Of a stretch of DNA of 64,000 bases, positions 1-64,000 are shown piece by piece. The notes under the pieces were generated by a model that saw only the letters and a list, made by a program, of their open reading frames with translations, made no database searches and was not told where the DNA came from. The position numbers and the translations under genes were made by a program. Position 1 is the first letter of the stretch, and every line of letters begins with the position of its first letter. This DNA is from Pseudooceanicola antarcticus (lineage in GTDB: Bacteria > Pseudomonadota > Alphaproteobacteria > Rhodobacterales > Rhodobacteraceae): assembly GCF_900215355.1 (NCBI RefSeq), contig NZ_OBEA01000004.1:62001-126000 (forward strand), written 5' to 3'.

Positions 1-497
1 TCACCCCGCGCCGTGTCGACGAGCCCGCGCCCGAGGGCGGGTTCCGCACCGAATGGCGCATCGGCATCGCCGGCGGCATGGCCTTCGAGCTGGCGACCGA
101 ACGCGCTGGTTTCCTCAGCGCCCTCTGGGGCGGGGTGGTGCAGACCTGGGGCGTCATCGGCAGCTCGCTCTCGGGACTGTGGCACATGATCACCGGGGCG
201 ATTTCCTCGTGCAACATGTCGGGTCCCATCGGCATCGCCAAGACCTCGGGCGCGATGGCCAGCCAGGGGCTCGTCAGCTTCGTCTGGTTCGTCGCGGCGC
301 TGTCGACCGGGGTGGGGCTGCTGAACCTCTTCCCGGTGCCGATCCTCGACGGCGGCCACCTGGTCTTCCACGCCTACGAGGCGGTGGCCGGCAAGCCGCC
401 CTCGGACCGCGCGCTGCGGGTGCTGATGGCCGCGGGCCTGGCGCTGGTGCTTTCGGTGATGCTCTTTGCCCTCAGCAACGACGTGCTCTGCCCCTGA
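1..497 (+). CDS. rseP: RseP site-2 protease, C-terminal part (partial)
   Basis: Membrane zinc metalloprotease that performs the second cleavage of anti-sigma factors or clears signal peptides. The window begins inside the gene; reading starts at base 3 and gives about 164 residues to the TGA stop. A hydrophobic segment is followed by NLFPVPILDGGHL (about residues 108-120 of the fragment), the conserved third-helix motif of the S2P/RseP family carrying the metal-binding Asp. A last hydrophobic helix (LMAAGLALVLSVMLF) ends the protein. The position just upstream of bamA is the usual one in alphaproteobacteria, where rseP follows dxr. The N-terminal HExxH and most of the PDZ region lie outside the window. 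Confidence 0.93.
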   Translation, partial: TPRRVDEPAPEGGFRTEWRIGIAGGMAFELATERAGFLSALWGGVVQTWGVIGSSLSGLWHMITGAISSCNMSGPIGIAKTSGAMASQGLVSFVWFVAALSTGVGLLNLFPVPILDGGHLVFHAYEAVAGKPPSDRALRVLMAAGLALVLSVMLFALSNDVLCP

Positions 498-527
498 GCA
501 GAGCGCGTGCCCCGGCCGGTCGGGGCA
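485..527 (+). terminator. Two adjacent hairpins at the rseP stop
   Basis: Bases 485-491 pair with 498-504 (GCTCTGC/GCAGAGC), straddling the rseP stop. Immediately after, 508-514 pair with 521-527 (TGCCCCG/CGGGGCA). No T-run follows, so this is at best a weak or factor-dependent terminator. Confidence 0.4.
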
Positions 528-692
528 GGGCAGCCAGGGGTCTGTGCAGGACCTGCAACGGGCCGTGTGTCGAGCAGGGGTGCCCAACTCTTGCCGCAAT
601 TCACACCCTAAATGCGCCTCATTTCGGCACCAATCAGGGGGTGAAAACCGGGTATTCCCCCGGTACTAGGGTAATAGATCGTGTGGGGCCCT

Positions 693-824
693 ATGACACT
701 TCTTCAAAAAAGCTATCGCGGCGTCGCCGTTTTGTTCGACCTGAACTCTGACCTGTTGCTCTACGTGGGCACTATCGTGCTGGCGCTGGCCGGCGCGGGC
801 TACATGGCGCAGCTCTTCTACTGA
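693..824 (+). CDS. 43-residue membrane microprotein
   Basis: Not recognised as a named family. An ATG at 693 opens a 43-codon frame ending in TGA at 822-824. The product starts MTLLQKSYRGVAVLFD and has one hydrophobic segment from about residue 21 to 41 (LLLYVGTIVLALAGAGYMA), so it would be a single-pass inner-membrane protein with a basic N terminus. It lies alone between rseP and bamA. A strong hairpin terminator follows at 881-909 and a separate promoter then starts bamA, which fits an independent short transcript. Upstream there is no clear Shine-Dalgarno sequence, only G-rich bases at 683-688. It could be chance, but the membrane character and its own terminator argue for a real gene. 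Confidence 0.55.
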   Translation: MTLLQKSYRGVAVLFDLNSDLLLYVGTIVLALAGAGYMAQLFY

Positions 825-880
825 TCCCGCGCGCGGCGAAAGCTGCGCCGGAAGGCAGTCGGACATAGTCACAAGCGGAA

Positions 881-909
881 CGCGCGACCCGGAAGCGGGC
901 GCGCGTTTT
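881..909 (+). terminator. Rho-independent terminator before bamA
   Basis: CGCGCG-A-CCCG (881-891) pairs with CGGGCGCGCG (896-905) with one bulged A and a GAAG loop, followed by TTTT (906-909). It would end a transcript from rseP or the 43-residue gene and insulate bamA. Confidence 0.72.
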
Positions 910-915
910 CCAGTT

Positions 916-944
916 TTGACAAGTGCTTATTAACCCGATACTCA
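916..944 (+). promoter_or_regulatory. Sigma-70 type promoter of bamA
   Basis: TTGACA at 916-921, 17-base spacer, TACTCA at 939-944: a consensus -35 and an acceptable -10. Transcription would start near 951, only about seven bases before the first possible bamA ATG (958), which bears on the choice of start. Confidence 0.65.
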
Positions 945-957
945 CTTCTCAACTGGG

Positions 958-3327
958 ATGTCTGAGTGGGTCTGGAATATGACGAATACCTTTGGAGCCG
1001 GGGCTGCCACCACCGTGCGCCGCAACAAGTTTTCCTTTCCTCTGGCGGCTGCGATTTTCGCCATTGTATCAGGCGTTTCGATCTCCGCCCCGGAGATGAC
1101 CCTGGCGCAGAGCTACGTTTTCTCGAACGTCTCCATCGAGGGCAACCGGCGGATTCCGGCGGGCACGATCCTGACCTACGCGGGAATCGCCCAGGGTGAG
1201 AGCGTCAGCGCCGCAGAGCTGAACGAAGCCTATCAGAACATCGTCAATTCCGGCCTTTTCGAGACCGTCGAGCTGACGCCGCGCGGCGGGACGCTGGTGA
1301 TCGTGGTCACCGAATTCCCGACCATCAACCGCATCTCCTTCGAGGGGAACCGGCGGATCAAGGATGATGCGCTCACCGAGATCGTGCAATCGACCTCGCG
1401 GCAGGTCTTCTCGCCCACGCGGGCCGAGGCCGATGCGGCGCTGATCTCGGAAGCCTATTCCCAGCAGGGCCGCCTGGCGGCCCGCGTGACGCCGCGCATC
1501 ATTCGCCGCAGCGACAACCGCGTCGACCTGATCTTCGAGGTTTTCGAGGGCGGCAATACCGAGGTCGAGCGGATCTCCTTCGTCGGCAATACCGCCTATA
1601 GCGACCGCCGTCTGCGCCAGGTGCTGCAATCCAAGCAGGCCGGCCTGCTGCGCGCCTTCTTCCGCAGCGATACCTTCGTCGCCGACCGTATCGAGTTCGA
1701 CAAGCAGGTGCTGCAGGACTTCTACCAGTCGCGCGGCTTCGTCGATTTCCGCGTCACCGGCGTCAATGCCGAGCTGGCGCGCGAGCGTGACGGCTACACC
1801 GTGACCTTCAACGTGCAGGAAGGTCAGCAGTTCAAGTTCGGCGAGATCACCACGGTCAGCGAATACGAGGGCGTCGAGGCCTCGGTCTACCAGGACGTGG
1901 CAAAGCTGAAGTCCGGTTCGATCTATTCGCCCTCCGACATCGAAAGCGCCATCGCCCGTATGGAGCGCCAGGCCAACCGCGAGGGCCGCGACTTCCTGCG
2001 GATCGAACCGCGCATCACCCGCAACGACCGCACCCTGACCCTGGACGTCGAGTTCGTCCTGTCGCGCGGCCCCCGCGTCTTCGTCGAGCGTATCGATATC
2101 GCGGGCAACACCACCACGCTGGACCGGGTCATCCGCCAGCAGTTCAAGGTTGCGGAAGGCGATCCCTTCAACCCGCGCGAGATCCGTGAAAGCGCCGAAC
2201 GCATCCGCGCCCTGGGCTATTTCTCGACCGCCGAGGTTAATGCCCGCGAAGGCACGCGCCCCGACCAGGTGATCGTCGACGTGGACGTGGAAGAGGCGCC
2301 CACGGGCTCGCTCTCCTTCGGCGGTACCTATTCGACCACCGACGGCTTCGGGCTGGCGATCTCGTTCCGGGAGAACAACTTCCTGGGCCGTGGCCAGAGC
2401 GTCGGCGTCACCTTCTCGGGCGCCACCGACGACCGCACCTATGCCGTGAGCTTCACCGAGCCCCATCTGTTGGGCCGCGACGTGGCGCTCAACTTCGGGC
2501 TCTCCTACTCGGAAACCGAGTCGAGCTATTCCGACTACAGCTCGCTGAACGGCTCCTTCACCACCGGGCTGACCTTCCCGCTGACCGAGAAGTCGCGCCT
2601 GAACGTGAACTACAAGCTGGCTGCCAACGACCTGACCCTGGATTCCGGGGCCACCGTGGGCTCGCTGCTGACCGCCGAAGCGGCTGAGGACCTGCGCTAT
2701 GCGTCCTCGATCGGCTACAAGTATTCCTACGACACCCGCATCAGCGGTCTGAACCCGAACGCCGGCCTGCTGCTGGAATTCGCCCAGGACTTCGGCGGTG
2801 TCGGTGGCGATGTCGAGTTCATCCGCTCGACCGGCCGCGCCGTGGCCCAGACCAAGGTCTGGAACGAGGAAATCACCCTGCGCGCCACCCTGAAGGGTGG
2901 GGCGATCTCGATGCTGGGCGACAGCAACTCGCAGGTGACCGACCGCTACCTGATCGGCTCTTCGATCATGCGTGGCTTCACGCCCGACGGCATCGGCCCG
3001 CGCCAGTACTCGGCCGGCAACTACGACGACGCCCTGGGCGGCACCATGTACGCCGTGGCGCAGTTCGACGCGGAATTCCCGCTTGGCCTGCCCGAAGAGC
3101 TGGGGATCACCGGCGGTGTCTTCTACGACATCGGCTCGGCCTGGGGCCTCGATCAGAGCGCGGGCGACGTGCTCTACGAGGATGCCTCGGTGCGCCAGGT
3201 GGTCGGCGTCTCGATCTTCTGGACCACGCCCATTGGCCCGCTGCGGTTCAACTGGTCGAAGGCGCTCGAGAAGGAAGAGTTCGACAAGGAACAGACCTTC
3301 GACCTGTCCATCCGGACGGAATTCTGA
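958..3327 (+). CDS. bamA: Outer-membrane protein assembly factor BamA
   Basis: Core Omp85 protein that folds beta-barrel proteins into the outer membrane. 789 residues: a signal peptide ends near residue 50, then five POTRA domains (about 51-450), then a C-terminal 16-strand barrel. The substrate-exit motif appears as MRGF near residue 670, and the protein ends in Phe as outer-membrane barrels do. The next gene is the chaperone skp, whose start is 7 bases past the stop. The frame can begin at ATG 958 or ATG 979 (MTNTFGAG); the promoter at 916-944 leaves almost no leader for the first, so 979 is a serious alternative giving 782 residues and a more usual signal peptide. Confidence 0.97.
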   Translation: MSEWVWNMTNTFGAGAATTVRRNKFSFPLAAAIFAIVSGVSISAPEMTLAQSYVFSNVSIEGNRRIPAGTILTYAGIAQGESVSAAELNEAYQNIVNSGLFETVELTPRGGTLVIVVTEFPTINRISFEGNRRIKDDALTEIVQSTSRQVFSPTRAEADAALISEAYSQQGRLAARVTPRIIRRSDNRVDLIFEVFEGGNTEVERISFVGNTAYSDRRLRQVLQSKQAGLLRAFFRSDTFVADRIEFDKQVLQDFYQSRGFVDFRVTGVNAELARERDGYTVTFNVQEGQQFKFGEITTVSEYEGVEASVYQDVAKLKSGSIYSPSDIESAIARMERQANREGRDFLRIEPRITRNDRTLTLDVEFVLSRGPRVFVERIDIAGNTTTLDRVIRQQFKVAEGDPFNPREIRESAERIRALGYFSTAEVNAREGTRPDQVIVDVDVEEAPTGSLSFGGTYSTTDGFGLAISFRENNFLGRGQSVGVTFSGATDDRTYAVSFTEPHLLGRDVALNFGLSYSETESSYSDYSSLNGSFTTGLTFPLTEKSRLNVNYKLAANDLTLDSGATVGSLLTAEAAEDLRYASSIGYKYSYDTRISGLNPNAGLLLEFAQDFGGVGGDVEFIRSTGRAVAQTKVWNEEITLRATLKGGAISMLGDSNSQVTDRYLIGSSIMRGFTPDGIGPRQYSAGNYDDALGGTMYAVAQFDAEFPLGLPEELGITGGVFYDIGSAWGLDQSAGDVLYEDASVRQVVGVSIFWTTPIGPLRFNWSKALEKEEFDKEQTFDLSIRTEF

Positions 3328-3334
3328 GGTCGCC

Positions 3335-4024
3335 TTGCCTGGCTTGCGCCGCCGTTTCCTGACCAGCCTTGCCGCCAGCGTGCTCTCTGCCGCGCTGGCG
3401 GGCAATGCCCTGGCGCAGGAGACCGATATCGTCATCCCGCGCTCTCCGGTGCTGGTGGTCGACAGCGAGCGCATGTTCTCGGACAGCGCCTTCGGCCAGC
3501 AACTGGCCGCCCGCGTCGAGGCGCAGGCGGCGGCCATTGCCGCCGAGAACCGCCGCATCGAAGCCGAGCTGGCCAAGGAAGAGCAGGCGCTGACCGAGCG
3601 CCGCCCGACCATGACCCCGGACGAGTTCCGCACCATGGCCAATACCTTCGACGAGAAGGTCACCCGCATCCGCCGCGAAAGGGATGAGGCCGCCGCCGAC
3701 CTCAGCCAGAGCAGCGAGGCCCTGCGCCGTCGCTTCCTGCTGGCGGTAGAGCCGGTGCTCTATTCCATCATGCAGGAAGCCGGCAGCGCGGTGATCCTCG
3801 AACGGCGCACGGTCTTCGTCACCCGCGAGGTGGTCGATATCACCGACGAGGCGATCAACCGCATCGATGCCCAGCTCCTCAAGAGCGAGGCCACGCCGGA
3901 AAATGCGCCGGAAGCTGCACCCGAGACCGCGCCCACGGAGACGGCTCCGGTGCTTGAAGCCCCCGTCGAGGGAGATGGCGGCACCGCCCCCGAGAGCCCC
4001 GCGGAGGCGCCTGCAAACCCCTGA
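3335..4024 (+). CDS. skp: OmpH/Skp-family periplasmic chaperone
   Basis: Holds unfolded outer-membrane proteins in the periplasm on their way to BamA. The chosen start is TTG 3335, which has GAGG at 3326-3329 five bases upstream, overlapping the bamA stop; no ATG is available before the signal peptide. 229 residues: signal peptide cut after ALA (about residue 22), then the OmpH domain with a long charged coiled coil (EAQAAAIAAENRRIEAELAK onward). The last 45 or so residues are a low-complexity Ala-Pro-Glu-Thr tail absent from short Skp proteins. Immediate linkage to bamA and lpx genes is typical. Confidence 0.9.
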   Translation: MPGLRRRFLTSLAASVLSAALAGNALAQETDIVIPRSPVLVVDSERMFSDSAFGQQLAARVEAQAAAIAAENRRIEAELAKEEQALTERRPTMTPDEFRTMANTFDEKVTRIRRERDEAAADLSQSSEALRRRFLLAVEPVLYSIMQEAGSAVILERRTVFVTREVVDITDEAINRIDAQLLKSEATPENAPEAAPETAPTETAPVLEAPVEGDGGTAPESPAEAPANP

Positions 4025-4156
4025 GATCCCGTCCAGGCTCTTTACCGCCGGGCCATGCCCGAGCTTGCCGCCAGAATGGCGACTTGCTAGGGACAAGGGT
4101 GACACGGGCCTTGCCCCGGAGCGAAAGGCTCGGGGCTCTCCTTGAGGAAAGAATTC

Positions 4157-4630
4157 ATGACCGAGACGCTCCAGAGCGCTGACATTCACCGTATCCAGCG
4201 CATCATCCCGCACCGCTACCCCTTCCTGCTGGTCGATAAGGTTGTCGATATCGACGGGTACAGCACCGGCAAGGGTATCAAGAACGTCACCATGAACGAG
4301 CCCCACTTCCAGGGCCATTTCCCCGGCAAGCCGATCATGCCCGGCGTCACCATCATCGAGGCCATGGCCCAGACCGCCGGTGTCATCGTCGGCGCGGCGC
4401 TCGGCCTGGAAGACAAGAACGCGCTGATCTACTTCATGTCGATCGAGAAGGCCAAGTTCCGCCGCATGGTGGTGCCCGGTGACGTGCTGGAAATGCAGGT
4501 CGAGACCCTGCGCGGCAAGCCCGGCGCCAAGATGTGGAAGTTCGGCGGCAAGGCCACCGTGGACGGCGAACTGGCCTGCGAGGCCGAGTTCATGGCCATG
4601 CTCGACCTGCCCGCAGACGCGGGGGCCTGA
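4157..4630 (+). CDS. fabZ: 3-hydroxyacyl-ACP dehydratase FabZ
   Basis: Dehydrates (3R)-hydroxyacyl-ACP in type II fatty acid synthesis and draws on the same acyl-ACP pool as LpxA. 157 residues with the hot-dog fold signature; catalytic His54 lies in [11 protein letters not shown] and Glu68 in [10 protein letters not shown]. An in-frame TTG at 4142 would add five residues, but GAGGAAA at 4144-4150 is the Shine-Dalgarno sequence for ATG 4157, so I use the ATG. It leads a compact fabZ-lpxA-lpxI-lpxB group. Confidence 0.96.
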
Positions 4631-4633
4631 GCC

Positions 4634-5434
4634 ATGGCGATCAGCCACGAAGCGGTGATCCATCCCTCGGCGCTGATCGAGGACGGGGCGCAGATCGGCG
4701 CAGGCGCGAAGATCGGCCCCTTCTGCCATGTCGGCCCGAAGGTCGTGATCGGCGCGGGCGTCGAGCTGATGAGCCACGTGGTCGTCCAGGGCATCACCGA
4801 GATCGGCGAGGACACCCTGGTGCATCCCTTCGCCGTTCTGGGTGGCATCCCCCAGGACCTGAAGTTCAAGGGCGAGGAAACCCGCCTGACCATCGGTAAG
4901 CGCAACCGCATCCGCGAGCACGTGACGATGAACAACGGCACCGAGGGCGGTGGCGGGCTGACCTCGGTCGGCGATGACGGGCTCTTCATGGCGGGCTGCC
5001 ACGTGGCCCATGACTGCCGAGTCGGCAACAACGTGATCATCGTCAACAACGCGGCCCTGGCGGGCCATTGCGTGATCGAGGACGAGGTGATCATCGGCGG
5101 CCTCTCTGGCGTGCACCAATGGGTGCGCATCGGCCGGGGCGCGATCATCGGCGCCGTGACCATGGTCACCAACGACGTGATCCCCCATGGCCTGGTGCAG
5201 GCACCGCGCGGTCAGCTCGACGGGCTGAACCTGGTGGGGCTGAAGCGTCGCGGCGTCGCGCGCTCCGACATCACCGCCCTGCGCGCCGCCTTCCAGATGC
5301 TGGCCCAGGGCGAGGGCGCCTTCCAGGACCGGGCCCGCCGCCTGGGCGACGAGACGGAAAGCGATTACGTCCGCGAGATCGTCGATTTCATCCTCGGACA
5401 GAGCGACCGCTCCTTCCTGACCCCCGGAGGCTGA
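4634..5434 (+). CDS. lpxA: UDP-N-acetylglucosamine acyltransferase LpxA
   Basis: First step of lipid A synthesis: transfers a 3-hydroxyacyl chain from ACP to the 3-OH of UDP-GlcNAc. 266 residues; the N-terminal two thirds are hexapeptide repeats forming a left-handed beta helix, and the C-terminal part is helical. The catalytic His is His126 in GCHVAHDC (E. coli His125). At the chain-length ruler, where E. coli has Gly173, this protein has Ala174 (IIGAVTM), which should shorten the acyl pocket. It starts three bases after the fabZ stop. Confidence 0.96.
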   Translation: MAISHEAVIHPSALIEDGAQIGAGAKIGPFCHVGPKVVIGAGVELMSHVVVQGITEIGEDTLVHPFAVLGGIPQDLKFKGEETRLTIGKRNRIREHVTMNNGTEGGGGLTSVGDDGLFMAGCHVAHDCRVGNNVIIVNNAALAGHCVIEDEVIIGGLSGVHQWVRIGRGAIIGAVTMVTNDVIPHGLVQAPRGQLDGLNLVGLKRRGVARSDITALRAAFQMLAQGEGAFQDRARRLGDETESDYVREIVDFILGQSDRSFLTPGG

Positions 5435-5437
5435 TCC

Positions 5438-6292
5438 ATGGGCCTGCTGAAACGTCGCGCGGCCGGCGCCTCCAATGCTGCGACCGGACCCCGGCTGGCG
5501 ATCATCGCCGGCGGTGGCCGTCTGCCGGTGCGGCTGGCCGAGGCCGAGCCGGGGGCCTTCCTCGTCTCCTTCGAGGGCACCCCCTGCGAGCTGCCCGAAG
5601 CCCGGCTGACCCGGTTCCGCTTCGAGAAGCTGGGCGGTCTCTTCGATCGGCTGCGCGCCGAGGGCGTCGAGCGGATCGTCATGGCCGGTGGCATGGCGCG
5701 GCCTCAGCTGGACATGAAACAGGTCGACCGCAAGGTGATGATGCTGGCGCCCAAGCTGATGGCAGCGCTTGGCTCCAAGGGCGATGACGGGGTGCTGCGG
5801 CTCATCGTGTCGATCCTCGAGGACGAGGGCTTTACCGTCGAAGGCGCACACCAGATCCTGCCCGAGATGACGGCGCGGCCCGGCAAGATCGGCGGACCGG
5901 CGCTGTCGCGTGCGGCCCGTGGCGATGTCGAGCAGGCACAGAAAATCCTTTCGACGCTGGCCCCGCTGGACATCGGTCAGGGCTGCGTGGTGGCCGCCGG
6001 CCAGTGCCTGGGCATCGAGACGGTGCAGGGCACCGATGCGCTGCTGCGATTCGTGGGCGAGACCCCGGAAGAGCGCCGTCCCGGCAAGGGCGTGCTGGTG
6101 AAGGCCCCGAAGGCGGGGCAGGACCTGCGCGTCGACATGCCCGCCGTCGGCCCCCAGACCCTGCGCGCCGCCGCCGCTGCCGGGCTCGAGGCCGTGGTCA
6201 TCGCCGCCGACCGTGTCCTGTTGATCGACGGCCCGGCGCTGCCGGACCTCGCCGCCGAGCTGGGCCTCGCCTTCCACGCGGTCGAGATCTGA
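5438..6292 (+). CDS. lpxI: UDP-2,3-diacylglucosamine pyrophosphatase LpxI
   Basis: Hydrolyses UDP-2,3-diacylglucosamine to lipid X and UMP; LpxI (DUF1009) is the alphaproteobacterial replacement for LpxH. 284 residues. The N-terminal domain starts LAIIAGGGRLPVRLAEA (about residues 25-41), and the C-terminal domain contains the conserved run KAPKAGQDLRVDMPAVGPQT. It begins three bases after the lpxA stop with GGAGG just upstream (5427-5431), and its TGA overlaps the lpxB ATG by one base, indicating coupled translation. Confidence 0.93.
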   Translation: MGLLKRRAAGASNAATGPRLAIIAGGGRLPVRLAEAEPGAFLVSFEGTPCELPEARLTRFRFEKLGGLFDRLRAEGVERIVMAGGMARPQLDMKQVDRKVMMLAPKLMAALGSKGDDGVLRLIVSILEDEGFTVEGAHQILPEMTARPGKIGGPALSRAARGDVEQAQKILSTLAPLDIGQGCVVAAGQCLGIETVQGTDALLRFVGETPEERRPGKGVLVKAPKAGQDLRVDMPAVGPQTLRAAAAAGLEAVVIAADRVLLIDGPALPDLAAELGLAFHAVEI

Positions 6293-7449
6293 TGCGCATC
6301 TTCACCATCGCGGGCGAGCCCTCGGGCGACAACCTGGGCGCCGCCGTCATGGCAGGGCTGAAGGAGCTCACCGGGGGCGATGTGTCCTTCGAGGGGGTGG
6401 GCGGCCCGGCGATGCAGGCCGAGGGCCTCAGCTCTCGTTTTCCCATGTCCGAGCTCTCGGTCATGGGTCTGGCCGAGATCCTGCCCAAGTACTTCCACCT
6501 CAAGCGCCGTATCCGCGAATGCGCCGAGGCCGTGCTGGCCGATCCGCCGGATGTGCTGCTAACCATCGACAGCCCGGATTTCTGCCTGCGGGTGGCCCGC
6601 CTGGTGAAGGCCGCGAACCCCTCCATCCGTACCGTCCACTACGTGGCGCCCACGGTCTGGGCCTGGCGCCCGAAGCGCGCGACGAAGATGGCCGAGGTGA
6701 TCGACCATGTCCTCGCGCTCTTCCCGTTCGAGCCGCCGCTGATGCAGGCGGCAGGGATGGAGTGCGATTTCGTCGGCCACCCGGTGACCACCCAGCCGCA
6801 GGCGAGCCTCGACGAGATCCTGGCCTTCCGCCAGGAGAGCGGCATCGGCGATGCGCCGATCGCGCTGATCCTGCCCGGCTCGCGGGCGGGGGAGGTGACG
6901 CGGCTGGCGCCGATCTTCGGCCCGGTGATCGAGAAGCTGCGCGCCAGGCATCCCGAGCTGGTCTTCGTGCTGCCCGCTGCCGCGGGCGTGGCCGACCTGG
7001 TGGAAGAGAAGGTGCGCGACTGGCCTGCCAATATCGTCGTCCTCGATCCGCGCGACAGCACGCCCGAGAACTTCGCCGTGACCAAGCGCGCAGCCTTCGC
7101 CGCCGCCGATGTGGCGCTTGCCGCTTCGGGCACCGTCTCGCTCGAGCTGGCCGCCGCCAATACGCCGATGGTCATCGCCTATGACATGGCCTGGCTGACC
7201 CGCGTGATCATGCAGCGCATGCTGCTGACGGACACGGTGACGCTGGTCAACCTGGTCTCGGAGACCCGCGTGGTGCCCGAGTTCATCGGTGCCGATTGCG
7301 ACCCCGACAAGATCGCCCCGGCCTTGGCATCGGTCTACGAGGCCCCCGAGGCGCAATACGAGGCCATGGAGCTTTCCATGCAGCGTCTTGGCCGCGAGGG
7401 AGAGCCTCCGGGCCTGCGCGCCGCACGCGCCATCCTGGCGCGCCTCTGA
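6292..7449 (+). CDS. lpxB: Lipid-A-disaccharide synthase LpxB
   Basis: Condenses lipid X with UDP-2,3-diacylglucosamine to form the lipid A disaccharide. 385 residues, the normal length for this GT-B (GT19) family, with the N-terminal FTIAGEPSGDNLGA signature and the conserved EVIDHVLALFPFEP and LPGSRAGEV regions. ATG 6292 shares its A with the lpxI stop (TGATG). It is the last gene of the operon and is followed by a strong hairpin at 7542-7565. Confidence 0.96.
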   Translation: MRIFTIAGEPSGDNLGAAVMAGLKELTGGDVSFEGVGGPAMQAEGLSSRFPMSELSVMGLAEILPKYFHLKRRIRECAEAVLADPPDVLLTIDSPDFCLRVARLVKAANPSIRTVHYVAPTVWAWRPKRATKMAEVIDHVLALFPFEPPLMQAAGMECDFVGHPVTTQPQASLDEILAFRQESGIGDAPIALILPGSRAGEVTRLAPIFGPVIEKLRARHPELVFVLPAAAGVADLVEEKVRDWPANIVVLDPRDSTPENFAVTKRAAFAAADVALAASGTVSLELAAANTPMVIAYDMAWLTRVIMQRMLLTDTVTLVNLVSETRVVPEFIGADCDPDKIAPALASVYEAPEAQYEAMELSMQRLGREGEPPGLRAARAILARL

Positions 7450-7541
7450 CGCCAGGCGCGCCCGGCCCATTCCGAGGCTGGAAATGCTCATGGGGAGCCG
7501 CGCAGAGGCGGGGGCTCCCCCACCATCGCCCTCAAACGAAA

Positions 7542-7565
7542 ACGCGCGCCGCGAAGGGCGCGCGT
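7542..7565. terminator. Bidirectional terminator between lpxB and mnmA
   Basis: Nine-base-pair stem ACGCGCGCC/GGCGCGCGT (7542-7550 with 7557-7565). TCTCGATTTT follows on the + strand and TTTCGTTTGAG on the - strand, so it can serve both converging genes. Confidence 0.75.
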
Positions 7566-7591
7566 CTCGATTTTCAAAGTGCCAGGGACGC

Positions 7592-8737
7592 TCAGTAGCC
7601 GCGCCAGATCCAGCCGCCGCCCAGGATGCGCGTGCCGCCGGTCTCGTAGAAGACGCAGGCCTGACCCGGTGAGACACCCTCTTCGGCCGTCAGCAGCTCC
7701 ACCTCGGCCTCGGTGGCCGAGATCGGACGGATGATCGCCTCGCGCGGGGGGCGGGTCGAGCGGACACGCACGGAGACATGGCGCTCCTTCATGTCGGCGA
7801 AACCATCGTCGCCCAGCCAGTTGATCTCGCGCACGGGGATGGTGCGGGTGGCCAGCATCTCTTTCGGGCCGACGATCACCTGCTTGGCGTCGACGTCCAG
7901 CTTGACCACGTAGAGCGGCTCGGAGAGGCCCCCGATGCCCAGGCCGCGGCGCTGGCCGACGGTGTAGTGGATCACACCTTCGTGCGTGCCCAGCACCCGG
8001 CCATCCGCATGGACGATTTCGCCCGGCTCGGCGGCGCCGGGGCGCAGTTTCTCGATCACCGAGGCGTAGTTGCCGTTCGGAACGAAGCAGATGTCCTGGC
8101 TGTCGGGCTTGTCGGCGACCGCAAGACCGTACTGCGCGGCCAGCTCCCGCGTGGCGTCCTTCGAGGGCAGGTGACCCAGGGGGAAGCGCAGGAACGACAG
8201 CTGCTCGGGCGTGGTCGAGAACAGGAAATAGCTCTGGTCGCGGTTGGCGTCGGCGGCGCAATGCAGCTCGGGCCCGGAGGCGCCCTCCATGCGTTGGATG
8301 TAGTGGCCGGTGGCCATGCAATCGGCGTCCAGGTCCTTCGCCGTCTCCAGCAGGTCCTTGAACTTCACCCGCTCGTTGCAGCGGATGCAGGGCACGGGGG
8401 TTGCGCCCGCAAGATAGCTGTCGGCGAATTCGTCGATCACCGCATCCTGGAAGATGTTTTCATAATCAAGGACATAGTGCGGGAATCCCATCTCTTCGGC
8501 GACCCGGCGCGCGTCATGGATGTCGATGCCGGCGCAGCAGGCACCCTTCTTGGCCAGGGCGGCACCATGGTCGTAGAGCTGCAGCGTCACGCCCACGACG
8601 TCATAGCCTTCCTCGGCCAGTTTCGCGGCCACCACGGAACTGTCGACGCCACCGGACATGGCGACGACAACGCGGGTTTCGGACGGCGGTTTGGCAAAGC
8701 CCAGGGAGTTGAGCTCGGGTCCCTTGTCGAGTGCCAT
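7592..8737 (-). CDS. mnmA: tRNA 2-thiouridylase MnmA
   Basis: Cytoplasmic tRNA-specific 2-thiouridylase that thiolates U34 of tRNAs for Lys, Glu and Gln. 381 residues: PP-loop AMSGGVDSS (about 26-34) for adenylation, candidate catalytic Cys120 in [10 protein letters not shown] and Cys217 in DSQDICF, then the central and beta-barrel domains. Its 5' end faces sciP across a 180-base divergent region, and its 3' end converges on lpxB. Confidence 0.96.
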
Positions 8738-8791
8738 GGATGCTCCTGATCTGCCCGGCGTGGAGAGCTGTCACGTGAAGGGTAACAGGGG

Positions 8792-8796
8792 GACTC
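8792..8796. promoter_or_regulatory. GANTC (CcrM) site in the mnmA-sciP region
   Basis: GACTC in the divergent region upstream of sciP. GANTC is the CcrM methylation target in alphaproteobacteria and is often found in promoters read by GcrA/CcrM. One site alone is weak evidence. Confidence 0.35.
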
Positions 8797-8917
8797 ACCC
8801 TGCCGGTGCGGTAAGACCAAGTGAATATAGGAAAATGCGACACACTCTCAAGGTGCGGTTTCACCGGGTGTTAAATCCCTGCGCGAAGAATTGCTGCGGG
8901 CTATGAGGGTCGGAGCA

Positions 8918-9196
8918 ATGTACTTGAAGAAGGTCCAGGGTCCACGGGCGGTGACGCTGCCCGATGGCCGCGTGATGACGAGGGCGGATCTGCCCCCGCC
9001 GGAGACCCGTCGCTGGGTGGCCTCGCGCAAGGCTGCCGTCGTGCGGGGGGTGGTCCATGGTCTTATTTCGCAGGACGAGGCGCTGGAGCGATACTCTCTG
9101 TCACCCGAGGAGTTCCTGGAATGGGTCAGTGCCGTCGCCAATCACGGTGAAGAGGCGCTGAAGGCGACCGCCTTGCAGAAATTCAGACAGCCCTAG
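8918..9196 (+). CDS. sciP: SciP-type CtrA inhibitor (DUF1153)
   Basis: Small helix-turn-helix protein that, in Caulobacter, binds CtrA-bound promoters and blocks RNA polymerase recruitment. 92 residues from ATG 8918 (MYLKKVQGPRAV). The family core LPDGRVMTRADLPPPETRRW is followed by a helix-turn-helix (RKAAVVRGVVHGLISQDEALERY). ATG 8903 (MRVGAMYLKK) is an alternative five codons upstream; GGAG at 8912-8915 is too close to 8918 to settle it. The gene sits 94 bases before ctrA, an arrangement that itself supports the assignment. Confidence 0.88.
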   Translation: MYLKKVQGPRAVTLPDGRVMTRADLPPPETRRWVASRKAAVVRGVVHGLISQDEALERYSLSPEEFLEWVSAVANHGEEALKATALQKFRQP

Positions 9197-9233
9197 AGTG
9201 CGGCGTGAAGACCATCCCCACGGTAACCGGAGG

Positions 9234-9276
9234 TTAACCAATTGGCGTCAAGGTCATTCACGTCCAAGGGATTAAC
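9234..9276 (+). promoter_or_regulatory. Two CtrA-like half sites before ctrA
   Basis: TTAACC at 9234-9239 and TTAAC at 9272-9276 match the half site of the CtrA box. They are not arranged as TTAA-N7-TTAA, so autoregulation is possible but unproven. Confidence 0.35.
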
Positions 9277-9290
9277 GGAGAGAACTCGGC

Positions 9291-10010
9291 ATGCGCGTGC
9301 TTTTGGTAGAAGATGATCCGACCACTTCGAAAAGCATCGAGCTGATGCTGACCCATGCCAACCTGAACGTCTATACGACCGACCTTGGCGAAGAGGGCAT
9401 AGATCTTGCAAAGCTCTATGACTACGACTTGATCCTGCTGGATCTGGGACTTCCCGACATGAACGGGCACGAGGTGCTGCGCCAGCTGCGCCTGGCCCGC
9501 ATCGAGACTCCGATCCTGATCCTGTCGGGGGCCGATGATACGGAAAACAAGCTGAAGGGCTTCGGCTTCGGCGCCGATGACTACCTGACCAAGCCCTTCC
9601 ACCGTGAAGAGCTGGTGGCGCGCATCCACGCGATCATTCGCCGCTCCAAGGGCCATTCGCAGTCGATCATCCGCACCGGCCGCATCGAGGTGAACCTGGA
9701 TGCCAAGACGGTCGAGGTCGACAGCAAGCCGGTGCATCTGACCGGCAAGGAATACCAGATGCTGGAACTGCTCAGCCTGCGCAAGGGCACCACGCTGACG
9801 AAAGAGATGTTCCTCAACCATCTCTACGGCGGCATGGACGAGCCCGAGCTGAAGATCATCGACGTCTTCATCTGCAAGCTGCGCAAGAAGCTCTCGACCG
9901 CGACCGAAGGCGATAATTACATCGAAACGGTTTGGGGCAGGGGCTACGTGCTGCGCGACCCCGAGCCCGAACATATCGACGAAAAGAAGATGGCACTCGG
10001 GGCGGGGTGA
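9291..10010 (+). CDS. ctrA: Cell-cycle response regulator CtrA
   Basis: OmpR-type master regulator; in Rhodobacterales it controls motility, gene transfer agent and other traits rather than being strictly essential. 239 residues: receiver domain with acidic pocket Glu8-Asp9-Asp10, phospho-acceptor Asp51 ([11 protein letters not shown]) and Lys in [13 protein letters not shown], then a winged helix with the CtrA-typical [10 protein letters not shown] and [13 protein letters not shown] 9291 has GGAGAG eight bases upstream. The C terminus ends Gly-Ala-Gly rather than Ala-Ala, so the Caulobacter ClpXP degron is not obvious. Confidence 0.97.
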
Positions 10011-10065
10011 TCCTGTCTCGGGGCTTACCGCTCACGGAAGACCAAGACCCGTCTGGACGTCATGA

Positions 10066-14636
<4,571 letters not shown>

Positions 14637-14642
14637 ACGCCT

Positions 14643-14701
14643 GACTCTGTGGATAAATCCATTTTGTTCACAAAAGTTCCTAAAAAGTTCTTTACCGACT
14701 C
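14643..14701 (+). promoter_or_regulatory. LexA-type box flanked by two GANTC sites
   Basis: GTTC-N7-GTTC at 14676-14690 matches the alphaproteobacterial LexA (SOS) box. A further GTTC at 14666-14669 precedes it with N6 spacing. GACTC (CcrM target) occurs at 14643-14647 and again at 14697-14701. All lie in the 126 bases between recG and the 40-residue ORF that starts at 14763. No convincing -35/-10 pair stands out. Confidence 0.65.
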
Positions 14702-14762
14702 GGCTCAATATGAGAACAAAAGGGCAACGGAGCTGAACGCTTTGATCGGAGAGGACAGAGAA

Positions 14763-14885
14763 ATGCTGAACGACATTCTTCAAACTGCCCGTCGCGCCCC
14801 CGCCGCTTTCCTTCAGGACCTGTTTGGTGCGGCCGCGCTGGTGGTGCTGCTCGTCGGCTCTCTCTACCTTCCGGCGCTGACCTGA
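14763..14885 (+). CDS. 40-residue membrane microprotein, probably SOS-controlled
   Basis: Not a family I can name. ATG 14763 is preceded by a purine-rich GGAGAGGACAGAGAA stretch that gives a good Shine-Dalgarno sequence. The product begins MLNDILQTARRAPAAFLQDL and ends in a hydrophobic segment (about residues 20-39, FGAAALVVLLVGSLYLPAL), so a short cationic amphipathic N terminus precedes one membrane helix. A LexA-type box lies 73-87 bases upstream and a strong terminator 140 bases downstream. In Caulobacter the 29-residue SidA is an SOS-induced membrane inhibitor of division; the similarity here is in size, topology and regulation, not sequence. An upstream in-frame ATG (14649) lies before the box and is unlikely. 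Confidence 0.7.
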   Translation: MLNDILQTARRAPAAFLQDLFGAAALVVLLVGSLYLPALT

Positions 14886-14920
14886 GCCTCGTTTCTGCCT
14901 GCATGTCGTAGCAAGGCCGG

Positions 14921-14983
14921 GCCTCATTCCCCGATGTGTGGGTAGATGGCCTGTCTGCCCGTCCGGGGTCGCCTCATTCCCCG
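14921..14983 (+). repeat. 13-bp direct repeat
   Basis: GCCTCATTCCCCG occurs at 14921-14933 and again at 14971-14983, fifty bases apart, in the non-coding stretch after the 40-residue ORF. Confidence 0.6.
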
Positions 14984-15021
14984 GAGCCTGGCCCGCTGTC
15001 CCAAGCGACAAGCATACTTCG

Positions 15022-15054
15022 CCGCCGCCTCCCCCCGGAGTGCGGCGGTTTTTT
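15022..15054 (+). terminator. Rho-independent terminator
   Basis: CCGCCGC (15022-15028) pairs with GCGGCGG (15042-15048), followed by six T (15049-15054). It ends transcription from recG and the 40-residue ORF before the converging chemoreceptor gene. Confidence 0.8.
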
Positions 15055-15071
15055 CTTGGCCCTGCGGCCGG

Positions 15072-16478
15072 TCAGAACCGATAGGCCAGCCGCAGCCCGC
15101 CCCAGTGCCGGTTCTTGACGAAGATCGGCACCGAAAGATCCTTCATCATCACGAAGTCGCCGCCGCCCATGTCGCGGCGGTAGACCTGTAGCAGGAACGG
15201 GTCCTTGTTGCGCCCGGCCTTCAGCCCGACGCGGTCGTCGAAGATGCGCCGGTTGCGGCAATGGGCCATGTTCCAGACCGGGTCATCCCCCTGCGGGTGA
15301 GAGAACTTCCGGTTGTGGGTCGGCAGGTAGCCGTTGCGGTCGACGGCGGCGCAGAAGGTGACCTTGCTGTCGAGCTCCAGCGCCTCCTCCAGGATCGGCG
15401 GCAGCACGGTGTCGGTGAAATTGGTGAAGCGGGTCACCACCTGTTCCGGGTCACTGCGCGGGACGGGCCGGTAGTCTGTATCGAAGAGGTCGTCGATCGT
15501 GATGCGTCCCTCGTCCACCGCCGTGTCAAAAAGCTGCGAGATCCGATGCGCACGCGCCTTGGCGTCGGTGATGAAGCGGCTGTCGGCGCTGTCGCCGCCG
15601 GCCAAGACCGCATCCTGCACCAGCGCCTCGGAGCGGTCGCGCAGGCTGCGCACCCGTTCGTGCACGTCCTCGACCGCGCCGGTGCTTTCGCGGATGATGC
15701 CGAAGGTGCCCTCGATCTGCGGGGTATATTCGCGCAGCGCCTTGTCTGCATCGACTGCATCGTCGCGCACCAGCTTCATCCGCGCCACCGAGCGGTCCAT
15801 AGCATCCTTCACTTCGGCGTTGCGGGTGGCGACCTCTTCGCCGGCGCGCGCCAGCTCGCGCGAGGTTTCCGAGACCGATCCCGTTTCCTGCTGCAAGCGG
15901 ATGATCCAGTCGACGAGGCGCTGGATATTGTCGCTGATCGTCTCGGCCGCGGTGCCGGTCTGCTGCGACAGGGTGTTGATCGCATCGGCCACCACCGAGA
16001 ACCCCTTGCCGGCCTCACCCGCCCGCGCGGCCTCTATCTTGGCGTTGATCGCCAGCATGTTGACCTGGCTGGCGATGGCGGCGATCTGGTCATTGCTGGC
16101 CTGTACGTCCTCCAGCACGGTCTCGACATCCCTGGTGCGACTGTCGAGCGTCAGCACCCAGGTCAGCACCGAGAAGGCGTGCTTGCCGGCGATATCCGAG
16201 GTGCGGATCAGGGTCTCGAAGCTGGATTGGGTGTCTTCCAGCTGCCGGTAGGCATCCTGGATCGTGGTCATCACCGAGGCATTCATCTGCAAGACGTGCC
16301 CCGTGCCTTCGCGCACCTGCTTGAGCTGCGACAGCAGCACCTCTGTGCGAGAGGTCAGATCCTCGAGAAAGCCGTCGACATCCACCACCTCCTGTCCGAG
16401 CGCGGAGGCGTTGGTCGCCAGGCGGTCAAGAGAGATCCCCGCCGGTTGCGGGTCGGGGAAGGTCGGGTCGTGTTCCAT
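15072..16478 (-). CDS. Soluble methyl-accepting chemotaxis protein
   Basis: Cytoplasmic chemoreceptor that would signal to CheA/CheW. 468 residues with no membrane segment. The order is inverted: a coiled-coil signalling region comes first, with the hairpin-tip core [20 protein letters not shown] near residues 140-160, and a C-terminal sensory domain follows (about 330-468). That domain ends [20 protein letters not shown], resembling the last strands of Cache/PAS-like ligand domains, and carries scattered Cys and His that might bind a cofactor. No other chemotaxis genes are nearby. The ligand cannot be deduced. Confidence 0.88.
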
Positions 16479-16535
16479 GCCGGGCCGCTGCTGGTTGCAT
16501 CGACCCCGGCTTAGGCGTGAAAACCTGAGAAGCCG

Positions 16536-16985
16536 TTAAGCGCAGTCGCTTTCCGCCGCCTGTTCCAGCGCCTCCGAAAGCGCTTCGAGCGTCAGCAGGA
16601 TCGAGGCATGGCGGTTCTTGTATTCGCGCGCGGGCAGCAGCACCTCCAGCCCGTCGAAGGGCGCCTCGGGCACCGGGCCCTCGTCCTTGAGCATGGCGCG
16701 CAACTGGTCGCGGGCGGCCAGAACCTCGGGTTTCGTGCGTCCCAGCACCGCGGCGCCCACCACGGAGGCGGAGGCCTGGCCAAGCGCACAGGCGCGCACT
16801 TCCTGGCCGAAACGGTCGATCTTGCCGTCCTTCAGCGCCACGTCCACCGTCACCGTCGAGCCGCAGAGCGGCGCGCGCTTGCGCACGGTGGCATCGGGGT
16901 CTGCAAGACGCTCCTGGTGCGGGATCTCGGCGGCAAGCGCCAGGATCCGGTTGGAATAGAGTTTGATCAGGTCGCTCTCGCTCAT
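16536..16985 (-). CDS. SufU/NifU-like iron-sulfur scaffold-type protein
   Basis: Related to SufU, which accepts sulfur from SufS or scaffolds Fe-S clusters. 149 residues from ATG 16985 (MSESDLIKLYSNRI), with AAAGGA upstream. Cys41 (LCGSTVTV) and Cys66 (RACALGQASASVVG) are at the expected places. The Asp that normally follows CG is Ser43 and the usual third Cys region reads RHASILL, so two of the four zinc/cluster ligands known from Bacillus SufU are missing; a Cys148 sits at the extreme C terminus. Divergent from hisI. The fold call is good, the activity uncertain. Confidence 0.8.
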   Translation of the reverse strand: MSESDLIKLYSNRILALAAEIPHQERLADPDATVRKRAPLCGSTVTVDVALKDGKIDRFGQEVRACALGQASASVVGAAVLGRTKPEVLAARDQLRAMLKDEGPVPEAPFDGLEVLLPAREYKNRHASILLTLEALSEALEQAAESDCA

Positions 16986-17064
16986 CTCTGGTCCTTTCGG
17001 CGCGTCTTCCCTAGATAGGCCGGGAGGGCGCCACTGGAAAGGGGCCGCAGGACAGGTGAGCAAA

Positions 17065-17424
17065 ATGCGTTTCGATCCGAGCAATCTGAAGTTTGACGAC
17101 AAGGGGCTGATCCCCGCCATTGCCCAGCAACAGGGCACCGGAGAGGTGCTGATGATGGCCTGGATGAATGCCGCCTCGATCGAGAAGACGCTGGAGACCG
17201 GCCATGTGACCTATTGGTCGCGTTCCCGGCAGAGCTTCTGGGCCAAGGGCGAGAGCTCTGGCCATGTGCAGAAGCTGATCGAGCTGCGGGTGGATTGCGA
17301 CCGCGATTGCCTGCTGCTGATCGTCGATCAGACCGGTCCCGCCTGTCACACCAACCGCCGCGATTGCTTCTACACTGCCGTGCGCGACGGCGAAGAGGTG
17401 GTGATCTCCGAGCCCATGGTCTGA
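17065..17424 (+). CDS. hisI: Phosphoribosyl-AMP cyclohydrolase HisI
   Basis: Third step of histidine synthesis: opens the adenine ring of phosphoribosyl-AMP. 119 residues, a stand-alone cyclohydrolase without the HisE domain. Visible motifs are YWSRSRQSFWAKGESSGH, the metal-binding DCDRDCLL, and CHTNRRDCFY with its zinc Cys. ATG 17065 is chosen; an in-frame GTG at 17056 would add three residues. Divergent from the SufU-like gene and convergent with gluQ. Confidence 0.95.
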   Translation: MRFDPSNLKFDDKGLIPAIAQQQGTGEVLMMAWMNAASIEKTLETGHVTYWSRSRQSFWAKGESSGHVQKLIELRVDCDRDCLLLIVDQTGPACHTNRRDCFYTAVRDGEEVVISEPMV

Positions 17425-17451
17425 GGCAGCCAGGCCTGGGCCAGGGCCGGC

Positions 17452-18330
17452 TCAGGCGCTGCGCGCGAGACCGATCATCTTCAGGATGTCGGCCGGGCTC
17501 TTGCCCTCGTCCCGGTAAAGCCGGATGGCGCGGGCATCGTCGCGCTTGGCCAGTCGCTTGCCCGCCTCGTCGCGGATCAGGCGGTGGTGGTGGTAGAGCG
17601 GCACGGGCAGGCCCAGAAGCCTTTGCAGCAGCACATGGATCGGCGTGGCTTCGAAAAGATCCTGGCCGCGCACCACCTCGGTGATCTGCTGTTCGGCATC
17701 ATCCACCACGACCGAGAGGTGATAGGAGGTGCCCATGCCCTGGCGCGCCAGCACCACGTCGCCGACCTTCTCGATCATCCGCCGCCGGGCAATCGGCCGG
17801 GCCCCGCTTTCGCCATTGGGTCCCTTGCCGGTCTCGGTGAAGAAAAGCGGCTGGTGGCGGCAGGCGCGTTCCAGCGCGCGGGCCATGTCGAGGCGCAGCA
17901 CCGCGTCGGGCAGCGGCCCCTCGGGCGCGGTTTCGGGGCGACAGGTGCCGGGGTAGACAATCCCGTCGGGTCCCAGTTGCGGCGCGCCCTCCTGCGGGGC
18001 CGAGGCGGCCTCGGCGATGTCGCGGCGGGTGCAGCTGCAGGGATAGAGCAGGCCCATGTCCCAGAGGGTTTGCAGCGCCGCCCGGTAGGCGGGCAGGCGC
18101 TGAGATTGGCGCATCTCCGGGCGCGGCCAGTCGAGGCCCAGCCAGCTGAGGTCCTCGTCGATCTGCGCCTCCCACTCGGGGCGGGCGCGGCTCTGGTCGA
18201 TGTCCTCGATGCGCAGAAGGAAGGTCCCGCCCGCCGCCTCGGCCCGGCGCGCCGCGACCAGGGCCGAATAGGCATGGCCCAGGTGCAGCGGCCCCGTGGG
18301 CGAGGGGGCAAAGCGGGTGCGGTAGCTCAT
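17452..18330 (-). CDS. gluQ: Glutamyl-Q tRNA(Asp) synthetase
   Basis: Attaches glutamate to queuosine at position 34 of tRNA(Asp). 292 residues: a GluRS-like catalytic domain without the anticodon-binding domain. The HIGH region reads RFAPSPTGPLHLGHA (about 6-20) and the KMSKS region RLAKRDDARAIR. Between them, the CSCTRRD segment supplies Cys residues of the zinc site. Its ATG overlaps the stop of the methyltransferase gene by four bases, so the two form one operon. Confidence 0.92.
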   Translation of the reverse strand: MSYRTRFAPSPTGPLHLGHAYSALVAARRAEAAGGTFLLRIEDIDQSRARPEWEAQIDEDLSWLGLDWPRPEMRQSQRLPAYRAALQTLWDMGLLYPCSCTRRDIAEAASAPQEGAPQLGPDGIVYPGTCRPETAPEGPLPDAVLRLDMARALERACRHQPLFFTETGKGPNGESGARPIARRRMIEKVGDVVLARQGMGTSYHLSVVVDDAEQQITEVVRGQDLFEATPIHVLLQRLLGLPVPLYHHHRLIRDEAGKRLAKRDDARAIRLYRDEGKSPADILKMIGLARSA

Positions 18331-18947
18331 CGCCGGCGGATCACCATGACGCGCGAGACAGAGCCCAGCCCCTCGATATGCGGTCCGTCCTCGCTGACCT
18401 CCAGCACCGCTTCCGAGCTCTCGGTGATGCGGGTGAGCATGTTCATGTACTCCTCGTCCTCAAGGGCCTTCTCATTGTAGCTGAGCGCCAGCCGTCCGCC
18501 AGAGGGCAGGGCCATGAAGATCGCAGGCAGGCAGGAGGCGGGGGCGGCACCGGGCGAGATCGCGCCGGCGGCGGTCACCGTGCGGTAGCGCGACACCAGG
18601 CCGGGGTCGGGGTTGCCGAAGGGCAGGGGCGTCAGGGTCTCGTAGCAGCCCTTGGCGCGGGCCATCTCGAGCATGCCGGTCGAGACATCGGCGCCATGGA
18701 TGCGGGTGAAACCCTCGGCGGCCAGGGCCTCGCCGGAAAGACCGGTGCCGCAGCCGAAGTCGAGCACCGGGGCGGCAAGCTCGGCCTCCTTCAAGAGCGG
18801 CTTGAGGGCGCGGGCAATCCGGCTGGGCGTGGCATAGCGCGCGTCGTCGAGCTCGCTGTCGTAACTTTCTGCCCATTGGTCATAGAGGGCGCGTTGCGTT
18901 TCGGCGTCGGAGACGCCGTAGATCTTGTCCAAGTATTTTTCAGCCAT
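18327..18947 (-). CDS. Class I SAM-dependent methyltransferase (METTL27-like)
   Basis: 206 residues from ATG 18947 (MAEKYLDKIYGVSD). The N-terminal YDQWAESYDSEL and motif I VLDFGCGTGLSGEAL (about 67-81) mark a Rossmann methyltransferase of the METTL27/WBSCR27-like group; the substrate is unknown. An upstream extension with another ATG exists in the frame but lies beyond a perfect palindrome (18953-18968), six bases before this start. The stop overlaps gluQ (ATGA), so the pair is co-translated. Confidence 0.82.
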   Translation of the reverse strand: MAEKYLDKIYGVSDAETQRALYDQWAESYDSELDDARYATPSRIARALKPLLKEAELAAPVLDFGCGTGLSGEALAAEGFTRIHGADVSTGMLEMARAKGCYETLTPLPFGNPDPGLVSRYRTVTAAGAISPGAAPASCLPAIFMALPSGGRLALSYNEKALEDEEYMNMLTRITESSEAVLEVSEDGPHIEGLGSVSRVMVIRRR

Positions 18948-18952
18948 GGGGC

Positions 18953-18968
18953 GGAATATGCATATTCC
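18953..18968. promoter_or_regulatory. 16-bp perfect palindrome upstream of the methyltransferase
   Basis: GGAATATGCATATTCC is a perfect inverted repeat with no spacer, five bases upstream of the start codon at 18947. It may be an operator or act in the mRNA leader, where it would occupy the ribosome-binding position. Confidence 0.55.
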
Positions 18969-19198
18969 ACGCGGAAGTTCCACCCGATGACCGGAAACCG
19001 GACTGCCCGGTGAACGGGCCACCGGTCATGCCGATGACGCGGCACCTGGGCCCCGGTGGGTCGCCGGCTGCTGAGGGAGCGAGGTAAGTGGGGGAAGGCG
19101 GCATGGCTCCCACCCCACGGGGCTGGGCCGCAGGGTGAGCAATGGTGACGGCTCGGCGGGCAGGCGCAGGGTGGGGAGATCCCACCTCTGCCCACTCG

Positions 19199-20536
19199 TC
19201 AGACGGCCAGCCAGCCGGTCCAGAGCTCTTTTGCCCGATCCGTATAGGCCTTGTAGCGGTCCTTGCGGCCGCGACGGCCGGCCTTCAGGCCCGCGACGGG
19301 CGGGAAGAGCCCGAAGTTGACGTTCATCGGCTGGAAGGTCTTTGCCTCGGCACCGCCGGTGATATGCGTCACCAGAGCGCCCATGGCGGTCTCGGCGGGC
19401 ACCGGGGGCAGGGTCTTGCCGGTCATCTCTGCCACGGCAAGGCGGCCTGCCAGCAGGCCCATGGCGGCGCTTTCCACGTAGCCCTCGACCCCGGTGATCT
19501 GGCCGGCGAACCGGATGTTGGGCCGCGATTTCAGCCGCATCTGGTCGTCGAGCAGGGTGGGGGAGTTGATGAAGGTATTGCGGTGGATGCCCCCCAGGCG
19601 CGCGAAGCTGGCGTCCTGCAGGCCGGGGATCATCTTGAAGACCTCGGTCTGGGCGCCGTATTTCATCTTCGTCTGGAAGCCGACGATATTGTAGAGCGTG
19701 CCCAGCTTGTTGTCGCGGCGCAGCTGCACCACGGCCCAGGCCTTTTCGTCGGGCTTGTGGGCATTGGTCAGGCCCACGGGCTTCATCGGCCCATGGCGCA
19801 GGGTCTCGCGGCCACGTTCGGCCATGACCTCGATCGGCAGGCAACCGTCGAAGTAACCCGCCGTCTCGCCCTCGTGGAACTCGGTCTTGTCGGCGGCCAG
19901 AAGCGCGTCGATGAAGGCCTCGTATTCGTCCTTGGTCATCGGGCAGTTGAGGTAGGCTTTCTGCTCTTCCTCGGTCTCGCCCTTGTCGTAGCGCGACTGC
20001 ATCCAGGCGATATCCATGTCGATGCTTTCGGCATAGACGATGGGGGCGATGGCGTCGAAGAAGGCCAGGCTCTCGGCGCCGGTCTCGGCGCGGATCGCCT
20101 CGGCCAACGCGCCGGAGGTCAGCGGGCCGGTGGCGATGATCCAGTGCCCGTCCGAGGGCAGCTCCGAGATCTCGCCATCCTCGACCTCGACCAGCGGATG
20201 CGCGCGCAGCGCCGCGGTCACGTCTTCCGAGAAGGGATCGCGGTCCACCGCCAGCGCGCCGCCTGCGGGCAGACGATGCTTGTCGGCCATCTGCATGATG
20301 AGACCGCCCGCCTGGCGCATTTCCCAATGCAGCAGGCCGACGGCGTTCTGTTCGCTGTCGTCCGAGCGGAAGGAGTTGGAACAGACCATCTCGGCCAGGT
20401 TGCCGGTGCGATGCGCGAAGGTTTCGACCTGGGGGCGCATCTCGTGGATGGTCACGGGGATGCCGGCCTGTGCGGCCTGCCAGGCGGCCTCGGACCCGGC
20501 CATGCCGCCGCCGATGATATGGAGTCTCTCTGTCAT
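19199..20536 (-). CDS. trmFO: tRNA m5U54 methyltransferase TrmFO
   Basis: Folate- and FAD-dependent enzyme forming m5U54 in the T loop of tRNA. 445 residues with an N-terminal FAD-binding motif [13 protein letters not shown] (about 7-19) and the family regions [14 protein letters not shown] and FGLFPP. Stand-alone gene; upstream is a 400-base intergenic stretch and downstream a 251-base gap with a short GC-rich hairpin (about 19168-19193) but no T-run. Confidence 0.95.
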
Positions 20537-20936
20537 GGGCGCGATCTAGGGCAAAGGGGGCATGATTGGAAGGGGCTTCGCACCGGGCAGCCCGCAGCGC
20601 GCGATCACATTCCGCATTGGATGGGCGTCAGGATCGCTCCTCCGGCGCAGGGCAGGCGGCGCGCAATGAGGCTGCGGGGCCGTCAATGACGATCATCCAA
20701 CGGGGAGTTCTGCGAGCGGGTCACCTTCCCACGTATCGGCAGCCAGAGAGAGCATGGCTATGGAGGGTTGCCGAGGTGACCCGATCTCGCGGTTTCAAGG
20801 GACGCGTCCCTTCGTCCCTGCACTCATAGGTAGTGGAAGGGATTGGGACCGAATAGTGGCGAAATCCGAACCACACTGGTCACGATATGGAAACACTTCC
20901 CCGAGACCCCCGGCTTTGATCGCCCAGGGGCGTCGT
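20537..20936. other. 400-base intergenic stretch with inverted repeats
   Basis: I see no convincing gene; the only short open frames lack start signals or family features. It does contain CGGGTCACCT (20717-20726) perfectly matched to AGGTGACCCG (20774-20783) across a 47-base loop, and a perfect 16-bp palindrome AAGGGACGCGTCCCTT (20797-20812). A structured RNA or a protein-binding region is possible. Confidence 0.45.
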
Positions 20937-21725
20937 TCAGCCCGATTTCCACCCCGGTTGGCGCTTTTCCAGGAAAGCCTGGATGCCCTCGTCGGTGTCG
21001 CTGTCGAGCATGTTCCTGACCATCACCTCGGCGGTGAAGTCATAGGCCGCCTCCAGTGGCATCTCGAGCTGGCGATAGAAGGCCTGCTTGCCGATGCGGA
21101 TCGCGGTGTCCAGCTTCTCGGCGATGGTCGAGGCCAGGGCCATGGCTTCCGACATCTGCTCTTCGGCGGGCACGGCGCGGTTGATCAGCCCAAGCTCCAG
21201 CGCCCTGTCGCTGTCGATCATCGCGCCGGTGGTCAGCATCTCGAAGGCCTGCTTGCGCGGCAGGTTGCGGCTGAGCGCAACCATGGGGGTCGAGCAGAAG
21301 AGCCCGATGTTGACGCCGTTGACACCGAAGCGCGTGCCCTCGGCGGCCACGGCCAGGTCACAGGCGGCGACCAGCTGGCAGCCGGCGGCGGTGGCGATGC
21401 CATGGGGCAGGGCAATCACCGGCTGCGGCAGGGCGCCGATCGTGGTCATCACCCTGGCGCAGCGGCGGAACAGCTCCTCGAACTTCGCCGCGCCCTTGTC
21501 GGGGGCCTGCCGGGCCTGCTGCATCTCCTTCAGGTCATGGCCGGCGCAGAAGGCGCGCCCCTCGCCGGAAAGCAGCACCACGCGGATCTGCCGCTCGGTG
21601 GCCAGCCGGTCCAGCGCCTCTTGCAGCGCCTCCAGCATCTCGTCGCTCAGCGCGTTCAGCCGCTCGGGCGCGTTCAGGCGCAAATGGGCAATGGCCCCGC
21701 TGTCGTGACGTTCCAGAATTGCCAT
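20937..21725 (-). CDS. Enoyl-CoA hydratase/isomerase family protein (ECHDC3-like)
   Basis: Crotonase-fold protein of 262 residues from ATG 21725, preceded by GGGAGGAG. Oxyanion-hole regions are GRAFCAGHDLKEM and GIATAAGCQLVAACDLAVA. The second loop lacks the usual catalytic Glu pair clearly, and the sequence looks closest to ECHDC3-type members, whose reaction is unsettled. Divergent from a hot-dog thioesterase 56 bases away, suggesting a shared acyl-CoA role. Confidence 0.85.
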   Translation of the reverse strand: MAILERHDSGAIAHLRLNAPERLNALSDEMLEALQEALDRLATERQIRVVLLSGEGRAFCAGHDLKEMQQARQAPDKGAAKFEELFRRCARVMTTIGALPQPVIALPHGIATAAGCQLVAACDLAVAAEGTRFGVNGVNIGLFCSTPMVALSRNLPRKQAFEMLTTGAMIDSDRALELGLINRAVPAEEQMSEAMALASTIAEKLDTAIRIGKQAFYRQLEMPLEAAYDFTAEVMVRNMLDSDTDEGIQAFLEKRQPGWKSG

Positions 21726-21781
21726 CTTGTCTCCTCCCTCTTCCTTGGGGAAGTCTAGGCCCGAGGAGCGAGGGAGGAAAC

Positions 21782-22204
21782 ATGGCAATCGCAATGGATG
21801 CGGAGGCGCTGGCGCGCTTCCTGGAAGAGGCCTTTCCCCAGGTCGCCGAAGACTATGTCATCGAAGAGGTCTCGGAGATGGCGTTGCGGGTGCGCCTGGC
21901 GGTGGCCGAGCGGCACCTGCGTCCCGGAGGTACGGTCTCGGGGCCGGCGATGTTCTCGCTGGCGGATGTGGCGGTCTACCTGGCAGTGCTGGCCATGGTG
22001 GGACCAAAGGCGCTTGCCGTGACCACCAATTGTTCCATCGACTTCATGCGCAAACCGGCGGCGGGGCAGGACCTGGTGGCCGAGGCGCGGCTTCTCAAGC
22101 TGGGCCGTGTGCTGGCGGTCGGGGACGTGATGATCCTGCCCGCAGACGGCGGCGCGGCGGTCGCGCGGGCCACTTTGACCTATTCGCTGCCGCCGGAGCG
22201 GTGA
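21782..22204 (+). CDS. PaaI-family hot-dog thioesterase
   Basis: 140 residues, 4HBT/PaaI type acyl-CoA thioesterase. GGTVSGPAMFSLADVAVYLAV is the helix region carrying the active-site Asp, and TTNCSIDFMRKPAAGQDL follows in the usual order. ATG 21782 has GGGAGGAA just upstream. Divergent from the enoyl-CoA hydratase-like gene; substrate unknown. Confidence 0.87.
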   Translation: MAIAMDAEALARFLEEAFPQVAEDYVIEEVSEMALRVRLAVAERHLRPGGTVSGPAMFSLADVAVYLAVLAMVGPKALAVTTNCSIDFMRKPAAGQDLVAEARLLKLGRVLAVGDVMILPADGGAAVARATLTYSLPPER

Positions 22205-22275
22205 AATTAGTGGGGTATTTTGATACCTATTTTGCAAGGCATTGAAAATGCTTTCATAATTTGGATATGTGGTGC

Positions 22276-22344
22276 TTGACTGGCCTGTGGGCGGCTGTAT
22301 AACCCGCCCATCACTTCGCCCGCGGGTCCATTGGCCACGCGGGC
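22276..22344 (+). promoter_or_regulatory. Promoter and hairpin leader of rplM-rpsI
   Basis: TTGACT (22276-22281), 16-base spacer, TATAAC (22298-22303). The transcript would begin near 22310 and carry a 60-base leader with a perfect stem GCCCGCG/CGCGGGC (22318-22324 with 22338-22344). The hairpin could be a site for autogenous control by a ribosomal protein, but it matches no leader I can name. Confidence 0.68.
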
Positions 22345-22369
22345 TGCCAGTTTCCAAAGGGCACCCGTC

Positions 22370-22831
22370 ATGAAAACCTTCTCTGCAAAGCCTGCAGACA
22401 TCGAGAAGAAATGGATCATCATCGACGCTGAAGGCGTCGTGCTGGGCCGTCTCGCCTCGATCGTCGCCATGCGCCTGCGTGGCAAGCACAAGCCGTCGTT
22501 CACTCCTCACATGGACATGGGCGACAACGTCATCGTCATCAATGCCGACAAGATCCAGCTTACCGGCAAGAAGCGTGGCGACAAGAAATACTACTGGCAC
22601 ACCGGTTTCCCGGGTGGGATCAAGGACCGCACCGCGGGCCAGATCCTCGAGGGTGCACACCCCGAGCGCGTCGTGACCCTGGCGGTCAAGCGCATGCTGC
22701 CGGGCAACCGCCTGTCCCGCCAGCAGATGACCAACCTGCGTGTCTATGCCGGTTCCGAGCACCCGCACGAGGCCCAGGCGCCGGAAGTGCTGGATGTCAA
22801 ATCCATGAACTCCAAGAACACGCGGAGCTGA
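22370..22831 (+). CDS. rplM: 50S ribosomal protein L13
   Basis: 153 residues, full length for alphaproteobacterial L13. Typical segments are [35 protein letters not shown] and [18 protein letters not shown] 22370 has AAAGGG upstream. It starts the two-gene L13-S9 operon that is nearly universal in bacteria; rpsI follows three bases later. Confidence 0.98.
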
Positions 22832-22834
22832 TAG

Positions 22835-23323
22835 ATGGCCGATCAAGTGAATTCCCTGGAAGAGCTGAAGGACGTCGTCGCCGAAGAGGGCACCACCCTC
22901 GAGCTCGACGCCCCGCGTGAACCCGTCCGTGACGAGCTGGGCCGCTCCTATGCGACCGGCAAGCGTAAGGACGCCGTTGCGCGCGTCTGGATCAAGCCGG
23001 GCTCCGGCAAGGTCACCGTCAACGGCAAGGAAATGGACAAGTACTTTGCGCGTCCGGTTCTGCAGATGATCCTGCGCCAGCCGTTCACCGTTGCCGGTGT
23101 GGAAGGCGAGTTCGACGTCTACGCCACCGTCAAGGGCGGCGGTCTGTCCGGCCAGGCCGGTGCCGTGAAGCACGGTATCTCGAAGGCTCTGCAGCTCTAC
23201 GATCCCTCGCTGCGTGGCGCTCTGAAAGCCGCAGGCTTCCTGACCCGCGACAGCCGCGTCGTCGAGCGTAAGAAGTACGGTAAGCGCAAGGCGCGTCGTA
23301 GCTTCCAGTTCTCCAAGCGTTGA
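22835..23323 (+). CDS. rpsI: 30S ribosomal protein S9
   Basis: 162 residues. The S9 domain begins at [21 protein letters not shown] (about residue 35) and ends in the conserved basic tail [14 protein letters not shown] that reaches the P-site tRNA. The acidic N-terminal extension of about 34 residues is usual in alphaproteobacteria. Ends the rplM-rpsI operon. Confidence 0.98.
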
Positions 23324-23345
23324 TCTTCAACTCTTGCGAAATACG

Positions 23346-23371
23346 AAAGGCCGCCCCTCGGGGCGGCCTTT
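23346..23371 (+). terminator. Terminator of the rplM-rpsI operon
   Basis: A 12-bp perfect stem AAAGGCCGCCCC/GGGGCGGCCTTT (23346-23357 with 23360-23371) with a two-base loop, the T-rich arm ending the stem. It is symmetric and could act on both strands. Confidence 0.85.
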
Positions 23372-23811
23372 CTGCTATTGCGGGGAAGCTCTTGCGCCTT
23401 GGCTCGCTCAGGCGATCCCGGCCCGGATCGGACTGCCAGAGGCGCCTGCCGCGCGCGCCGCTGAGGGTTTGGGCGCGCGGACTCGATGTCTTGTGCCAGG
23501 ACAGGATTTCGGGTCGCAGGTATGGCCGGCCGGATCGGCCCAAGTCCTGCCCGATGCGGCAGAGCTTCGGGGCAATGTCCGCAGCATCCCGACACGGCGG
23601 GAACATTTCAGCTTGTGTGCGGCGGGGCAGGAGAGTTGCTTTTTCCAAGCTCCAAGCTCCAAGCTCCAAGCTCCAAGCTCCAAGCTCCAAGCTCCAAGCT
23701 CCAAGCTCCAAGCTCCAAGCTCCAAGCTCCAAGCTCCAAGCTTCAGGCTCCAAGCTTCAGGCTGAGTGCCTTCCCGGCTTGCCTTCCCTGGGGCGGCTGC
23801 CGCCGCAGGCG
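23372..23811. other. 440-base gene-free stretch holding a heptamer repeat
   Basis: Between the rpsI terminator and the end of the chemoreceptor gene I find no supported coding region. Bases 23372-23644 are GC-rich single-copy DNA without evident motifs; 23645-23763 is a tandem repeat. Confidence 0.6.
23645..23763. repeat. Tandem heptamer repeat, 17 units
   Basis: Unit CCAAGCT repeated 14 times without a mismatch (23645-23742), then TCAGGCT, CCAAGCT, TCAGGCT to 23763. Seven is not a multiple of three, so every frame through it repeats with a 21-base period; none looks like a real protein. It ends 48 bases past the stop of the chemoreceptor gene at 23812. Confidence 0.97.
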
Positions 23812-25611
23812 TCAGGCGCGCCTGCGTTGTTCGATGCGGCGATCCTTGCCCTCGTTCAGCCAGGCTTCCTCGGCGCGGGCGGCCTGTCGCTCTCCGATGC
23901 GGAACTCGCCTACGCGGGAGGCAAGGCTCTCTGCTGTTTCCGAAAGCAAGGCATTGGCGGTCATCGTTTCCTCGAAGATCGCCGCATTGCGCTGCGTGAA
24001 GGCCTCGAGCTCCTTGATGGCGGCGTTGACCTCGCTGAGGCCGCGCGACTGGTCCTGGGTGGCGTCGGCCACCGCCTGCATGCGCTCGGCTGTGCGCTCC
24101 ACCGCCTGGCGGATTGAGTCTAGCGCGCTGCCGGTGGTCTTCACCAGGTTCACCCCGCGCCCGACATGGCCGGCAGAGCTGTTGATCAGCGCGTCGATTT
24201 CCTTGGCGGCTTCCGAGCTGCGCTGCGCCAGAGCGCGGACCTCGTTGGCCACCACCGCGAAGCCGCGCCCGGCATTGCCGGCGCGCGCCGCCTCGACCCC
24301 GGCATTCAGCGCCAGGAGATTGGTCTGGAAGGCGATCCCGTCGATCACCGTGATGATCTTGCGGATTTCTGAGGACGACCCCTCGATCTCATCCATGGCC
24401 GAGACGGTGCGGGTCATCACCTCGGTGCCCGAGGTGGCCTCGCCCCTGGTTTCCTCGGTCGCGGTGCGGGCCGCGCCGGTGTCCGTGGCGATCTCGCCGA
24501 TGAGGGTGGTCAGTTGCTGCAGGGTGCCCGCGGCCTCCGACAGGGTGGTGACCTGTTTCTCGGTTCGCCGGCCCAGATCCTCGGCCGCATCGTTGATCTC
24601 GCGCGATTGCGCACGGATCGAGACGACCTCTTCCTGCACCGCCGCGAAGGCCTCTTCCAGGCGTGCCACGCCGATGTTGAAGCTCTGCGACAGATCGGCG
24701 AAGGCTGCGGGCAGGGGGCGGTCGATCCGGGTGGTCAGGTCGCCCTGCGCCAGGCACGAAAGCTTCTGCTGCAGATGCGCGATCACCTCTTCGACCTCTC
24801 GGGCGTGGCGGTCCTGGGTTTCGGCATTGCGCGCTTCGGCCTCACGGGCGGCGCGGGCGTTCTCTTCGGCCTCTTTCAGGGCGGCTTCGGCATGCTGGCG
24901 GGCGCGGGTCGAATCCTCGCGGGCCTCTTCGGCGCGGCGTGTCGCCTCCTGCGCTTCCTCCTTCTGCCGCCGGGCTTCCCGCAGCGCCTGCTGCGCCTCG
25001 CCCATGGCGCCTTCCAGCTGCCCGGCGCGGCGTTCCGAATAGACCGTCTGCAGCAGGCGGAAATGGACGATGATCATCAGGTTGATGCAGGCCAGCAGCA
25101 CGGTCACGCCGTGAAAGGCCACCCGCATCATGTTGAACCCAAGACCTTCCGACAGGAAGACCAGCGAGGGAGCGAACAGGGCCAGGGTCAGGTGATGCCC
25201 CACCACCACCGCCCCCGCCCAGATCAGCGCCGGGCGCGACGACAATGTCGCAATGGCCGTCAGCGCGACGAAATAGGTCATGTGGGCGTCGGGCTGCATC
25301 GGGTGGCCCAGCATCGCCGCGTTGAAGAGCACGCATTGGCCGAGCAGCGCCAGAGATACCAGCACCCGCGCCGCAGGTCCCGGCATGCGCAGGGTGACGA
25401 AGGCCAGTATCGCCAGCAGCAGGGATGGCGGCAGGGTGGCCCAGAGCATCCCGTTGTCCAGCAGCAGGCCGGGCGCGGCCACCACCGGCACCGAAGCCAG
25501 GCAGGAGAAGGCGACGAGGCGTTGCGCCTGGGTCCGGGCCTTGCCGAAACGCGGGCCCAGAGTGGTCTCATTGATGACCGGAGGTTCCCGGCGCTTGGCT
25601 GCGGCAGTCAA
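23812..25611 (-). CDS. Membrane-bound methyl-accepting chemotaxis protein
   Basis: 599 residues. An N-terminal integral-membrane sensor of about six helices (residues 30-185) replaces the usual periplasmic domain. A long Ala/Glu/Arg coiled coil follows (about 190-270), then a HAMP-like region, and the signalling domain with tip sequence [21 protein letters not shown]. The start is TTG 25611; a stop codon two codons upstream rules out a longer form, and the next internal ATG would cut the membrane domain. No chemotaxis kinase genes are adjacent. Confidence 0.87.
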
Positions 25612-25680
25612 GATCTACACCCCGATGTCTGTCCTCACCGGGTGTCGCAGATTCGCCTTTTCCGCAGGTTAACGCCGCCC

Positions 25681-26301
25681 TCAGCGATCTTCCTCGATCA
25701 GCCCCAGGCCACGCAGGTAGATGCCGATACCGGTTTCCAGCAGGTCCTCGGGCGGGAAGGGGCTTTGCCGGCCGGGAGAGTTGCGCGCGAAGAGCTCGAC
25801 CACGCCGTGGCTCAGTGCCCAGATATGGGCCGAGAACATCGAGGCCGGCGGGCGCTTGTCGGGGGGGATATGCTGCGACAGGTCGTGCGCCGCCCGTTCC
25901 AGCACCTCCCAGGCACGGCGGGATTCGGCGGCCAGCTCGGGGGTGCGGTTGACCGAGATGCCGCTTTCGAACATCGCGATGTAGTGGCCGGGGTACTTGC
26001 GGGCGAAGGCAAGGTAGGCGCGTCCCGTGGCCTCGAAGGCCGCCAGCGCCGAGGGCTGGCCCTTCTGGTAGGCATAGTCGATCACGTCGGCGAAGATCTC
26101 GTAGCCCTGACGGGCCGCCTCGGCGATCAGGTCCTCGCGGCCCTCGAAGTGGCGATAGACGGCGGCAGGCGTGACACCAGCCTGCTTGGCGGCCTCCGAC
26201 AGGGTGAAGCCCGTGGGGCCGCGCACCTCGATCAGCTGCAGGGCCGCCTCGACCAGCGCCTGGCGCAGGTTGCCGTGGTGATAGCCGCGCTTCTTAGACA
26301 T
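25681..26301 (-). CDS. TetR-family transcriptional regulator
   Basis: 206 residues from ATG 26301 ([16 protein letters not shown]). The N-terminal helix-turn-helix reads [32 protein letters not shown] (about 31-62) and the C-terminal part is a helical ligand domain of the TetR_C33/WHG type. The start lies eight bases inside the 3' end of ppk2, so it is co-transcribed with the polyphosphate kinase and may control that operon. The effector is unknown. Confidence 0.88.
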
Positions 26302-27163
26302 CCCAGATCTCCGGCCCGCCACCGATCTGGTGATCGAGCGGCCCGAGCGCCTTTTCGTCCTTGGCTGTATAGGGCAGGGCATGCAGCACCCGCCGGATCG
26401 CCTCGAGCCGGGCGCGGCGCTTGTCGTCGGCGCGGATCACGGTCCAGGGGGCCTCGGCGGTGTGGCTGCGGGTCAGGGTCTCGGCGATGGCATCGGAATA
26501 GGCCCCCCAGAGCGGCAGCCCGTCGACGTCGATGCGCGAGAGCTTCCACTGCTTCAGGGGATCCTGCTCTCGGGCGAGGAAGCGGCGCAGCTGCTCGGCC
26601 CGGCCCAGGTTGAGCCAGAACTTGAACAGGTGGATACCGTCCTCGACCAGCATCTTCTCGAAGCGCGGCACCTGCGAGAAGAAGGTCTCGCGCTGCTCAC
26701 GGGTGCAGAAGCCGAAGACCGGCTCGACCACGCCGCGATTGTACCAGGAGCGATCGTAGAAGGTCAGCTCTCCGCGCCCCGGAAGATGGGCGGTGTAGCG
26801 CTGGAAATACCATTGCCCCGCCTCGGTGTCCGAGGGGGCGGGCAGGGCCACGACGCGGGCGCCGCGCGGGTTCAGGTTCTCGCGGAAGCGCTTGATGGTG
26901 CCGCCCTTGCCGGCCGCGTCGCGGCCCTCGAAGAGGCAGACCACGCGGGCGCCGGTATCCTTGGCCCAGGCCTGCATCTTCACCAGCTCGATCTGCAGCG
27001 CCTTGTACTGCGTCTCGTAGGCCTTGCGGGGCATGCGTTCGGAATAGGGGTAGGAGCCGGCCAGGATATCGCCCTTCTCGGCGCGCCGGATGGCATTGCG
27101 CAGGGATTCAGGGGCTTCGTTGAGATAGTAGGCGCTGATCGCCCCGGCGAAGGGAAGGTCCAT
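26294..27163 (-). CDS. ppk2: Polyphosphate kinase 2 (class I)
   Basis: Transfers phosphate between polyphosphate and nucleoside diphosphates. 289 residues, single-domain PPK2. Walker A is GRDAAGKGG (about residues 80-88), Walker B is [17 protein letters not shown] and the lid region contains [19 protein letters not shown] 27163 has AAAAGGA eight bases upstream, but the Shine-Dalgarno bases lie in the arm of a 10-bp hairpin (27174-27201). The gene overlaps a TetR regulator. Confidence 0.93.
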
Positions 27164-27173
27164 CTGGCATGTC

Positions 27174-27201
27174 CTTTTCCCCCTATATGGCGGGGGAAAA
27201 G
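27174..27201 (-). terminator. Hairpin before ppk2: terminator and possible SD block
   Basis: CTTTTCCCCC (27174-27183) pairs perfectly with GGGGGAAAAG (27192-27201). On the - strand it lies just past the stop of the alpha/beta hydrolase at 27221 and its 3' arm includes most of the AAAAGGA Shine-Dalgarno of ppk2. No T-run follows the stem in the minus direction, so a role in translation is at least as likely as termination. Confidence 0.55.
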
Positions 27202-27220
27202 GTCTTTCGCAATGTATGGG

Positions 27221-28234
27221 TTAGGGATGGGCCTCCAGAAGTTGGGCCCTTGGGGGCGCCTGCACGGCCGGCAGCAGCCCGCCGCGTCGCGCGGCCCGGC
27301 GGATCGCCTCGACGCAGGCCTCCGGCTCGGCATGGTGGGGCATGTGGCCCAGCCCCGCCAGCCGCTTCAGCCGCGCGCCCGGGATCTCTTCCCTGAGCGG
27401 TTCGGCGTGGCGGTCCGGGCGCACCTTCGTGTCCTGCGTGCCGTGGACCAGCTCGACCGGCAGCCGAAGGCGCGGCAGGGCCTCGACCATGGCGCGCTGG
27501 TCCCGCAGCAGGCGCAGGCGCTGGCAGGCATCGTTGTGCAGGGTCTCGGGGCGCTGCGCGAGCAGCGCGCCGGAGCGGGCGAGGTAGTCGGCGGGCAGGG
27601 GCGCGGGATGGAATTGCTCTGCCAGCTCGCGCTCGAGCCGGGCGAGCGGCAGCCAGGCCGCGATCAGCCGCGCCAGAAGAGGTCCGGCAAGCGGTCGCGC
27701 CAGCAGGCGGAAGTGCCTGGGGATCTCGGGCGGCCAGGGCAGCACCGGGGCAGAGATGCTCACCAGCCCCGCCACCCGTTCCGGGCGATGCACCGCCCAG
27801 CTTGTGGCCACCGCACCGCCGAAGCTCTGCCCGGTGAGGATGAAGCGCTCCAGTCCCAGCTTGCCCGCGGCCTCGTCCAGAAGCTCGGCCTGGCGACGCA
27901 GGGAAATATGCAGATCGCAGGGCAAGGAGTGGCCAAGCCCCGGCCGGTCGAAGAGCGTGACCCGGAAGCCGGCCCTGACCAGGCCGGGTACCAGGGTGAT
28001 CTCGAGATCGCGGAGATTGATCGAGGCACCATGCAGCAGCACAACGTCGGGTCCGTCCTCGGGGCCGTCTTGCACCACGTGAAGGCGCTGTCCCTGGACC
28101 TCTATGAAGCGTCCCCGCGGCGGGAAGGCCGCGGTCCAGCGCGCCACCCGGCGCCGGTTTCTCAGAATACTCGCAACGACAAATCCGGCGAGCAGGACCA
28201 GAAGCCCGGCTGCGCCGCTCAGAAAGAATGTCAT
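27221..28234 (-). CDS. Alpha/beta hydrolase, membrane-anchored (paralogue 1)
   Basis: 337 residues. An N-terminal hydrophobic helix (about 4-24) anchors the protein, followed by an alpha/beta hydrolase domain: HG oxyanion motif VVLLHGAS, nucleophile elbow GQSFGGA, acid near HGTQDTKV and catalytic His in GLGHMPH. Substrate unknown. The gene is a paralogue of its upstream neighbour (28282-29250), same strand, 47 bases apart: same anchor, elbow and IPGARxKxLxGLGHMPH tail. Confidence 0.85.
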   Translation of the reverse strand: MTFFLSGAAGLLVLLAGFVVASILRNRRRVARWTAAFPPRGRFIEVQGQRLHVVQDGPEDGPDVVLLHGASINLRDLEITLVPGLVRAGFRVTLFDRPGLGHSLPCDLHISLRRQAELLDEAAGKLGLERFILTGQSFGGAVATSWAVHRPERVAGLVSISAPVLPWPPEIPRHFRLLARPLAGPLLARLIAAWLPLARLERELAEQFHPAPLPADYLARSGALLAQRPETLHNDACQRLRLLRDQRAMVEALPRLRLPVELVHGTQDTKVRPDRHAEPLREEIPGARLKRLAGLGHMPHHAEPEACVEAIRRAARRGGLLPAVQAPPRAQLLEAHP

Positions 28235-28281
28235 TTTCCGTCCCCCGGAACGCCGACCGTGATGCCCGAGAAAAAGACGCC

Positions 28282-29250
28282 TCAGCCGGCCTTGGTCCTG
28301 GCCCTCCGGGCGGCGCGGCGGACCGCTCCGTTGATCCCGTCGGGGTCGCCAACATGGGGCATGTGTCCCAGCCCCTTCAGCAGCTTCACCCGTGCCCCCG
28401 GGATTTCCCTTCCCAGCGGGATCGCATGCAGATCAGGTGCCACGATCATATCCTCTGCCCCGTTGACGATTTCGACCGGCACCGAGATCTCGCTGTAATG
28501 CGGCGCGAGTTCGGTCAGGTCGTCCTCCATGCGGGCCAGTTGACGGTTGTCCGAGACAATGCTTCCCGGCAACACGGACAATGGCGTCCCGATACGGGTA
28601 GTGTAGTCCTCGGGCTCGGCGGCGGGGAAGAAGTGTTCCCGGTATTTCCGCGCATAGTAGCTTTCGGGGAACCATACGAACACGAATTGTGCGATCAGCG
28701 GGCCGACATAGGGCATGGCGGGCCCCTTGATGCGCCAGGGCATCCTGGGAATCCAGCGATAGGTGGGGGTGGCGGTGAGCGCCAGGGCCTCGATCCGGGC
28801 AGGCCGGCTCAGCACCCAGGCCAGGGCGATGCTGCCGCCGAAGCTCTGGCCCAGCAGGGTGGTGCGCTCGATCCCGAGCGCCTCCAGCACGCGATCCAGA
28901 TGCGCCGCCTGTTGCTTGAGGCTTTCGCCCTCGCGGCTCAGCCGGTCGCTGTAGCCCATGCCGGGGCGGTCGATGATGGTGACGCGGAAGTCGCGGCCGA
29001 GGTCCGGCGCATAGGTCTCCATCGCTTCGCGCATCTGTGTGGTCGCGCCATGGAGGATCACCAGGTCCGGGCCCGCGCCAAACTGAAGGTAATGCACCCG
29101 GTGGCCGTCGATGGTCAGGAACTGGCCCAGGGGCGGATAGGTCGCCAGCACCCGGCGCCGCTTCAGCATGCCCTTGATCCAGGTGGCAAGGACGAAGGCG
29201 AGAACGGCGACGCACAGGCCGCCGGCGAGCCAGGCGAGAGCCTCTGTCAT
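28282..29250 (-). CDS. Alpha/beta hydrolase, membrane-anchored (paralogue 2)
   Basis: 322 residues, built like its neighbour: N-terminal helix LAGGLCVAVLAFVLATWI, then VILHGAT, nucleophile GQSFGGS, acid near GAEDMIV and His in GLGHMPH. AGGAA lies eight bases upstream of the ATG. The pair looks like a tandem duplication, and both would face the periplasm or cytoplasm side of the inner membrane depending on orientation, which the sequence does not settle. Function unknown. Confidence 0.85.
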   Translation of the reverse strand: MTEALAWLAGGLCVAVLAFVLATWIKGMLKRRRVLATYPPLGQFLTIDGHRVHYLQFGAGPDLVILHGATTQMREAMETYAPDLGRDFRVTIIDRPGMGYSDRLSREGESLKQQAAHLDRVLEALGIERTTLLGQSFGGSIALAWVLSRPARIEALALTATPTYRWIPRMPWRIKGPAMPYVGPLIAQFVFVWFPESYYARKYREHFFPAAEPEDYTTRIGTPLSVLPGSIVSDNRQLARMEDDLTELAPHYSEISVPVEIVNGAEDMIVAPDLHAIPLGREIPGARVKLLKGLGHMPHVGDPDGINGAVRRAARRARTKAG

Positions 29251-29340
29251 ACTAATAATTCCTATTCTTCAATTCGGCCCGGCAGTGAGCGATGCGGGCG
29301 CGTCCCGACTGCAGTAGGCCCGCTCGCGGGACCTGGCAAG

Positions 29341-29371
29341 AAAAACCCCCGCAACCGTATGGTTGCGAGGG
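29341..29371 (-). terminator. Terminator of the metA operon
   Basis: Minus-strand stem CCCTCGCAACC/GGTTGCGGGGG (29361-29371 with 29346-29356, one G-U pair) followed by five T (29345-29341). A good rho-independent terminator 37 bases past the metA stop. Confidence 0.85.
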
Positions 29372-29407
29372 CTCGGGCAAGGCTTTTGCTGCTTTTCGTC
29401 TATGATC

Positions 29408-30358
29408 TCAGGCGGAGGCCTGCGGCGTCATCTCATGGCCGATCCGCGCCATGTCGAAGGGCGTGGTCTGGTAGATCTGGTTGATCCAGTTGCCGTAGAG
29501 CAGATGCGCATGGCTGCGCCAGCGGTTCTGCGGCTTCCGGGTCGGATCGTCTCCGGGGAAGTAGTTGACCGGCAGCAGGATCGGCTTGCCGGCCTCTACG
29601 TCGCGGTCATATTCCTGCTTCAGCGTGTCGCTGTCGTATTCAAAGTGGTTGAAGACATAGAGCGCGCGATGTGCCGGGTCCTCGACCAGGCAGGGGCCGG
29701 TGGTCTCGTTGCCGAGCAGGGTCTTCAGACCGCCACCGGCGGCGCGGATGTCGTCCTCGCGCATCTCGGTCCAGCGGCTGACCGGCACCGAAAGCGAATC
29801 CGAGAAGCCGCGCAGGAAGGGAGAGGCCGGATCCAAGTTGGCCTGCGGATAGCAGCCGAAGTATTTTTCGGCCAGGATATGCTTCGGCACCCCGTGGAAG
29901 TGATGGATCATCGCCATGCCGCCCCAGCAGACGCCGAAGGTGGAATGCACGTGGCTCTGGGTCCAGGCAAAGACCTGCTCCAGCTCCTGCCAATAGGTCA
30001 CCGCCTCGAAGGGCAGGTGCTCGATCGGGGCGCCGGTGATGATCAGACCGTCGAACTTCTCGCCCGAGGCCGCGACCTCCTCGAAGGGGCGGTAGAAGCT
30101 TTCCATGTGGTCGGCGGCGGTGTTCTTGGTCTGGTGCTCGGACATGCGGATCAGCGAAAGCTCGATCTGCAGCGGCGTGGCACCGATCAGGCGGCAGAAC
30201 TGGTTCTCCGTCTGGATCTTCTTCGGCATCAGGTTCAGCAGCCCGATGCGCAGCGGACGGATGTCCTGACGCGCGGCCTGATCCTCGGACATGACCATGA
30301 CGCCCTCACGGGTGAGAACGTCGTAGGCGGGCAGGTCTTCGGGGATCTTGATGGGCAT
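29408..30358 (-). CDS. metA: Homoserine O-acyltransferase MetA, likely acetyl-specific
   Basis: Acylates homoserine in methionine synthesis. 316 residues, normal for MetA. Catalytic Cys144 is in [11 protein letters not shown], and His238 and Glu240 in NHFEYD complete the triad. Where E. coli MetA has Gly111 (succinyl-CoA), this protein has Glu113 in [12 protein letters not shown], the residue known to favour acetyl-CoA, so the enzyme is probably a homoserine O-acetyltransferase. No SAM-II riboswitch is visible: only 35 bases separate it from the P-loop gene upstream, with which it should be co-transcribed. Confidence 0.93.
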
Positions 30359-30393
30359 GTCAGGTCTGGTCCTGTGACGGCAGTGGAGGCCGC

Positions 30394-31266
30394 TTAGCTA
30401 AGCTCAATTTCGCGCCGTGCAAGCGCCTTTTCGATCAGGTTTTCGAAATCCTCGGCGGATTGCACCGCTGCGACCTCGTCGGCCAGCACGGTCACGCCCC
30501 GTTCCGCCATCGCCGCGTAGCGCGGCTGACGATGCGAAAGGGCCCGCGCATAGGTCCAGCGCACGAAGGCGTCGGGGTCCACCTCTTCCGGAGCCTCGCC
30601 GGTCTCGTCGCGGTATTCCTCCCAGGCGCGGGTGAGGAAGCCGGGCTCGTAGTACATCGGTTTCGGCGCGCGGTCAAAACGGCGCACCAGCTCTTCGGTA
30701 TGGGCGTCATCGCCCTTGATCCAGACCAGCAGGGTGCTTTCGCACAGGGTGTTGAGCACCTCGTCCTCGGGGTCCCAGGGATCGACGACCTCGCAGATCG
30801 AGCCGCCGCTGTCGCAGACGAAGTTCGGGTAGCCATAGAGCTCGACCGCGCGGCGGGCGAAGCGCGGGGTGTCCATCAGGGAATAGATCTCGGCCAGGCG
30901 GTGCTGTTCCTGGCGCACCATGTATTCGTCGAAGGGCAGGCCGCCCTTGGCGCGGTCACCAGGTTTGCCCAGGTAGGCCGAGAGCGGTGTCAGGTTGTTG
31001 AAGGTGATGTTCGAGCCGATGTAGATCGAGTCGGTCATCAGCAGGTCGCGCAGGAAGGGCACCTGCATCGCATGGCGCTTGGCATTGTCGGCGATGTGCT
31101 CGCCCATGTAGCCGGTGCCGATGCGGTAGTCGATCGAGTAGTGGAACCAGCTTCCGTCATCGCGCAGCAGGTTCGAGACATGGGTCTTGCCCAGTCCCGA
31201 CATGCCGAAAAGCAGCACTCGTTTCTCTTTTGCCGCGCGCCAGTCCTGCGCCGATTTGTAAAGCAT
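30394..31266 (-). CDS. P-loop NTPase/kinase-like protein of unknown function
   Basis: 290 residues from ATG 31266 ([15 protein letters not shown]), which has GGGGGCGGA directly upstream; an ATG five codons earlier is possible. Residues 16-28 form a P-loop ([13 protein letters not shown]) followed by small-kinase-like segments, including [12 protein letters not shown] near 150 and LLVWIKGDD near 180. I do not recognise a named family. The short gap to metA (35 bases) and shared strand imply an operon, so a role tied to homoserine or methionine metabolism is a guess from context only. Confidence 0.8.
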
Positions 31267-31373
31267 TCCGCCCCCTTGCATCCCCGCGGCCGGGTCACGA
31301 CCGGTAGGGAGAGCGTTAGGGGACCTGCGCGCGCGGGTCAAACCCGAATGCCCGGCGGGGGGCGAAACGCGAA

Positions 31374-31399
31374 ACCCCCGGCCCATCTGGGCCGGGGGT
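31374..31399 (-). terminator. Terminator of the first fadL-type gene
   Basis: A 12-bp perfect stem ACCCCCGGCCCA/TGGGCCGGGGGT (31374-31385 with 31388-31399), followed on the - strand by TTTCGC. It lies 41 bases past the stop of the gene at 31440. Confidence 0.8.
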
Positions 31400-31439
31400 C
31401 TGCCGAAGCCTCGGGCAGGGCGCGCAGGCCGTGCCGGTC

Positions 31440-32549
31440 TCAGAAGCGGTAGGCGATCTTCAGGCCGAGCGCCGTGGCGCTGTTGTCGTTGAAGTCCGCG
31501 TGGGGGGTGTCGGGCGTGCCGGTTTCCGGCGTCGCGTCACCCAGCCAGACGTAGCTCACCCCGCCCGAGACCTCGAGCGCCTCGGTGACCTGGTAGCTCA
31601 GCCCCAGCGAGAGCTGGGTCGAGCCGGTGGAGGGGGCCAGCGGCGAGACCAGCGGATCGCCTGCCGCCTCGTAGGCAACCGAGACCTGCCCCGCGAGCTT
31701 CGGCGTGAAGCGGCGGCCGACGCCCAGGCGGTAGGTGGTGGTATCGCTCAGGTCGACCAGGTCGGTGTCCGAGAACTGCGGGCGGATCTTGAAGGCCGAG
31801 TGCTTCACATGGCGGATGCTGGCCATCAGCAGCGTGTCCGCCGCGATGCCGGTCTGGAATTCCAGCTGCAGCGATTCCGGGGTCTTGGAGCTCATGGTGC
31901 CCGCCAGGCCCATCGGGGCCAGCCCGTATTCGACCGTATCGAAATCATGGCTGATCTCGGAGTTGTAGGTCAGCGCGAGGCGCAGGGCGATCTCGGGGAT
32001 CTCGTAGGCCGCACCCAGCACGTAGCCGGTGCCCGCGCCGTTGTTCAGCTCGACCGAATAGCCGGTGAGGCCACCCGGCGGTGCGCCGCCATAGGCCAGG
32101 CCGTCCAGGGTGATCTGACCTTCGGCGGTCTGGCGACGGATGCCGCCGAAGACGCTCACCCGGTCGGTGGCCTGGTACTTGGCCAGCAGGGTCAGCGCGG
32201 TGACATCGGCCTTGGCCATGGTGCCATCCAGCCGCTGGTTGGCGCCGCCGTAGTCGTATTCGATATCCGCGCCGAAGGGGGTGTCGTAGATCAGCGCCAC
32301 GGCCACCTTCTCGGACAGATCGAACTTCAGGCCGAAGCTGGGCAGGCCGTAGCTGTTGCCCACGTTGCCGATGTCGTTGCCGGAATAGTCACGCCCCGTC
32401 AGCGAGGGGCTGACAGCGCCGTAACTCAGCTCCATCCGGTTGCCTTCGGCAAACAGAAGCATGGCGGATTGGCTCGTGCGCTCGATGCCGCCCGCATGGG
32501 CCGCCGTCGCGCCGAGCAACGTCAAAAGGACGCTTGCTTGAACTTTCAT
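31440..32549 (-). CDS. FadL/OmpP1-family outer-membrane transporter (1)
   Basis: 369 residues from ATG 32549, preceded by GGAGGAGA. Signal peptide cut after AHA (about residue 19), then the FadL N-terminal plug region GGIERTSQSAMLLFAEGNRMEL, repeated amphipathic strands, and a C-terminal Phe (KIAYRF) typical of outer-membrane barrels. FadL proteins take up long-chain fatty acids or other hydrophobic compounds; the ligand here is unknown. Tandem paralogue of 32792-33883, each with its own upstream region and terminator. Confidence 0.9.
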   Translation of the reverse strand: MKVQASVLLTLLGATAAHAGGIERTSQSAMLLFAEGNRMELSYGAVSPSLTGRDYSGNDIGNVGNSYGLPSFGLKFDLSEKVAVALIYDTPFGADIEYDYGGANQRLDGTMAKADVTALTLLAKYQATDRVSVFGGIRRQTAEGQITLDGLAYGGAPPGGLTGYSVELNNGAGTGYVLGAAYEIPEIALRLALTYNSEISHDFDTVEYGLAPMGLAGTMSSKTPESLQLEFQTGIAADTLLMASIRHVKHSAFKIRPQFSDTDLVDLSDTTTYRLGVGRRFTPKLAGQVSVAYEAAGDPLVSPLAPSTGSTQLSLGLSYQVTEALEVSGGVSYVWLGDATPETGTPDTPHADFNDNSATALGLKIAYRF

Positions 32550-32566
32550 GTTGTCTCCTCCCAACT

Positions 32567-32734
32567 CAGACTTGCGTCTGCGAGCCTTCAGCCTAAGCCC
32601 GGCACTCGGAGCGGGGCAATCGCGCCAGGAAGTTGACGTTGGGGGAAGTCTACGTAACGTAGCGTCGGATTCTGCGGAATGTGGCGCCCATGTCATACCG
32701 CATTGCGGAAATACAACGGTTTCAGGTTCCGCAA
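32567..32734 (-). promoter_or_regulatory. Upstream region of the first fadL-type gene
   Basis: Holds several dyads: a leader hairpin CAGAC/GTCTG (32567-32571 with 32576-32580); CTACGT-A-ACGTAG (32650-32662), perfect around one base; and TTGCGGAA/TTCCGCAA (32703-32710 with 32727-32734). TGCGGAA occurs once more at 32673-32679. These look like regulator sites; none matches a box I can name with confidence. Confidence 0.45.
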
Positions 32735-32750
32735 AGCGGCAATAGGGCGA

Positions 32751-32775
32751 GGTGCCGCCCGAAACGGGCGACACC
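32751..32775 (-). terminator. Hairpin after the second fadL-type gene
   Basis: GGTGCCGCCCG (32751-32761) pairs with CGGGCGACACC (32765-32775) with one mismatch, 17 bases past the stop at 32792. No T-run; a weak terminator. Confidence 0.45.
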
Positions 32776-32791
32776 GGGGATCACGCGGCGA

Positions 32792-33883
32792 TCAGAAACG
32801 ATAGGTCATCTTCAGGCCGACGGCGGTCAGGGAATTGTCCTCGAAGCGGCCCACGGTGCTGCCGCCAACGGTGGCATTGGCATCGTTGTAGAGCCGGTAG
32901 CTGAGACCACCCGCGATCTCCATCTGCTCGGTCGCCTTGTAGGAGACCCCGAGGGAGAGCTGCTTGTAGCCGTCATAGGGCGAGGTCGAGCTGGCATCCT
33001 GGGTCACCTTCGGCTCGAAGGCATAGGTCAGCGAACCCGAGAGCTTGCGGCTGAAGGCGCGGCCGACACCGATGCGGTAGGTGGTGCTGTCGTTCAGATT
33101 GACCAGGTTGCTGCCCAGAACGGAGGGGGTCAGCTGGAAGGCCGAATGTTCGACCCAGCGGGCCGAGGCCGTCAGGATGGTGCGGGCGTCCAGGGCGTGC
33201 TGGAAGTCGATGTTGATCGACTGCGGCGTCACGCTGGCGGTATCCGCCGATGCGCCCAAGGAGGCGCCGTCGAATGTCTCGGTGGTGGGGTAGTCGTACT
33301 TGACCTCGGAGTTGTAGGTCAGGGCCAGCCGCATGGCGCGCTCGGGCACCTCGTAGGCGACACCCAGCACGTAGCCGAGCCCGGTCTGGTCCTCGAAGGT
33401 GACCTCGTAGGGTTGGTCGGGCAGGCCGGCATAGGCCGCGCCGTCCAGGATCGTGTAGCCGCCGGACCGCTGGATTCGCAGACCGCCGAAGGCGCTGAAG
33501 TTCTTGCTGGCCTGGTACTTGGCCAGGATCGTCGCGGCGCTGGTGTCGGCATAGGCTTCCTGCCCGTCCAGCACGGCGCTCGACGAGCCATAGACGATGT
33601 CAGAGCCCCAGGGTTTGTCCAGGATGAGCGCCATGGCCCATTTCTCGTTCAGATCCATCTTCAACGAGAGCGAGGGCGAGGTAAAATCCTGGGCGATGTC
33701 GCCCGAGGGGTTCGTGTCCGACATGACGCCGGACAGTTTCGGCATCACCCGCGCCACGCCCAGCTCTACCAGGTTCCCCTTCTGGTACAGGATCATCGCG
33801 GATTGCGGCGTGCGTTCGGTCCCTCCGGCATGCGCCATGGACGCGCCGATCAGCGCCAGTAAGGCGCCAGCTTGCAGTTTCAT
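32792..33883 (-). CDS. FadL/OmpP1-family outer-membrane transporter (2)
   Basis: 363 residues from ATG 33883 with GGGAGGAA upstream. Same build as its neighbour: signal peptide ending AHA, plug GGTERTPQSAMILYQKGNLVEL, barrel strands, C-terminal KMTYRF. The two share most conserved positions (for example the ALTYNSE strand and TTYRxGVGRxF), so they arose by tandem duplication and have since diverged. Ligand unknown. Confidence 0.9.
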   Translation of the reverse strand: MKLQAGALLALIGASMAHAGGTERTPQSAMILYQKGNLVELGVARVMPKLSGVMSDTNPSGDIAQDFTSPSLSLKMDLNEKWAMALILDKPWGSDIVYGSSSAVLDGQEAYADTSAATILAKYQASKNFSAFGGLRIQRSGGYTILDGAAYAGLPDQPYEVTFEDQTGLGYVLGVAYEVPERAMRLALTYNSEVKYDYPTTETFDGASLGASADTASVTPQSINIDFQHALDARTILTASARWVEHSAFQLTPSVLGSNLVNLNDSTTYRIGVGRAFSRKLSGSLTYAFEPKVTQDASSTSPYDGYKQLSLGVSYKATEQMEIAGGLSYRLYNDANATVGGSTVGRFEDNSLTAVGLKMTYRF

Positions 33884-33900
33884 TTCATGTTCCTCCCAAA

Positions 33901-33994
33901 ACAGAATGTCGTGCAGACCATTCTGTGGGCAACATTCTTGCGACCGCAGTGGTGCGGATCAATGACAGATCAAATGAAGATCAGATTTGCGGAA
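33901..33994 (-). promoter_or_regulatory. Upstream region of the second fadL-type gene
   Basis: ACAGAATG/CATTCTGT (33901-33908 with 33919-33926, 10-base loop) lies 17 bases above the start codon, in the same place as the leader hairpin of the first fadL-type gene. TTGCGGAA (33987-33994) repeats the motif found at 32703. Confidence 0.45.
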
Positions 33995-34110
33995 TGAAAT
34001 TTCGCCAAGCGGGAATATCTGTGGCCAATCTGCCATATCGCTTTTGCACAGCGAAAATCTCGTTCCGGCAGGCGGAATTCTTGCGGGGCTGAACTGCTTG
34101 GAAGCAAACG

Positions 34111-34132
34111 AAAATCACGCTGCGCAGCAGCG
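34111..34132 (-). terminator. Terminator of the DMT transporter gene
   Basis: Minus-strand stem CGCTGC/GCAGCG (34127-34132 with 34118-34123), then TGATTTT ending at 34111. It lies just past the stop at 34144. Confidence 0.6.
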
Positions 34133-34143
34133 AATCGAAGGCC

Positions 34144-35025
34144 TCAGCTGGCGGCCACGCGGGGCCGGGTCTCGGAACGGATGTTGATCACGTTCCCGGC
34201 GAAGATGACCACGGCACCGGCCAGAACCCAGAGATCGAAGGGCTCCGAGGCGAAGAGAACGCCGAGCAGGGCCGCAAGGGGCAGGCGGGTGAAGTCGATG
34301 GGCACCACCACGGTGGCGGGCGCAAAGCTGAGCGCCGTGGTGACGCAGAAATGCGCGAAGAGGCCACAGCAGCCGACCAGCACCAGCAGCGGCAGGGTCT
34401 GCGCGGTGGGCAGGGCGAAGTCCAAGTCGTAGCCGCCGCAGATCAGGCCCATCACGGTCTGGGTCACCGTCATCCAGAAGATGATCGACAGGGTCGACAC
34501 GTCACGGGTTAGCCGCTTGGTGGTGACCATGGTCACCGCGAAGGCGATGGCGCAGCAGGCGGCGGCGATGACGCCGGGCGACAGCTCTTGCGCGCCGGGG
34601 CGGGTGACCATCAGGATGCCGATGAAGCCAAGGCCCGCGGCCAGCACCCGCATCGTCGTCAGCCTTTCGCCCAGCACCAGCGGCGAGAGCACCAGCACCC
34701 AGAGCGGAGAGGTGAACTCCAGCGCGAAGACCTGCGCGATCGGGATCGAGGCCACGGCGAAGAACCACAGGTTCTGGCCGGTGAAATGGGCGATGTTGCG
34801 CCCAATCTGCAGACCCATCCGCCTGGTCGAGACCTTGCCCCAGCTTCCCCGCAGGGTGATCAGGGTGACCATGATCGCGACGCCGGTCAGCGACCGCCAG
34901 GTCATGATCTCGAAGGTGTCGAGGCTCGTTGACAGGGCCCGGCCGGCGAAAGCCATGGTCAGGAAGGAGGCCACCGCGCCGCTCATCCAGAGGACGGCGC
35001 GCAGGATGTCTTGACGGGTCGTCAC
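34144..35025 (-). CDS. DMT-superfamily (EamA) transporter
   Basis: 293 residues with about ten hydrophobic helices in two EamA repeats, an exporter of metabolites or amino acids of unknown specificity. The start is taken as GTG 35025 (VTTRQDILRAVLW), which keeps the first helix complete; ATG 34986 (MSGAVASF) is an alternative that trims its first turn. The frame is open far upstream but that extension overlaps the DUF1697 gene and has no membrane character. Confidence 0.85.
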   Translation of the reverse strand: MTTRQDILRAVLWMSGAVASFLTMAFAGRALSTSLDTFEIMTWRSLTGVAIMVTLITLRGSWGKVSTRRMGLQIGRNIAHFTGQNLWFFAVASIPIAQVFALEFTSPLWVLVLSPLVLGERLTTMRVLAAGLGFIGILMVTRPGAQELSPGVIAAACCAIAFAVTMVTTKRLTRDVSTLSIIFWMTVTQTVMGLICGGYDLDFALPTAQTLPLLVLVGCCGLFAHFCVTTALSFAPATVVVPIDFTRLPLAALLGVLFASEPFDLWVLAGAVVIFAGNVINIRSETRPRVAAS

Positions 35026-35102
35026 GGGGGGTGCCTGCAGATTTGCTTGACTGGTCAGACGCTCTAATGGACCGGAGCGTCTCCGGGTGCAACCCTCGGC
35101 GC

Positions 35103-35624
35103 TCAGGCCAGCGAAAGCATCTTCTCGACCGTGTTCAGATTGCGCAGGGTGACCGGCAGCCCCATGGCGGGCTCGATCCTGCCCGAGAGCTTCGATCTGC
35201 CGATGCCATTGGGCGTATGCAGGTAGAGGCAATGATCCCCGAGGGCCAGTTCCTCACCCTGGGTGCAATAGCCCGCGAGGCGGTCGAGCGCATCCCCGGC
35301 AGTGGCGCCCCGGAAGAGGCCCATGTGGGTCATCCTGGGGGCGGTGCCCGCGAAGGGCAGGGCGGCGCGGGCCGCCTTCAGCAAGGGGGCCTCTAGCGCC
35401 ACGGCACCGGGTCGGAACCCCGCCAGCGCCTCGATCTGCCCGCCCAGCCAGTCCTCGACCGCGGCGGCAGAGGTCTCGTCCAGGTCGAGCGCAAGGTTGC
35501 CGCTCTGGATGTAGCTTTGCACATTGCCGGCGCCCGCCCCGGCCAGCGCGTCACGCAGCGGCGCCATCGCCAGCTTGCCGGTGCCGCCCACGTTCACCGC
35601 GCGCAGGAAGATCAGCCATCTCAT
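35103..35624 (-). CDS. DUF1697 protein
   Basis: 173 residues, DUF1697. The N terminus MRWLIFLRAVNVGGTGKL and the segment YIQSGNLALD are the family hallmarks; no biochemical role is established. ATG 35624 overlaps the TGA of the antiporter by four bases, so the two are co-translated. Confidence 0.87.
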   Translation of the reverse strand: MRWLIFLRAVNVGGTGKLAMAPLRDALAGAGAGNVQSYIQSGNLALDLDETSAAAVEDWLGGQIEALAGFRPGAVALEAPLLKAARAALPFAGTAPRMTHMGLFRGATAGDALDRLAGYCTQGEELALGDHCLYLHTPNGIGRSKLSGRIEPAMGLPVTLRNLNTVEKMLSLA

Positions 35625-36883
35625 ACCAGGTCGGGCTCCCGCCCCACCTTGGCCGCCAGTTTGCCGACGGTCAGCCCCTGCACCAGGATCGAGAAGATCA
35701 CCACGGCATAGGTCGCGGTCAGGATCAGCGGCTTCCATTCCCCCTCGGGCAGCGACAGCGCCAGGGCGACCGAGATACCGCCCTTCAGCCCGCCCCAGGT
35801 CATGATCGGCAGGGTTCCGGGGCCGAAATCGCGGAAGGGCTTGAGGATCAGCAGCGGCAGCGCCACTGCCCCCAGGCGCGCCACCAGCGCCAGGACGATG
35901 GCAAGGGCCGCGGCGGCGAAGTAGTTGGGCTCCAGCTGCACGGCGAAGACCTCGAGCCCGATGAGCAGGAAGAGGACCGCGTTCAGGATCTCGTCGATGA
36001 GGTGCCAGAAGGTCTCGACATAATCGCGGGTCTTCTCGGACATGCCGTGGCGCGCACCGATGTCGCCGATCAGCAGACCGGCGCAGACCGCCATGATCGG
36101 CGCCGAGACATGCAGTGCCACCGACAGCTCGTAGCCGCCGAAGGCCAGCGCCAGCGTGATCAGCACCTCGAGCGAGGGATCGTCGATGCGGCGCATGACG
36201 CGGAAGACTAGGTAGCCCAGCACCAGCCCCAGGACCGCGCCGCCAAGCGCCTCCTGGGCAAAGAGCTGTGCCGCGGCGGCCAGCTGGTTGGTCTCTTCCC
36301 CGCTGCCGTGGCCGGCGGTGGCGCCGAAGGCGATGCCGACGAGGACCAGGTAGACCACGTAGCCCACGCCATCGTTGAACAGGCTCTCTCCGGCGATGGT
36401 GGTTTCCAGACTGCGGCGCAGGTTGGCCTCGCGCAGGACGCCCAGCACCGCCACCGGATCTGTGGGAGAGATCAGCGCCCCGAAGACCAGCGCCACCAGC
36501 AGCGGCATGCCGGTGATCCAGGCAAAGCCCAGTCCCGCGATGGCGGTCGAGATGCCGACGCCGAGCGTGGCCATCAACAGCACCACCGGCCATTGCGCCC
36601 GCAGGTCCGAGAGTTTCACATGCAGCGCCCCGGCAAAGAGCAGCAGGCCCAGCATCCCTTCAAGCAGCGCGTCCGAGAAGTCGATGCCCAGCACCAGGCT
36701 GCGGATCTGGTCGGCCAGGGCGAAATCGGCCAGCGCCAGGTCGATCCCCAGCATCGCCAGCGAGGTGGCCAGCGCCACCAGCAGGATGCCGATGGAGGAG
36801 GGCAGCCTGAGGAAGAAGTAGTTCACCGTGCCGAAACCCGCGGCGAGCACGATCAGAAGCGAAGCGATTTGAAGAATGTTCAT
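35621..36883 (-). CDS. CPA1-family cation/proton antiporter
   Basis: 420 residues, about twelve membrane helices, Na+(K+)/H+ exchanger of the NhaP type in the inner membrane. Family features are FGALISPTDPVAVLGVLREA (the paired ion-site region), ETTIAGESLFNDGVGYVVYL with the conserved Asn-Asp, and a late GLKGGISVALAL helix. It has no long cytoplasmic tail, so the RCK-type control of some relatives is absent. Co-translated with DUF1697. Confidence 0.92.
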   Translation of the reverse strand: MNILQIASLLIVLAAGFGTVNYFFLRLPSSIGILLVALATSLAMLGIDLALADFALADQIRSLVLGIDFSDALLEGMLGLLLFAGALHVKLSDLRAQWPVVLLMATLGVGISTAIAGLGFAWITGMPLLVALVFGALISPTDPVAVLGVLREANLRRSLETTIAGESLFNDGVGYVVYLVLVGIAFGATAGHGSGEETNQLAAAAQLFAQEALGGAVLGLVLGYLVFRVMRRIDDPSLEVLITLALAFGGYELSVALHVSAPIMAVCAGLLIGDIGARHGMSEKTRDYVETFWHLIDEILNAVLFLLIGLEVFAVQLEPNYFAAAALAIVLALVARLGAVALPLLILKPFRDFGPGTLPIMTWGGLKGGISVALALSLPEGEWKPLILTATYAVVIFSILVQGLTVGKLAAKVGREPDLV

Positions 36884-36936
36884 GTGAAAACCAGTGCTGG
36901 ATATCTGCCAGACCTAGCACGCGGTCCGGGGGCTGG

Positions 36937-37638
36937 CTATTCCCCGCGCCGCGAGATCCGGCAGCGGATCGGCAGGTGGTCCGAGGCCACCTGCGCGGGC
37001 CGCGTGGTCACCGCCTCGACGGGCGAGGCGCTCAGGTCGCGGCTGATCCCGATGCGGTCGAGCGGCGCCACGGGGCGGGCCGAGGGGAAGCTTGCCGGAG
37101 AGACCTGCAGATCGACCCAGCCCAGCTCTGCATCCAGGTCGCGGGCCTTGCCCCAGGCATTGAAATCCCCGGCGATCAGGGTGGGCATGCGCGGCAGCGG
37201 CTCGAAGGCGCGGCGCAGGGCGGCGCATTGCAGCCGCCGCCAGCGCGCCACCAGGCCAAGGTGGACGCCGATGACCCTGAGCGGCCCGATCGCCGTTTCC
37301 AGCTCCGCCAGGATGGCACCGCGCGGCTCGAGGCCGGGCAGCTCCAGCCGCTCGCAACGGGTGATCGAGATCCCCTGCCGCAAGAGCAGCGCATTGCCGT
37401 GCCAGCCCAGCGAGGGCCCCTGTCCGAATGGCGCGATCTGCCAGCCCTCGGCGCGGATCATGTCGTGGGGCAGGGCGGCGGGACGGGGGGCCATACGCTT
37501 GTCGGCCTCCTGCAGGATGACCACCTCGGCGCCGGTGGCGTCGATCACGTCAAGGCTGCGTCCGGGGTTGCGGCGCAGATCGAGGCCGACACATTTTTGC
37601 AGGTTGTAGCTTGCGATCCCAAGCGAAGGCGCTTTCAT
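36937..37638 (-). CDS. Endonuclease/exonuclease/phosphatase family protein
   Basis: 233 residues. The EEP fold is marked by ASYNLQKC at the N terminus, ILQEADKR with the metal-binding Glu, GDFNAWGKA, and the C-terminal SDHLPI with catalytic Asp-His. The substrate could be DNA, a phospholipid or a phosphoester. It is divergent from the YjdF-like gene, 36 bases apart. Confidence 0.87.
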   Translation of the reverse strand: MKAPSLGIASYNLQKCVGLDLRRNPGRSLDVIDATGAEVVILQEADKRMAPRPAALPHDMIRAEGWQIAPFGQGPSLGWHGNALLLRQGISITRCERLELPGLEPRGAILAELETAIGPLRVIGVHLGLVARWRRLQCAALRRAFEPLPRMPTLIAGDFNAWGKARDLDAELGWVDLQVSPASFPSARPVAPLDRIGISRDLSASPVEAVTTRPAQVASDHLPIRCRISRRGE

Positions 37639-37674
37639 GGGGACTGTGTGCCATTGTCCGGGTGAGGCTTCCAG

Positions 37675-38331
37675 ATGTTTCGGGAATTATCCATTGTCAC
37701 GAAGCTGATATGGCTGTCGTTGCTGTTTTCCATCGCGGAGTCGCTGATCCTCGGACGCTGGTCCCTGGCCTTCATCGCGGCGATGACCCTGACCGTCTCC
37801 ATGTCCCCCTTCCTCGTTGCCCGCTGGATGCATCTGCGCGTGCCGCCCAGTTTCATGGCCGCCGTGGTGGCCTTCATCTGGGGCACGCTCTTCCTCGGTG
37901 AGGTCTTCGACTTCTACAACCGTTACTGGTGGTGGGACGTGGTGATGCATGGCGGCTCGGCCATCGGTTTCGGCATGATCGGCTTCATCCTGGTCTTTGC
38001 CATGTTCCAGGGCGACCGCTACGCCGCGCCGCCCATTGCCATCGCCTTCTTCGCCTATGCCTTCGCCGTCTCCATCGGCGCAACATGGGAGGTTTTCGAG
38101 TTCGCCATGGACCAGATCTTTGGCCTCAACATGCAGAAATCGGGGCTGGAAGACACCATGTGGGACCTGATCGTCGACCATGTCGGCGCGATCTTCGGCG
38201 CCTCGGTGGGCTTTGCCTATCTCAAGGGACAGGAGCGCGGCGGCCTCACGGGTCTCATCCACCAGTTCGTCGACCGCAACCCTCGTCTCTTCCGGCACCT
38301 GAAGGAGTGGCAGGACCGGCACGACCTCTAG
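37675..38331 (+). CDS. YjdF/DUF2238-like membrane protein
   Basis: 218 residues with about six helices in the first 170 residues, then a hydrophilic tail. FDFYNRYWWWDVVMHGGSAIG and EVFEFAMDQIFGLNMQKSG are conserved in the DUF2238 (YjdF) family, of unknown function; the HGG and the acidic residues suggest metal binding. Converges with selO: the two stop codons interlock in one CTAG at 38328-38331. Confidence 0.83.
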   Translation: MFRELSIVTKLIWLSLLFSIAESLILGRWSLAFIAAMTLTVSMSPFLVARWMHLRVPPSFMAAVVAFIWGTLFLGEVFDFYNRYWWWDVVMHGGSAIGFGMIGFILVFAMFQGDRYAAPPIAIAFFAYAFAVSIGATWEVFEFAMDQIFGLNMQKSGLEDTMWDLIVDHVGAIFGASVGFAYLKGQERGGLTGLIHQFVDRNPRLFRHLKEWQDRHDL

Positions 38332-39755
38332 GTGCCGCAGAAGGTCGCCTCGACCACCTCTTCGGGGCGCGGCGGGGCGGCATAGGCGCTGTTCTCTTCG
38401 CTCAGCGTGAAGGGATCTGCGAGCACCTCGTGCAGCTTGCGGAAGGGCGCGAGATTGCCCTCATGGGCTGCGGCCAGGGCTTCCTCCACCCGGTGATTGC
38501 GCGGGATGACGGCGGGGTTCACCCGCGCCATGAGAGTTTGCGGATCGGCCTCGGAGGCAATACGGGCCTCCCAGTCCTTCCGCCAGGCCGAGAAACCTGC
38601 CTTGTCCGAAAAGAGCTCCTCGGCCTTCGCCGGATCATCGCCTATCGCGCGGAAGCTGTTGGTGAAATCGGCGCCCTCGTTCTGCATCAGGCTCAGCAGG
38701 GTCTCCAGCAGGGCACGGTCTTCCTCCTGCGCCTGCGCGATCCCAAGCTTCTGGCCGAAGCGCCTCAGCGTGGCCGCGTCGATGAGCGCGGGCATGGCAT
38801 GGACGGCTTGTGTATAGGCTTCGACCTGCGCTTCGGCGTCCTCTTCCAGCAGCAGCAGGGCCGAGGCCAGCTGGGCCATGTTCCAGGGCAGGATATGGCG
38901 CTGGCTATCGTAGGCATAGCGCCCCTGCCGGTCGATGGAAGAGAAGACGGTCTGCGGATGGTAGGCATCCATGAAGGCGCAGGGGCCGTAGTCGATGGTC
39001 TCGCCCGAGATCGTCGTATTGTCGGTATTCATCACGCCGTGGATGAAGCCGAGCGACAGCCACTGCGCCACCAGCTCGGCCTGCCGCGCGATGACGCCCT
39101 TCAGGAAGGCCAGCGGGCTGTCGGCCTGCGGGTCATGGCGGGCAATGGCGTGCTCCATCAGCAGGCGCATGCGGGCCGGATCGCGGCGTCCGGCGAAGAA
39201 CTCGAAATGGCCGACGCGCAGGTGCGAGCTGGCAACCCGCGTCAGCACGGCGCCGGGCAGGGCGGTTTCACGGTAGATCGTGTCGCCGGTGGCCACGGCA
39301 GCCAGCGAGCGCGTGGTCGGCACACCAAGCGCCGCCATCGCCTCGGAGACCAGGTATTCGCGCAGCACCGGACCGATCCCCGCCAAGCCGTCGCCGCCGC
39401 GCGAGAACGCGGTGCGGCCAGAGCCCTTCAGCTGGATGTCCCGGCGCTGGCCGTTCCGGTCCACCACCTCGCCGATCAGCAGCGCGCGGCCATCGCCAAG
39501 TTGCGGAGAGAACCCGCCGAACTGGTGGCCGGCATAGGCCTGGGCCAGGGGGTCGGCGCCCTCGGGCAGGCAGTTGCCCGCGAAGACCTGGGCCAGCTCT
39601 TCCGGCGGTGCCTCGCCGGTCATGCCCAGCTCGGCGGCCAGCGGCGCGTTGAAGGCCAGCAGCTCGGGCGCGCTGGCGGGGCGCGGCGGCTGGCGCAGGA
39701 AGAAGCCCTCGGGCAGGGCGGCGTAGCTGTTGTCGAAGGGGAAGGCGATGCTCAT
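38328..39755 (-). CDS. selO: SelO-type protein adenylyltransferase
   Basis: Pseudokinase-fold enzyme that transfers AMP from ATP to protein Ser/Thr/Tyr, linked to redox stress. 475 residues (YdiU/UPF0061). Visible are the flipped ATP-site motifs LGDGRALLIGE, QLKGSGRTAFSRGGDGLAG, and NTDNTTISGETIDYGPCAFMD with catalytic Asp. The chain ends FCGT: the antepenultimate Cys sits where human SELENOO has selenocysteine. Convergent with the YjdF-like gene. Confidence 0.93.
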   Translation of the reverse strand: MSIAFPFDNSYAALPEGFFLRQPPRPASAPELLAFNAPLAAELGMTGEAPPEELAQVFAGNCLPEGADPLAQAYAGHQFGGFSPQLGDGRALLIGEVVDRNGQRRDIQLKGSGRTAFSRGGDGLAGIGPVLREYLVSEAMAALGVPTTRSLAAVATGDTIYRETALPGAVLTRVASSHLRVGHFEFFAGRRDPARMRLLMEHAIARHDPQADSPLAFLKGVIARQAELVAQWLSLGFIHGVMNTDNTTISGETIDYGPCAFMDAYHPQTVFSSIDRQGRYAYDSQRHILPWNMAQLASALLLLEEDAEAQVEAYTQAVHAMPALIDAATLRRFGQKLGIAQAQEEDRALLETLLSLMQNEGADFTNSFRAIGDDPAKAEELFSDKAGFSAWRKDWEARIASEADPQTLMARVNPAVIPRNHRVEEALAAAHEGNLAPFRKLHEVLADPFTLSEENSAYAAPPRPEEVVEATFCGT

Positions 39756-39810
39756 GGCCCATAGCTAGGGCCGATGAGCGGGTTTTGCCAGAGCCGCCGC
39801 GCCGTTGCGC

Positions 39811-40257
39811 TCAGAAGGCGCGCGACCAGATCAGCCCGTCGGGGGCTGCGCGGTATCCGCCGACGCGGGCCAGCCGCGCCAGGGCGTGATCCGCGCCGGG
39901 CGCCACCACCCGCAGGCGCTTCAGTCCGGCGGCGGCCAGGGCGCGGGGCAGGATCGACAGGAGCTCTCCGCCGATGCCGCGGCCACGGATGGCCGGGCGC
40001 ACCCAGATCTCGTCTAGGTCCGCCGCGAGGCCACCGGCCCCCAGCGACCAGCCGAAGGAGATCGCGGCATAGCCGATAGGCGCCCGCGTCGGGCCGGCGA
40101 TGTAGATCGCCCCATGCGGCGCGCCATCAAGGATCGGCCCGAGCGCCTCGCGCACGGCCCAATCCTCCGTCGCCAGGCCCAGCTCGGTGTGGCAGGCCCG
40201 GACCATCGGCAGCAACCGCTCCTCGTCGCCCATCCGGGCCAGGTGAAGTGCTGTCAA
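39811..40257 (-). CDS. GNAT-family N-acetyltransferase
   Basis: 148 residues. The acetyl-CoA binding motif is IRGRGIGGELLSIL (about 92-105), preceded by LDEIWVRP. The start is a TTG at 40257 that overlaps the TGA of the nucleoside hydrolase (TTGA); it keeps the first beta strand LHLARMGDEE intact. ATG 40233 (MGDEERLL) is an alternative. Co-translated with the hydrolase; substrate unknown. Confidence 0.8.
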   Translation of the reverse strand: MTALHLARMGDEERLLPMVRACHTELGLATEDWAVREALGPILDGAPHGAIYIAGPTRAPIGYAAISFGWSLGAGGLAADLDEIWVRPAIRGRGIGGELLSILPRALAAAGLKRLRVVAPGADHALARLARVGGYRAAPDGLIWSRAF

Positions 40258-41192
40258 AACCGGCCGAGCCGTTCCGTCAGCAGATCGAAGAAGGCCTCGT
40301 CATCGGCGGACCCGATGAAGAGCGCATTCGGCGCGCGATCCGTGACCCGCCACCAGTCGGCGACGGTCATGCCCAGGGTTAGTTCCGAGGAGGTCTCGAT
40401 CTCGACGTTGATATGCCGGCCCTCGAAGATCTCGGGGCGGATCAGGTAGGCGGTGACGCAGGGATCATGCAGCGGCCCCCCGAGCGAGCCGTATTTCTCG
40501 ACATCGAAACGCTCGAAGAAATCGGTCATCTCGGCCACCGCATGGCCGACCTTGGTATCCAGCGCGCGGATCGCCTCGATCCGGGGGCGGGTGGCCAGAA
40601 CCTTGTGGGTCACATCCAGCGGCATGACCACCAGGGGAATGCCGGATTTGAAAACGATATCAGCGGCTTCCGGGTCGACATAGATGTTGAATTCGGCCGC
40701 CGGGGTGATGTTGCCCACCTCGAAATAGGCGCCGCCCATCAACACGATCTCCTGCACGCGCGAGACGATGTCGGGGGCCTTCTCGAAGGCGGTGGCGATA
40801 TTGGTCAGCGGGCCCAGGGGGCAGAGCGTGACGGTGCCCTCGGGCTCGGTGCGCAGGGTCTCGATGATGAAATCGACCGCGTGCTGGTCCTGCAGGGGCA
40901 TGGTGGGATCGGGCAGCACGGGGCCGTTGAGGCCGGTCTTGCCGTGGACATGCTCGGCGGTGTGCAGCTTGCGCTTCATCGGCGCGTCGCAGCCGGCGAA
41001 GACCTTGACGTCGGGCCGGTCGGCCAGTTCGCAGACAATGCGGGAGTTCTTCTGGGTCAGCGGCAGCGGCACATTGCCGGCGACGGCGGTGATGCCCAGC
41101 ACCTCGATCTCTTCGGGGCTGGCCAGTGCCAGCAGAATCGCCACGGCATCGTCCTGGCCGGGGTCCGTATCGATGATGATCTTGCGCGCCAT
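40254..41192 (-). CDS. Inosine/uridine-preferring nucleoside hydrolase
   Basis: Splits N-glycosidic bonds of ribonucleosides in salvage. 312 residues from ATG 41192 with AAGGAG upstream. N-terminal DTDPGQDDA is the calcium-binding signature of the family, and VLMGGAYFEVGNITPAAEFNIYVDPEAA and LHDPCV complete the active site. The track allows a longer frame, but that extension has no family character. First gene of a two-gene operon with a GNAT. Confidence 0.93.
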   Translation of the reverse strand: MARKIIIDTDPGQDDAVAILLALASPEEIEVLGITAVAGNVPLPLTQKNSRIVCELADRPDVKVFAGCDAPMKRKLHTAEHVHGKTGLNGPVLPDPTMPLQDQHAVDFIIETLRTEPEGTVTLCPLGPLTNIATAFEKAPDIVSRVQEIVLMGGAYFEVGNITPAAEFNIYVDPEAADIVFKSGIPLVVMPLDVTHKVLATRPRIEAIRALDTKVGHAVAEMTDFFERFDVEKYGSLGGPLHDPCVTAYLIRPEIFEGRHINVEIETSSELTLGMTVADWWRVTDRAPNALFIGSADDEAFFDLLTERLGRF

Positions 41193-41275
41193 GTCCGCTC
41201 CTTCGGTCTTTTCTGAGTGGCGGAGATTGGTCCGGCGCGGAGGAATTGTCCATCGTCCCCGTACACCATCGGCGG

Positions 41276-41318
41276 AAAAGCGAAGGGCGCGCTCGCCCGG
41301 CAGGCAGAACGCGCCCCT
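41276..41318 (-). terminator. Terminator after the iron-binding protein gene
   Basis: GGGCGCG (41285-41291) pairs with CGCGCCC (41310-41316) across an 18-base loop; the - strand continues TTCGCTTTT (41284-41276). It lies 60 bases past the stop at 41381. Confidence 0.55.
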
Positions 41319-41380
41319 CTCTGTTCGATAGCCCATATACTCCGGGCGGGGGACAGGCCCCCGACCCGGTAGCAAGGGGC

Positions 41381-42391
41381 TCAGCTGTCGAAATCGACTT
41401 CCTCGATCAGCCGCAGCGCGTCGGGGCGCAGGGCGGCCAGGTCCATCAGAGCCACGTCATCGGCCTCGAAGCTGCCCCAGGAGGCCACCAGCTCGGAGGG
41501 CTGGCTGTCGGCGGTCACGGGGTACTCGTAGTTCTTCTCGGCATAGATCTCCTGCCCCTCGGGGGAGACGAGGAATTCCATGAACTTCATTGCCGTTTCC
41601 TTGTTCGGAGCGGCCTTGGTCATGGCGATGCCCGAGATGTTCACATGGGCGCCGCCGTCCTCGAAGGTCGGGAAGATGATGCGCACGCTGTCGGCCCATT
41701 CCTGCTGCTCGGGGTCCTCCAGCATCTTGCCCATGTAGTAGGTGTTGCCCAGCGAGATATCGCATTCGCCGGCCCAGATCGCGCGCACCTGGGCGCGGTC
41801 GTTGCCCTGCGGCTTGCGCGCCAGGTTCGCCCTAACGCCTTCCAGCCAGGTCTTGGTGGCCTCTTCGCCGTGGTGGTGCAGGTAGGCGGCGACCAGGGCG
41901 ACATTGTAGGGGTGGGTGCCGGAGCGGGTGCAGATGCGGCCTTCCCACTTTGGATCGGCCAGATCCTCGTAGCTGGTCAGCTCGCCATCGGCGACGCGCT
42001 CCTTGCTGGCGTAGACGACGCGGGCGCGGGTGGTGACACCGAACCAGCGGCCCTCGGGGTCACGAAGATGCGCGGGGATGGCGGCTTCCAGCACCGGATC
42101 GCTGACCGCCTGGGTCACGTCGGCATCGACGATGGCCGACAGGCGCGAGATGTCCACGGTCAGCACCAGGTCCGCCGGAGAGCGCATGCCCTCGGCCTTC
42201 AGCCGCTCGACCATGCCCTTTTCCAGGTAGGCCACGTTGACCGGGATGCCGGTCTTGGCGGTGAAGGCGTCGACCAGCGGAGCGATCAGCTCGGGCTGGC
42301 GGTAGGAATAGAGGTTCACCTCTTCGGCGGCGGCAGCGGGCAGGGCCGAGGCGGCGCAAAGGGCGAGGGCAGGCAGGAAACGCGGGTACAT
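41381..42391 (-). CDS. Fe(3+) ABC transporter substrate-binding protein
   Basis: Periplasmic ferric-iron binding protein of the FutA/FbpA type. 336 residues with a signal peptide ending AAAA (about residue 22) and mature start EEVNLYSYRQPELIAPL. The C-terminal lobe has the family GNTYYMGKML with tandem Tyr ligands and AEKNYEYPV. ATG 42391 follows GGAGGAG. No permease or ATPase gene lies next to it, so the rest of the transporter is elsewhere. Confidence 0.9.
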   Translation of the reverse strand: MYPRFLPALALCAASALPAAAAEEVNLYSYRQPELIAPLVDAFTAKTGIPVNVAYLEKGMVERLKAEGMRSPADLVLTVDISRLSAIVDADVTQAVSDPVLEAAIPAHLRDPEGRWFGVTTRARVVYASKERVADGELTSYEDLADPKWEGRICTRSGTHPYNVALVAAYLHHHGEEATKTWLEGVRANLARKPQGNDRAQVRAIWAGECDISLGNTYYMGKMLEDPEQQEWADSVRIIFPTFEDGGAHVNISGIAMTKAAPNKETAMKFMEFLVSPEGQEIYAEKNYEYPVTADSQPSELVASWGSFEADDVALMDLAALRPDALRLIEEVDFDS

Positions 42392-42481
42392 GAAGGCTCC
42401 TCCGGTTACGGTCGCGCCGGATATGCCCCGCATTGCCGTCACGGGTCAATGCCTGACAGAAGTTATCAGGGAAACTTCGCG

Positions 42482-43309
42482 CTACTCCGCCGCCTTCTCG
42501 GCGACCTTTGCCGCATCCCAGAGCGCATCCATCTCGGCCAGGTCGCTGTGCTCGGGGCGGCGCCCCTCAGCTGCAAGAGCGTCCTCTACCGCATTGAAAC
42601 GACGCGTGAACTTGCCATTGGCCGCGCGCAGCGCCTCTTCCGGGTCGACGCCTAGGTGGCGGCCCAGGTTGGCCATCACGAACAGCAGGTCGCCGTATTC
42701 CTCGGCCACCTCGGCGGGGGTCAATTCGTCGCGCGCCTCGACCAGTTCGGCGGCTTCCTCGGCGATCTTGTCGACCACCTGGCCCACCTCGGGCCAGTCG
42801 AAGCCGACCCGCGCGGCGCGCTTCTGCAGCTTCACCGCCCGCATCAGGGCGGGCAGGCCGAGCGCCACGCCATCCAGCACGCGGGTCTCCTTCTTGGCGG
42901 CACGCTCGGCGGCCTTGATCTTTTCCCAGTCGAGGGTCTGCTGTGCGGCGCTCTTGTCGCGGCTCTCACTGCCGAAAATATGCGGATGGCGGTCGATCAT
43001 CTTCTGCGCCACGACGCCCGCCACGCTGTCGAAGCTGAAATGCCCGGCCTCCTCGGCCATCTGGGCATGGAAGACCACCTGCAGCAGCAGGTCACCCAGC
43101 TCTCCCTCCAGCTCGCCCATCTCGCCGCGCTCGATGGCATCGGCGACCTCGTAGGCCTCTTCGATGGTATAGGGCGCGATCGAGGCGAAATCCTGCTCGA
43201 TGTCCCAGGGGCAGCCGGTCTCGGGGTCGCGCAGGCGGCGCATGACCTCCAGCAGGCGGGGCAGCCCTGCCTCGACGTCATGGATGGGATCACGGCTGTC
43301 ATCGGCCAT
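42482..43309 (-). CDS. mazG: Nucleoside triphosphate pyrophosphohydrolase MazG
   Basis: Hydrolyses NTPs to NMP and PPi. 275 residues with two MazG repeats: residues near 30-110 (CPWDIEQDFASIAPYTIEEAYEVADAIE, ELGDLLLQVVFHA) and 180-250 (EEAAELVEARD, EEYGDLLFVMANL). The EExxE-type helices bind magnesium. ATG 43309 faces the amidohydrolase gene, 63 bases away. Confidence 0.95.
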   Translation of the reverse strand: MADDSRDPIHDVEAGLPRLLEVMRRLRDPETGCPWDIEQDFASIAPYTIEEAYEVADAIERGEMGELEGELGDLLLQVVFHAQMAEEAGHFSFDSVAGVVAQKMIDRHPHIFGSESRDKSAAQQTLDWEKIKAAERAAKKETRVLDGVALGLPALMRAVKLQKRAARVGFDWPEVGQVVDKIAEEAAELVEARDELTPAEVAEEYGDLLFVMANLGRHLGVDPEEALRAANGKFTRRFNAVEDALAAEGRRPEHSDLAEMDALWDAAKVAEKAAE

Positions 43310-43372
43310 TGCAGCGCCTCGCGGTTTGGGATTTCCTGCACCCTGACGAGAGAACCCCAAGGAGTCCAGACC

Positions 43373-44542
43373 ATGCCCGTGGTCAATCGCATCGCCGGTC
43401 TTGCCGAGGAAATGGAAGGCTGGCGCAAGCAGCTGCACCAGATCCCCGAGATCGGTTTCGACTGTTTCGAGACCGCCGCCTTCGTGGCGGCCAGGCTGGC
43501 CGAGTTCGGCATCACCGAGGTGCACGAGGGCATCGCCAAGACCGGCATCGTGGCCATCATCGAGGGCCGTGAGCCGGGCCCGACCATCGGGCTGCGCGCC
43601 GACATGGACGCGCTGCCCATGGCCGAGGAAACCGGTCTGCCCCATGCCTCCACCAGGGAGGGCGCCATGCATGCCTGTGGCCACGACGGCCATACGACGA
43701 TGCTTCTGGGCGCGGCCAAGTACCTTTCCGAGACGCGCAATTTCGCCGGCCGCGTGGCGCTGATCTTCCAGCCTGCCGAAGAAGATGGCGGCGGTGGTGG
43801 CCGCATGGTCGAGGCCGGCATCATGGAGGACTTCGACATTTCCGAGGTCTATGCGCTGCACAATGCGCCGGGCATGCCCGTGGGCACCTTCCGCACCGCG
43901 CCGGGTGCGATGATGGCCTCGGTCGACACGATCCACATCCACGTCACGGGCACCGGCGGCCATGCGGCCACGCCGCATGAGACCGTCGACCCCATCGCCG
44001 CCACCGTGGGCATCTACAACGCCATCCAGACGGTGATCAGCCGCAACCATGATCCGGTCAAGGACCTGGTGATCTCGATCACCCAGATCCACACCGGCAG
44101 CGCCGAGAACGTGGTGCCGGAAAAGGCCTACATGATGGGCACCGTGCGCACCTACGACGCGGCCGTGCAGGACCTGGTGGAACGCCGCCTGAACGAGATC
44201 GTCCAGGGCCAGGCCGCCGCCTATGGCGTCAAGGCAGAGCTCATCTACGAACGCTGGTATCCGGCGACCATCAACAACCCCGAGAAGGCCGCCTTCGCCG
44301 CCGATGTGGCGCGCGAGGTGGTGGGCGAGAACGCGGTCCTGTTCAACGACGAGCGCCAGATGGGGGCCGAGGACTTCTCGTTCCTGCTCAATGCCCGTCC
44401 CGGCGCCTACCTGTTCCTGGGCCAGGGGGATACCGCCCCGGTGCATCACCCGAAGTTCGACTTCAACGACGAGATTTCCCCTGTCGGTGCCAGCTTCTTT
44501 GCCCGCGCCGTGGAAACCGCCCTGCCGCTGAAAGGAAACTGA
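43373..44542 (+). CDS. M20-family amidohydrolase
   Basis: 389 residues, hippurate hydrolase/aminoacylase-like metallopeptidase. Metal ligands are in HACGHDGHTTMLLG (about 101-114) and PAEEDGGGG, and the lid/dimer domain contains GTGGHAATPHETVDPI. The start ATG 43373 follows AAGGAG. Only one base separates its stop from the speB-like gene, so they form an operon. The substrate is probably an N-acyl amino acid or amidine. Confidence 0.9.
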   Translation: MPVVNRIAGLAEEMEGWRKQLHQIPEIGFDCFETAAFVAARLAEFGITEVHEGIAKTGIVAIIEGREPGPTIGLRADMDALPMAEETGLPHASTREGAMHACGHDGHTTMLLGAAKYLSETRNFAGRVALIFQPAEEDGGGGGRMVEAGIMEDFDISEVYALHNAPGMPVGTFRTAPGAMMASVDTIHIHVTGTGGHAATPHETVDPIAATVGIYNAIQTVISRNHDPVKDLVISITQIHTGSAENVVPEKAYMMGTVRTYDAAVQDLVERRLNEIVQGQAAAYGVKAELIYERWYPATINNPEKAAFAADVAREVVGENAVLFNDERQMGAEDFSFLLNARPGAYLFLGQGDTAPVHHPKFDFNDEISPVGASFFARAVETALPLKGN

Positions 44543-44543
44543 G

Positions 44544-45512
44544 ATGGCCCTTGAAGACGCCAAGACCCAGGTCGACCAGGCTTTCACCCGCACCGAGGCC
44601 CGAGGCCTCAGCTACGAGAACGCCTTCGGCGGGGCCACCTCCTTCCTGCGGCGCCAGTACACCAAGGATCTGACCGGCTTCGACCTGGCGGTCACGGGCG
44701 TGCCCTTCGACCAGGCGGTGACCAATCGCACCGGCACGCGCCTCGGCCCCCGCGCCATCCGCGAGGCCTCGACCCTGCAGCCCTACGATCCGCCATATGG
44801 CTGGGGTTTCGACCCGCTGGGGGAATTCGCCGTGGCCGATTACGGCGACCTGGCCTTCGACTATGCCAAGGTGGCGGATTTCCCCGAGACGCTGACCCAG
44901 CACATCCGGGGCATCCTTGCGCAGGGCGCGGGCTCCATCGCGCTCGGCGGCGATCACTACATCTCCTTCCCGATCCTGAAGGCCTATGCCGAGAAGTTCG
45001 GGCCGCTCTCGCTGATCCACTTCGACGCCCATAGCGACACCTGGCGCGATGACGACATGAGCCGCATCGACCACGGCACGATGTTCTACAAGGCGATCAA
45101 GCTGGGGCTCATCGACCCGGCACGCTCGGTCCAGGTGGGCATCCGCACGGTGAACGAGGATGGCGCCTTCGGGATGAACATTATCGACGCGCCGGAGGTG
45201 CACGAGACAGGACCGAAGGCCGTGGCGGCGAAGATCCGCGAGATCGTCGGCGATCACCCGGCCTATCTGACCTTCGACATCGACTGTCTCGATCCGGCCT
45301 ATGCGCCCGGCACCGGCACGCCGGTCTGGGGCGGGCTGACCTCGGCCCAGGCGGCGGCGATCCTGCGCGGCATCGCCGGCGTCAACCTGCAGGGCGGCGA
45401 CGTGGTCGAGGTCTCGCCCCCCTTCGACACCACCGGTGCCACGGCGATTGCCGGCGCCCATGTGGCGATGGAGCTGATCGCGCTCTGGTGCTGGACCCGG
45501 CGCAAGGGCTGA
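44544..45512 (+). CDS. speB: Agmatinase/ureohydrolase family protein
   Basis: Manganese ureohydrolase; agmatinase (agmatine to putrescine and urea) is the usual call. 322 residues. Manganese ligands lie in GGDHYISFP, HFDAHSDTW and FDIDCLDPAYAPGTGTP. Because the ureohydrolase family also contains guanidinobutyrase, formiminoglutamase-like and guanidine hydrolase members, the substrate is less certain than the fold. Tightly coupled to the preceding M20 amidohydrolase. Confidence 0.88.
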   Translation: MALEDAKTQVDQAFTRTEARGLSYENAFGGATSFLRRQYTKDLTGFDLAVTGVPFDQAVTNRTGTRLGPRAIREASTLQPYDPPYGWGFDPLGEFAVADYGDLAFDYAKVADFPETLTQHIRGILAQGAGSIALGGDHYISFPILKAYAEKFGPLSLIHFDAHSDTWRDDDMSRIDHGTMFYKAIKLGLIDPARSVQVGIRTVNEDGAFGMNIIDAPEVHETGPKAVAAKIREIVGDHPAYLTFDIDCLDPAYAPGTGTPVWGGLTSAQAAAILRGIAGVNLQGGDVVEVSPPFDTTGATAIAGAHVAMELIALWCWTRRKG

Positions 45513-45572
45513 GAGCCGGATTTCGCCCCTTGCAGGGGCGAAGCCTCCGGCGGCAGTGTGAGCGCCGTCTCG

Positions 45573-45595
45573 GAAACTCTCCGGGGGAGAGTTTC
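45573..45595 (+). terminator. Hairpin after the agmatinase gene
   Basis: GAAACTCTCC/GGAGAGTTTC (45573-45582 with 45586-45595), a 10-bp perfect stem with a GGG loop, 60 bases past the stop. No T-run. Confidence 0.5.
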
Positions 45596-45665
45596 AGGCG
45601 TGAACGGGCGGAGCCCAGGGCCGTCGGATGGATTCAGGGTGCCATTTCCCTCTATCCGATGGCTG

Positions 45666-45716
45666 AAAATACTGCGGGGGGAGTCAGCCGCTGGCTGACG
45701 GGGGGCTGGCCCCCCG
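45666..45716 (-). terminator. Tandem hairpins at the end of the secreted protein gene
   Basis: Two stems abut on the - strand: CGGGGGGC/GCCCCCCG (45699-45706 with 45709-45716), inside the last codons, and GTCAGCC/GGCTGAC (45683-45689 with 45693-45699), spanning the stop. TATTTT follows at 45671-45666. The C-terminal GASPPSASG is the translation of this structure. Confidence 0.6.
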
Positions 45717-45971
45717 CTCCGTCTCCAGATTGCGCGACGAGAGGCAGGAGGGGCCGACCTCCCTCCACATGGGATTGTTGAGCGACATCTGGCATTGCGC
45801 AAGGAAGCTGCGGCCACCGACGCTCATGCAGATGGTCTCTCCCAGTTCGATGCGCGCGCCGCGGCTGTCGGTGCAATAGCATTCCACCGGCTTCAGGGGC
45901 GGGGCCTCCTGCGACCGCGCCAGATGGGCGGGGACGAAGAGGGCCAGCAAGATCAGGACAGAGCGCAACAT
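45684..45971 (-). CDS. Small secreted Cys-rich protein
   Basis: 95 residues. Signal peptide of about 20 residues (MLRSVLILLALFVPAHLARS), then a compact domain with five Cys: VECYCTDSRGARIELG, ICMSVGGRSFLAQCQMS, and GPSC. The even spacing suggests disulphides. I know no function; similar short proteins occur in other Rhodobacteraceae. The last dozen residues are encoded by a terminator-like hairpin. Divergent from prfA, 62 bases apart. Confidence 0.8.
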   Translation of the reverse strand: MLRSVLILLALFVPAHLARSQEAPPLKPVECYCTDSRGARIELGETICMSVGGRSFLAQCQMSLNNPMWREVGPSCLSSRNLETERGASPPSASG

Positions 45972-46033
45972 GGCCTAGTGTATCACGGGGTTCCGCTTGA
46001 CCAAAGCGCAGCTTTGAGGGAGAGCTTCGCCCC

Positions 46034-47083
46034 ATGATCTCCGAGGACAGGCTGGCCCGCATCAAGGGCCGATACGAATTCATCGAAGCGAAGATGGCCG
46101 AGGGCGGCGGCGATTTCGCCGCGCTGGCCCGCGAATATGCCGAGCTGAAGCCGGTGGTGGAAGCGGTGCGCGATTACGAGGCGCTGCGCTCTGACATGGC
46201 GGAGGCCGAGGCGATGCTCTCGGACCCCGAGATGCGCGCCCTGGCCGAAGAGGAGCTGCCCGCCCTCAAGACGCGCCTGCCCGAGATGGAGCAGGCCCTG
46301 CGCATCGCGCTTCTGCCGCGGGACATGGCCGATGCCCGCCCGGCGATGATCGAGATCCGCCCCGGCACCGGCGGCGACGAGGCAGCGCTTTTTGCCGGTG
46401 ACCTGCTGCGCATGTACCAGCGCTACGCCGAGGCGCGCGGCTGGAAGTTCGAGGTGGTCGAAGAGCAGCTGACCGAGCTCGGCGGCATCAAGGAGGTCAC
46501 GGCCTCGGTGCGCGGCGAGGGGGTCTTTGCCCGGCTCAAGTTTGAAAGCGGCGTGCACAGGGTCCAGCGCGTGCCGACCACCGAGAGCGGCGGGCGTATC
46601 CACACCTCTGCCGCGACCGTGGCCGTGCTGCCAGAGGCCGAAGAGGTCGATATCAAGATAGACCCGAACGAGATCCGCATCGACACCATGCGCGCCTCGG
46701 GCGCTGGCGGCCAGCACGTCAACACCACCGACTCGGCGGTGCGCATCACCCATATCCCCACCGGGATCGTGGTGACCTCCTCGGAGAAGTCCCAGCACCA
46801 GAACCGCGCCATCGCCATGCAGGTGCTGCGCAACAGGCTCTTTGACGCGCAGCGCCAGCAGGTGGCCGATGAACGCGCCGCCGACCGCAAGGCGCAGGTC
46901 GGCTCGGGCGACCGGTCCGAGCGTATCCGCACCTACAACTTCCCCCAGGGCCGTATGACCGACCACCGCATCAACCTGACGCTCTACAAGCTGGACCAGG
47001 TGATGCAGGGCGACCTGGACGAGGTCATCGACGCGCTGATCTCGGATCACCAGGCCAGGCTTCTGGCCGAGGACGGGCAATGA
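46034..47083 (+). CDS. prfA: Peptide chain release factor RF1
   Basis: Recognises UAA and UAG. 349 residues. The codon-reading tripeptide is Pro-Thr-Thr in [14 protein letters not shown] (PxT, RF1 not RF2), and the catalytic GGQ is in [14 protein letters not shown]. No frameshift site is present, as expected for RF1. Its stop overlaps prmC by four bases (ATGA). Confidence 0.97.
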
Positions 47084-47937
47084 CCGACACCCGGCGCGCC
47101 CTGGCCGAGGCCAGCCGCCGCCTGGCCGGGCAGGGCATTCCCGACGCGGGCCGCGACGCCCGCCGCCTGCTGGCCCATGTGCTGGGCATCCCGCAGGAGC
47201 GGCTCTCCATCGACATGCCCGCCGAGCTGGGCACCCTGGCCCCGGCCTTCGAGCAGGCCGTGGCGCGCCGTGCCGCGCGTGAGCCGCTGAGCCATATCAC
47301 TGGCAGCCGCCTCTTCTGGGGGCGCAGCTTCACCGTCACCGCCGATGTGCTGGATCCGCGCCCCGAGACCGAGGCCCTGGTGGCCCTGGCGCTCGACGCG
47401 CCCTTCAACCGGGTGCTGGACCTGGGCACCGGCTCGGGCTGCCTGCTGCTGACCCTTCTGGCCGAACGTCCCCTGGGCCAGGGGCTGGGGGTCGATCTCA
47501 GCCCGGAGGCGCTGGAGGTGGCAGGGCAGAACCGCGTGGCCCTGGGGCTGGAGACACGGGCCGAGCTTCGGGTTTCGGATTGGTTCACCGGTGTCTCCGG
47601 GCGCTTCGACCTGATCGTCTCGAACCCGCCCTATATCACCGAAGAGGAAATGGCCGCGCTCTCTCCCGAGGTGCTGCACGAGCCTGCAATGGCGCTGACG
47701 CCGGGCGGCGACGGGCTGGACAGCTACCGGGTGATCGCGGCGGGGGCAGGGGGCTTCCTGGCACCTGCCGGGCGGCTCATGGTCGAGATCGGCTGGAAGC
47801 AGGGCCCCCAGGTCGCCGAGCTTTTCCGCGCGGCAGGGCTTGAAGATGTCGCTGTGCATGCCGACATGGATGGTAGAGACAGGGTGGTTACCGCCCGGAG
47901 GCCGATTGCAGCGTCGAAAGACGCACAATCTGCGTAA
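47080..47937 (+). CDS. prmC: Release-factor glutamine methyltransferase PrmC
   Basis: Methylates the GGQ glutamine of release factors. 285 residues: helical N-terminal domain, then motif [17 protein letters not shown] (about 110-125) and the substrate motif [10 protein letters not shown] (about 183-192). Direct overlap with prfA, its substrate gene, fixes the function. Confidence 0.96.
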
Positions 47938-47953
47938 AACTGTCACTTCCCCC

Positions 47954-47982
47954 TTGTCATCTGCATCCGGGCATGTTTATTC
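47954..47982 (+). promoter_or_regulatory. Possible promoter of the DUF4167 gene
   Basis: TTGTCA (47954-47959), 17-base spacer, TTATTC (47977-47982). The -10 is weak; the 146 bases to the start codon would be an untranslated leader. Confidence 0.4.
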
Positions 47983-48127
47983 GAGACTATCCGGGCAGTG
48001 GACGCGCCGTTAGTCAGCGCCCCCCGGATGCCAAGCCAGAGAGAAACCGCTCGCCCAGATCCGACGCAGGATGCGCCGAGACAGCGAGCCGGTACCTTAG
48101 ATACAACAAGGCTGGACATCTGACCTT

Positions 48128-48799
48128 ATGAGATCTTCGAAATCACGTTCGCGGAACAAGTCGCGTAACCGTTCCGTCGGGAATATTGTCAATCGGGTCT
48201 TCGATTCCTCGGGTCCCGAAGGCAAGGTGCGCGGCACCCCGCAACAGATCATCGACAAGTACAACCAGCTTGCCCGCGATGCGCAGCTCTCGGGTGACCG
48301 AGTGGCCACCGAGAACTTCCAGCAGCATGCGGAACATTACCTGCGCATGCTGGGCGAAGCTCAGCGCGAGCAGGACAACCGCCGCGAGCAGCAGGAACAG
48401 GAAAATCGCCAGCGCCAGGCCGAGCGCGACCGTGAGCGCGCACAGCGCCAGGATCGTGACGGCAACACCGGCGGCGGCGAGGAAAAGGCCGAGGGCGGCA
48501 AGCCCGAGGCGGTCGAGACCGGGGGCGAAGGCGGCAAGCCTGAGAAGTCCAGCCGCTCGCGCAGCCGCAAGCCCCGCGGATCCGGTGACGACACGGTCGA
48601 GGCCAAGCCCGCCCGGCGCAAGAAGGGCGGCGACGACGTCATCGAGATGTCCGGCGAGGATGCCGACTCGATGCTGGTCGAAACCCCTGAGAATGCCGCG
48701 GACAAGCCTGCCACCCGCAAGCGCGCGCCCCGCAAGGCCCCCGAGGCCGAAGCCAGCGCCGAGGCGCCGGCGGCCGAAGGGCCTGAAGCGGTGGAGTGA
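48128..48799 (+). CDS. DUF4167 protein
   Basis: 223 residues. The conserved part is the N-terminal 80 residues: a basic start RSRNKSRNRSVGNIVNRVFDSSGPEGKVRG, then NYNQLARDAQ-type helices and FQQHAEHYLRML. The rest is a long Glu/Arg/Gln coiled coil and a Lys/Ala/Pro/Glu disordered tail. DUF4167 is widespread in alphaproteobacteria; the basic ends suggest RNA or DNA binding, but the role is not established. No strong Shine-Dalgarno is visible before ATG 48128. Confidence 0.85.
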   Translation: MRSSKSRSRNKSRNRSVGNIVNRVFDSSGPEGKVRGTPQQIIDKYNQLARDAQLSGDRVATENFQQHAEHYLRMLGEAQREQDNRREQQEQENRQRQAERDRERAQRQDRDGNTGGGEEKAEGGKPEAVETGGEGGKPEKSSRSRSRKPRGSGDDTVEAKPARRKKGGDDVIEMSGEDADSMLVETPENAADKPATRKRAPRKAPEAEASAEAPAAEGPEAVE

Positions 48800-48838
48800 T
48801 CCCCGCGTGGCCCGCGCGCCACGGACAGGAATATCAAG

Positions 48839-48871
48839 AAGGCGGTCCCGAGGTTTCGGGGCCGCCTTTTT
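48839..48871 (+). terminator. Terminator of the DUF4167 gene
   Basis: AAGGCGGTCCCGA (48839-48851) pairs with TCGGGGCCGCCTT (48856-48868), with one T-G pair, followed by T to 48871. Confidence 0.8.
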
Positions 48872-48898
48872 CGTGGCCGAAGCAGGTGACGCGGGCGT

Positions 48899-49279
48899 TC
48901 AGATCCAGTTGGCGCTCAACGGGTTGCGGCAGGGGGCAGAGAGCAGCGGCTCAGGGCCGAGATAGATCGGTGCCTCGCCCGTTTCCAGCGCCCGGATCAC
49001 CGTGGTGGTGTGGATGAAGGCGAAGATCAGTGTTTCTTCCGGGAAGGTCGCCGACTCCATGTCGCCCAGATCGCGCACGAAATCCTGCGCAGCCTCGGAC
49101 TCCGCGATGCGGTCACCGAACTCTCGGTGGATCAGGTTGCGGATCGGGTGGGGCTGGTTGACCACCTGGCCGGGCGCCGGCTTGGGGGGAAACATATTCT
49201 TCCAGACCGCCAGGCCGAGCGCCGAGGCACCGGCCAAGCTTGCGCTGCCCAGCAGGAAAAGGCGACGTGTGGGACTCAT
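48899..49279 (-). CDS. Small Tat/membrane-targeted partner of GMC oxidoreductase
   Basis: 126 residues from ATG 49279 (MSPTRRLFLLGSASLAG). An Arg-Arg pair followed by a hydrophobic run to about residue 28 resembles a Tat signal or anchor. The rest (IREFGD, AQDFVRDLGD, FPEETLIFAFIHTTTVIRAL) is reminiscent of small subunits of membrane sugar/alcohol dehydrogenases such as gluconate dehydrogenase subunit 3, though I cannot confirm it. It overlaps the GMC gene by four bases, so the two should form one complex. Confidence 0.72.
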   Translation of the reverse strand: MSPTRRLFLLGSASLAGASALGLAVWKNMFPPKPAPGQVVNQPHPIRNLIHREFGDRIAESEAAQDFVRDLGDMESATFPEETLIFAFIHTTTVIRALETGEAPIYLGPEPLLSAPCRNPLSANWI

Positions 49280-50694
49280 GCGGCAAACCTCCGGCCCGCG
49301 CGCAGTGACAGCGCCGAGAGCGTCAGGGTTGGATTGGCGGGAGAGCAGCTGGGAAAGGCCCCGCTGCCCAGCACGAAGAGGTTTTCCAGCCCGTGCAGCC
49401 GCAGGTCGGGATCTGTGACGGAGCTGTCGGGGTCGGTGCCCATGCGGTGCGTGCCCTGAATGTGGAACTCGGTATCGGCTTCGTGGAGGGTTTCGATATT
49501 CTCGACCGTGAAGGGCAAAATGTCGGGCAACCCTTCGAGGGTCCGTTGCAGCCCGAGCTGCGCGTAGTCCGAATGGCCCACCCATTCGACGAAGGGCTCT
49601 CCGTCCTCGTTCAGCCGCACGCGGTTTTCGGCGCGCGGCAGATCCTCGGCGATCAGCTTGATGTGCATCCGCTCGGTCCAGCGCCCGCGCGCGTTGCGCA
49701 GCAGGTTGGGGGCGTTGTAGTTCTCGATCAGCACCGCTGCCTGGTCGCGCCGGTGCGGGCCGTCATAGGCCTGGTAACCGTGCAGGGTGATCGAGGAGCC
49801 GCCGAACCAGTTGGGCTGATCGATGTCCACCGACAGCGTGTACGAGACCTGCTCATGCAGGTAGCATCCGACCACTGGCCCGCCCAGGCCCGAGCGCATC
49901 AGGATGGCGGCATTGAAATAGCCATTGGTCGCCAGGGCAAAATGCCCGGCTCTCAGGCGATGCTCGCCGCCGTCGTGGCGCAGGATCATCGCCTCGGCCC
50001 TGCCGTTGCGGGTCTCGATGCGGTGGCATTCAGTGCCGGTCAGCAAGTGCACGCCGGGCCGAGCGAAATGGTGGATACCGTTCATCACGGTGAACTTCGC
50101 CTCCACCGGGCAGTCGTGGCAGATCCCGTTGGCGCAGCAGGAGGCGCGGGAGCCGCCGCTGGCCCGCGCTGTCGCAACCGGGGTCCAGTGCAACGGGTCA
50201 TCGGCGATCATCAGCACATCCGTCCGCGACAGGGCATGGGGCGGGTGAGGATAGTCCGTCTCGCGCGGTATCAGCGCCCGATTGGCCTCGCCCGCGATCT
50301 CCATCACCGTCTCGACCTCGTCGTAGAAGGGCGAGAGGTCCTCGTAGGACAGCGGCCAGTCGAGGCCCTGCCCATAGAGCGAGGCGAGGCGGAAGTCGCT
50401 GGGGTGAAAGCGCGGGGTCTGCCCCCACCAGCAGTTCGAGTTGCCCCCGAAGAGCGTATGGGCCCCGAAGGTCTTCTGGCGGTCCGAGCGGTTGCGGACG
50501 GGGATGCTCTCGAGCGGTCGCTTGCCCTCGAGGATCTGGTCCTGCCAGGGGACGACATCGCCCTTCTCGACGATCAGCACCGAGAGCTCACGTGGCAGAC
50601 CCATGCAGAAGAACATCGCCGCGAAGCTTGAGCCGGCGATCACCACATCCCACTGCCGCGCAAGCGCGGTTTCTGCATCAATTCTGTCGATCAT
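49276..50694 (-). CDS. GMC-family oxidoreductase
   Basis: FAD-dependent alcohol or sugar dehydrogenase. 472 residues. The N-terminal dinucleotide motif reads DVVIAGSSFAAM, a degenerate GxGxxG. CCANGICHDCPVEAKF is a Cys-rich segment near residues 170-185. The C-terminal GMC signature is GTHRMGTDPDSSV and NPTLTLSALSLR with the His and Asn active-site pair. Followed, with ATGA overlap, by a small Tat-like partner. Substrate unknown. Confidence 0.88.
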   Translation of the reverse strand: MIDRIDAETALARQWDVVIAGSSFAAMFFCMGLPRELSVLIVEKGDVVPWQDQILEGKRPLESIPVRNRSDRQKTFGAHTLFGGNSNCWWGQTPRFHPSDFRLASLYGQGLDWPLSYEDLSPFYDEVETVMEIAGEANRALIPRETDYPHPPHALSRTDVLMIADDPLHWTPVATARASGGSRASCCANGICHDCPVEAKFTVMNGIHHFARPGVHLLTGTECHRIETRNGRAEAMILRHDGGEHRLRAGHFALATNGYFNAAILMRSGLGGPVVGCYLHEQVSYTLSVDIDQPNWFGGSSITLHGYQAYDGPHRRDQAAVLIENYNAPNLLRNARGRWTERMHIKLIAEDLPRAENRVRLNEDGEPFVEWVGHSDYAQLGLQRTLEGLPDILPFTVENIETLHEADTEFHIQGTHRMGTDPDSSVTDPDLRLHGLENLFVLGSGAFPSCSPANPTLTLSALSLRAGRRFAA

Positions 50695-50790
50695 CCGGCG
50701 TCCATTGGGTCCCGCTGAACCTAGTGACGTGGCGCGGGCCGGGCAAGCATTGCGGGACCCGGCAGGGGCGTGCCGGAGCGCGCTGCCCGC

Positions 50791-51633
50791 TTAGCCGGCG
50801 GCGATATTGCGGGCCAATGCGCAGAATTGCTCAAGCCCGACGGTCTCGGCGCGGTCGGTGGGCTGGATGCCCGAGGCCAGCAGCCGGTCTTCCAGGTCCG
50901 GGGCAATGCCCTTCAGCGCCGCGCGCAGCATCTTGCGCCGCTGGTTGAAGGCGCGGGCGACCACGCGCTCCAGCACCTTGGGATCGGCCGGGTAGCGCGG
51001 CTCGGGCAGGGCGGTCAGATGCACCACGGCGGAAGAGACCTTGGGCGGCGGGGTGAAGGCCTCGGGCGGCAGGCTGATGGCGATCCGCGCCTCGGCCCGC
51101 CAGGAGGCCAGCAGCGCCAGGCGGCCATAGGCCTTCGAGCCGGGCTGGGCGACGATGCGCTCGGCCACCTCGCGCTGGAACATCAGCGTCAGGCTTTCCC
51201 AGAAGGGCGGCCATTCGGGCGGCGTCAGCCAGCGCACCAGAAGCTCGGTGCCGACATTGTAGGGCAGGTTGGCGGCGATGCGGATCGGGGGCGTCAGATG
51301 CTCCAGCGGGTCGATCTGAAGGGCGTCGCCCTCGATCACCTGCAGGCGGCCCGGATAATGCGCCGCCACTTCCGCGAGCGCGGGCAGGCAACGGGCGTCC
51401 TTCTCGATCGCCAGCACCTTGCGCGCGCCTTCTGACAGCAGCCCTCGGGTCAGGCCACCGGGGCCGGGGCCGATCTCCAGCACGTCGCACTCCGTCAGAT
51501 CGCCCGCCTGGCGGGCGATCTTTGCGGTCAGGTTCAGGTCCAGCAGGAAGTTCTGGCCCAGCGATTTCTTCGCCGCAAGGCCATGGGTCGAGATCACCTC
51601 GCGCAGGGGCGGGAGGCCGTCGATGGCGGCCAT
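50791..51633 (-). CDS. rsmA: 16S rRNA dimethyladenosine transferase RsmA
   Basis: Dimethylates A1518/A1519 of 16S rRNA. 280 residues. [10 protein letters not shown] and the SAM motif [15 protein letters not shown] (about 50-64) precede [15 protein letters not shown], the NLPY catalytic motif. ATG 51633 directly abuts the TAG of surA (51634-51636) with no gap. Last gene of the lptF-lptG-lptD-surA-rsmA strand run. Confidence 0.95.
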
Positions 51634-52896
51634 CTACTCGACGATGCGGGCTTCGGAGCGCAGCTGCGCCAGATAGCCCTCGGCATAGGAGCCCAGACGA
51701 CGGTTCTGCAGCTGTTGCAGCACGGCACCCCGGTCGATCTCGCCCTCGGCGACCCCACCGGGGGTGCGTCCGCAGAGCATCAGGAAGACCAGGGTCTGGC
51801 CGTTGTTGGCGGTCAGCGCGGTCGAGACCTCGTTGTCGTCGAGCTTGGCGAGCTCCAGCGCGATGTCCGAGGGCACCTCGGCCGGGGTCAGCGTGTCGCG
51901 GGCCAGGACCTCTTCGGGCTGGCCAAGTGCCAGACCATAGAGATCGTCACAGGTGTCGATCTGCGCCTCGATCTCGGCGGCCTTTGCCAGCGCCTCGGGG
52001 GAGCGGCCACCGGGGATGAAGTAGCGGGCATATTCGATGGCGGAATATTCCTGGCGCGCGGCGCCGCTTTCCTGGATCGCACGCAGCTGGAACAGGGCGA
52101 AGGCGCCGTTGACCTGCTGCGGAGCGGTCACCTCACCGGGGCGCAGGCCCATGATCACCGGCTGCAGCGCCGGGGGCAGGTTAGAGATGCTCATCCAGCT
52201 GATGCGGCCGCCCTCATCGCGGCTCGGCGCGGCAGAATACTGGCGCGCGGCGGCCGCGAAATCGTCGATGCTGGTCAGCTGCGAGATCTGGCGCGCCAGA
52301 TCGCCCGCGGCCTGCGGGTTCTGGGCGGTCGGAATGAAGATCTCGGACAGCAGGACCTGCACGCCGCCCTCGCGGGCCTGGCTGGCGATGGCACGGTCGA
52401 TCTCTTCTTCCGAGACATTCACCTTGCCCGCGAAGAGACCCCGCACCACCTGGCGCCAGACCACGTTGGAGGCGATGAAATCGCGGTAGGTCTGGGCGGC
52501 GATGCCCTCCTGCTCCAGTGCGGCGACGAATTGCTCCAGCGGCAGATTGGCCTGCGAGGCGAATTGCTCCATCGAGGTGCGCACGTCCTCGGGGTTGGCG
52601 GCAAGGCCGAAGCGTTCGGCGGCGCCGGCCTTGAGGCGGTCCTCGATCAGCTGCTCGCGGGCCAGCTCGGCGGTGTCGCCGGGGGCGTTGAAGACCTGCA
52701 GCAGGCGGGCGCGCTGGTCCAGTTCGTATTCGGTGATCACCTTGTCATTGACGCGGATCGCCGGGCCGAAGCTCTGCGCCGCGGCGGGCAGGGCGGTGCC
52801 CATGAGCGCGAGGCAGGCCGCCAGCGGCGACAGCAACCGCGAGAGCCTGCGGCTGGCCCTGCGGGGACGGGGACCTTGCGAATGGGATCTTGTCAT
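51634..52896 (-). CDS. surA: SurA-like periplasmic peptidyl-prolyl isomerase
   Basis: Periplasmic chaperone for outer-membrane proteins. 420 residues from ATG 52896 (MTRSHSQGPRPRR), chosen because it gives a basic n-region, a hydrophobic core LAACLALMGTALPAAA and a cut before QSFGP; in-frame starts at 52911 and 52926 are possible. The SurA N-domain (SFGPAIRVNDKVITEYELDQRARLL) is followed by one parvulin-like domain, with VLLSEIFIP and RDEGGRISWMSI. Between lptD and rsmA as in many proteobacteria, but pdxA, often found here, is absent. Confidence 0.9.
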   Translation of the reverse strand: MTRSHSQGPRPRRASRRLSRLLSPLAACLALMGTALPAAAQSFGPAIRVNDKVITEYELDQRARLLQVFNAPGDTAELAREQLIEDRLKAGAAERFGLAANPEDVRTSMEQFASQANLPLEQFVAALEQEGIAAQTYRDFIASNVVWRQVVRGLFAGKVNVSEEEIDRAIASQAREGGVQVLLSEIFIPTAQNPQAAGDLARQISQLTSIDDFAAAARQYSAAPSRDEGGRISWMSISNLPPALQPVIMGLRPGEVTAPQQVNGAFALFQLRAIQESGAARQEYSAIEYARYFIPGGRSPEALAKAAEIEAQIDTCDDLYGLALGQPEEVLARDTLTPAEVPSDIALELAKLDDNEVSTALTANNGQTLVFLMLCGRTPGGVAEGEIDRGAVLQQLQNRRLGSYAEGYLAQLRSEARIVE

Positions 52897-52976
52897 GTCT
52901 GCCCTGCTCATCTCTGCCTTCGTCACTTTCCGGCGGAATAGGTGAATGGCTCCGCCCTTTAGCCCTATCTATATCG

Positions 52977-52989
52977 GATCGGGCCGATC
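52977..52989. promoter_or_regulatory. 13-bp palindrome between lptD and surA
   Basis: GATCGG-G-CCGATC, perfect around one base, 81 bases above the surA start. Operator or part of a weak attenuator; nothing else supports either. Confidence 0.35.
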
Positions 52990-53031
52990 TCTCAATCGCT
53001 TCCTGCCGCGGGGGCCGTCAAGGCCCGTGCC

Positions 53032-55290
53032 CTACTTGCAGGACTTGCTGGATACCTTGCTGCCGTCCGAGGCCTGGAAGCCGCGCAATCCGACGGTGAA
53101 ACTGAAATCGGTCGAGGGGGACAGCACGGTGGAAGAGGCAAAGCTCTTGGACACCGAGAAGGCCACGTCGACGCATTCATTGGACCATTTGACGCCGAAA
53201 CCCGCCTGGGCCAGGCGGTCGTCGGCCACATCGTAGCGCACGTTCGCCGAGGTCAGCCAGCTGTCGTTCCAGCGGTAATCCCCCGCGACCACCCATTCCG
53301 AGATCACGTTGGGCCGATCCTCGTCCAGGTCGCCGGCCAGCCAGACATAGGAGGCCGCGAGCGAGACGCTCTCGTTGTTCCAGGCCGCGCGGGCTTCGGT
53401 CTTGTGCGGGTCGATGCCGCCCTCGAAAAGGCCGCGGGCCGAGAGGCTGAAGCCGTCGTCGGTGCTGATCTGCCCGGCGATCAGCAGATCCGAGAACTGC
53501 GAACTGAGGCCTGAGGACTCGCTGAAGGCGGGGTCGGGGTCTTCCTGCACCACCTGGCCCAGCACCAGGCGGCCTTCCCAGCCCGAGGGGTCGAAATGGC
53601 TGAACGAGACCCCGTAGGCCCCACGCCAGCCACGTTCGCGCCGGTCGGGGGCGGTGAAACGGGTGAGGCCCAGCAGGTTGCCCTCGTCGAATTCAAGCCG
53701 GGTGCTCTCGTCATTGGCCACATCCAGCGCGGTGCCGCCGGACCAGGCGAGCTGGGCGACGGGTTCCAGCACCTGGGTTCCGCCGCCGGGCAGCTGGCGC
53801 AGCATCGGCCAGCTCAGCGTCAGGGCCCCCATCGGGGTGACGCCGGTCTGGTTGACGGGCAGGCCGGCATCCTGGCCGGTGCGGAAGGCATCCAGGGCGA
53901 CCCCGGCCACCAGCTCGGCGCGCAGACCGGCAGGCAGGGTGTACCAGCGGCGCCAGTCGGCGCTGGCAGAGAGCCGCGTCACGTCACGCCCGTCGGTCAC
54001 GCTATCGGTATCGGGCCCGTCGATATCGCTGTCGGAATAGCGGTGGTGATGGTGCCACTCGGTGCCCAGGCGCAGCTCTCCGCCCAGCATCGCCGGGAAA
54101 TGGCGCATCTCGTAGCTGGCATCGCCGATGATCGAGGGCAGGGTCGAGTTGTCCTCGTCGTCGCGCAGCGAATAGTAGTGGGTCAGCGAGAGGCTGAGCC
54201 ATTCGTCCCGCCGCGCGCGCTCCACCGCCAGCCGGCTGTCGAGGCGGTCCTTGCTGGAATAGGCGTAGTCGGCCAGGTATCCGTCATCGGCCACCGCCTC
54301 GATGTCGAAGCTCAGCACCAGGTCGCGGGGCAGCAGGAAGCGGCCCGCCGCCTCGATATAGCCGCGCGCCTCGTCGGGCAGCAGCTCGTCCGAGCTGATC
54401 GCGCCCGAGATGCCAAGCGCGCCCTCGGCGAAGGCCTGGCGGTAGCGGAATTCCAGGGTGCGGCTGTTCTGCGACATATAGGGCGTCAGCAGCAGGTCAC
54501 GGCTTTCGCCGATGGCCCAGAAATAGGGCAGCTTCAGCCCGGTCCCCAGCCGCGAATTGCGCTTGATCGAGGGGATCAGGAACCCAGTCGCCCGCGTCTG
54601 GTTCGGATCGGGCATCCGCATGTGCGGCAGGTAGAGCAGCGGCACCCCGAGCACCTCGAAGCGCGCTGCGTCGAAGTAGATCTGGCCCGCCTCGGCGTCA
54701 TGGGTCACCCGCCTGGCGCGGATCTGCCAGAGCGGCGGGCGCCCGTCGTCGCAGACGTGGCAGGACGAGACCGTGGCCTTGACCAGTTCCGAGTAGCGCT
54801 CTTCGCTGCGGGTGATCTGCGCCGCCGCCATCTGCACTTGCGACGAGAGCATCATCCGCGCCCCGGTCAGCAGGCCATTGCGCAGATCGGCGTCGAGCCG
54901 CGCGGCATCGGCGACGATCACCGTCTCGCCGCCCTCCTGGGTCAGGCGGATCGGGCCTTCGATGACCAGCTCTCCGGTCGACTGGTCGAAAGAGATCTTC
55001 GAGGCGCTGAGCCGGACATCGCCCTGCAGCGCCTCGACGTTGCCCTCGGCCACGATGCGGTCATTGCCGGCCAGCCAGATGCGGTCGGCCACCAGCATGG
55101 CGGCTTCAGAGCGCGCCTGCGCCTGGGTTTCGGTCTGCGCCTGCGCCTGGTGCGGCGGCAGCAGCACCGGGGCGAGGCCCAGCACGGCGGCAAGGGTCAC
55201 GGTCGCCAGCGGGCGCCGGGCAGTCCCGCGCCGGGGGGCACGGGCCCCTGCGTCGGTGGTGCAAGGGGCGGGGCGGAAAGGAGCCGCCAT
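53032..55290 (-). CDS. lptD: LPS-assembly protein LptD
   Basis: Outer-membrane translocon that inserts LPS into the outer leaflet. 752 residues: signal peptide to about residue 50 (AQAQ), an OstA/LptA-like N-terminal domain (ADRIWLAGNDRIVAEGNVEAL onward), and a C-terminal barrel. Cys pairs needed for the LptD disulphide are seen at SSCHVCDD and near the very C terminus (SKSCK), with NECVDV between. Its ATG shares one base with the lptG stop (TGATG). Confidence 0.95.
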   Translation of the reverse strand: MAAPFRPAPCTTDAGARAPRRGTARRPLATVTLAAVLGLAPVLLPPHQAQAQTETQAQARSEAAMLVADRIWLAGNDRIVAEGNVEALQGDVRLSASKISFDQSTGELVIEGPIRLTQEGGETVIVADAARLDADLRNGLLTGARMMLSSQVQMAAAQITRSEERYSELVKATVSSCHVCDDGRPPLWQIRARRVTHDAEAGQIYFDAARFEVLGVPLLYLPHMRMPDPNQTRATGFLIPSIKRNSRLGTGLKLPYFWAIGESRDLLLTPYMSQNSRTLEFRYRQAFAEGALGISGAISSDELLPDEARGYIEAAGRFLLPRDLVLSFDIEAVADDGYLADYAYSSKDRLDSRLAVERARRDEWLSLSLTHYYSLRDDEDNSTLPSIIGDASYEMRHFPAMLGGELRLGTEWHHHHRYSDSDIDGPDTDSVTDGRDVTRLSASADWRRWYTLPAGLRAELVAGVALDAFRTGQDAGLPVNQTGVTPMGALTLSWPMLRQLPGGGTQVLEPVAQLAWSGGTALDVANDESTRLEFDEGNLLGLTRFTAPDRRERGWRGAYGVSFSHFDPSGWEGRLVLGQVVQEDPDPAFSESSGLSSQFSDLLIAGQISTDDGFSLSARGLFEGGIDPHKTEARAAWNNESVSLAASYVWLAGDLDEDRPNVISEWVVAGDYRWNDSWLTSANVRYDVADDRLAQAGFGVKWSNECVDVAFSVSKSFASSTVLSPSTDFSFTVGLRGFQASDGSKVSSKSCK

Positions 55291-56405
55291 CAGCCATCCT
55301 CCATCTGTAGCAAGAGCCCGGTGGACAGCAGAAGCGCTGCAACCGGCGGCGCCCAGGCCGCCAGCATCACCGGGATCTGTCCGTTCTCGCCCAGCACCTG
55401 TGCGAAGTTCCGGATGTAGTAAAGGGAAAAGCCCAGCATGATCGCCACCAGCACCGACTGTCCGGTCTTGCCGAAGCGCGCCGGGCGCATGGTGAAGGCC
55501 GCCGAGACCACGACCATGGCCAGCAGGAAGAGCGGCCGGGCGAGTTCCATCTGCAGCCAGACCATGTGGCGGCGGGCCGAGAACCCGGCGCTTTCCAGCT
55601 GCGAGATATAGGCCGGAAGCTCCCAGACCGGGATCGCGGAGGGGTCGCCGAAGCTGTCGCGGATGCGCTCTTCGGTCAGGGTCGAGGGCAGGGAGTAGCT
55701 GTCATGGTATTCCGCCAGGGCCTCGGGGTTGATGCCCTCGCCAAGTGGCCAGAGCTTGACCCCGCGCAGCGCCCAGGCACCGCTGACCAGCTTGGCGCTT
55801 TCGGCCTCGATGCGGCGCAGCGGCCCGCCGCCCTCGCCATCGGGGCCTGAGGGCGCATAGGCCAGCATGGTGACATCGAAGAGCTCCGTGGCCTGGGGGT
55901 TGGCGCGGGCCGCGCGGATCACCGTCTGGCCGTTGCTGCCGCCCTGGCGCAGCCAGAGCCCCTCGGCCGAGACCGAGAGCGTGTCGACGCCGCCCGAGCG
56001 ATAGCTCTCGGCCACCGCCTCGAAGCGTTTCGAGGTCGAGGCGACGATGGGGTTCATCATGCCGACCGAGACCAGCCCGATCAGCAGCGCCACCGCCAGC
56101 GGTGCCAGCAGCGTCTTCAGCCCCGAGCGCCCGACGGCGCGGGCAACCACCAGCTCTGACGAGCGCGCCAGCGCCAGGAAAAGCGAAACGGTGGCAAGGA
56201 TCATGATCAGCGGCAGGATCTCGTAGAGACCGGCGGGCAGGTTCAGCAGCACCAGCCCCAGCACCTGGTCCAGCGAGACGTCGTAATTCGACATCTTCCG
56301 GTTCTGCTCGACCAGGTCGATCATGGCGGTCAGCAGGAAGAAGATACCGAAGATCAGGAAGAACGACTTGGCGAAGCGACGGGCGAAATAGGCGTGCAGG
56401 ATCAT
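55290..56405 (-). CDS. lptG: LPS export permease LptG
   Basis: 371 residues, YjgP/YjgQ family, inner-membrane half of the LptBFG ABC exporter. Three helices at each end (RFAKSFFLIFGIFFLLTAM, then LMNLPAG-type, and MVVVSAAFTMRP, SVLVAIMLGFSLYYI, AAWAPPVAALLLSTGL) flank a periplasmic beta-jellyroll. Its stop overlaps the lptD start by one base and its start overlaps lptF by four. Confidence 0.95.
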   Translation of the reverse strand: MILHAYFARRFAKSFFLIFGIFFLLTAMIDLVEQNRKMSNYDVSLDQVLGLVLLNLPAGLYEILPLIMILATVSLFLALARSSELVVARAVGRSGLKTLLAPLAVALLIGLVSVGMMNPIVASTSKRFEAVAESYRSGGVDTLSVSAEGLWLRQGGSNGQTVIRAARANPQATELFDVTMLAYAPSGPDGEGGGPLRRIEAESAKLVSGAWALRGVKLWPLGEGINPEALAEYHDSYSLPSTLTEERIRDSFGDPSAIPVWELPAYISQLESAGFSARRHMVWLQMELARPLFLLAMVVVSAAFTMRPARFGKTGQSVLVAIMLGFSLYYIRNFAQVLGENGQIPVMLAAWAPPVAALLLSTGLLLQMEDG

Positions 56406-57562
56406 GCGGTGGCCTCCGCCTCGGGCAGGGCCCTGTCACGGGGGCGATGCGCGCGGGCCGCCCAGGCGAGCAACCCTACCGACAGCAGCGCGCCCACCAG
56501 GGTGGGCAGGTAGAGCAGCGGCCAGAGATCGGCATCCTTGCGCACGGGATCGGTCACCAGCCCCTCGACGAATTTCACCACGATCAGCAGCGAGACGGCG
56601 AAGACGATCTGCTTCCAGACACCGAAGCGCGAGAAGCCCCCGACCTGCAGCGCCGAGAAGCCGATGAGCGCCGCCACGACACAGAGCAGCGCCTGGGTGA
56701 AGCGGCCATGGGCCTCCTGCACGACCCAGCCCTCGCTGCGGCCGGTGACCGCCATGGCGGTCTCGGTCCGGGCCAGCAGCCGCCAGGTCGAGAGGTCGCG
56801 GATGCCGAGCTTCACCTCGTCAGAGACGTCGATCAACGCGCCCACGTCATAGGCGAAGTCCTCGAAATGGGTGGTGTAGAGCCGCCGTGTCTGCAGATCC
56901 AGCGTCTGCGCCAGCCCGTCGACCATGACCAGCTTCGGCTCAGGCTCTGCCTCGGGGTCCTCGGCGGTGTTGACCAGGTAGGCGCGGGCGGCCGAGTAGT
57001 TCTGCACCTCCTCGCTGTCGCGGCGGTCCGACAGGAAGACATCATGCAGCGCGCCATCGGCGTCGATGTCGCGGATGTAGAAGGTGATCCCCGGTGCCGG
57101 GTGCAGGAAGGTGCCCTCGGTCAGCATCCGCGCGGTGACATTGCGCGAGATCTCCTTGTTGCGGGTCACGATCTCGGAATGGCTCATCGGCACCAGCAGG
57201 TGGGTCAGCACCGACATCATGGCGGCGGTGATCAGCCCGAAACTCAGCACAGGACGGGCCAGCCGCCAGGGTGAGAAGCCGGTGGCCTGCATCACCACCA
57301 GCTCGGATTCCGAGGCCAGCCGGTTGGTCACGTAGACCGCTCCGGCAAAGACCGCCATCGGCAGGGTGATGCGCATGACATTGGGCAGGGTGAGCGCGGT
57401 ATATTCCAGAAAGACCCAGGCCGACTGCCCGTCGGCAATCAGCTGGTCGAAGAGGCGCACTGCGGAATTGATCCAGTAGATCGCCACCAGGATCAGGGCG
57501 AAGAATCCGAAGAGCGTCATAAGCTGCGACAGCAGGTATCTGTCGAATCGCGCCACGCGCAC
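56402..57562 (-). CDS. lptF: LPS export permease LptF
   Basis: 386 residues, partner of LptG in the LptBFG exporter. N-terminal FDRYLLSQLMTLFGFFALILVAIYW and three further helices precede the periplasmic domain; three helices follow, ending near residue 370. No lptB lies in the window. First gene of the lptF-lptG-lptD-surA-rsmA run, divergent from pepA across 214 bases. Confidence 0.95.
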   Translation of the reverse strand: MRVARFDRYLLSQLMTLFGFFALILVAIYWINSAVRLFDQLIADGQSAWVFLEYTALTLPNVMRITLPMAVFAGAVYVTNRLASESELVVMQATGFSPWRLARPVLSFGLITAAMMSVLTHLLVPMSHSEIVTRNKEISRNVTARMLTEGTFLHPAPGITFYIRDIDADGALHDVFLSDRRDSEEVQNYSAARAYLVNTAEDPEAEPEPKLVMVDGLAQTLDLQTRRLYTTHFEDFAYDVGALIDVSDEVKLGIRDLSTWRLLARTETAMAVTGRSEGWVVQEAHGRFTQALLCVVAALIGFSALQVGGFSRFGVWKQIVFAVSLLIVVKFVEGLVTDPVRKDADLWPLLYLPTLVGALLSVGLLAWAARAHRPRDRALPEAEATA

Positions 57563-57776
57563 CCCCGGATCTTCTGGTTCTTGATGTAATCAGCAGCAGC
57601 GGCCCGCCCCCCGGCGAACCTTCGGGAAAGTCTAGCGGGTTTCCCCGCTCGGGAAAACTGCAATCTGGTCAAACCGTGGGCCCCGCGTTAGCTTCCCGCG
57701 ACAACCCGCCTGTGCGCGCCGCCCGCTTCGACGGGCCCGAGGCGCCCGGCTCCCGCGATCAGCCAAGGAATGACCA

Positions 57777-59231
57777 GTGACCCAACCCGTTTCCCTCCGT
57801 TTCACCGAGACCGATCTTGACGCCCTGCCGGGGCAGGAGGGCCGTCTCGCCGTGGTCGTCTCGCCCGATGGCAAGCTCTCGGCCCCGGCGCGCAGGGTGA
57901 ACAAGCTGACGAAGGGCGCATTGGTGCGGCTGACCGGCTCGGCGCGCTGGTCGAAGGTGAAGGAGGGCGAGGTGATCACCCTGGCCTTCCCGCAGGGCCT
58001 GGCCGCCGAAGCGCTGGACGTGGTGGTGCTGTCCCGCAAGCCCGAGATGGCGCTGCTGCGCCGCACTGGTGCCGCCCTGGGCAAGCTCCTGGGCGAAGAG
58101 GGGATGCTGGTGCTGACCGGCAACCTCAAGGGCGCAGAGGACCTGGCCCTGGGCCTGAAGCTGCGCGCCTATGAATACGATGCCCAGAAAACCACCAAGG
58201 CCAGCCCGAAGGGCGCGGTGACGATCATGGGCAGCGACCTGCCCGAGGCCGCAGCCGTCGATGCGCTGGCGGAGGGCGTCTTCTTCACCCGCGACCTGGT
58301 CAATGCGCCGGCCAACATCCTGACAACCCAGAGCTTTGCCGATCAGCTGGAAGAGCTGAGCGCCCTTGGCGTCGAGGTCGAAGTTCTGGAGGAACCCGAT
58401 CTCGAGAAGCTGGGCATGGGCGCGCTGCTGGCGGTCGGCAAGGCCTCCGAGATGCCCTCGAAGGTGGTGGTGATGCAGTGGAAGGGCGGCGCGGACGAGG
58501 CGCCGCTGGCGCTGATCGGCAAGGGCGTGGTCTTCGACACCGGCGGCATCTCGATCAAGCCCGTGGGCGGCATGGAGGACATGACCATGGACATGGGTGG
58601 CGCGGGCACCGTCGCCGGCACCATGAAGACCCTGGCCCTGCGCGGCGCCAAGGCCAACGTGGTGGGCCTGGTCGGGCTGGTCGAGAATACGCTGGCGGGC
58701 AATGCCTATCGCCCCGGCGATGCGCTGACCACGATGAAGGGCGACACGGTCGAGGTGATCACCACCGACGCCGAAGGCCGCCTCGTGCTTTGCGATGTCA
58801 TGTGGTACGCGCAGGAGCGCTTCAAGCCCGCGGGCATGGTCGACCTGGCGACGCTGACCGGCGCGGTGATCATCGCGCTCGGACACGAGATGACCGGCAC
58901 CTGGTCCAATGACGATGCCTTCTGCGGCAAGTTCCTGAAGGCCGCCGAGGCCGAGGGCGAGGGCGCCTGGCGGATGCCGCTGGCAGCGGGCTACGACGCG
59001 CAGCTGAAAAGCCGGATCTCGGACATGAAGAACGTCGGCGGGCGGCCTGCGGGCTCGATCACCGCGGCGCAGTTCCTCAAGCGCTTCGTCAAGGACGAGA
59101 CCCCCTGGATTCACCTCGACATCGCCGGCACCGCCATGGTCAAGGCGGGCACCGACCTGGCGCCCGGCGGTGCCACGGGCTGGGGTGTGCTGGCGCTGAA
59201 CCGGCTTGTCGCCGACAGTTTCGAGGTCTGA
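57777..59231 (+). CDS. pepA: Leucyl aminopeptidase PepA
   Basis: M17 cytosol aminopeptidase, hexameric and dinuclear zinc. 484 residues. The catalytic core has GKGVVFDTGGISIKP, NVVGLVGLVENTLAGNAYRPGD-type segments, and the M17 hallmark NTDAEGRL (here TTDAEGRLVLCD). The start is GTG 57777 with AAGGA seven bases upstream. PepA can also bind DNA in other species. Confidence 0.94.
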   Translation: MTQPVSLRFTETDLDALPGQEGRLAVVVSPDGKLSAPARRVNKLTKGALVRLTGSARWSKVKEGEVITLAFPQGLAAEALDVVVLSRKPEMALLRRTGAALGKLLGEEGMLVLTGNLKGAEDLALGLKLRAYEYDAQKTTKASPKGAVTIMGSDLPEAAAVDALAEGVFFTRDLVNAPANILTTQSFADQLEELSALGVEVEVLEEPDLEKLGMGALLAVGKASEMPSKVVVMQWKGGADEAPLALIGKGVVFDTGGISIKPVGGMEDMTMDMGGAGTVAGTMKTLALRGAKANVVGLVGLVENTLAGNAYRPGDALTTMKGDTVEVITTDAEGRLVLCDVMWYAQERFKPAGMVDLATLTGAVIIALGHEMTGTWSNDDAFCGKFLKAAEAEGEGAWRMPLAAGYDAQLKSRISDMKNVGGRPAGSITAAQFLKRFVKDETPWIHLDIAGTAMVKAGTDLAPGGATGWGVLALNRLVADSFEV

Positions 59232-59234
59232 TCC

Positions 59235-59699
59235 TTGGGCGAAGTCTACTTCTACCACCTGACCCGAAGTTCGGTCGACAGCGCGTTGCAGGCCCTCTTG
59301 CCGCGCGCGCTGGCGGCGGGCTGGCGGGTGGCGGTCCGCGGCTCGGACGCGGACCGGCTGGACTGGCTGGACCAGAAGCTGTGGCTGGGCCCCGAGGAAA
59401 GCTTCCTGCCCCATGGCCAGGACAAGAACCCCCATCCCGAGCTGCAGCCGGTGCTGCTGACCCTGGGCCAGCCCGCCAACCAGCCCGATTGCCTGATGAG
59501 CATCGACGGCGCCGCGCTGGAGCCCTCCGAGATCGAGGGCGTGAAGCGGGCCTGCGTGCTCTTCGACGGCCATGACGAGCCGGCGCTGGTCCATGCCAGG
59601 GGGCAGTGGAAGGCGCTCACCGCCGCCGGCTGCGCCGCCGTCTACTGGTCCGAGGAATCAGGCCGCTGGGAGAAGAAGGCTGAAAGCGCCGGCGCCTGA
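59235..59699 (+). CDS. holC: DNA polymerase III chi subunit HolC
   Basis: Clamp-loader accessory subunit that contacts SSB. 154 residues. The fold is supported by VYFYHLTRSSVDSAL at the N terminus, LLPRALAAGWRVAVRGSDADRLDWLDQKLW and the ACVLFDGHDE strand. The start is TTG 59235, three bases after the pepA stop; no ATG fits. pepA-holC pairing is common in alphaproteobacteria. Confidence 0.9.
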   Translation: MGEVYFYHLTRSSVDSALQALLPRALAAGWRVAVRGSDADRLDWLDQKLWLGPEESFLPHGQDKNPHPELQPVLLTLGQPANQPDCLMSIDGAALEPSEIEGVKRACVLFDGHDEPALVHARGQWKALTAAGCAAVYWSEESGRWEKKAESAGA

Positions 59700-59828
59700 T
59701 CGCGGCGATGCCCACGGGGCAGGCGGACCGGGCAGGTGGCAGCCATCGCGATCCGGGCCCGGAGCTTTGTCAATTGCCAGCCCACGGTTGGGGCGCCTAA
59801 CCTGACGGGGCAATTGACGGACAAGACC

Positions 59829-60341
59829 ATGAAGCCAGCCTCTCTCATCGTTCTCGGGATCACCGGCGCCGCGGCGCTCGGCGTGGTGGCCGTGCTGGCC
59901 TCGGTGGCGCTGAAGCAAGAGCCCGAGACCGGCCTGCTGGCCTGGCAGGACCCCGAGATCATCGGGCGCGGTGCCAAGATCTACCGCTCGGAATGCAGCA
60001 GCTGTCACGGCGGGCTCGACGGGTCGGCACCTGCGGCGGATGCGCCCGAACCCTCGGCCCCGCCCCACGACGAGAACGGCCATAGCTGGAAGCATCCCGA
60101 TTACGTGCTCTTCGGACTGACCAAATCGGGAGAGGTGGCAGAGCTCTGCCTGACCGGCAATGGCGATGTCGAGATGCCCGAGTTCGCCGAGGCGCTGAAC
60201 GACCGCCAGATCCTTGACGTGCTGTCCTACATCAAGTCGACCTGGCCCGAGGAGGTGCGTGCGCGGCAGGAGGCCACGAACCAGATCTACGCCGCCCAGA
60301 ATGCCGCCACGCGGGAGTTGCTGGAAAACGGCGGATCGTGA
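59829..60341 (+). CDS. Membrane-anchored cytochrome c
   Basis: 170 residues. N-terminal hydrophobic helix LIVLGITGAAALGVVAVLASVAL (about 5-27) serves as an uncleaved anchor or signal; the haem site CSSCHGG is at about residues 56-62 and the probable Met ligand is in DVEMPEFAEAL. The electron partner is unknown. ATG 59829 has no strong Shine-Dalgarno. It ends 43 bases before the convergent hflX stop. Confidence 0.88.
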   Translation: MKPASLIVLGITGAAALGVVAVLASVALKQEPETGLLAWQDPEIIGRGAKIYRSECSSCHGGLDGSAPAADAPEPSAPPHDENGHSWKHPDYVLFGLTKSGEVAELCLTGNGDVEMPEFAEALNDRQILDVLSYIKSTWPEEVRARQEATNQIYAAQNAATRELLENGGS

Positions 60342-60383
60342 GCGGCAAGACGGCAGGCCCGCGGAGCGGACCCGCCGATTGTC

Positions 60384-61658
60384 TTACATGTCGCGGAAGC
60401 GGGCCGATTGGCGCGCGGTCCAGAGCACATCCAGCTCGAAGCCCTCTTCGGTCTGCCGCTCGGCCTGCACGATGCCTTCCTTGAAGGCCCAGGCCCGGCG
60501 CTTGCCGTCCGAGAAGGGCAGCAGCACGGTTTCGGCGTGCCGCTCGGAATCCAGCGCGCGGGTGACCTCGGCCAGCAGCGCGGGCAGGCCCGCGCCGGTG
60601 ATCGCCGAGATCGGCAGGATGCTCTCGTCCCGCTCCGAGGCAGTCAGCAGGCGCTCGGCCTCGTCCGTCTCCAGCAGGTCGATCTTGTTCCAGACCTCCA
60701 GCACCGGCACCTCTTCGCGCAGGCCCAACTCGGCCAGGATCTCCTCGACATCGGCCTTCTGCTCGCGCGTTTCGGGATGCGAGATATCGCGGACATGCAG
60801 CACCAGGTCGGCTTCCAGCACCTCTTCCAGCGTGGCGCGGAAGGCCGCGACCAGCTGGTGCGGGAGGTCCGAGATGAAGCCCACGGTGTCCGAGAGGATG
60901 ATCTCGGCCCCGGTTTCCAGCTTCACCCGCCGCATGGTCGGGTCCAGTGTGGCAAAAAGCATGTCCTTGGCCAGCACGTCGGCGCCGGTCAGGTAGTTGA
61001 ACAGCGTCGATTTCCCGGCGTTGGTGTAGCCCACGAGCGCGACGATGGGGAAGGGCACCTTGGCGCGCGAGGCGCGGTGCAGCTCGCGGGTGCGGACGAC
61101 CTTCTCGAGCTGCCGGCGCAGGCGCACCATCTGTTCGTCGATGGCGCGACGGTCGGCCTCGATCTGGGTTTCGCCGGGGCCGCCGACGAAGCCGAGCCCG
61201 CCCCGCTGCCGTTCCAGGTGGGTCCAGGCGCGCACCAGTCGTGTGCGCTGGTAGCCAAGGGCCGCCAGTTCCACCTGCAGCACGCCTTCACGCGTGCGGG
61301 CGCGATCCGAGAAGATCTCGAGGATCAGCCCGGTGCGGTCCAGGATCTTGACGTTCCACGCCTTTTCCAGGTTCTGCTGCTGCTTCGGGCTGACCGGCCC
61401 GTCAATCAGCACCAGTTCGGCCTCGGCCGTCTTCAGGATCTGCTGGAGCTCTTCGACCTTGCCCTTGCCGAAGAGTGTCTTGGGCTGGGCCGTGGCAATA
61501 CGGACCAGCTGGTCGCCGACCACCTCGAGACCGGGCAGCGCATGGGCGAGGCTCACGGCCTCTGCCAATGCGTATTGAGGCGCATGACGCGCCTCTTCAC
61601 CCTTGAACTCGGGGTGGATCACGAAGGCGCGCGTCGGCGCCTGCTCATGTCCGATCAA
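60384..61658 (-). CDS. hflX: Ribosome-associated GTPase HflX
   Basis: Splits ribosomes under stress. 424 residues: N-terminal domain with FGKGKVEEL and [18 protein letters not shown], then the G domain with Walker [10 protein letters not shown] (about 209-217), DTVGF G3 and NKID G4. The start is TTG 61658 overlapping the hfq TGA (TTGA), so it is translated coupled to hfq, as in other alphaproteobacteria. Confidence 0.94.
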
Positions 61659-61894
61659 TTTTCGCCGTCGCCTTCATAAAGGGAAATCGGCTGCGACGGC
61701 ATGATGGTCGAGATCGCGTGCTTGTAGACAAGCTGTGCCTGGCCATCGCGGCGCAGCAGCACACAGAAATTGTCGAACCAGGTAATCACGCCCTGGAGCT
61801 TCACACCGTTGATCAGGAAAATCGTCACCGGAACCTTGGTTTTCCGAACGTGGTTCAGGAATGCGTCCTGAAGGTTCTGTCTATCGGAAGCCAT
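61655..61894 (-). CDS. hfq: RNA chaperone Hfq
   Basis: 79 residues, a hexameric Sm-like protein that pairs small RNAs with mRNA. Sm1 runs [22 protein letters not shown] (about 8-29) and Sm2 is [15 protein letters not shown] 61894 is chosen; the frame is open for 17 codons upstream but that extension is not family-like. Upstream 132 bases separate it from trkH. Confidence 0.97.
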
Positions 61895-62026
61895 TCTTGT
61901 TACGCCTTTTTTAAGTTTATTATTGCCGTCCGCGGCTTTCTGCAATTAGCGCTCAGATTATGGGGGCCTGCGGCGGAAGTTTCCAGCCCCGATATCGCAA
62001 TAGTTTCAGCCTGACGCCAAGCTGCG

Positions 62027-63577
62027 TCACTCACGCCACAGGTCGGGGTTGAAGAGCGCCAGGATGGCCAGAAGCTCCAGCCGGCCAAGGATCATGAAGG
62101 CGCAGAGCGCAAGCTTGGCGCCATCGGTCAGATCCAGCAGGGCGACGGGCTCCGTGCCGCCATGGGTGGCCAGGTTGCCTGCATTGGCCAGCGCCGCCAC
62201 CGAGAGCACCGTGGCCTCTTCAAAGCTGATGCCGAAGGCCGCGAGGATGGTCATCGAGGCGGCCAGGCAGATGGCGAAGAGCATGAAGAAGACCCAGGCC
62301 TGGAAGGCGCCATGGCGGCGGATGCGCCGCCCCGCCTTGCCGCTGCCCGAGACCGAGGAAGGATGCACCAGCCGGTCCATCTCGCGCCGCCCCTGCAGGT
62401 AAAGCGCATAGACCCGCAAGAGCTTTACCCCACCCGCAGTGGTGGCCACGCCGCCGCCGATCATCGACAGCCCCATCAGGACCATGCCCGGCGTCGCGAG
62501 CCCGGACCAGCTCTGCGCGGTCTGCCAGTGCAGGCTCTCCCAGCCGGTGGTGGTCAGGAACGAAAGTACGGTGAAAGCCGAGCCCCAGAAGGCACCGAAG
62601 CCCAGCCCCAGGTCCTCGCCGGAGCTGACCTCGAAGGCGGCGATCCAGTGGCGCAGGAAGAGTAGCACCGGCACCGCGATGACCAGCGCCAGGCCCATGC
62701 GGAACTCGGGATCCCGGTAGAGCCCCATGCGCGCCGTCAGCGTGTCCGACGAGAAGGTCACCCGTGACAGGGCAAAGAGCAGGAAGACCGCGATGATCAG
62801 CTCTCCGGCAACGCCCGCGCCGGAATGCGCGGGCCCGCCCACGGGGGAAATGCCCGAGGTCGAAAGCGTCGACATGGCGTGGATCAGCGCGGTCAGGGGG
62901 CTGTCGCCGGCGATCAGCAGCGCCAGCCAGAGCAGGGCGGTCAGGCCCAGGTAGATGGGGCCCAGCCGGGCCGCGCCCTTCAGCACCCGGCGGATCACCC
63001 CGGCGCGCTCGAAACGTGACATCCGCGTCTCGCCCTCGTCACGGCCCGCGGCGGTGACCTCGAAGCCGCCGAGCGACAGCGGCGCCATGACCGCCGCCGC
63101 CGAGACCCAGATCAGGAAGCCGCCCATCCAGGCCACCTGCGCCCGCCACAGGTGCAGCGGCGCCGAAAGCCGGCGGGGGTCGTCGTAGAAGCTCATGCCG
63201 GTGGTGGTGAAGCTCGAGACCATCTCGACATAGGCATTGAGGAAGCGGGTGTCGGGCAGGCTCTCGGCGAAGGGCACGGCCAGGGGCAGGGGCAGCAGCA
63301 GGAAGGCGCAGAAAAGCGCCAGCAGCGCGAAGAGATCGGCCCGCCCGGTGGCCTCGGTCGGCGAAGACCCCCGCGCCAGCCCGATCATCACCGCCAGCAC
63401 GGTGCCCATGAGCGCCGAGTAGAAGAAGGCCCGCGCCGTGGCGAACTCCTCCATCGCCAGCGCCAGCCCGGCGGGCACCAGCATCGAGACGCAGAGAGCG
63501 GCGAAGAGCAGCAGGAACAGCGGCTGCCCTTCCAGGCGGCGCGCCAGCGGTTGCCGGGCAGAGTGGGAGCGGCGCAT
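62027..63577 (-). CDS. trkH: TrkH-family potassium transport protein
   Basis: 516 residues, pore subunit of the Trk potassium system. Twelve or so helices with four selectivity-filter loops: SFTTTGMSFY, HAMSTLSTSGISPVG, LSFLTTTGWESLHW, and AALANAGNLATHG. Gly in each filter is intact. Lies nine bases after trkA, its regulatory partner. Confidence 0.93.
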   Translation of the reverse strand: MRRSHSARQPLARRLEGQPLFLLLFAALCVSMLVPAGLALAMEEFATARAFFYSALMGTVLAVMIGLARGSSPTEATGRADLFALLALFCAFLLLPLPLAVPFAESLPDTRFLNAYVEMVSSFTTTGMSFYDDPRRLSAPLHLWRAQVAWMGGFLIWVSAAAVMAPLSLGGFEVTAAGRDEGETRMSRFERAGVIRRVLKGAARLGPIYLGLTALLWLALLIAGDSPLTALIHAMSTLSTSGISPVGGPAHSGAGVAGELIIAVFLLFALSRVTFSSDTLTARMGLYRDPEFRMGLALVIAVPVLLFLRHWIAAFEVSSGEDLGLGFGAFWGSAFTVLSFLTTTGWESLHWQTAQSWSGLATPGMVLMGLSMIGGGVATTAGGVKLLRVYALYLQGRREMDRLVHPSSVSGSGKAGRRIRRHGAFQAWVFFMLFAICLAASMTILAAFGISFEEATVLSVAALANAGNLATHGGTEPVALLDLTDGAKLALCAFMILGRLELLAILALFNPDLWRE

Positions 63578-63586
63578 CGCCCGGCC

Positions 63587-64000
63587 CTAGAAGTAGTCGA
63601 TGGAGACCTGCAGAAGGCGCTCCACTTCCGGCACATCGGCGGTGAGCGCGAAGATGACGATGGTGTCGCCCTCTTCGATCACCAGGTCGGCATTGGGCCG
63701 CATGACCTTCTCGGCGCGCATCACCGCACCGACCAGCACGCCTTCCGGGAAGGCGATCTCGCGGATCGGGCGGCCGGACATGGGCGAGGTCGAGAGCACA
63801 TCGGCCTCGATCACCTCGGCCTCGGCATCGCCGATGGAATAGACCCCGCGCACCCGACCGTGGCGGATATGGCGCAGGATCGAGCTGACGGTGGTGGCGC
63901 GCGGATTGATATAGGCGTCGATGCCCAGGGGGCCCATGAGCGGTGTCAGCGTCGGGTCGTTGATCAGCGCGATGGCCATGGGGCAGCCCAGGTTCTTGGC
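63587..64000 (-). CDS. trkA: Trk potassium regulator TrkA (partial)
   Basis: The last 137 residues of a gene that begins beyond the window edge. The visible part holds the end of an RCK-N domain (AIALINDPTLTPLMGPLGIDAYINPR) and a full RCK-C domain (about VRGVYSIGDAEAEVIEADV to SIDYF, containing GAVMRAEKVMRPNADLVIEEGDTI). The cytosolic ring subunit gates TrkH by NAD(H)/ATP; the trkA-trkH-hfq-hflX order is the alphaproteobacterial standard. Confidence 0.92.
   Translation of the reverse strand, partial: AKNLGCPMAIALINDPTLTPLMGPLGIDAYINPRATTVSSILRHIRHGRVRGVYSIGDAEAEVIEADVLSTSPMSGRPIREIAFPEGVLVGAVMRAEKVMRPNADLVIEEGDTIVIFALTADVPEVERLLQVSIDYF

What the first reader, a model, noticed from the sequence alone, without database searches (positions are those of the whole stretch)
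14643..14885. SOS-type box and GANTC sites before a 40-residue membrane protein after recG
GTTC-N7-GTTC (14676-14690) matches the alphaproteobacterial LexA box and sits 73 bases above a well-preceded 40-codon ORF that encodes a single membrane helix. Two GANTC sites (14643, 14697) flank the box. Size, topology and regulation recall SidA, the SOS-induced division inhibitor of Caulobacter, but the sequence is different and it lies behind recG. It could be an undescribed damage-induced division or membrane regulator.
Basis: partly seen in the sequence, partly recalled or inferred. Interest (0 to 1): 0.78.

Follow-up and report, generated by a model that had tools for sequence, protein, structure and literature searches.

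The report
LexA-box membrane microprotein with folded RNA
Most genomes examined in one bacterial family share a tiny unclassified gene that sits behind a DNA-damage-type control site, appears to make a 40-residue membrane protein and ends in a conserved folded RNA, which makes it a candidate new part of the bacterial DNA-damage response.

Summary
Alone, the box is at chance level (genome-wide 70 matches, reversed control 69), and the GANTC pair is not conserved (3 of 106 loci). Comparison settles the rest. A profile matches 182 of 198 family genomes (167 at E<=0.001); recG lies beside the ORF in 105 of 106 distinct loci, and all 106 have exact GTTC-N7-GTTC upstream. lexA (30 of 30) and recA (24 of 30) carry the same box on the other strand. 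One helix face (D19, G22, L26, L30, L34, P37) is 89-100% conserved in 209 peptides. Best reading: a LexA-repressed, damage-induced unit making a membrane microprotein with a specific partner, perhaps the divisome as SidA does, plus a regulatory RNA. LexA binding, translation and function are untested; RNA pairing with ftsZ was not above chance.

The parts
14666..14690 (+). Three GTTC half-sites in tandem (14666, 14676, 14687); the last two form the LexA-type box GTTC-N7-GTTC at 14676-14690
   Evidence: box exact in 106 of 106 distinct protein-found loci, the extra first GTTC in 96 of 106; same box on the other strand before lexA 30 of 30 and recA 24 of 30
14691..14695 (+). Probable -35 element TTTAC directly after the box
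   Evidence: Conserved block; TTGAC or TTGCC in some relatives printed; role inferred
14714..14728 (+). GAAC-N7-CAAC, a LexA-like site one base off consensus, 23 nt after the box, probably over the -10 and transcription start
14748..14754 (+). Shine-Dalgarno-like GGAGAGG
   Evidence: GGAG, GAGG or AGGA within 20 nt before the start in 95 of 106 loci
14763..14885 (+). 40-residue single-pass membrane protein MLNDILQTARRAPAAFLQDLFGAAALVVLLVGSLYLPALT (stop codon included in the coordinates)
14891..15027 (+). Conserved structured RNA in the 3' UTR: 5' tail CUGCCU, long closing stem, three inner hairpins with UGCCU, UGCCUCAU or C-rich loops, bulge with GUCCC
   Evidence: Model R2 match G000:C10:76891-77027 = window 14891-15027, E 7.4e-10, the only match in this genome at E<=1; covariation; loops
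15022..15054 (+). Intrinsic terminator: GC-rich stem followed by T6
12546..14636 (+). recG, the constant neighbour upstream (not part of the unit; the promoter lies after its stop codon)
   Evidence: RecG equivalog 1087.5 bits; recG match on the same fetched stretch in 105 of 106 distinct protein-found loci, missing in L237

Best explanation
A family-wide SOS transcription unit (Rhodobacteraceae, judged from the record titles). In undamaged cells LexA sits on the direct-repeat box next to the -35 region and keeps the promoter shut (inferred, about 85% likely). DNA damage removes LexA and a short RNA of roughly 330 nt is made (start of transcription inferred). Its ORF is translated (about 95% likely) into a 40-residue inner-membrane protein, mostly one long helix, N end in the cytoplasm (inferred), whose conserved face D19-G22-L26-L30-L34-P37 docks on a specific membrane partner (inferred, about 70%). 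The most likely partner class is the late divisome (FtsW/FtsI/FtsN), so that it would delay division as SidA does in Caulobacter (about 40%, by analogy only). The 3' UTR is a structured RNA whose repeated UGCCU and GUCCC loops bind another RNA or a protein (conserved structure shown; activity in trans inferred, about 50%).
For: Protein profile: 182 of 198 genomes of the family at E<=1, 167 of them at E<=0.001; in a 190-genome class draw, 3 family genomes matched strongly and 16 others weakly (E 0.005-0.09; 15 of the 16 inside frames of 226 aa or more, one in a 35-aa frame). Box exact in 106 of 106 distinct protein-found loci. lexA carries GAACN7GAAC in 30 of 30 and recA in 24 of 30 upstream windows, against 1 of 60 in-gene control windows, and that one only in the loosened CAAC form. 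In a 41-genome draw, 3 of 4 genomes without a lexA match lack the ORF, against 3 of 37 with one (G029 with E 0.91 counted as lacking, G068 as having because; hypergeometric about 0.007 by hand; genome completeness confounds it). Helix face in 209 peptides: D19 208 (one E), G22 209, L34 99%, P37 97%, L26 96%, L30 89%. AlphaFold2: helix 2-11 and 13-39, mean pLDDT 87. RNA: mean folding z -2.85 over 161 of 195 UTRs that could be cut cleanly, terminator removed; native stem arms -28.4 against -21.4 kcal/mol when swapped between genomes (156 UTRs); cells paired 86.6% against 57.1% shuffled, cells changed on both sides 777 against 248.5, covariation 0.565 against 0.165; 76 of 76 and 82 of 82 model matches start just behind the ORF on its strand.
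Against: No binding, expression or phenotype data. Spacer and flanks of the box are conserved far beyond what lexA and recA show, so another factor may act as well. The second site is one base off in nearly all loci. Of 16 family genomes without a protein match, 12 have lexA, and none of 13 of those 16... is shown to keep the promoter: a 20-base promoter pattern with up to 3 mismatches was absent from all 16, so the unit is dispensable. The divisome target is analogy. Pairing of the UTR with the ftsZ start is not above chance (mean z -0.46, n=12). Only 55 of 156 UTRs have their own 3' arm among the best 5% of partners. The number of pairs with two-sided changes (41 of 41) is hardly above shuffles (37.0). 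Model R1 missed 24 of 100 loci and R2 18 of 100; the UTR is much shorter in some relatives.
Confidence: 0.6

Rival explanations
1. A TisB-like membrane toxin: a damage-induced peptide that depolarises the membrane and drives dormancy.
For: SOS-type box, small size, membrane helix. [quoted passage not shown]
Against: TisB needs K12, Q19 and a positive C terminus (abstract). Here the tail after the hydrophobic stretch has no net charge in 204 of 205 peptides and conservation marks one helix face, which fits a specific partner better than a pore. An antisense RNA antitoxin was not looked for.
Confidence: 0.12
2. The promoter answers mainly to a regulator other than LexA that uses GTTC repeats; SOS control is secondary or absent.
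For: Conservation covers about 75 bp including the A-rich spacer and GAGAACAAA...GCAACA, whereas spacers at lexA and recA vary. G073, without a lexA match (86% complete), still has the protein.
Against: The only positions invariant in all 106 loci are the two GTTC of the box, and the same box marks lexA and recA in the family.
Confidence: 0.12
3. The RNA is the main product and the ORF an accessory; the RNA works like DinR of Klebsiella, the 3' RNA of an SOS mRNA that silences ftsZ.
For: Covariation, exposed repeated loops, own terminator. DinR is a precedent (PMC10907235, passages).
Against: The ORF is under protein-level selection. Pairing with the ftsZ start was not above chance (a crude duplex test).
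Confidence: 0.12
4. The locus is the known RSP_7527/UdsC small mRNA of Rhodobacter sphaeroides.
For: Same anatomy: a 300-nt mRNA for a small hypothetical protein with a 3' UTR sRNA (PMC6238624 section 7; PMC9779115 and PMC8625941, passages).
Against: In genome G096, whose seven contig lengths equal those I recall for R. sphaeroides 2.4.1, our ORF lies at 1,264,762; at the published RSP_7527 start, 1,289,874, lies a different small ORF.
Confidence: 0.01
5. Chance box before a spurious ORF.
For: Box count in the genome equals the reversed control.
Against: 106 of 106 box conservation, codon-position bias, near-invariant residues.
Confidence: 0.005

Closest known systems
SidA of Caulobacter crescentus, 29-residue SOS-induced division inhibitor (PMC4211646 and PMC12700426, passages)
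   Same: Very small inner-membrane protein under LexA-type control; the Caulobacter SOS box is also given as GTTCN7GTTC (PMC6237742, passage)
   Different: 40 instead of 29 residues; constant place behind recG; structured 3' RNA; no similar small gene was found in the class outside its own family. Binding to FtsW and a block of division are untested here
[quoted passage not shown]
   Same: Small SOS-type mRNA whose 3' end carries an RNA of its own
   Different: No ftsZ pairing above chance here; the fold here is conserved over many genera, whereas the DinR pairing stretch is described as specific to Klebsiella; no processing data here
TisB of Escherichia coli (PMC11449926, abstract and outline)
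   Same: Small membrane peptide linked to DNA damage
   Different: Lacks the positive C terminus that TisB needs; conservation on one helix face
UdsC/RSP_7527 of Rhodobacter sphaeroides (PMC9779115 and PMC8625941 passages, PMC6238624 passages and section 7)
   Same: Small mRNA with a 3' UTR-derived RNA in the same bacterial family
   Different: Different locus and protein; reported as RpoHII-dependent
ChvR of Caulobacter (PMC6237742, passages)
   Same: Alphaproteobacterial RNA that rises on DNA damage
   Different: Controlled by ChvI-ChvG; that paper reports no SOS box near the start sites of its mitomycin-induced sRNA genes

Membership tests
LexA (SOS) regulon of this bacterial family | Conserved LexA box of the family's type in the promoter | tested here: met
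   106 of 106 distinct protein-found loci; box type calibrated on lexA 30 of 30 and recA 24 of 30
LexA (SOS) regulon of this bacterial family | LexA encoded in the genome | tested here: met
   G000 has a lexA match over the cut-off, E 4.2e-49
LexA (SOS) regulon of this bacterial family | LexA binding and induction by damage | not testable with these tools
   Needs a footprint and RNA measurement
SidA-type division inhibitors | Very small single-pass membrane protein | tested here: met
   40 aa; best 18-residue hydropathy 2.16 on average over 205 peptides; predicted helix 13-39
SidA-type division inhibitors | Sequence relationship to SidA | not tested
SidA-type division inhibitors | Binds FtsW or FtsN and blocks division | not testable with these tools
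   Needs two-hybrid and overproduction tests
DinR-type SOS 3' UTR sRNAs | RNA of its own at the 3' end of an SOS-type mRNA | tested here: inconclusive
   Conserved structure and terminator shown; processing and stability not testable here
DinR-type SOS 3' UTR sRNAs | Base-pairs with the ftsZ start region | tested here: not met
   Mean z -0.46, n=12 of 17 genomes listed; lexA -0.02, n=11 of 15; own ORF 0.00, n=12; crude duplex test
[quoted passage not shown]
   Tail without net charge in 204 of 205 peptides
UdsC/RSP_7527 | Same locus | tested here: not met
Any family of Rfam, Pfam, NCBIfam or PHROGs | Match over the library's threshold | tested here: not met
   Rfam: 0 at gathering in the window, best in 14500-15200 sX13 with 19.8 bits against 50; Pfam: 0 of 27 members; NCBIfam: 0 for the window protein only; PHROGs: best E 0.042 among 27 members

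The most novel reading that the evidence does not exclude
A two-armed SOS checkpoint of Rhodobacteraceae: one LexA-controlled transcript delivers both a membrane microprotein that brakes the divisome and a multi-loop RNA that captures a partner RNA or protein through repeated UGCCU and GUCCC loops, so that DNA damage acts at the membrane and after transcription from one unit of about 330 nt.
Probability: 0.3. Interest if true: 0.88.

Novelty: new variant of a known kind. Interest (0 to 1): 0.74.

Why it matters
The one paper on a LexA network of this bacterial family that I opened (PMC6473078, passages) names lexA, recA, dprA, gene-transfer, flagellar, pilus and c-di-GMP targets and does not contain the words recG or SidA. 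The unit found here is in most genomes of the family examined, carries the LexA-type box in every one of 106 loci examined, and matches nothing in the libraries searched. If LexA controls it, it is a testable candidate for how these cells pause after DNA damage, and it adds a new structured RNA.

Tried and rejected
GANTC/CcrM control: rejected, the pair occurs in 3 of 106 loci. Significance of the box from this genome alone: fails. CcsR-like anti-Shine-Dalgarno RNA (motif recalled): CCTCC occurs in 48 of 195 UTRs against 75-89 in shuffles, CCTCCTCCC in 1 of 195. RNAalifold on a plain alignment of 22 UTRs found only the terminator, since the stems misalign; a covariance model was needed. An ungapped 12-nt stem test was weak (8.16 against 7.65 pairs; 24 against 7 of 170 with 10 or more pairs); the duplex test that allows bulges was clear on average. 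ftsZ pairing: not above chance. UdsC: different locus. Plasmids: no match. Solved structures: best E 1.1. Four viral contigs hold the promoter pattern without ORF or recG. Literature: ten searches listed no paper that I recognised as describing this ORF or RNA; most listed papers were seen only as listings. Of ten papers opened I saw passages, the abstract and outline of PMC11449926 and the whole of section 7 of PMC6238624.

Full report
What was checked. The box GTTCCTAAAAAGTTC (14676-14690), the GANTC sites (14643, 14697) and the 40-residue ORF (14763-14885) are in the sequence as described. recG (12546-14636) ends just before them. In this genome alone the box proves nothing: 2 matches in the window against 0.96 expected, 70 in the genome against 69 for the reversed pattern.

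The protein family. A search of 60 relatives with the single sequence matched 36 at E<=1. A profile of 27 members (A1) matched 182 of 198 genomes of the family at E<=1, 15 of them weaker than 0.001. Some weak matches may be chance, and some misses are not real: the first look scored at most 37 candidates a genome, and genome G068 (profile E 0.183) has a divergent ORF of the same build behind the same kind of promoter. In a 190-genome draw from the class, three family genomes matched strongly and 16 others weakly (E 0.005-0.09), 15 of these inside frames of 226 aa or more and one in a 35-aa frame. No match was found in Pfam (27 members), NCBIfam (window protein) or plasmids; PHROGs gave at best E 0.042 and solved structures E 1.1. 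Differences between ORF pairs fall 416:200:1018 on codon positions 1:2:3 (66 pairs; upstream control 273:238:206), which shows protein-level selection. Over 209 peptides, G22 is invariant, D19 holds in 208, and L26, L30, L34 and P37 are 89-99% conserved, with T15 81% and R11 79%. They lie three or four residues apart, on one face of the helices that AlphaFold2 predicts at 2-11 and 13-39 (mean pLDDT 87, pTM 0.48).

The promoter. Of 106 distinct loci found by the protein, all 106 have exact GTTCN7GTTC starting 68-115 nt before the ORF; a third GTTC precedes it in 96, GAAC follows at 22-24 nt in 103, and GAACN7[CG]AAC in 96, perfect in 1. Rows L030 and L091-L097, hits from outside the family, were dropped before the count; L091 and L093 had passed the re-scan and have no box. 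Loci found by the promoter pattern were left out of this count because they carry the box by construction. Calibration: upstream windows of lexA carry GAACN7GAAC in 30 of 30 and of recA in 24 of 30; of 60 in-gene control windows one had a site, and only in the loosened CAAC form. Two facts cut the other way: the spacer (mostly TTAAAAA or TCAAAAA) and flanks are conserved far beyond what lexA and recA show, and the second site is one base off. I read the extra conservation as promoter or upstream-element sequence, but a second regulator is possible.

Co-occurrence with lexA. In a 41-genome draw, 3 of 4 genomes without a lexA match lack the ORF, against 3 of 37 with one (G029 counted as lacking, G068 as having). 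Three of the four lexA-less genomes are 74-86% complete, so this is weak. Of the 16 family genomes without a profile match, 4 lack lexA and 12 have it; none of the 16 has the promoter pattern within 3 mismatches.

The 3' UTR. A terminator was recognised in 195 of 212 loci, at a median of 173 nt after the start of the stop codon. CTGCC[TC]GC occurs in 130 of 195 UTRs (7-10 in shuffles, 0 on the other strand), CTGTCC in 165 (14-25; 1 on the other strand). The window's UTR folds with z -3.73, 0 of 200 shuffles as stable. For 161 of the 195 UTRs that could be cut cleanly, with the terminator removed, mean z is -2.85, and 97.5% have six or more pairs between the first 35 and last 40 nt, against 44% of shuffles. 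For 156 UTRs, closing arms of the same genome pair at -28.4 kcal/mol, against -21.4 when arms are swapped between genomes (20 swapped sets: -22.0 to -20.7); single UTRs are less telling, with 55 of 156 in the best 5% of partners.

Covariance models. A model from 5 UTRs matched 76 of 100 loci at E<=1, 61 of them below 0.01, the 5 seeds included. On that alignment 86.6% of cells pair (57.1% shuffled), 777 cells have two-sided changes (248.5 shuffled), and covariation is 0.565 against 0.165 shuffled and 0.03-0.06 for slid structures; 41 of 41 pairs have a two-sided change, but shuffles give 37.0. The alignment is fitted to the structure, so the slid control flatters it; the swapped-arm test does not use that alignment. 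A second model from the 76 matched 82 of 100 loci, 58 below 0.01; these were 100 of the 118, some from species also in the training set, and three of them Bacteroidota. All 76 and all 82 matches start within -10 to 150 nt of the ORF stop on its strand. The second model has one match in this genome, window 14891-15027, and in a 96-genome class draw, with stricter filters, two family matches and one weak match outside (E 0.028). Unpaired parts show UGCC in the 5' tail (72 of 76), GCCU in loop 2 (61) and loop 3 (48), UCCC in loop 1 (47) and the bulge (49). Rfam has no match at gathering in the window.

How it probably works. Shown: an ORF under protein selection, a box of the family's LexA type, a conserved structured RNA, a terminator. 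Inferred: LexA repression, induction by damage, membrane insertion with the N end inside, docking on a partner by the conserved face, and action of the RNA in trans. The nearest working model for the protein is SidA, a 29-residue SOS-induced inhibitor that interacts with FtsW (PMC4211646, passages). [quoted passage not shown] a crude duplex test gave no sign that this RNA pairs with the ftsZ start. TisB-like action is less likely because the positive C terminus that TisB needs is absent (PMC11449926 abstract).

Not UdsC. In genome G096, whose contig lengths equal those I recall for Rhodobacter sphaeroides 2.4.1 (a plasmid search to confirm this found nothing), the ORF lies at 1,264,762 behind GTTCTTAAAAAGTTC and a perfect GAACAATGACGGAAC. 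At the published RSP_7527/UdsC start, 1,289,874 (PMC6238624 section 7), lies a different small ORF.

Verdict. The GANTC part does not hold. The SidA analogy is reasonable but untested. The unit is a family-wide SOS candidate with two conserved products.

Noticed in passing
window 1-64000: GANTC is strongly depleted: 47 sites against a mean of 287 in shuffles, which suggests avoidance of the CcrM methylation site.
   Followed up: no
window 9291-14636: ctrA (NCBIfam CtrA equivalog), ligA and recG lie in a row on the + strand.
   Followed up: no
window 15072-16478, - strand: A 468-aa protein with an MCP signalling domain and a sub-threshold GAF match converges on the unit; a relative of it lies within the fetched 3-kb stretch in 20 of the 29 loci L001-L029.
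   Followed up: partly
window 14648-14656: TGTGGATAA, the reverse complement of a consensus DnaA box (consensus recalled), lies upstream of the box; it is within 140 nt of the ORF in 1 of 106 loci, this one.
   Followed up: yes
L137 600-1150, L146 5700-6160, L394 600-1300: In Rhodobacter-type relatives the conserved 3' RNA is much shorter, with less room for inner hairpins.
   Followed up: partly
L216-L219 (viral contigs): Four viral contigs carry the exact promoter pattern without the ORF or recG; perhaps chance, not examined.
   Followed up: no
L401 100-520 (G096): At the published RSP_7527 start lies another small ORF followed by a terminator-like hairpin and T-run.
   Followed up: partly
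   Followed up: partly
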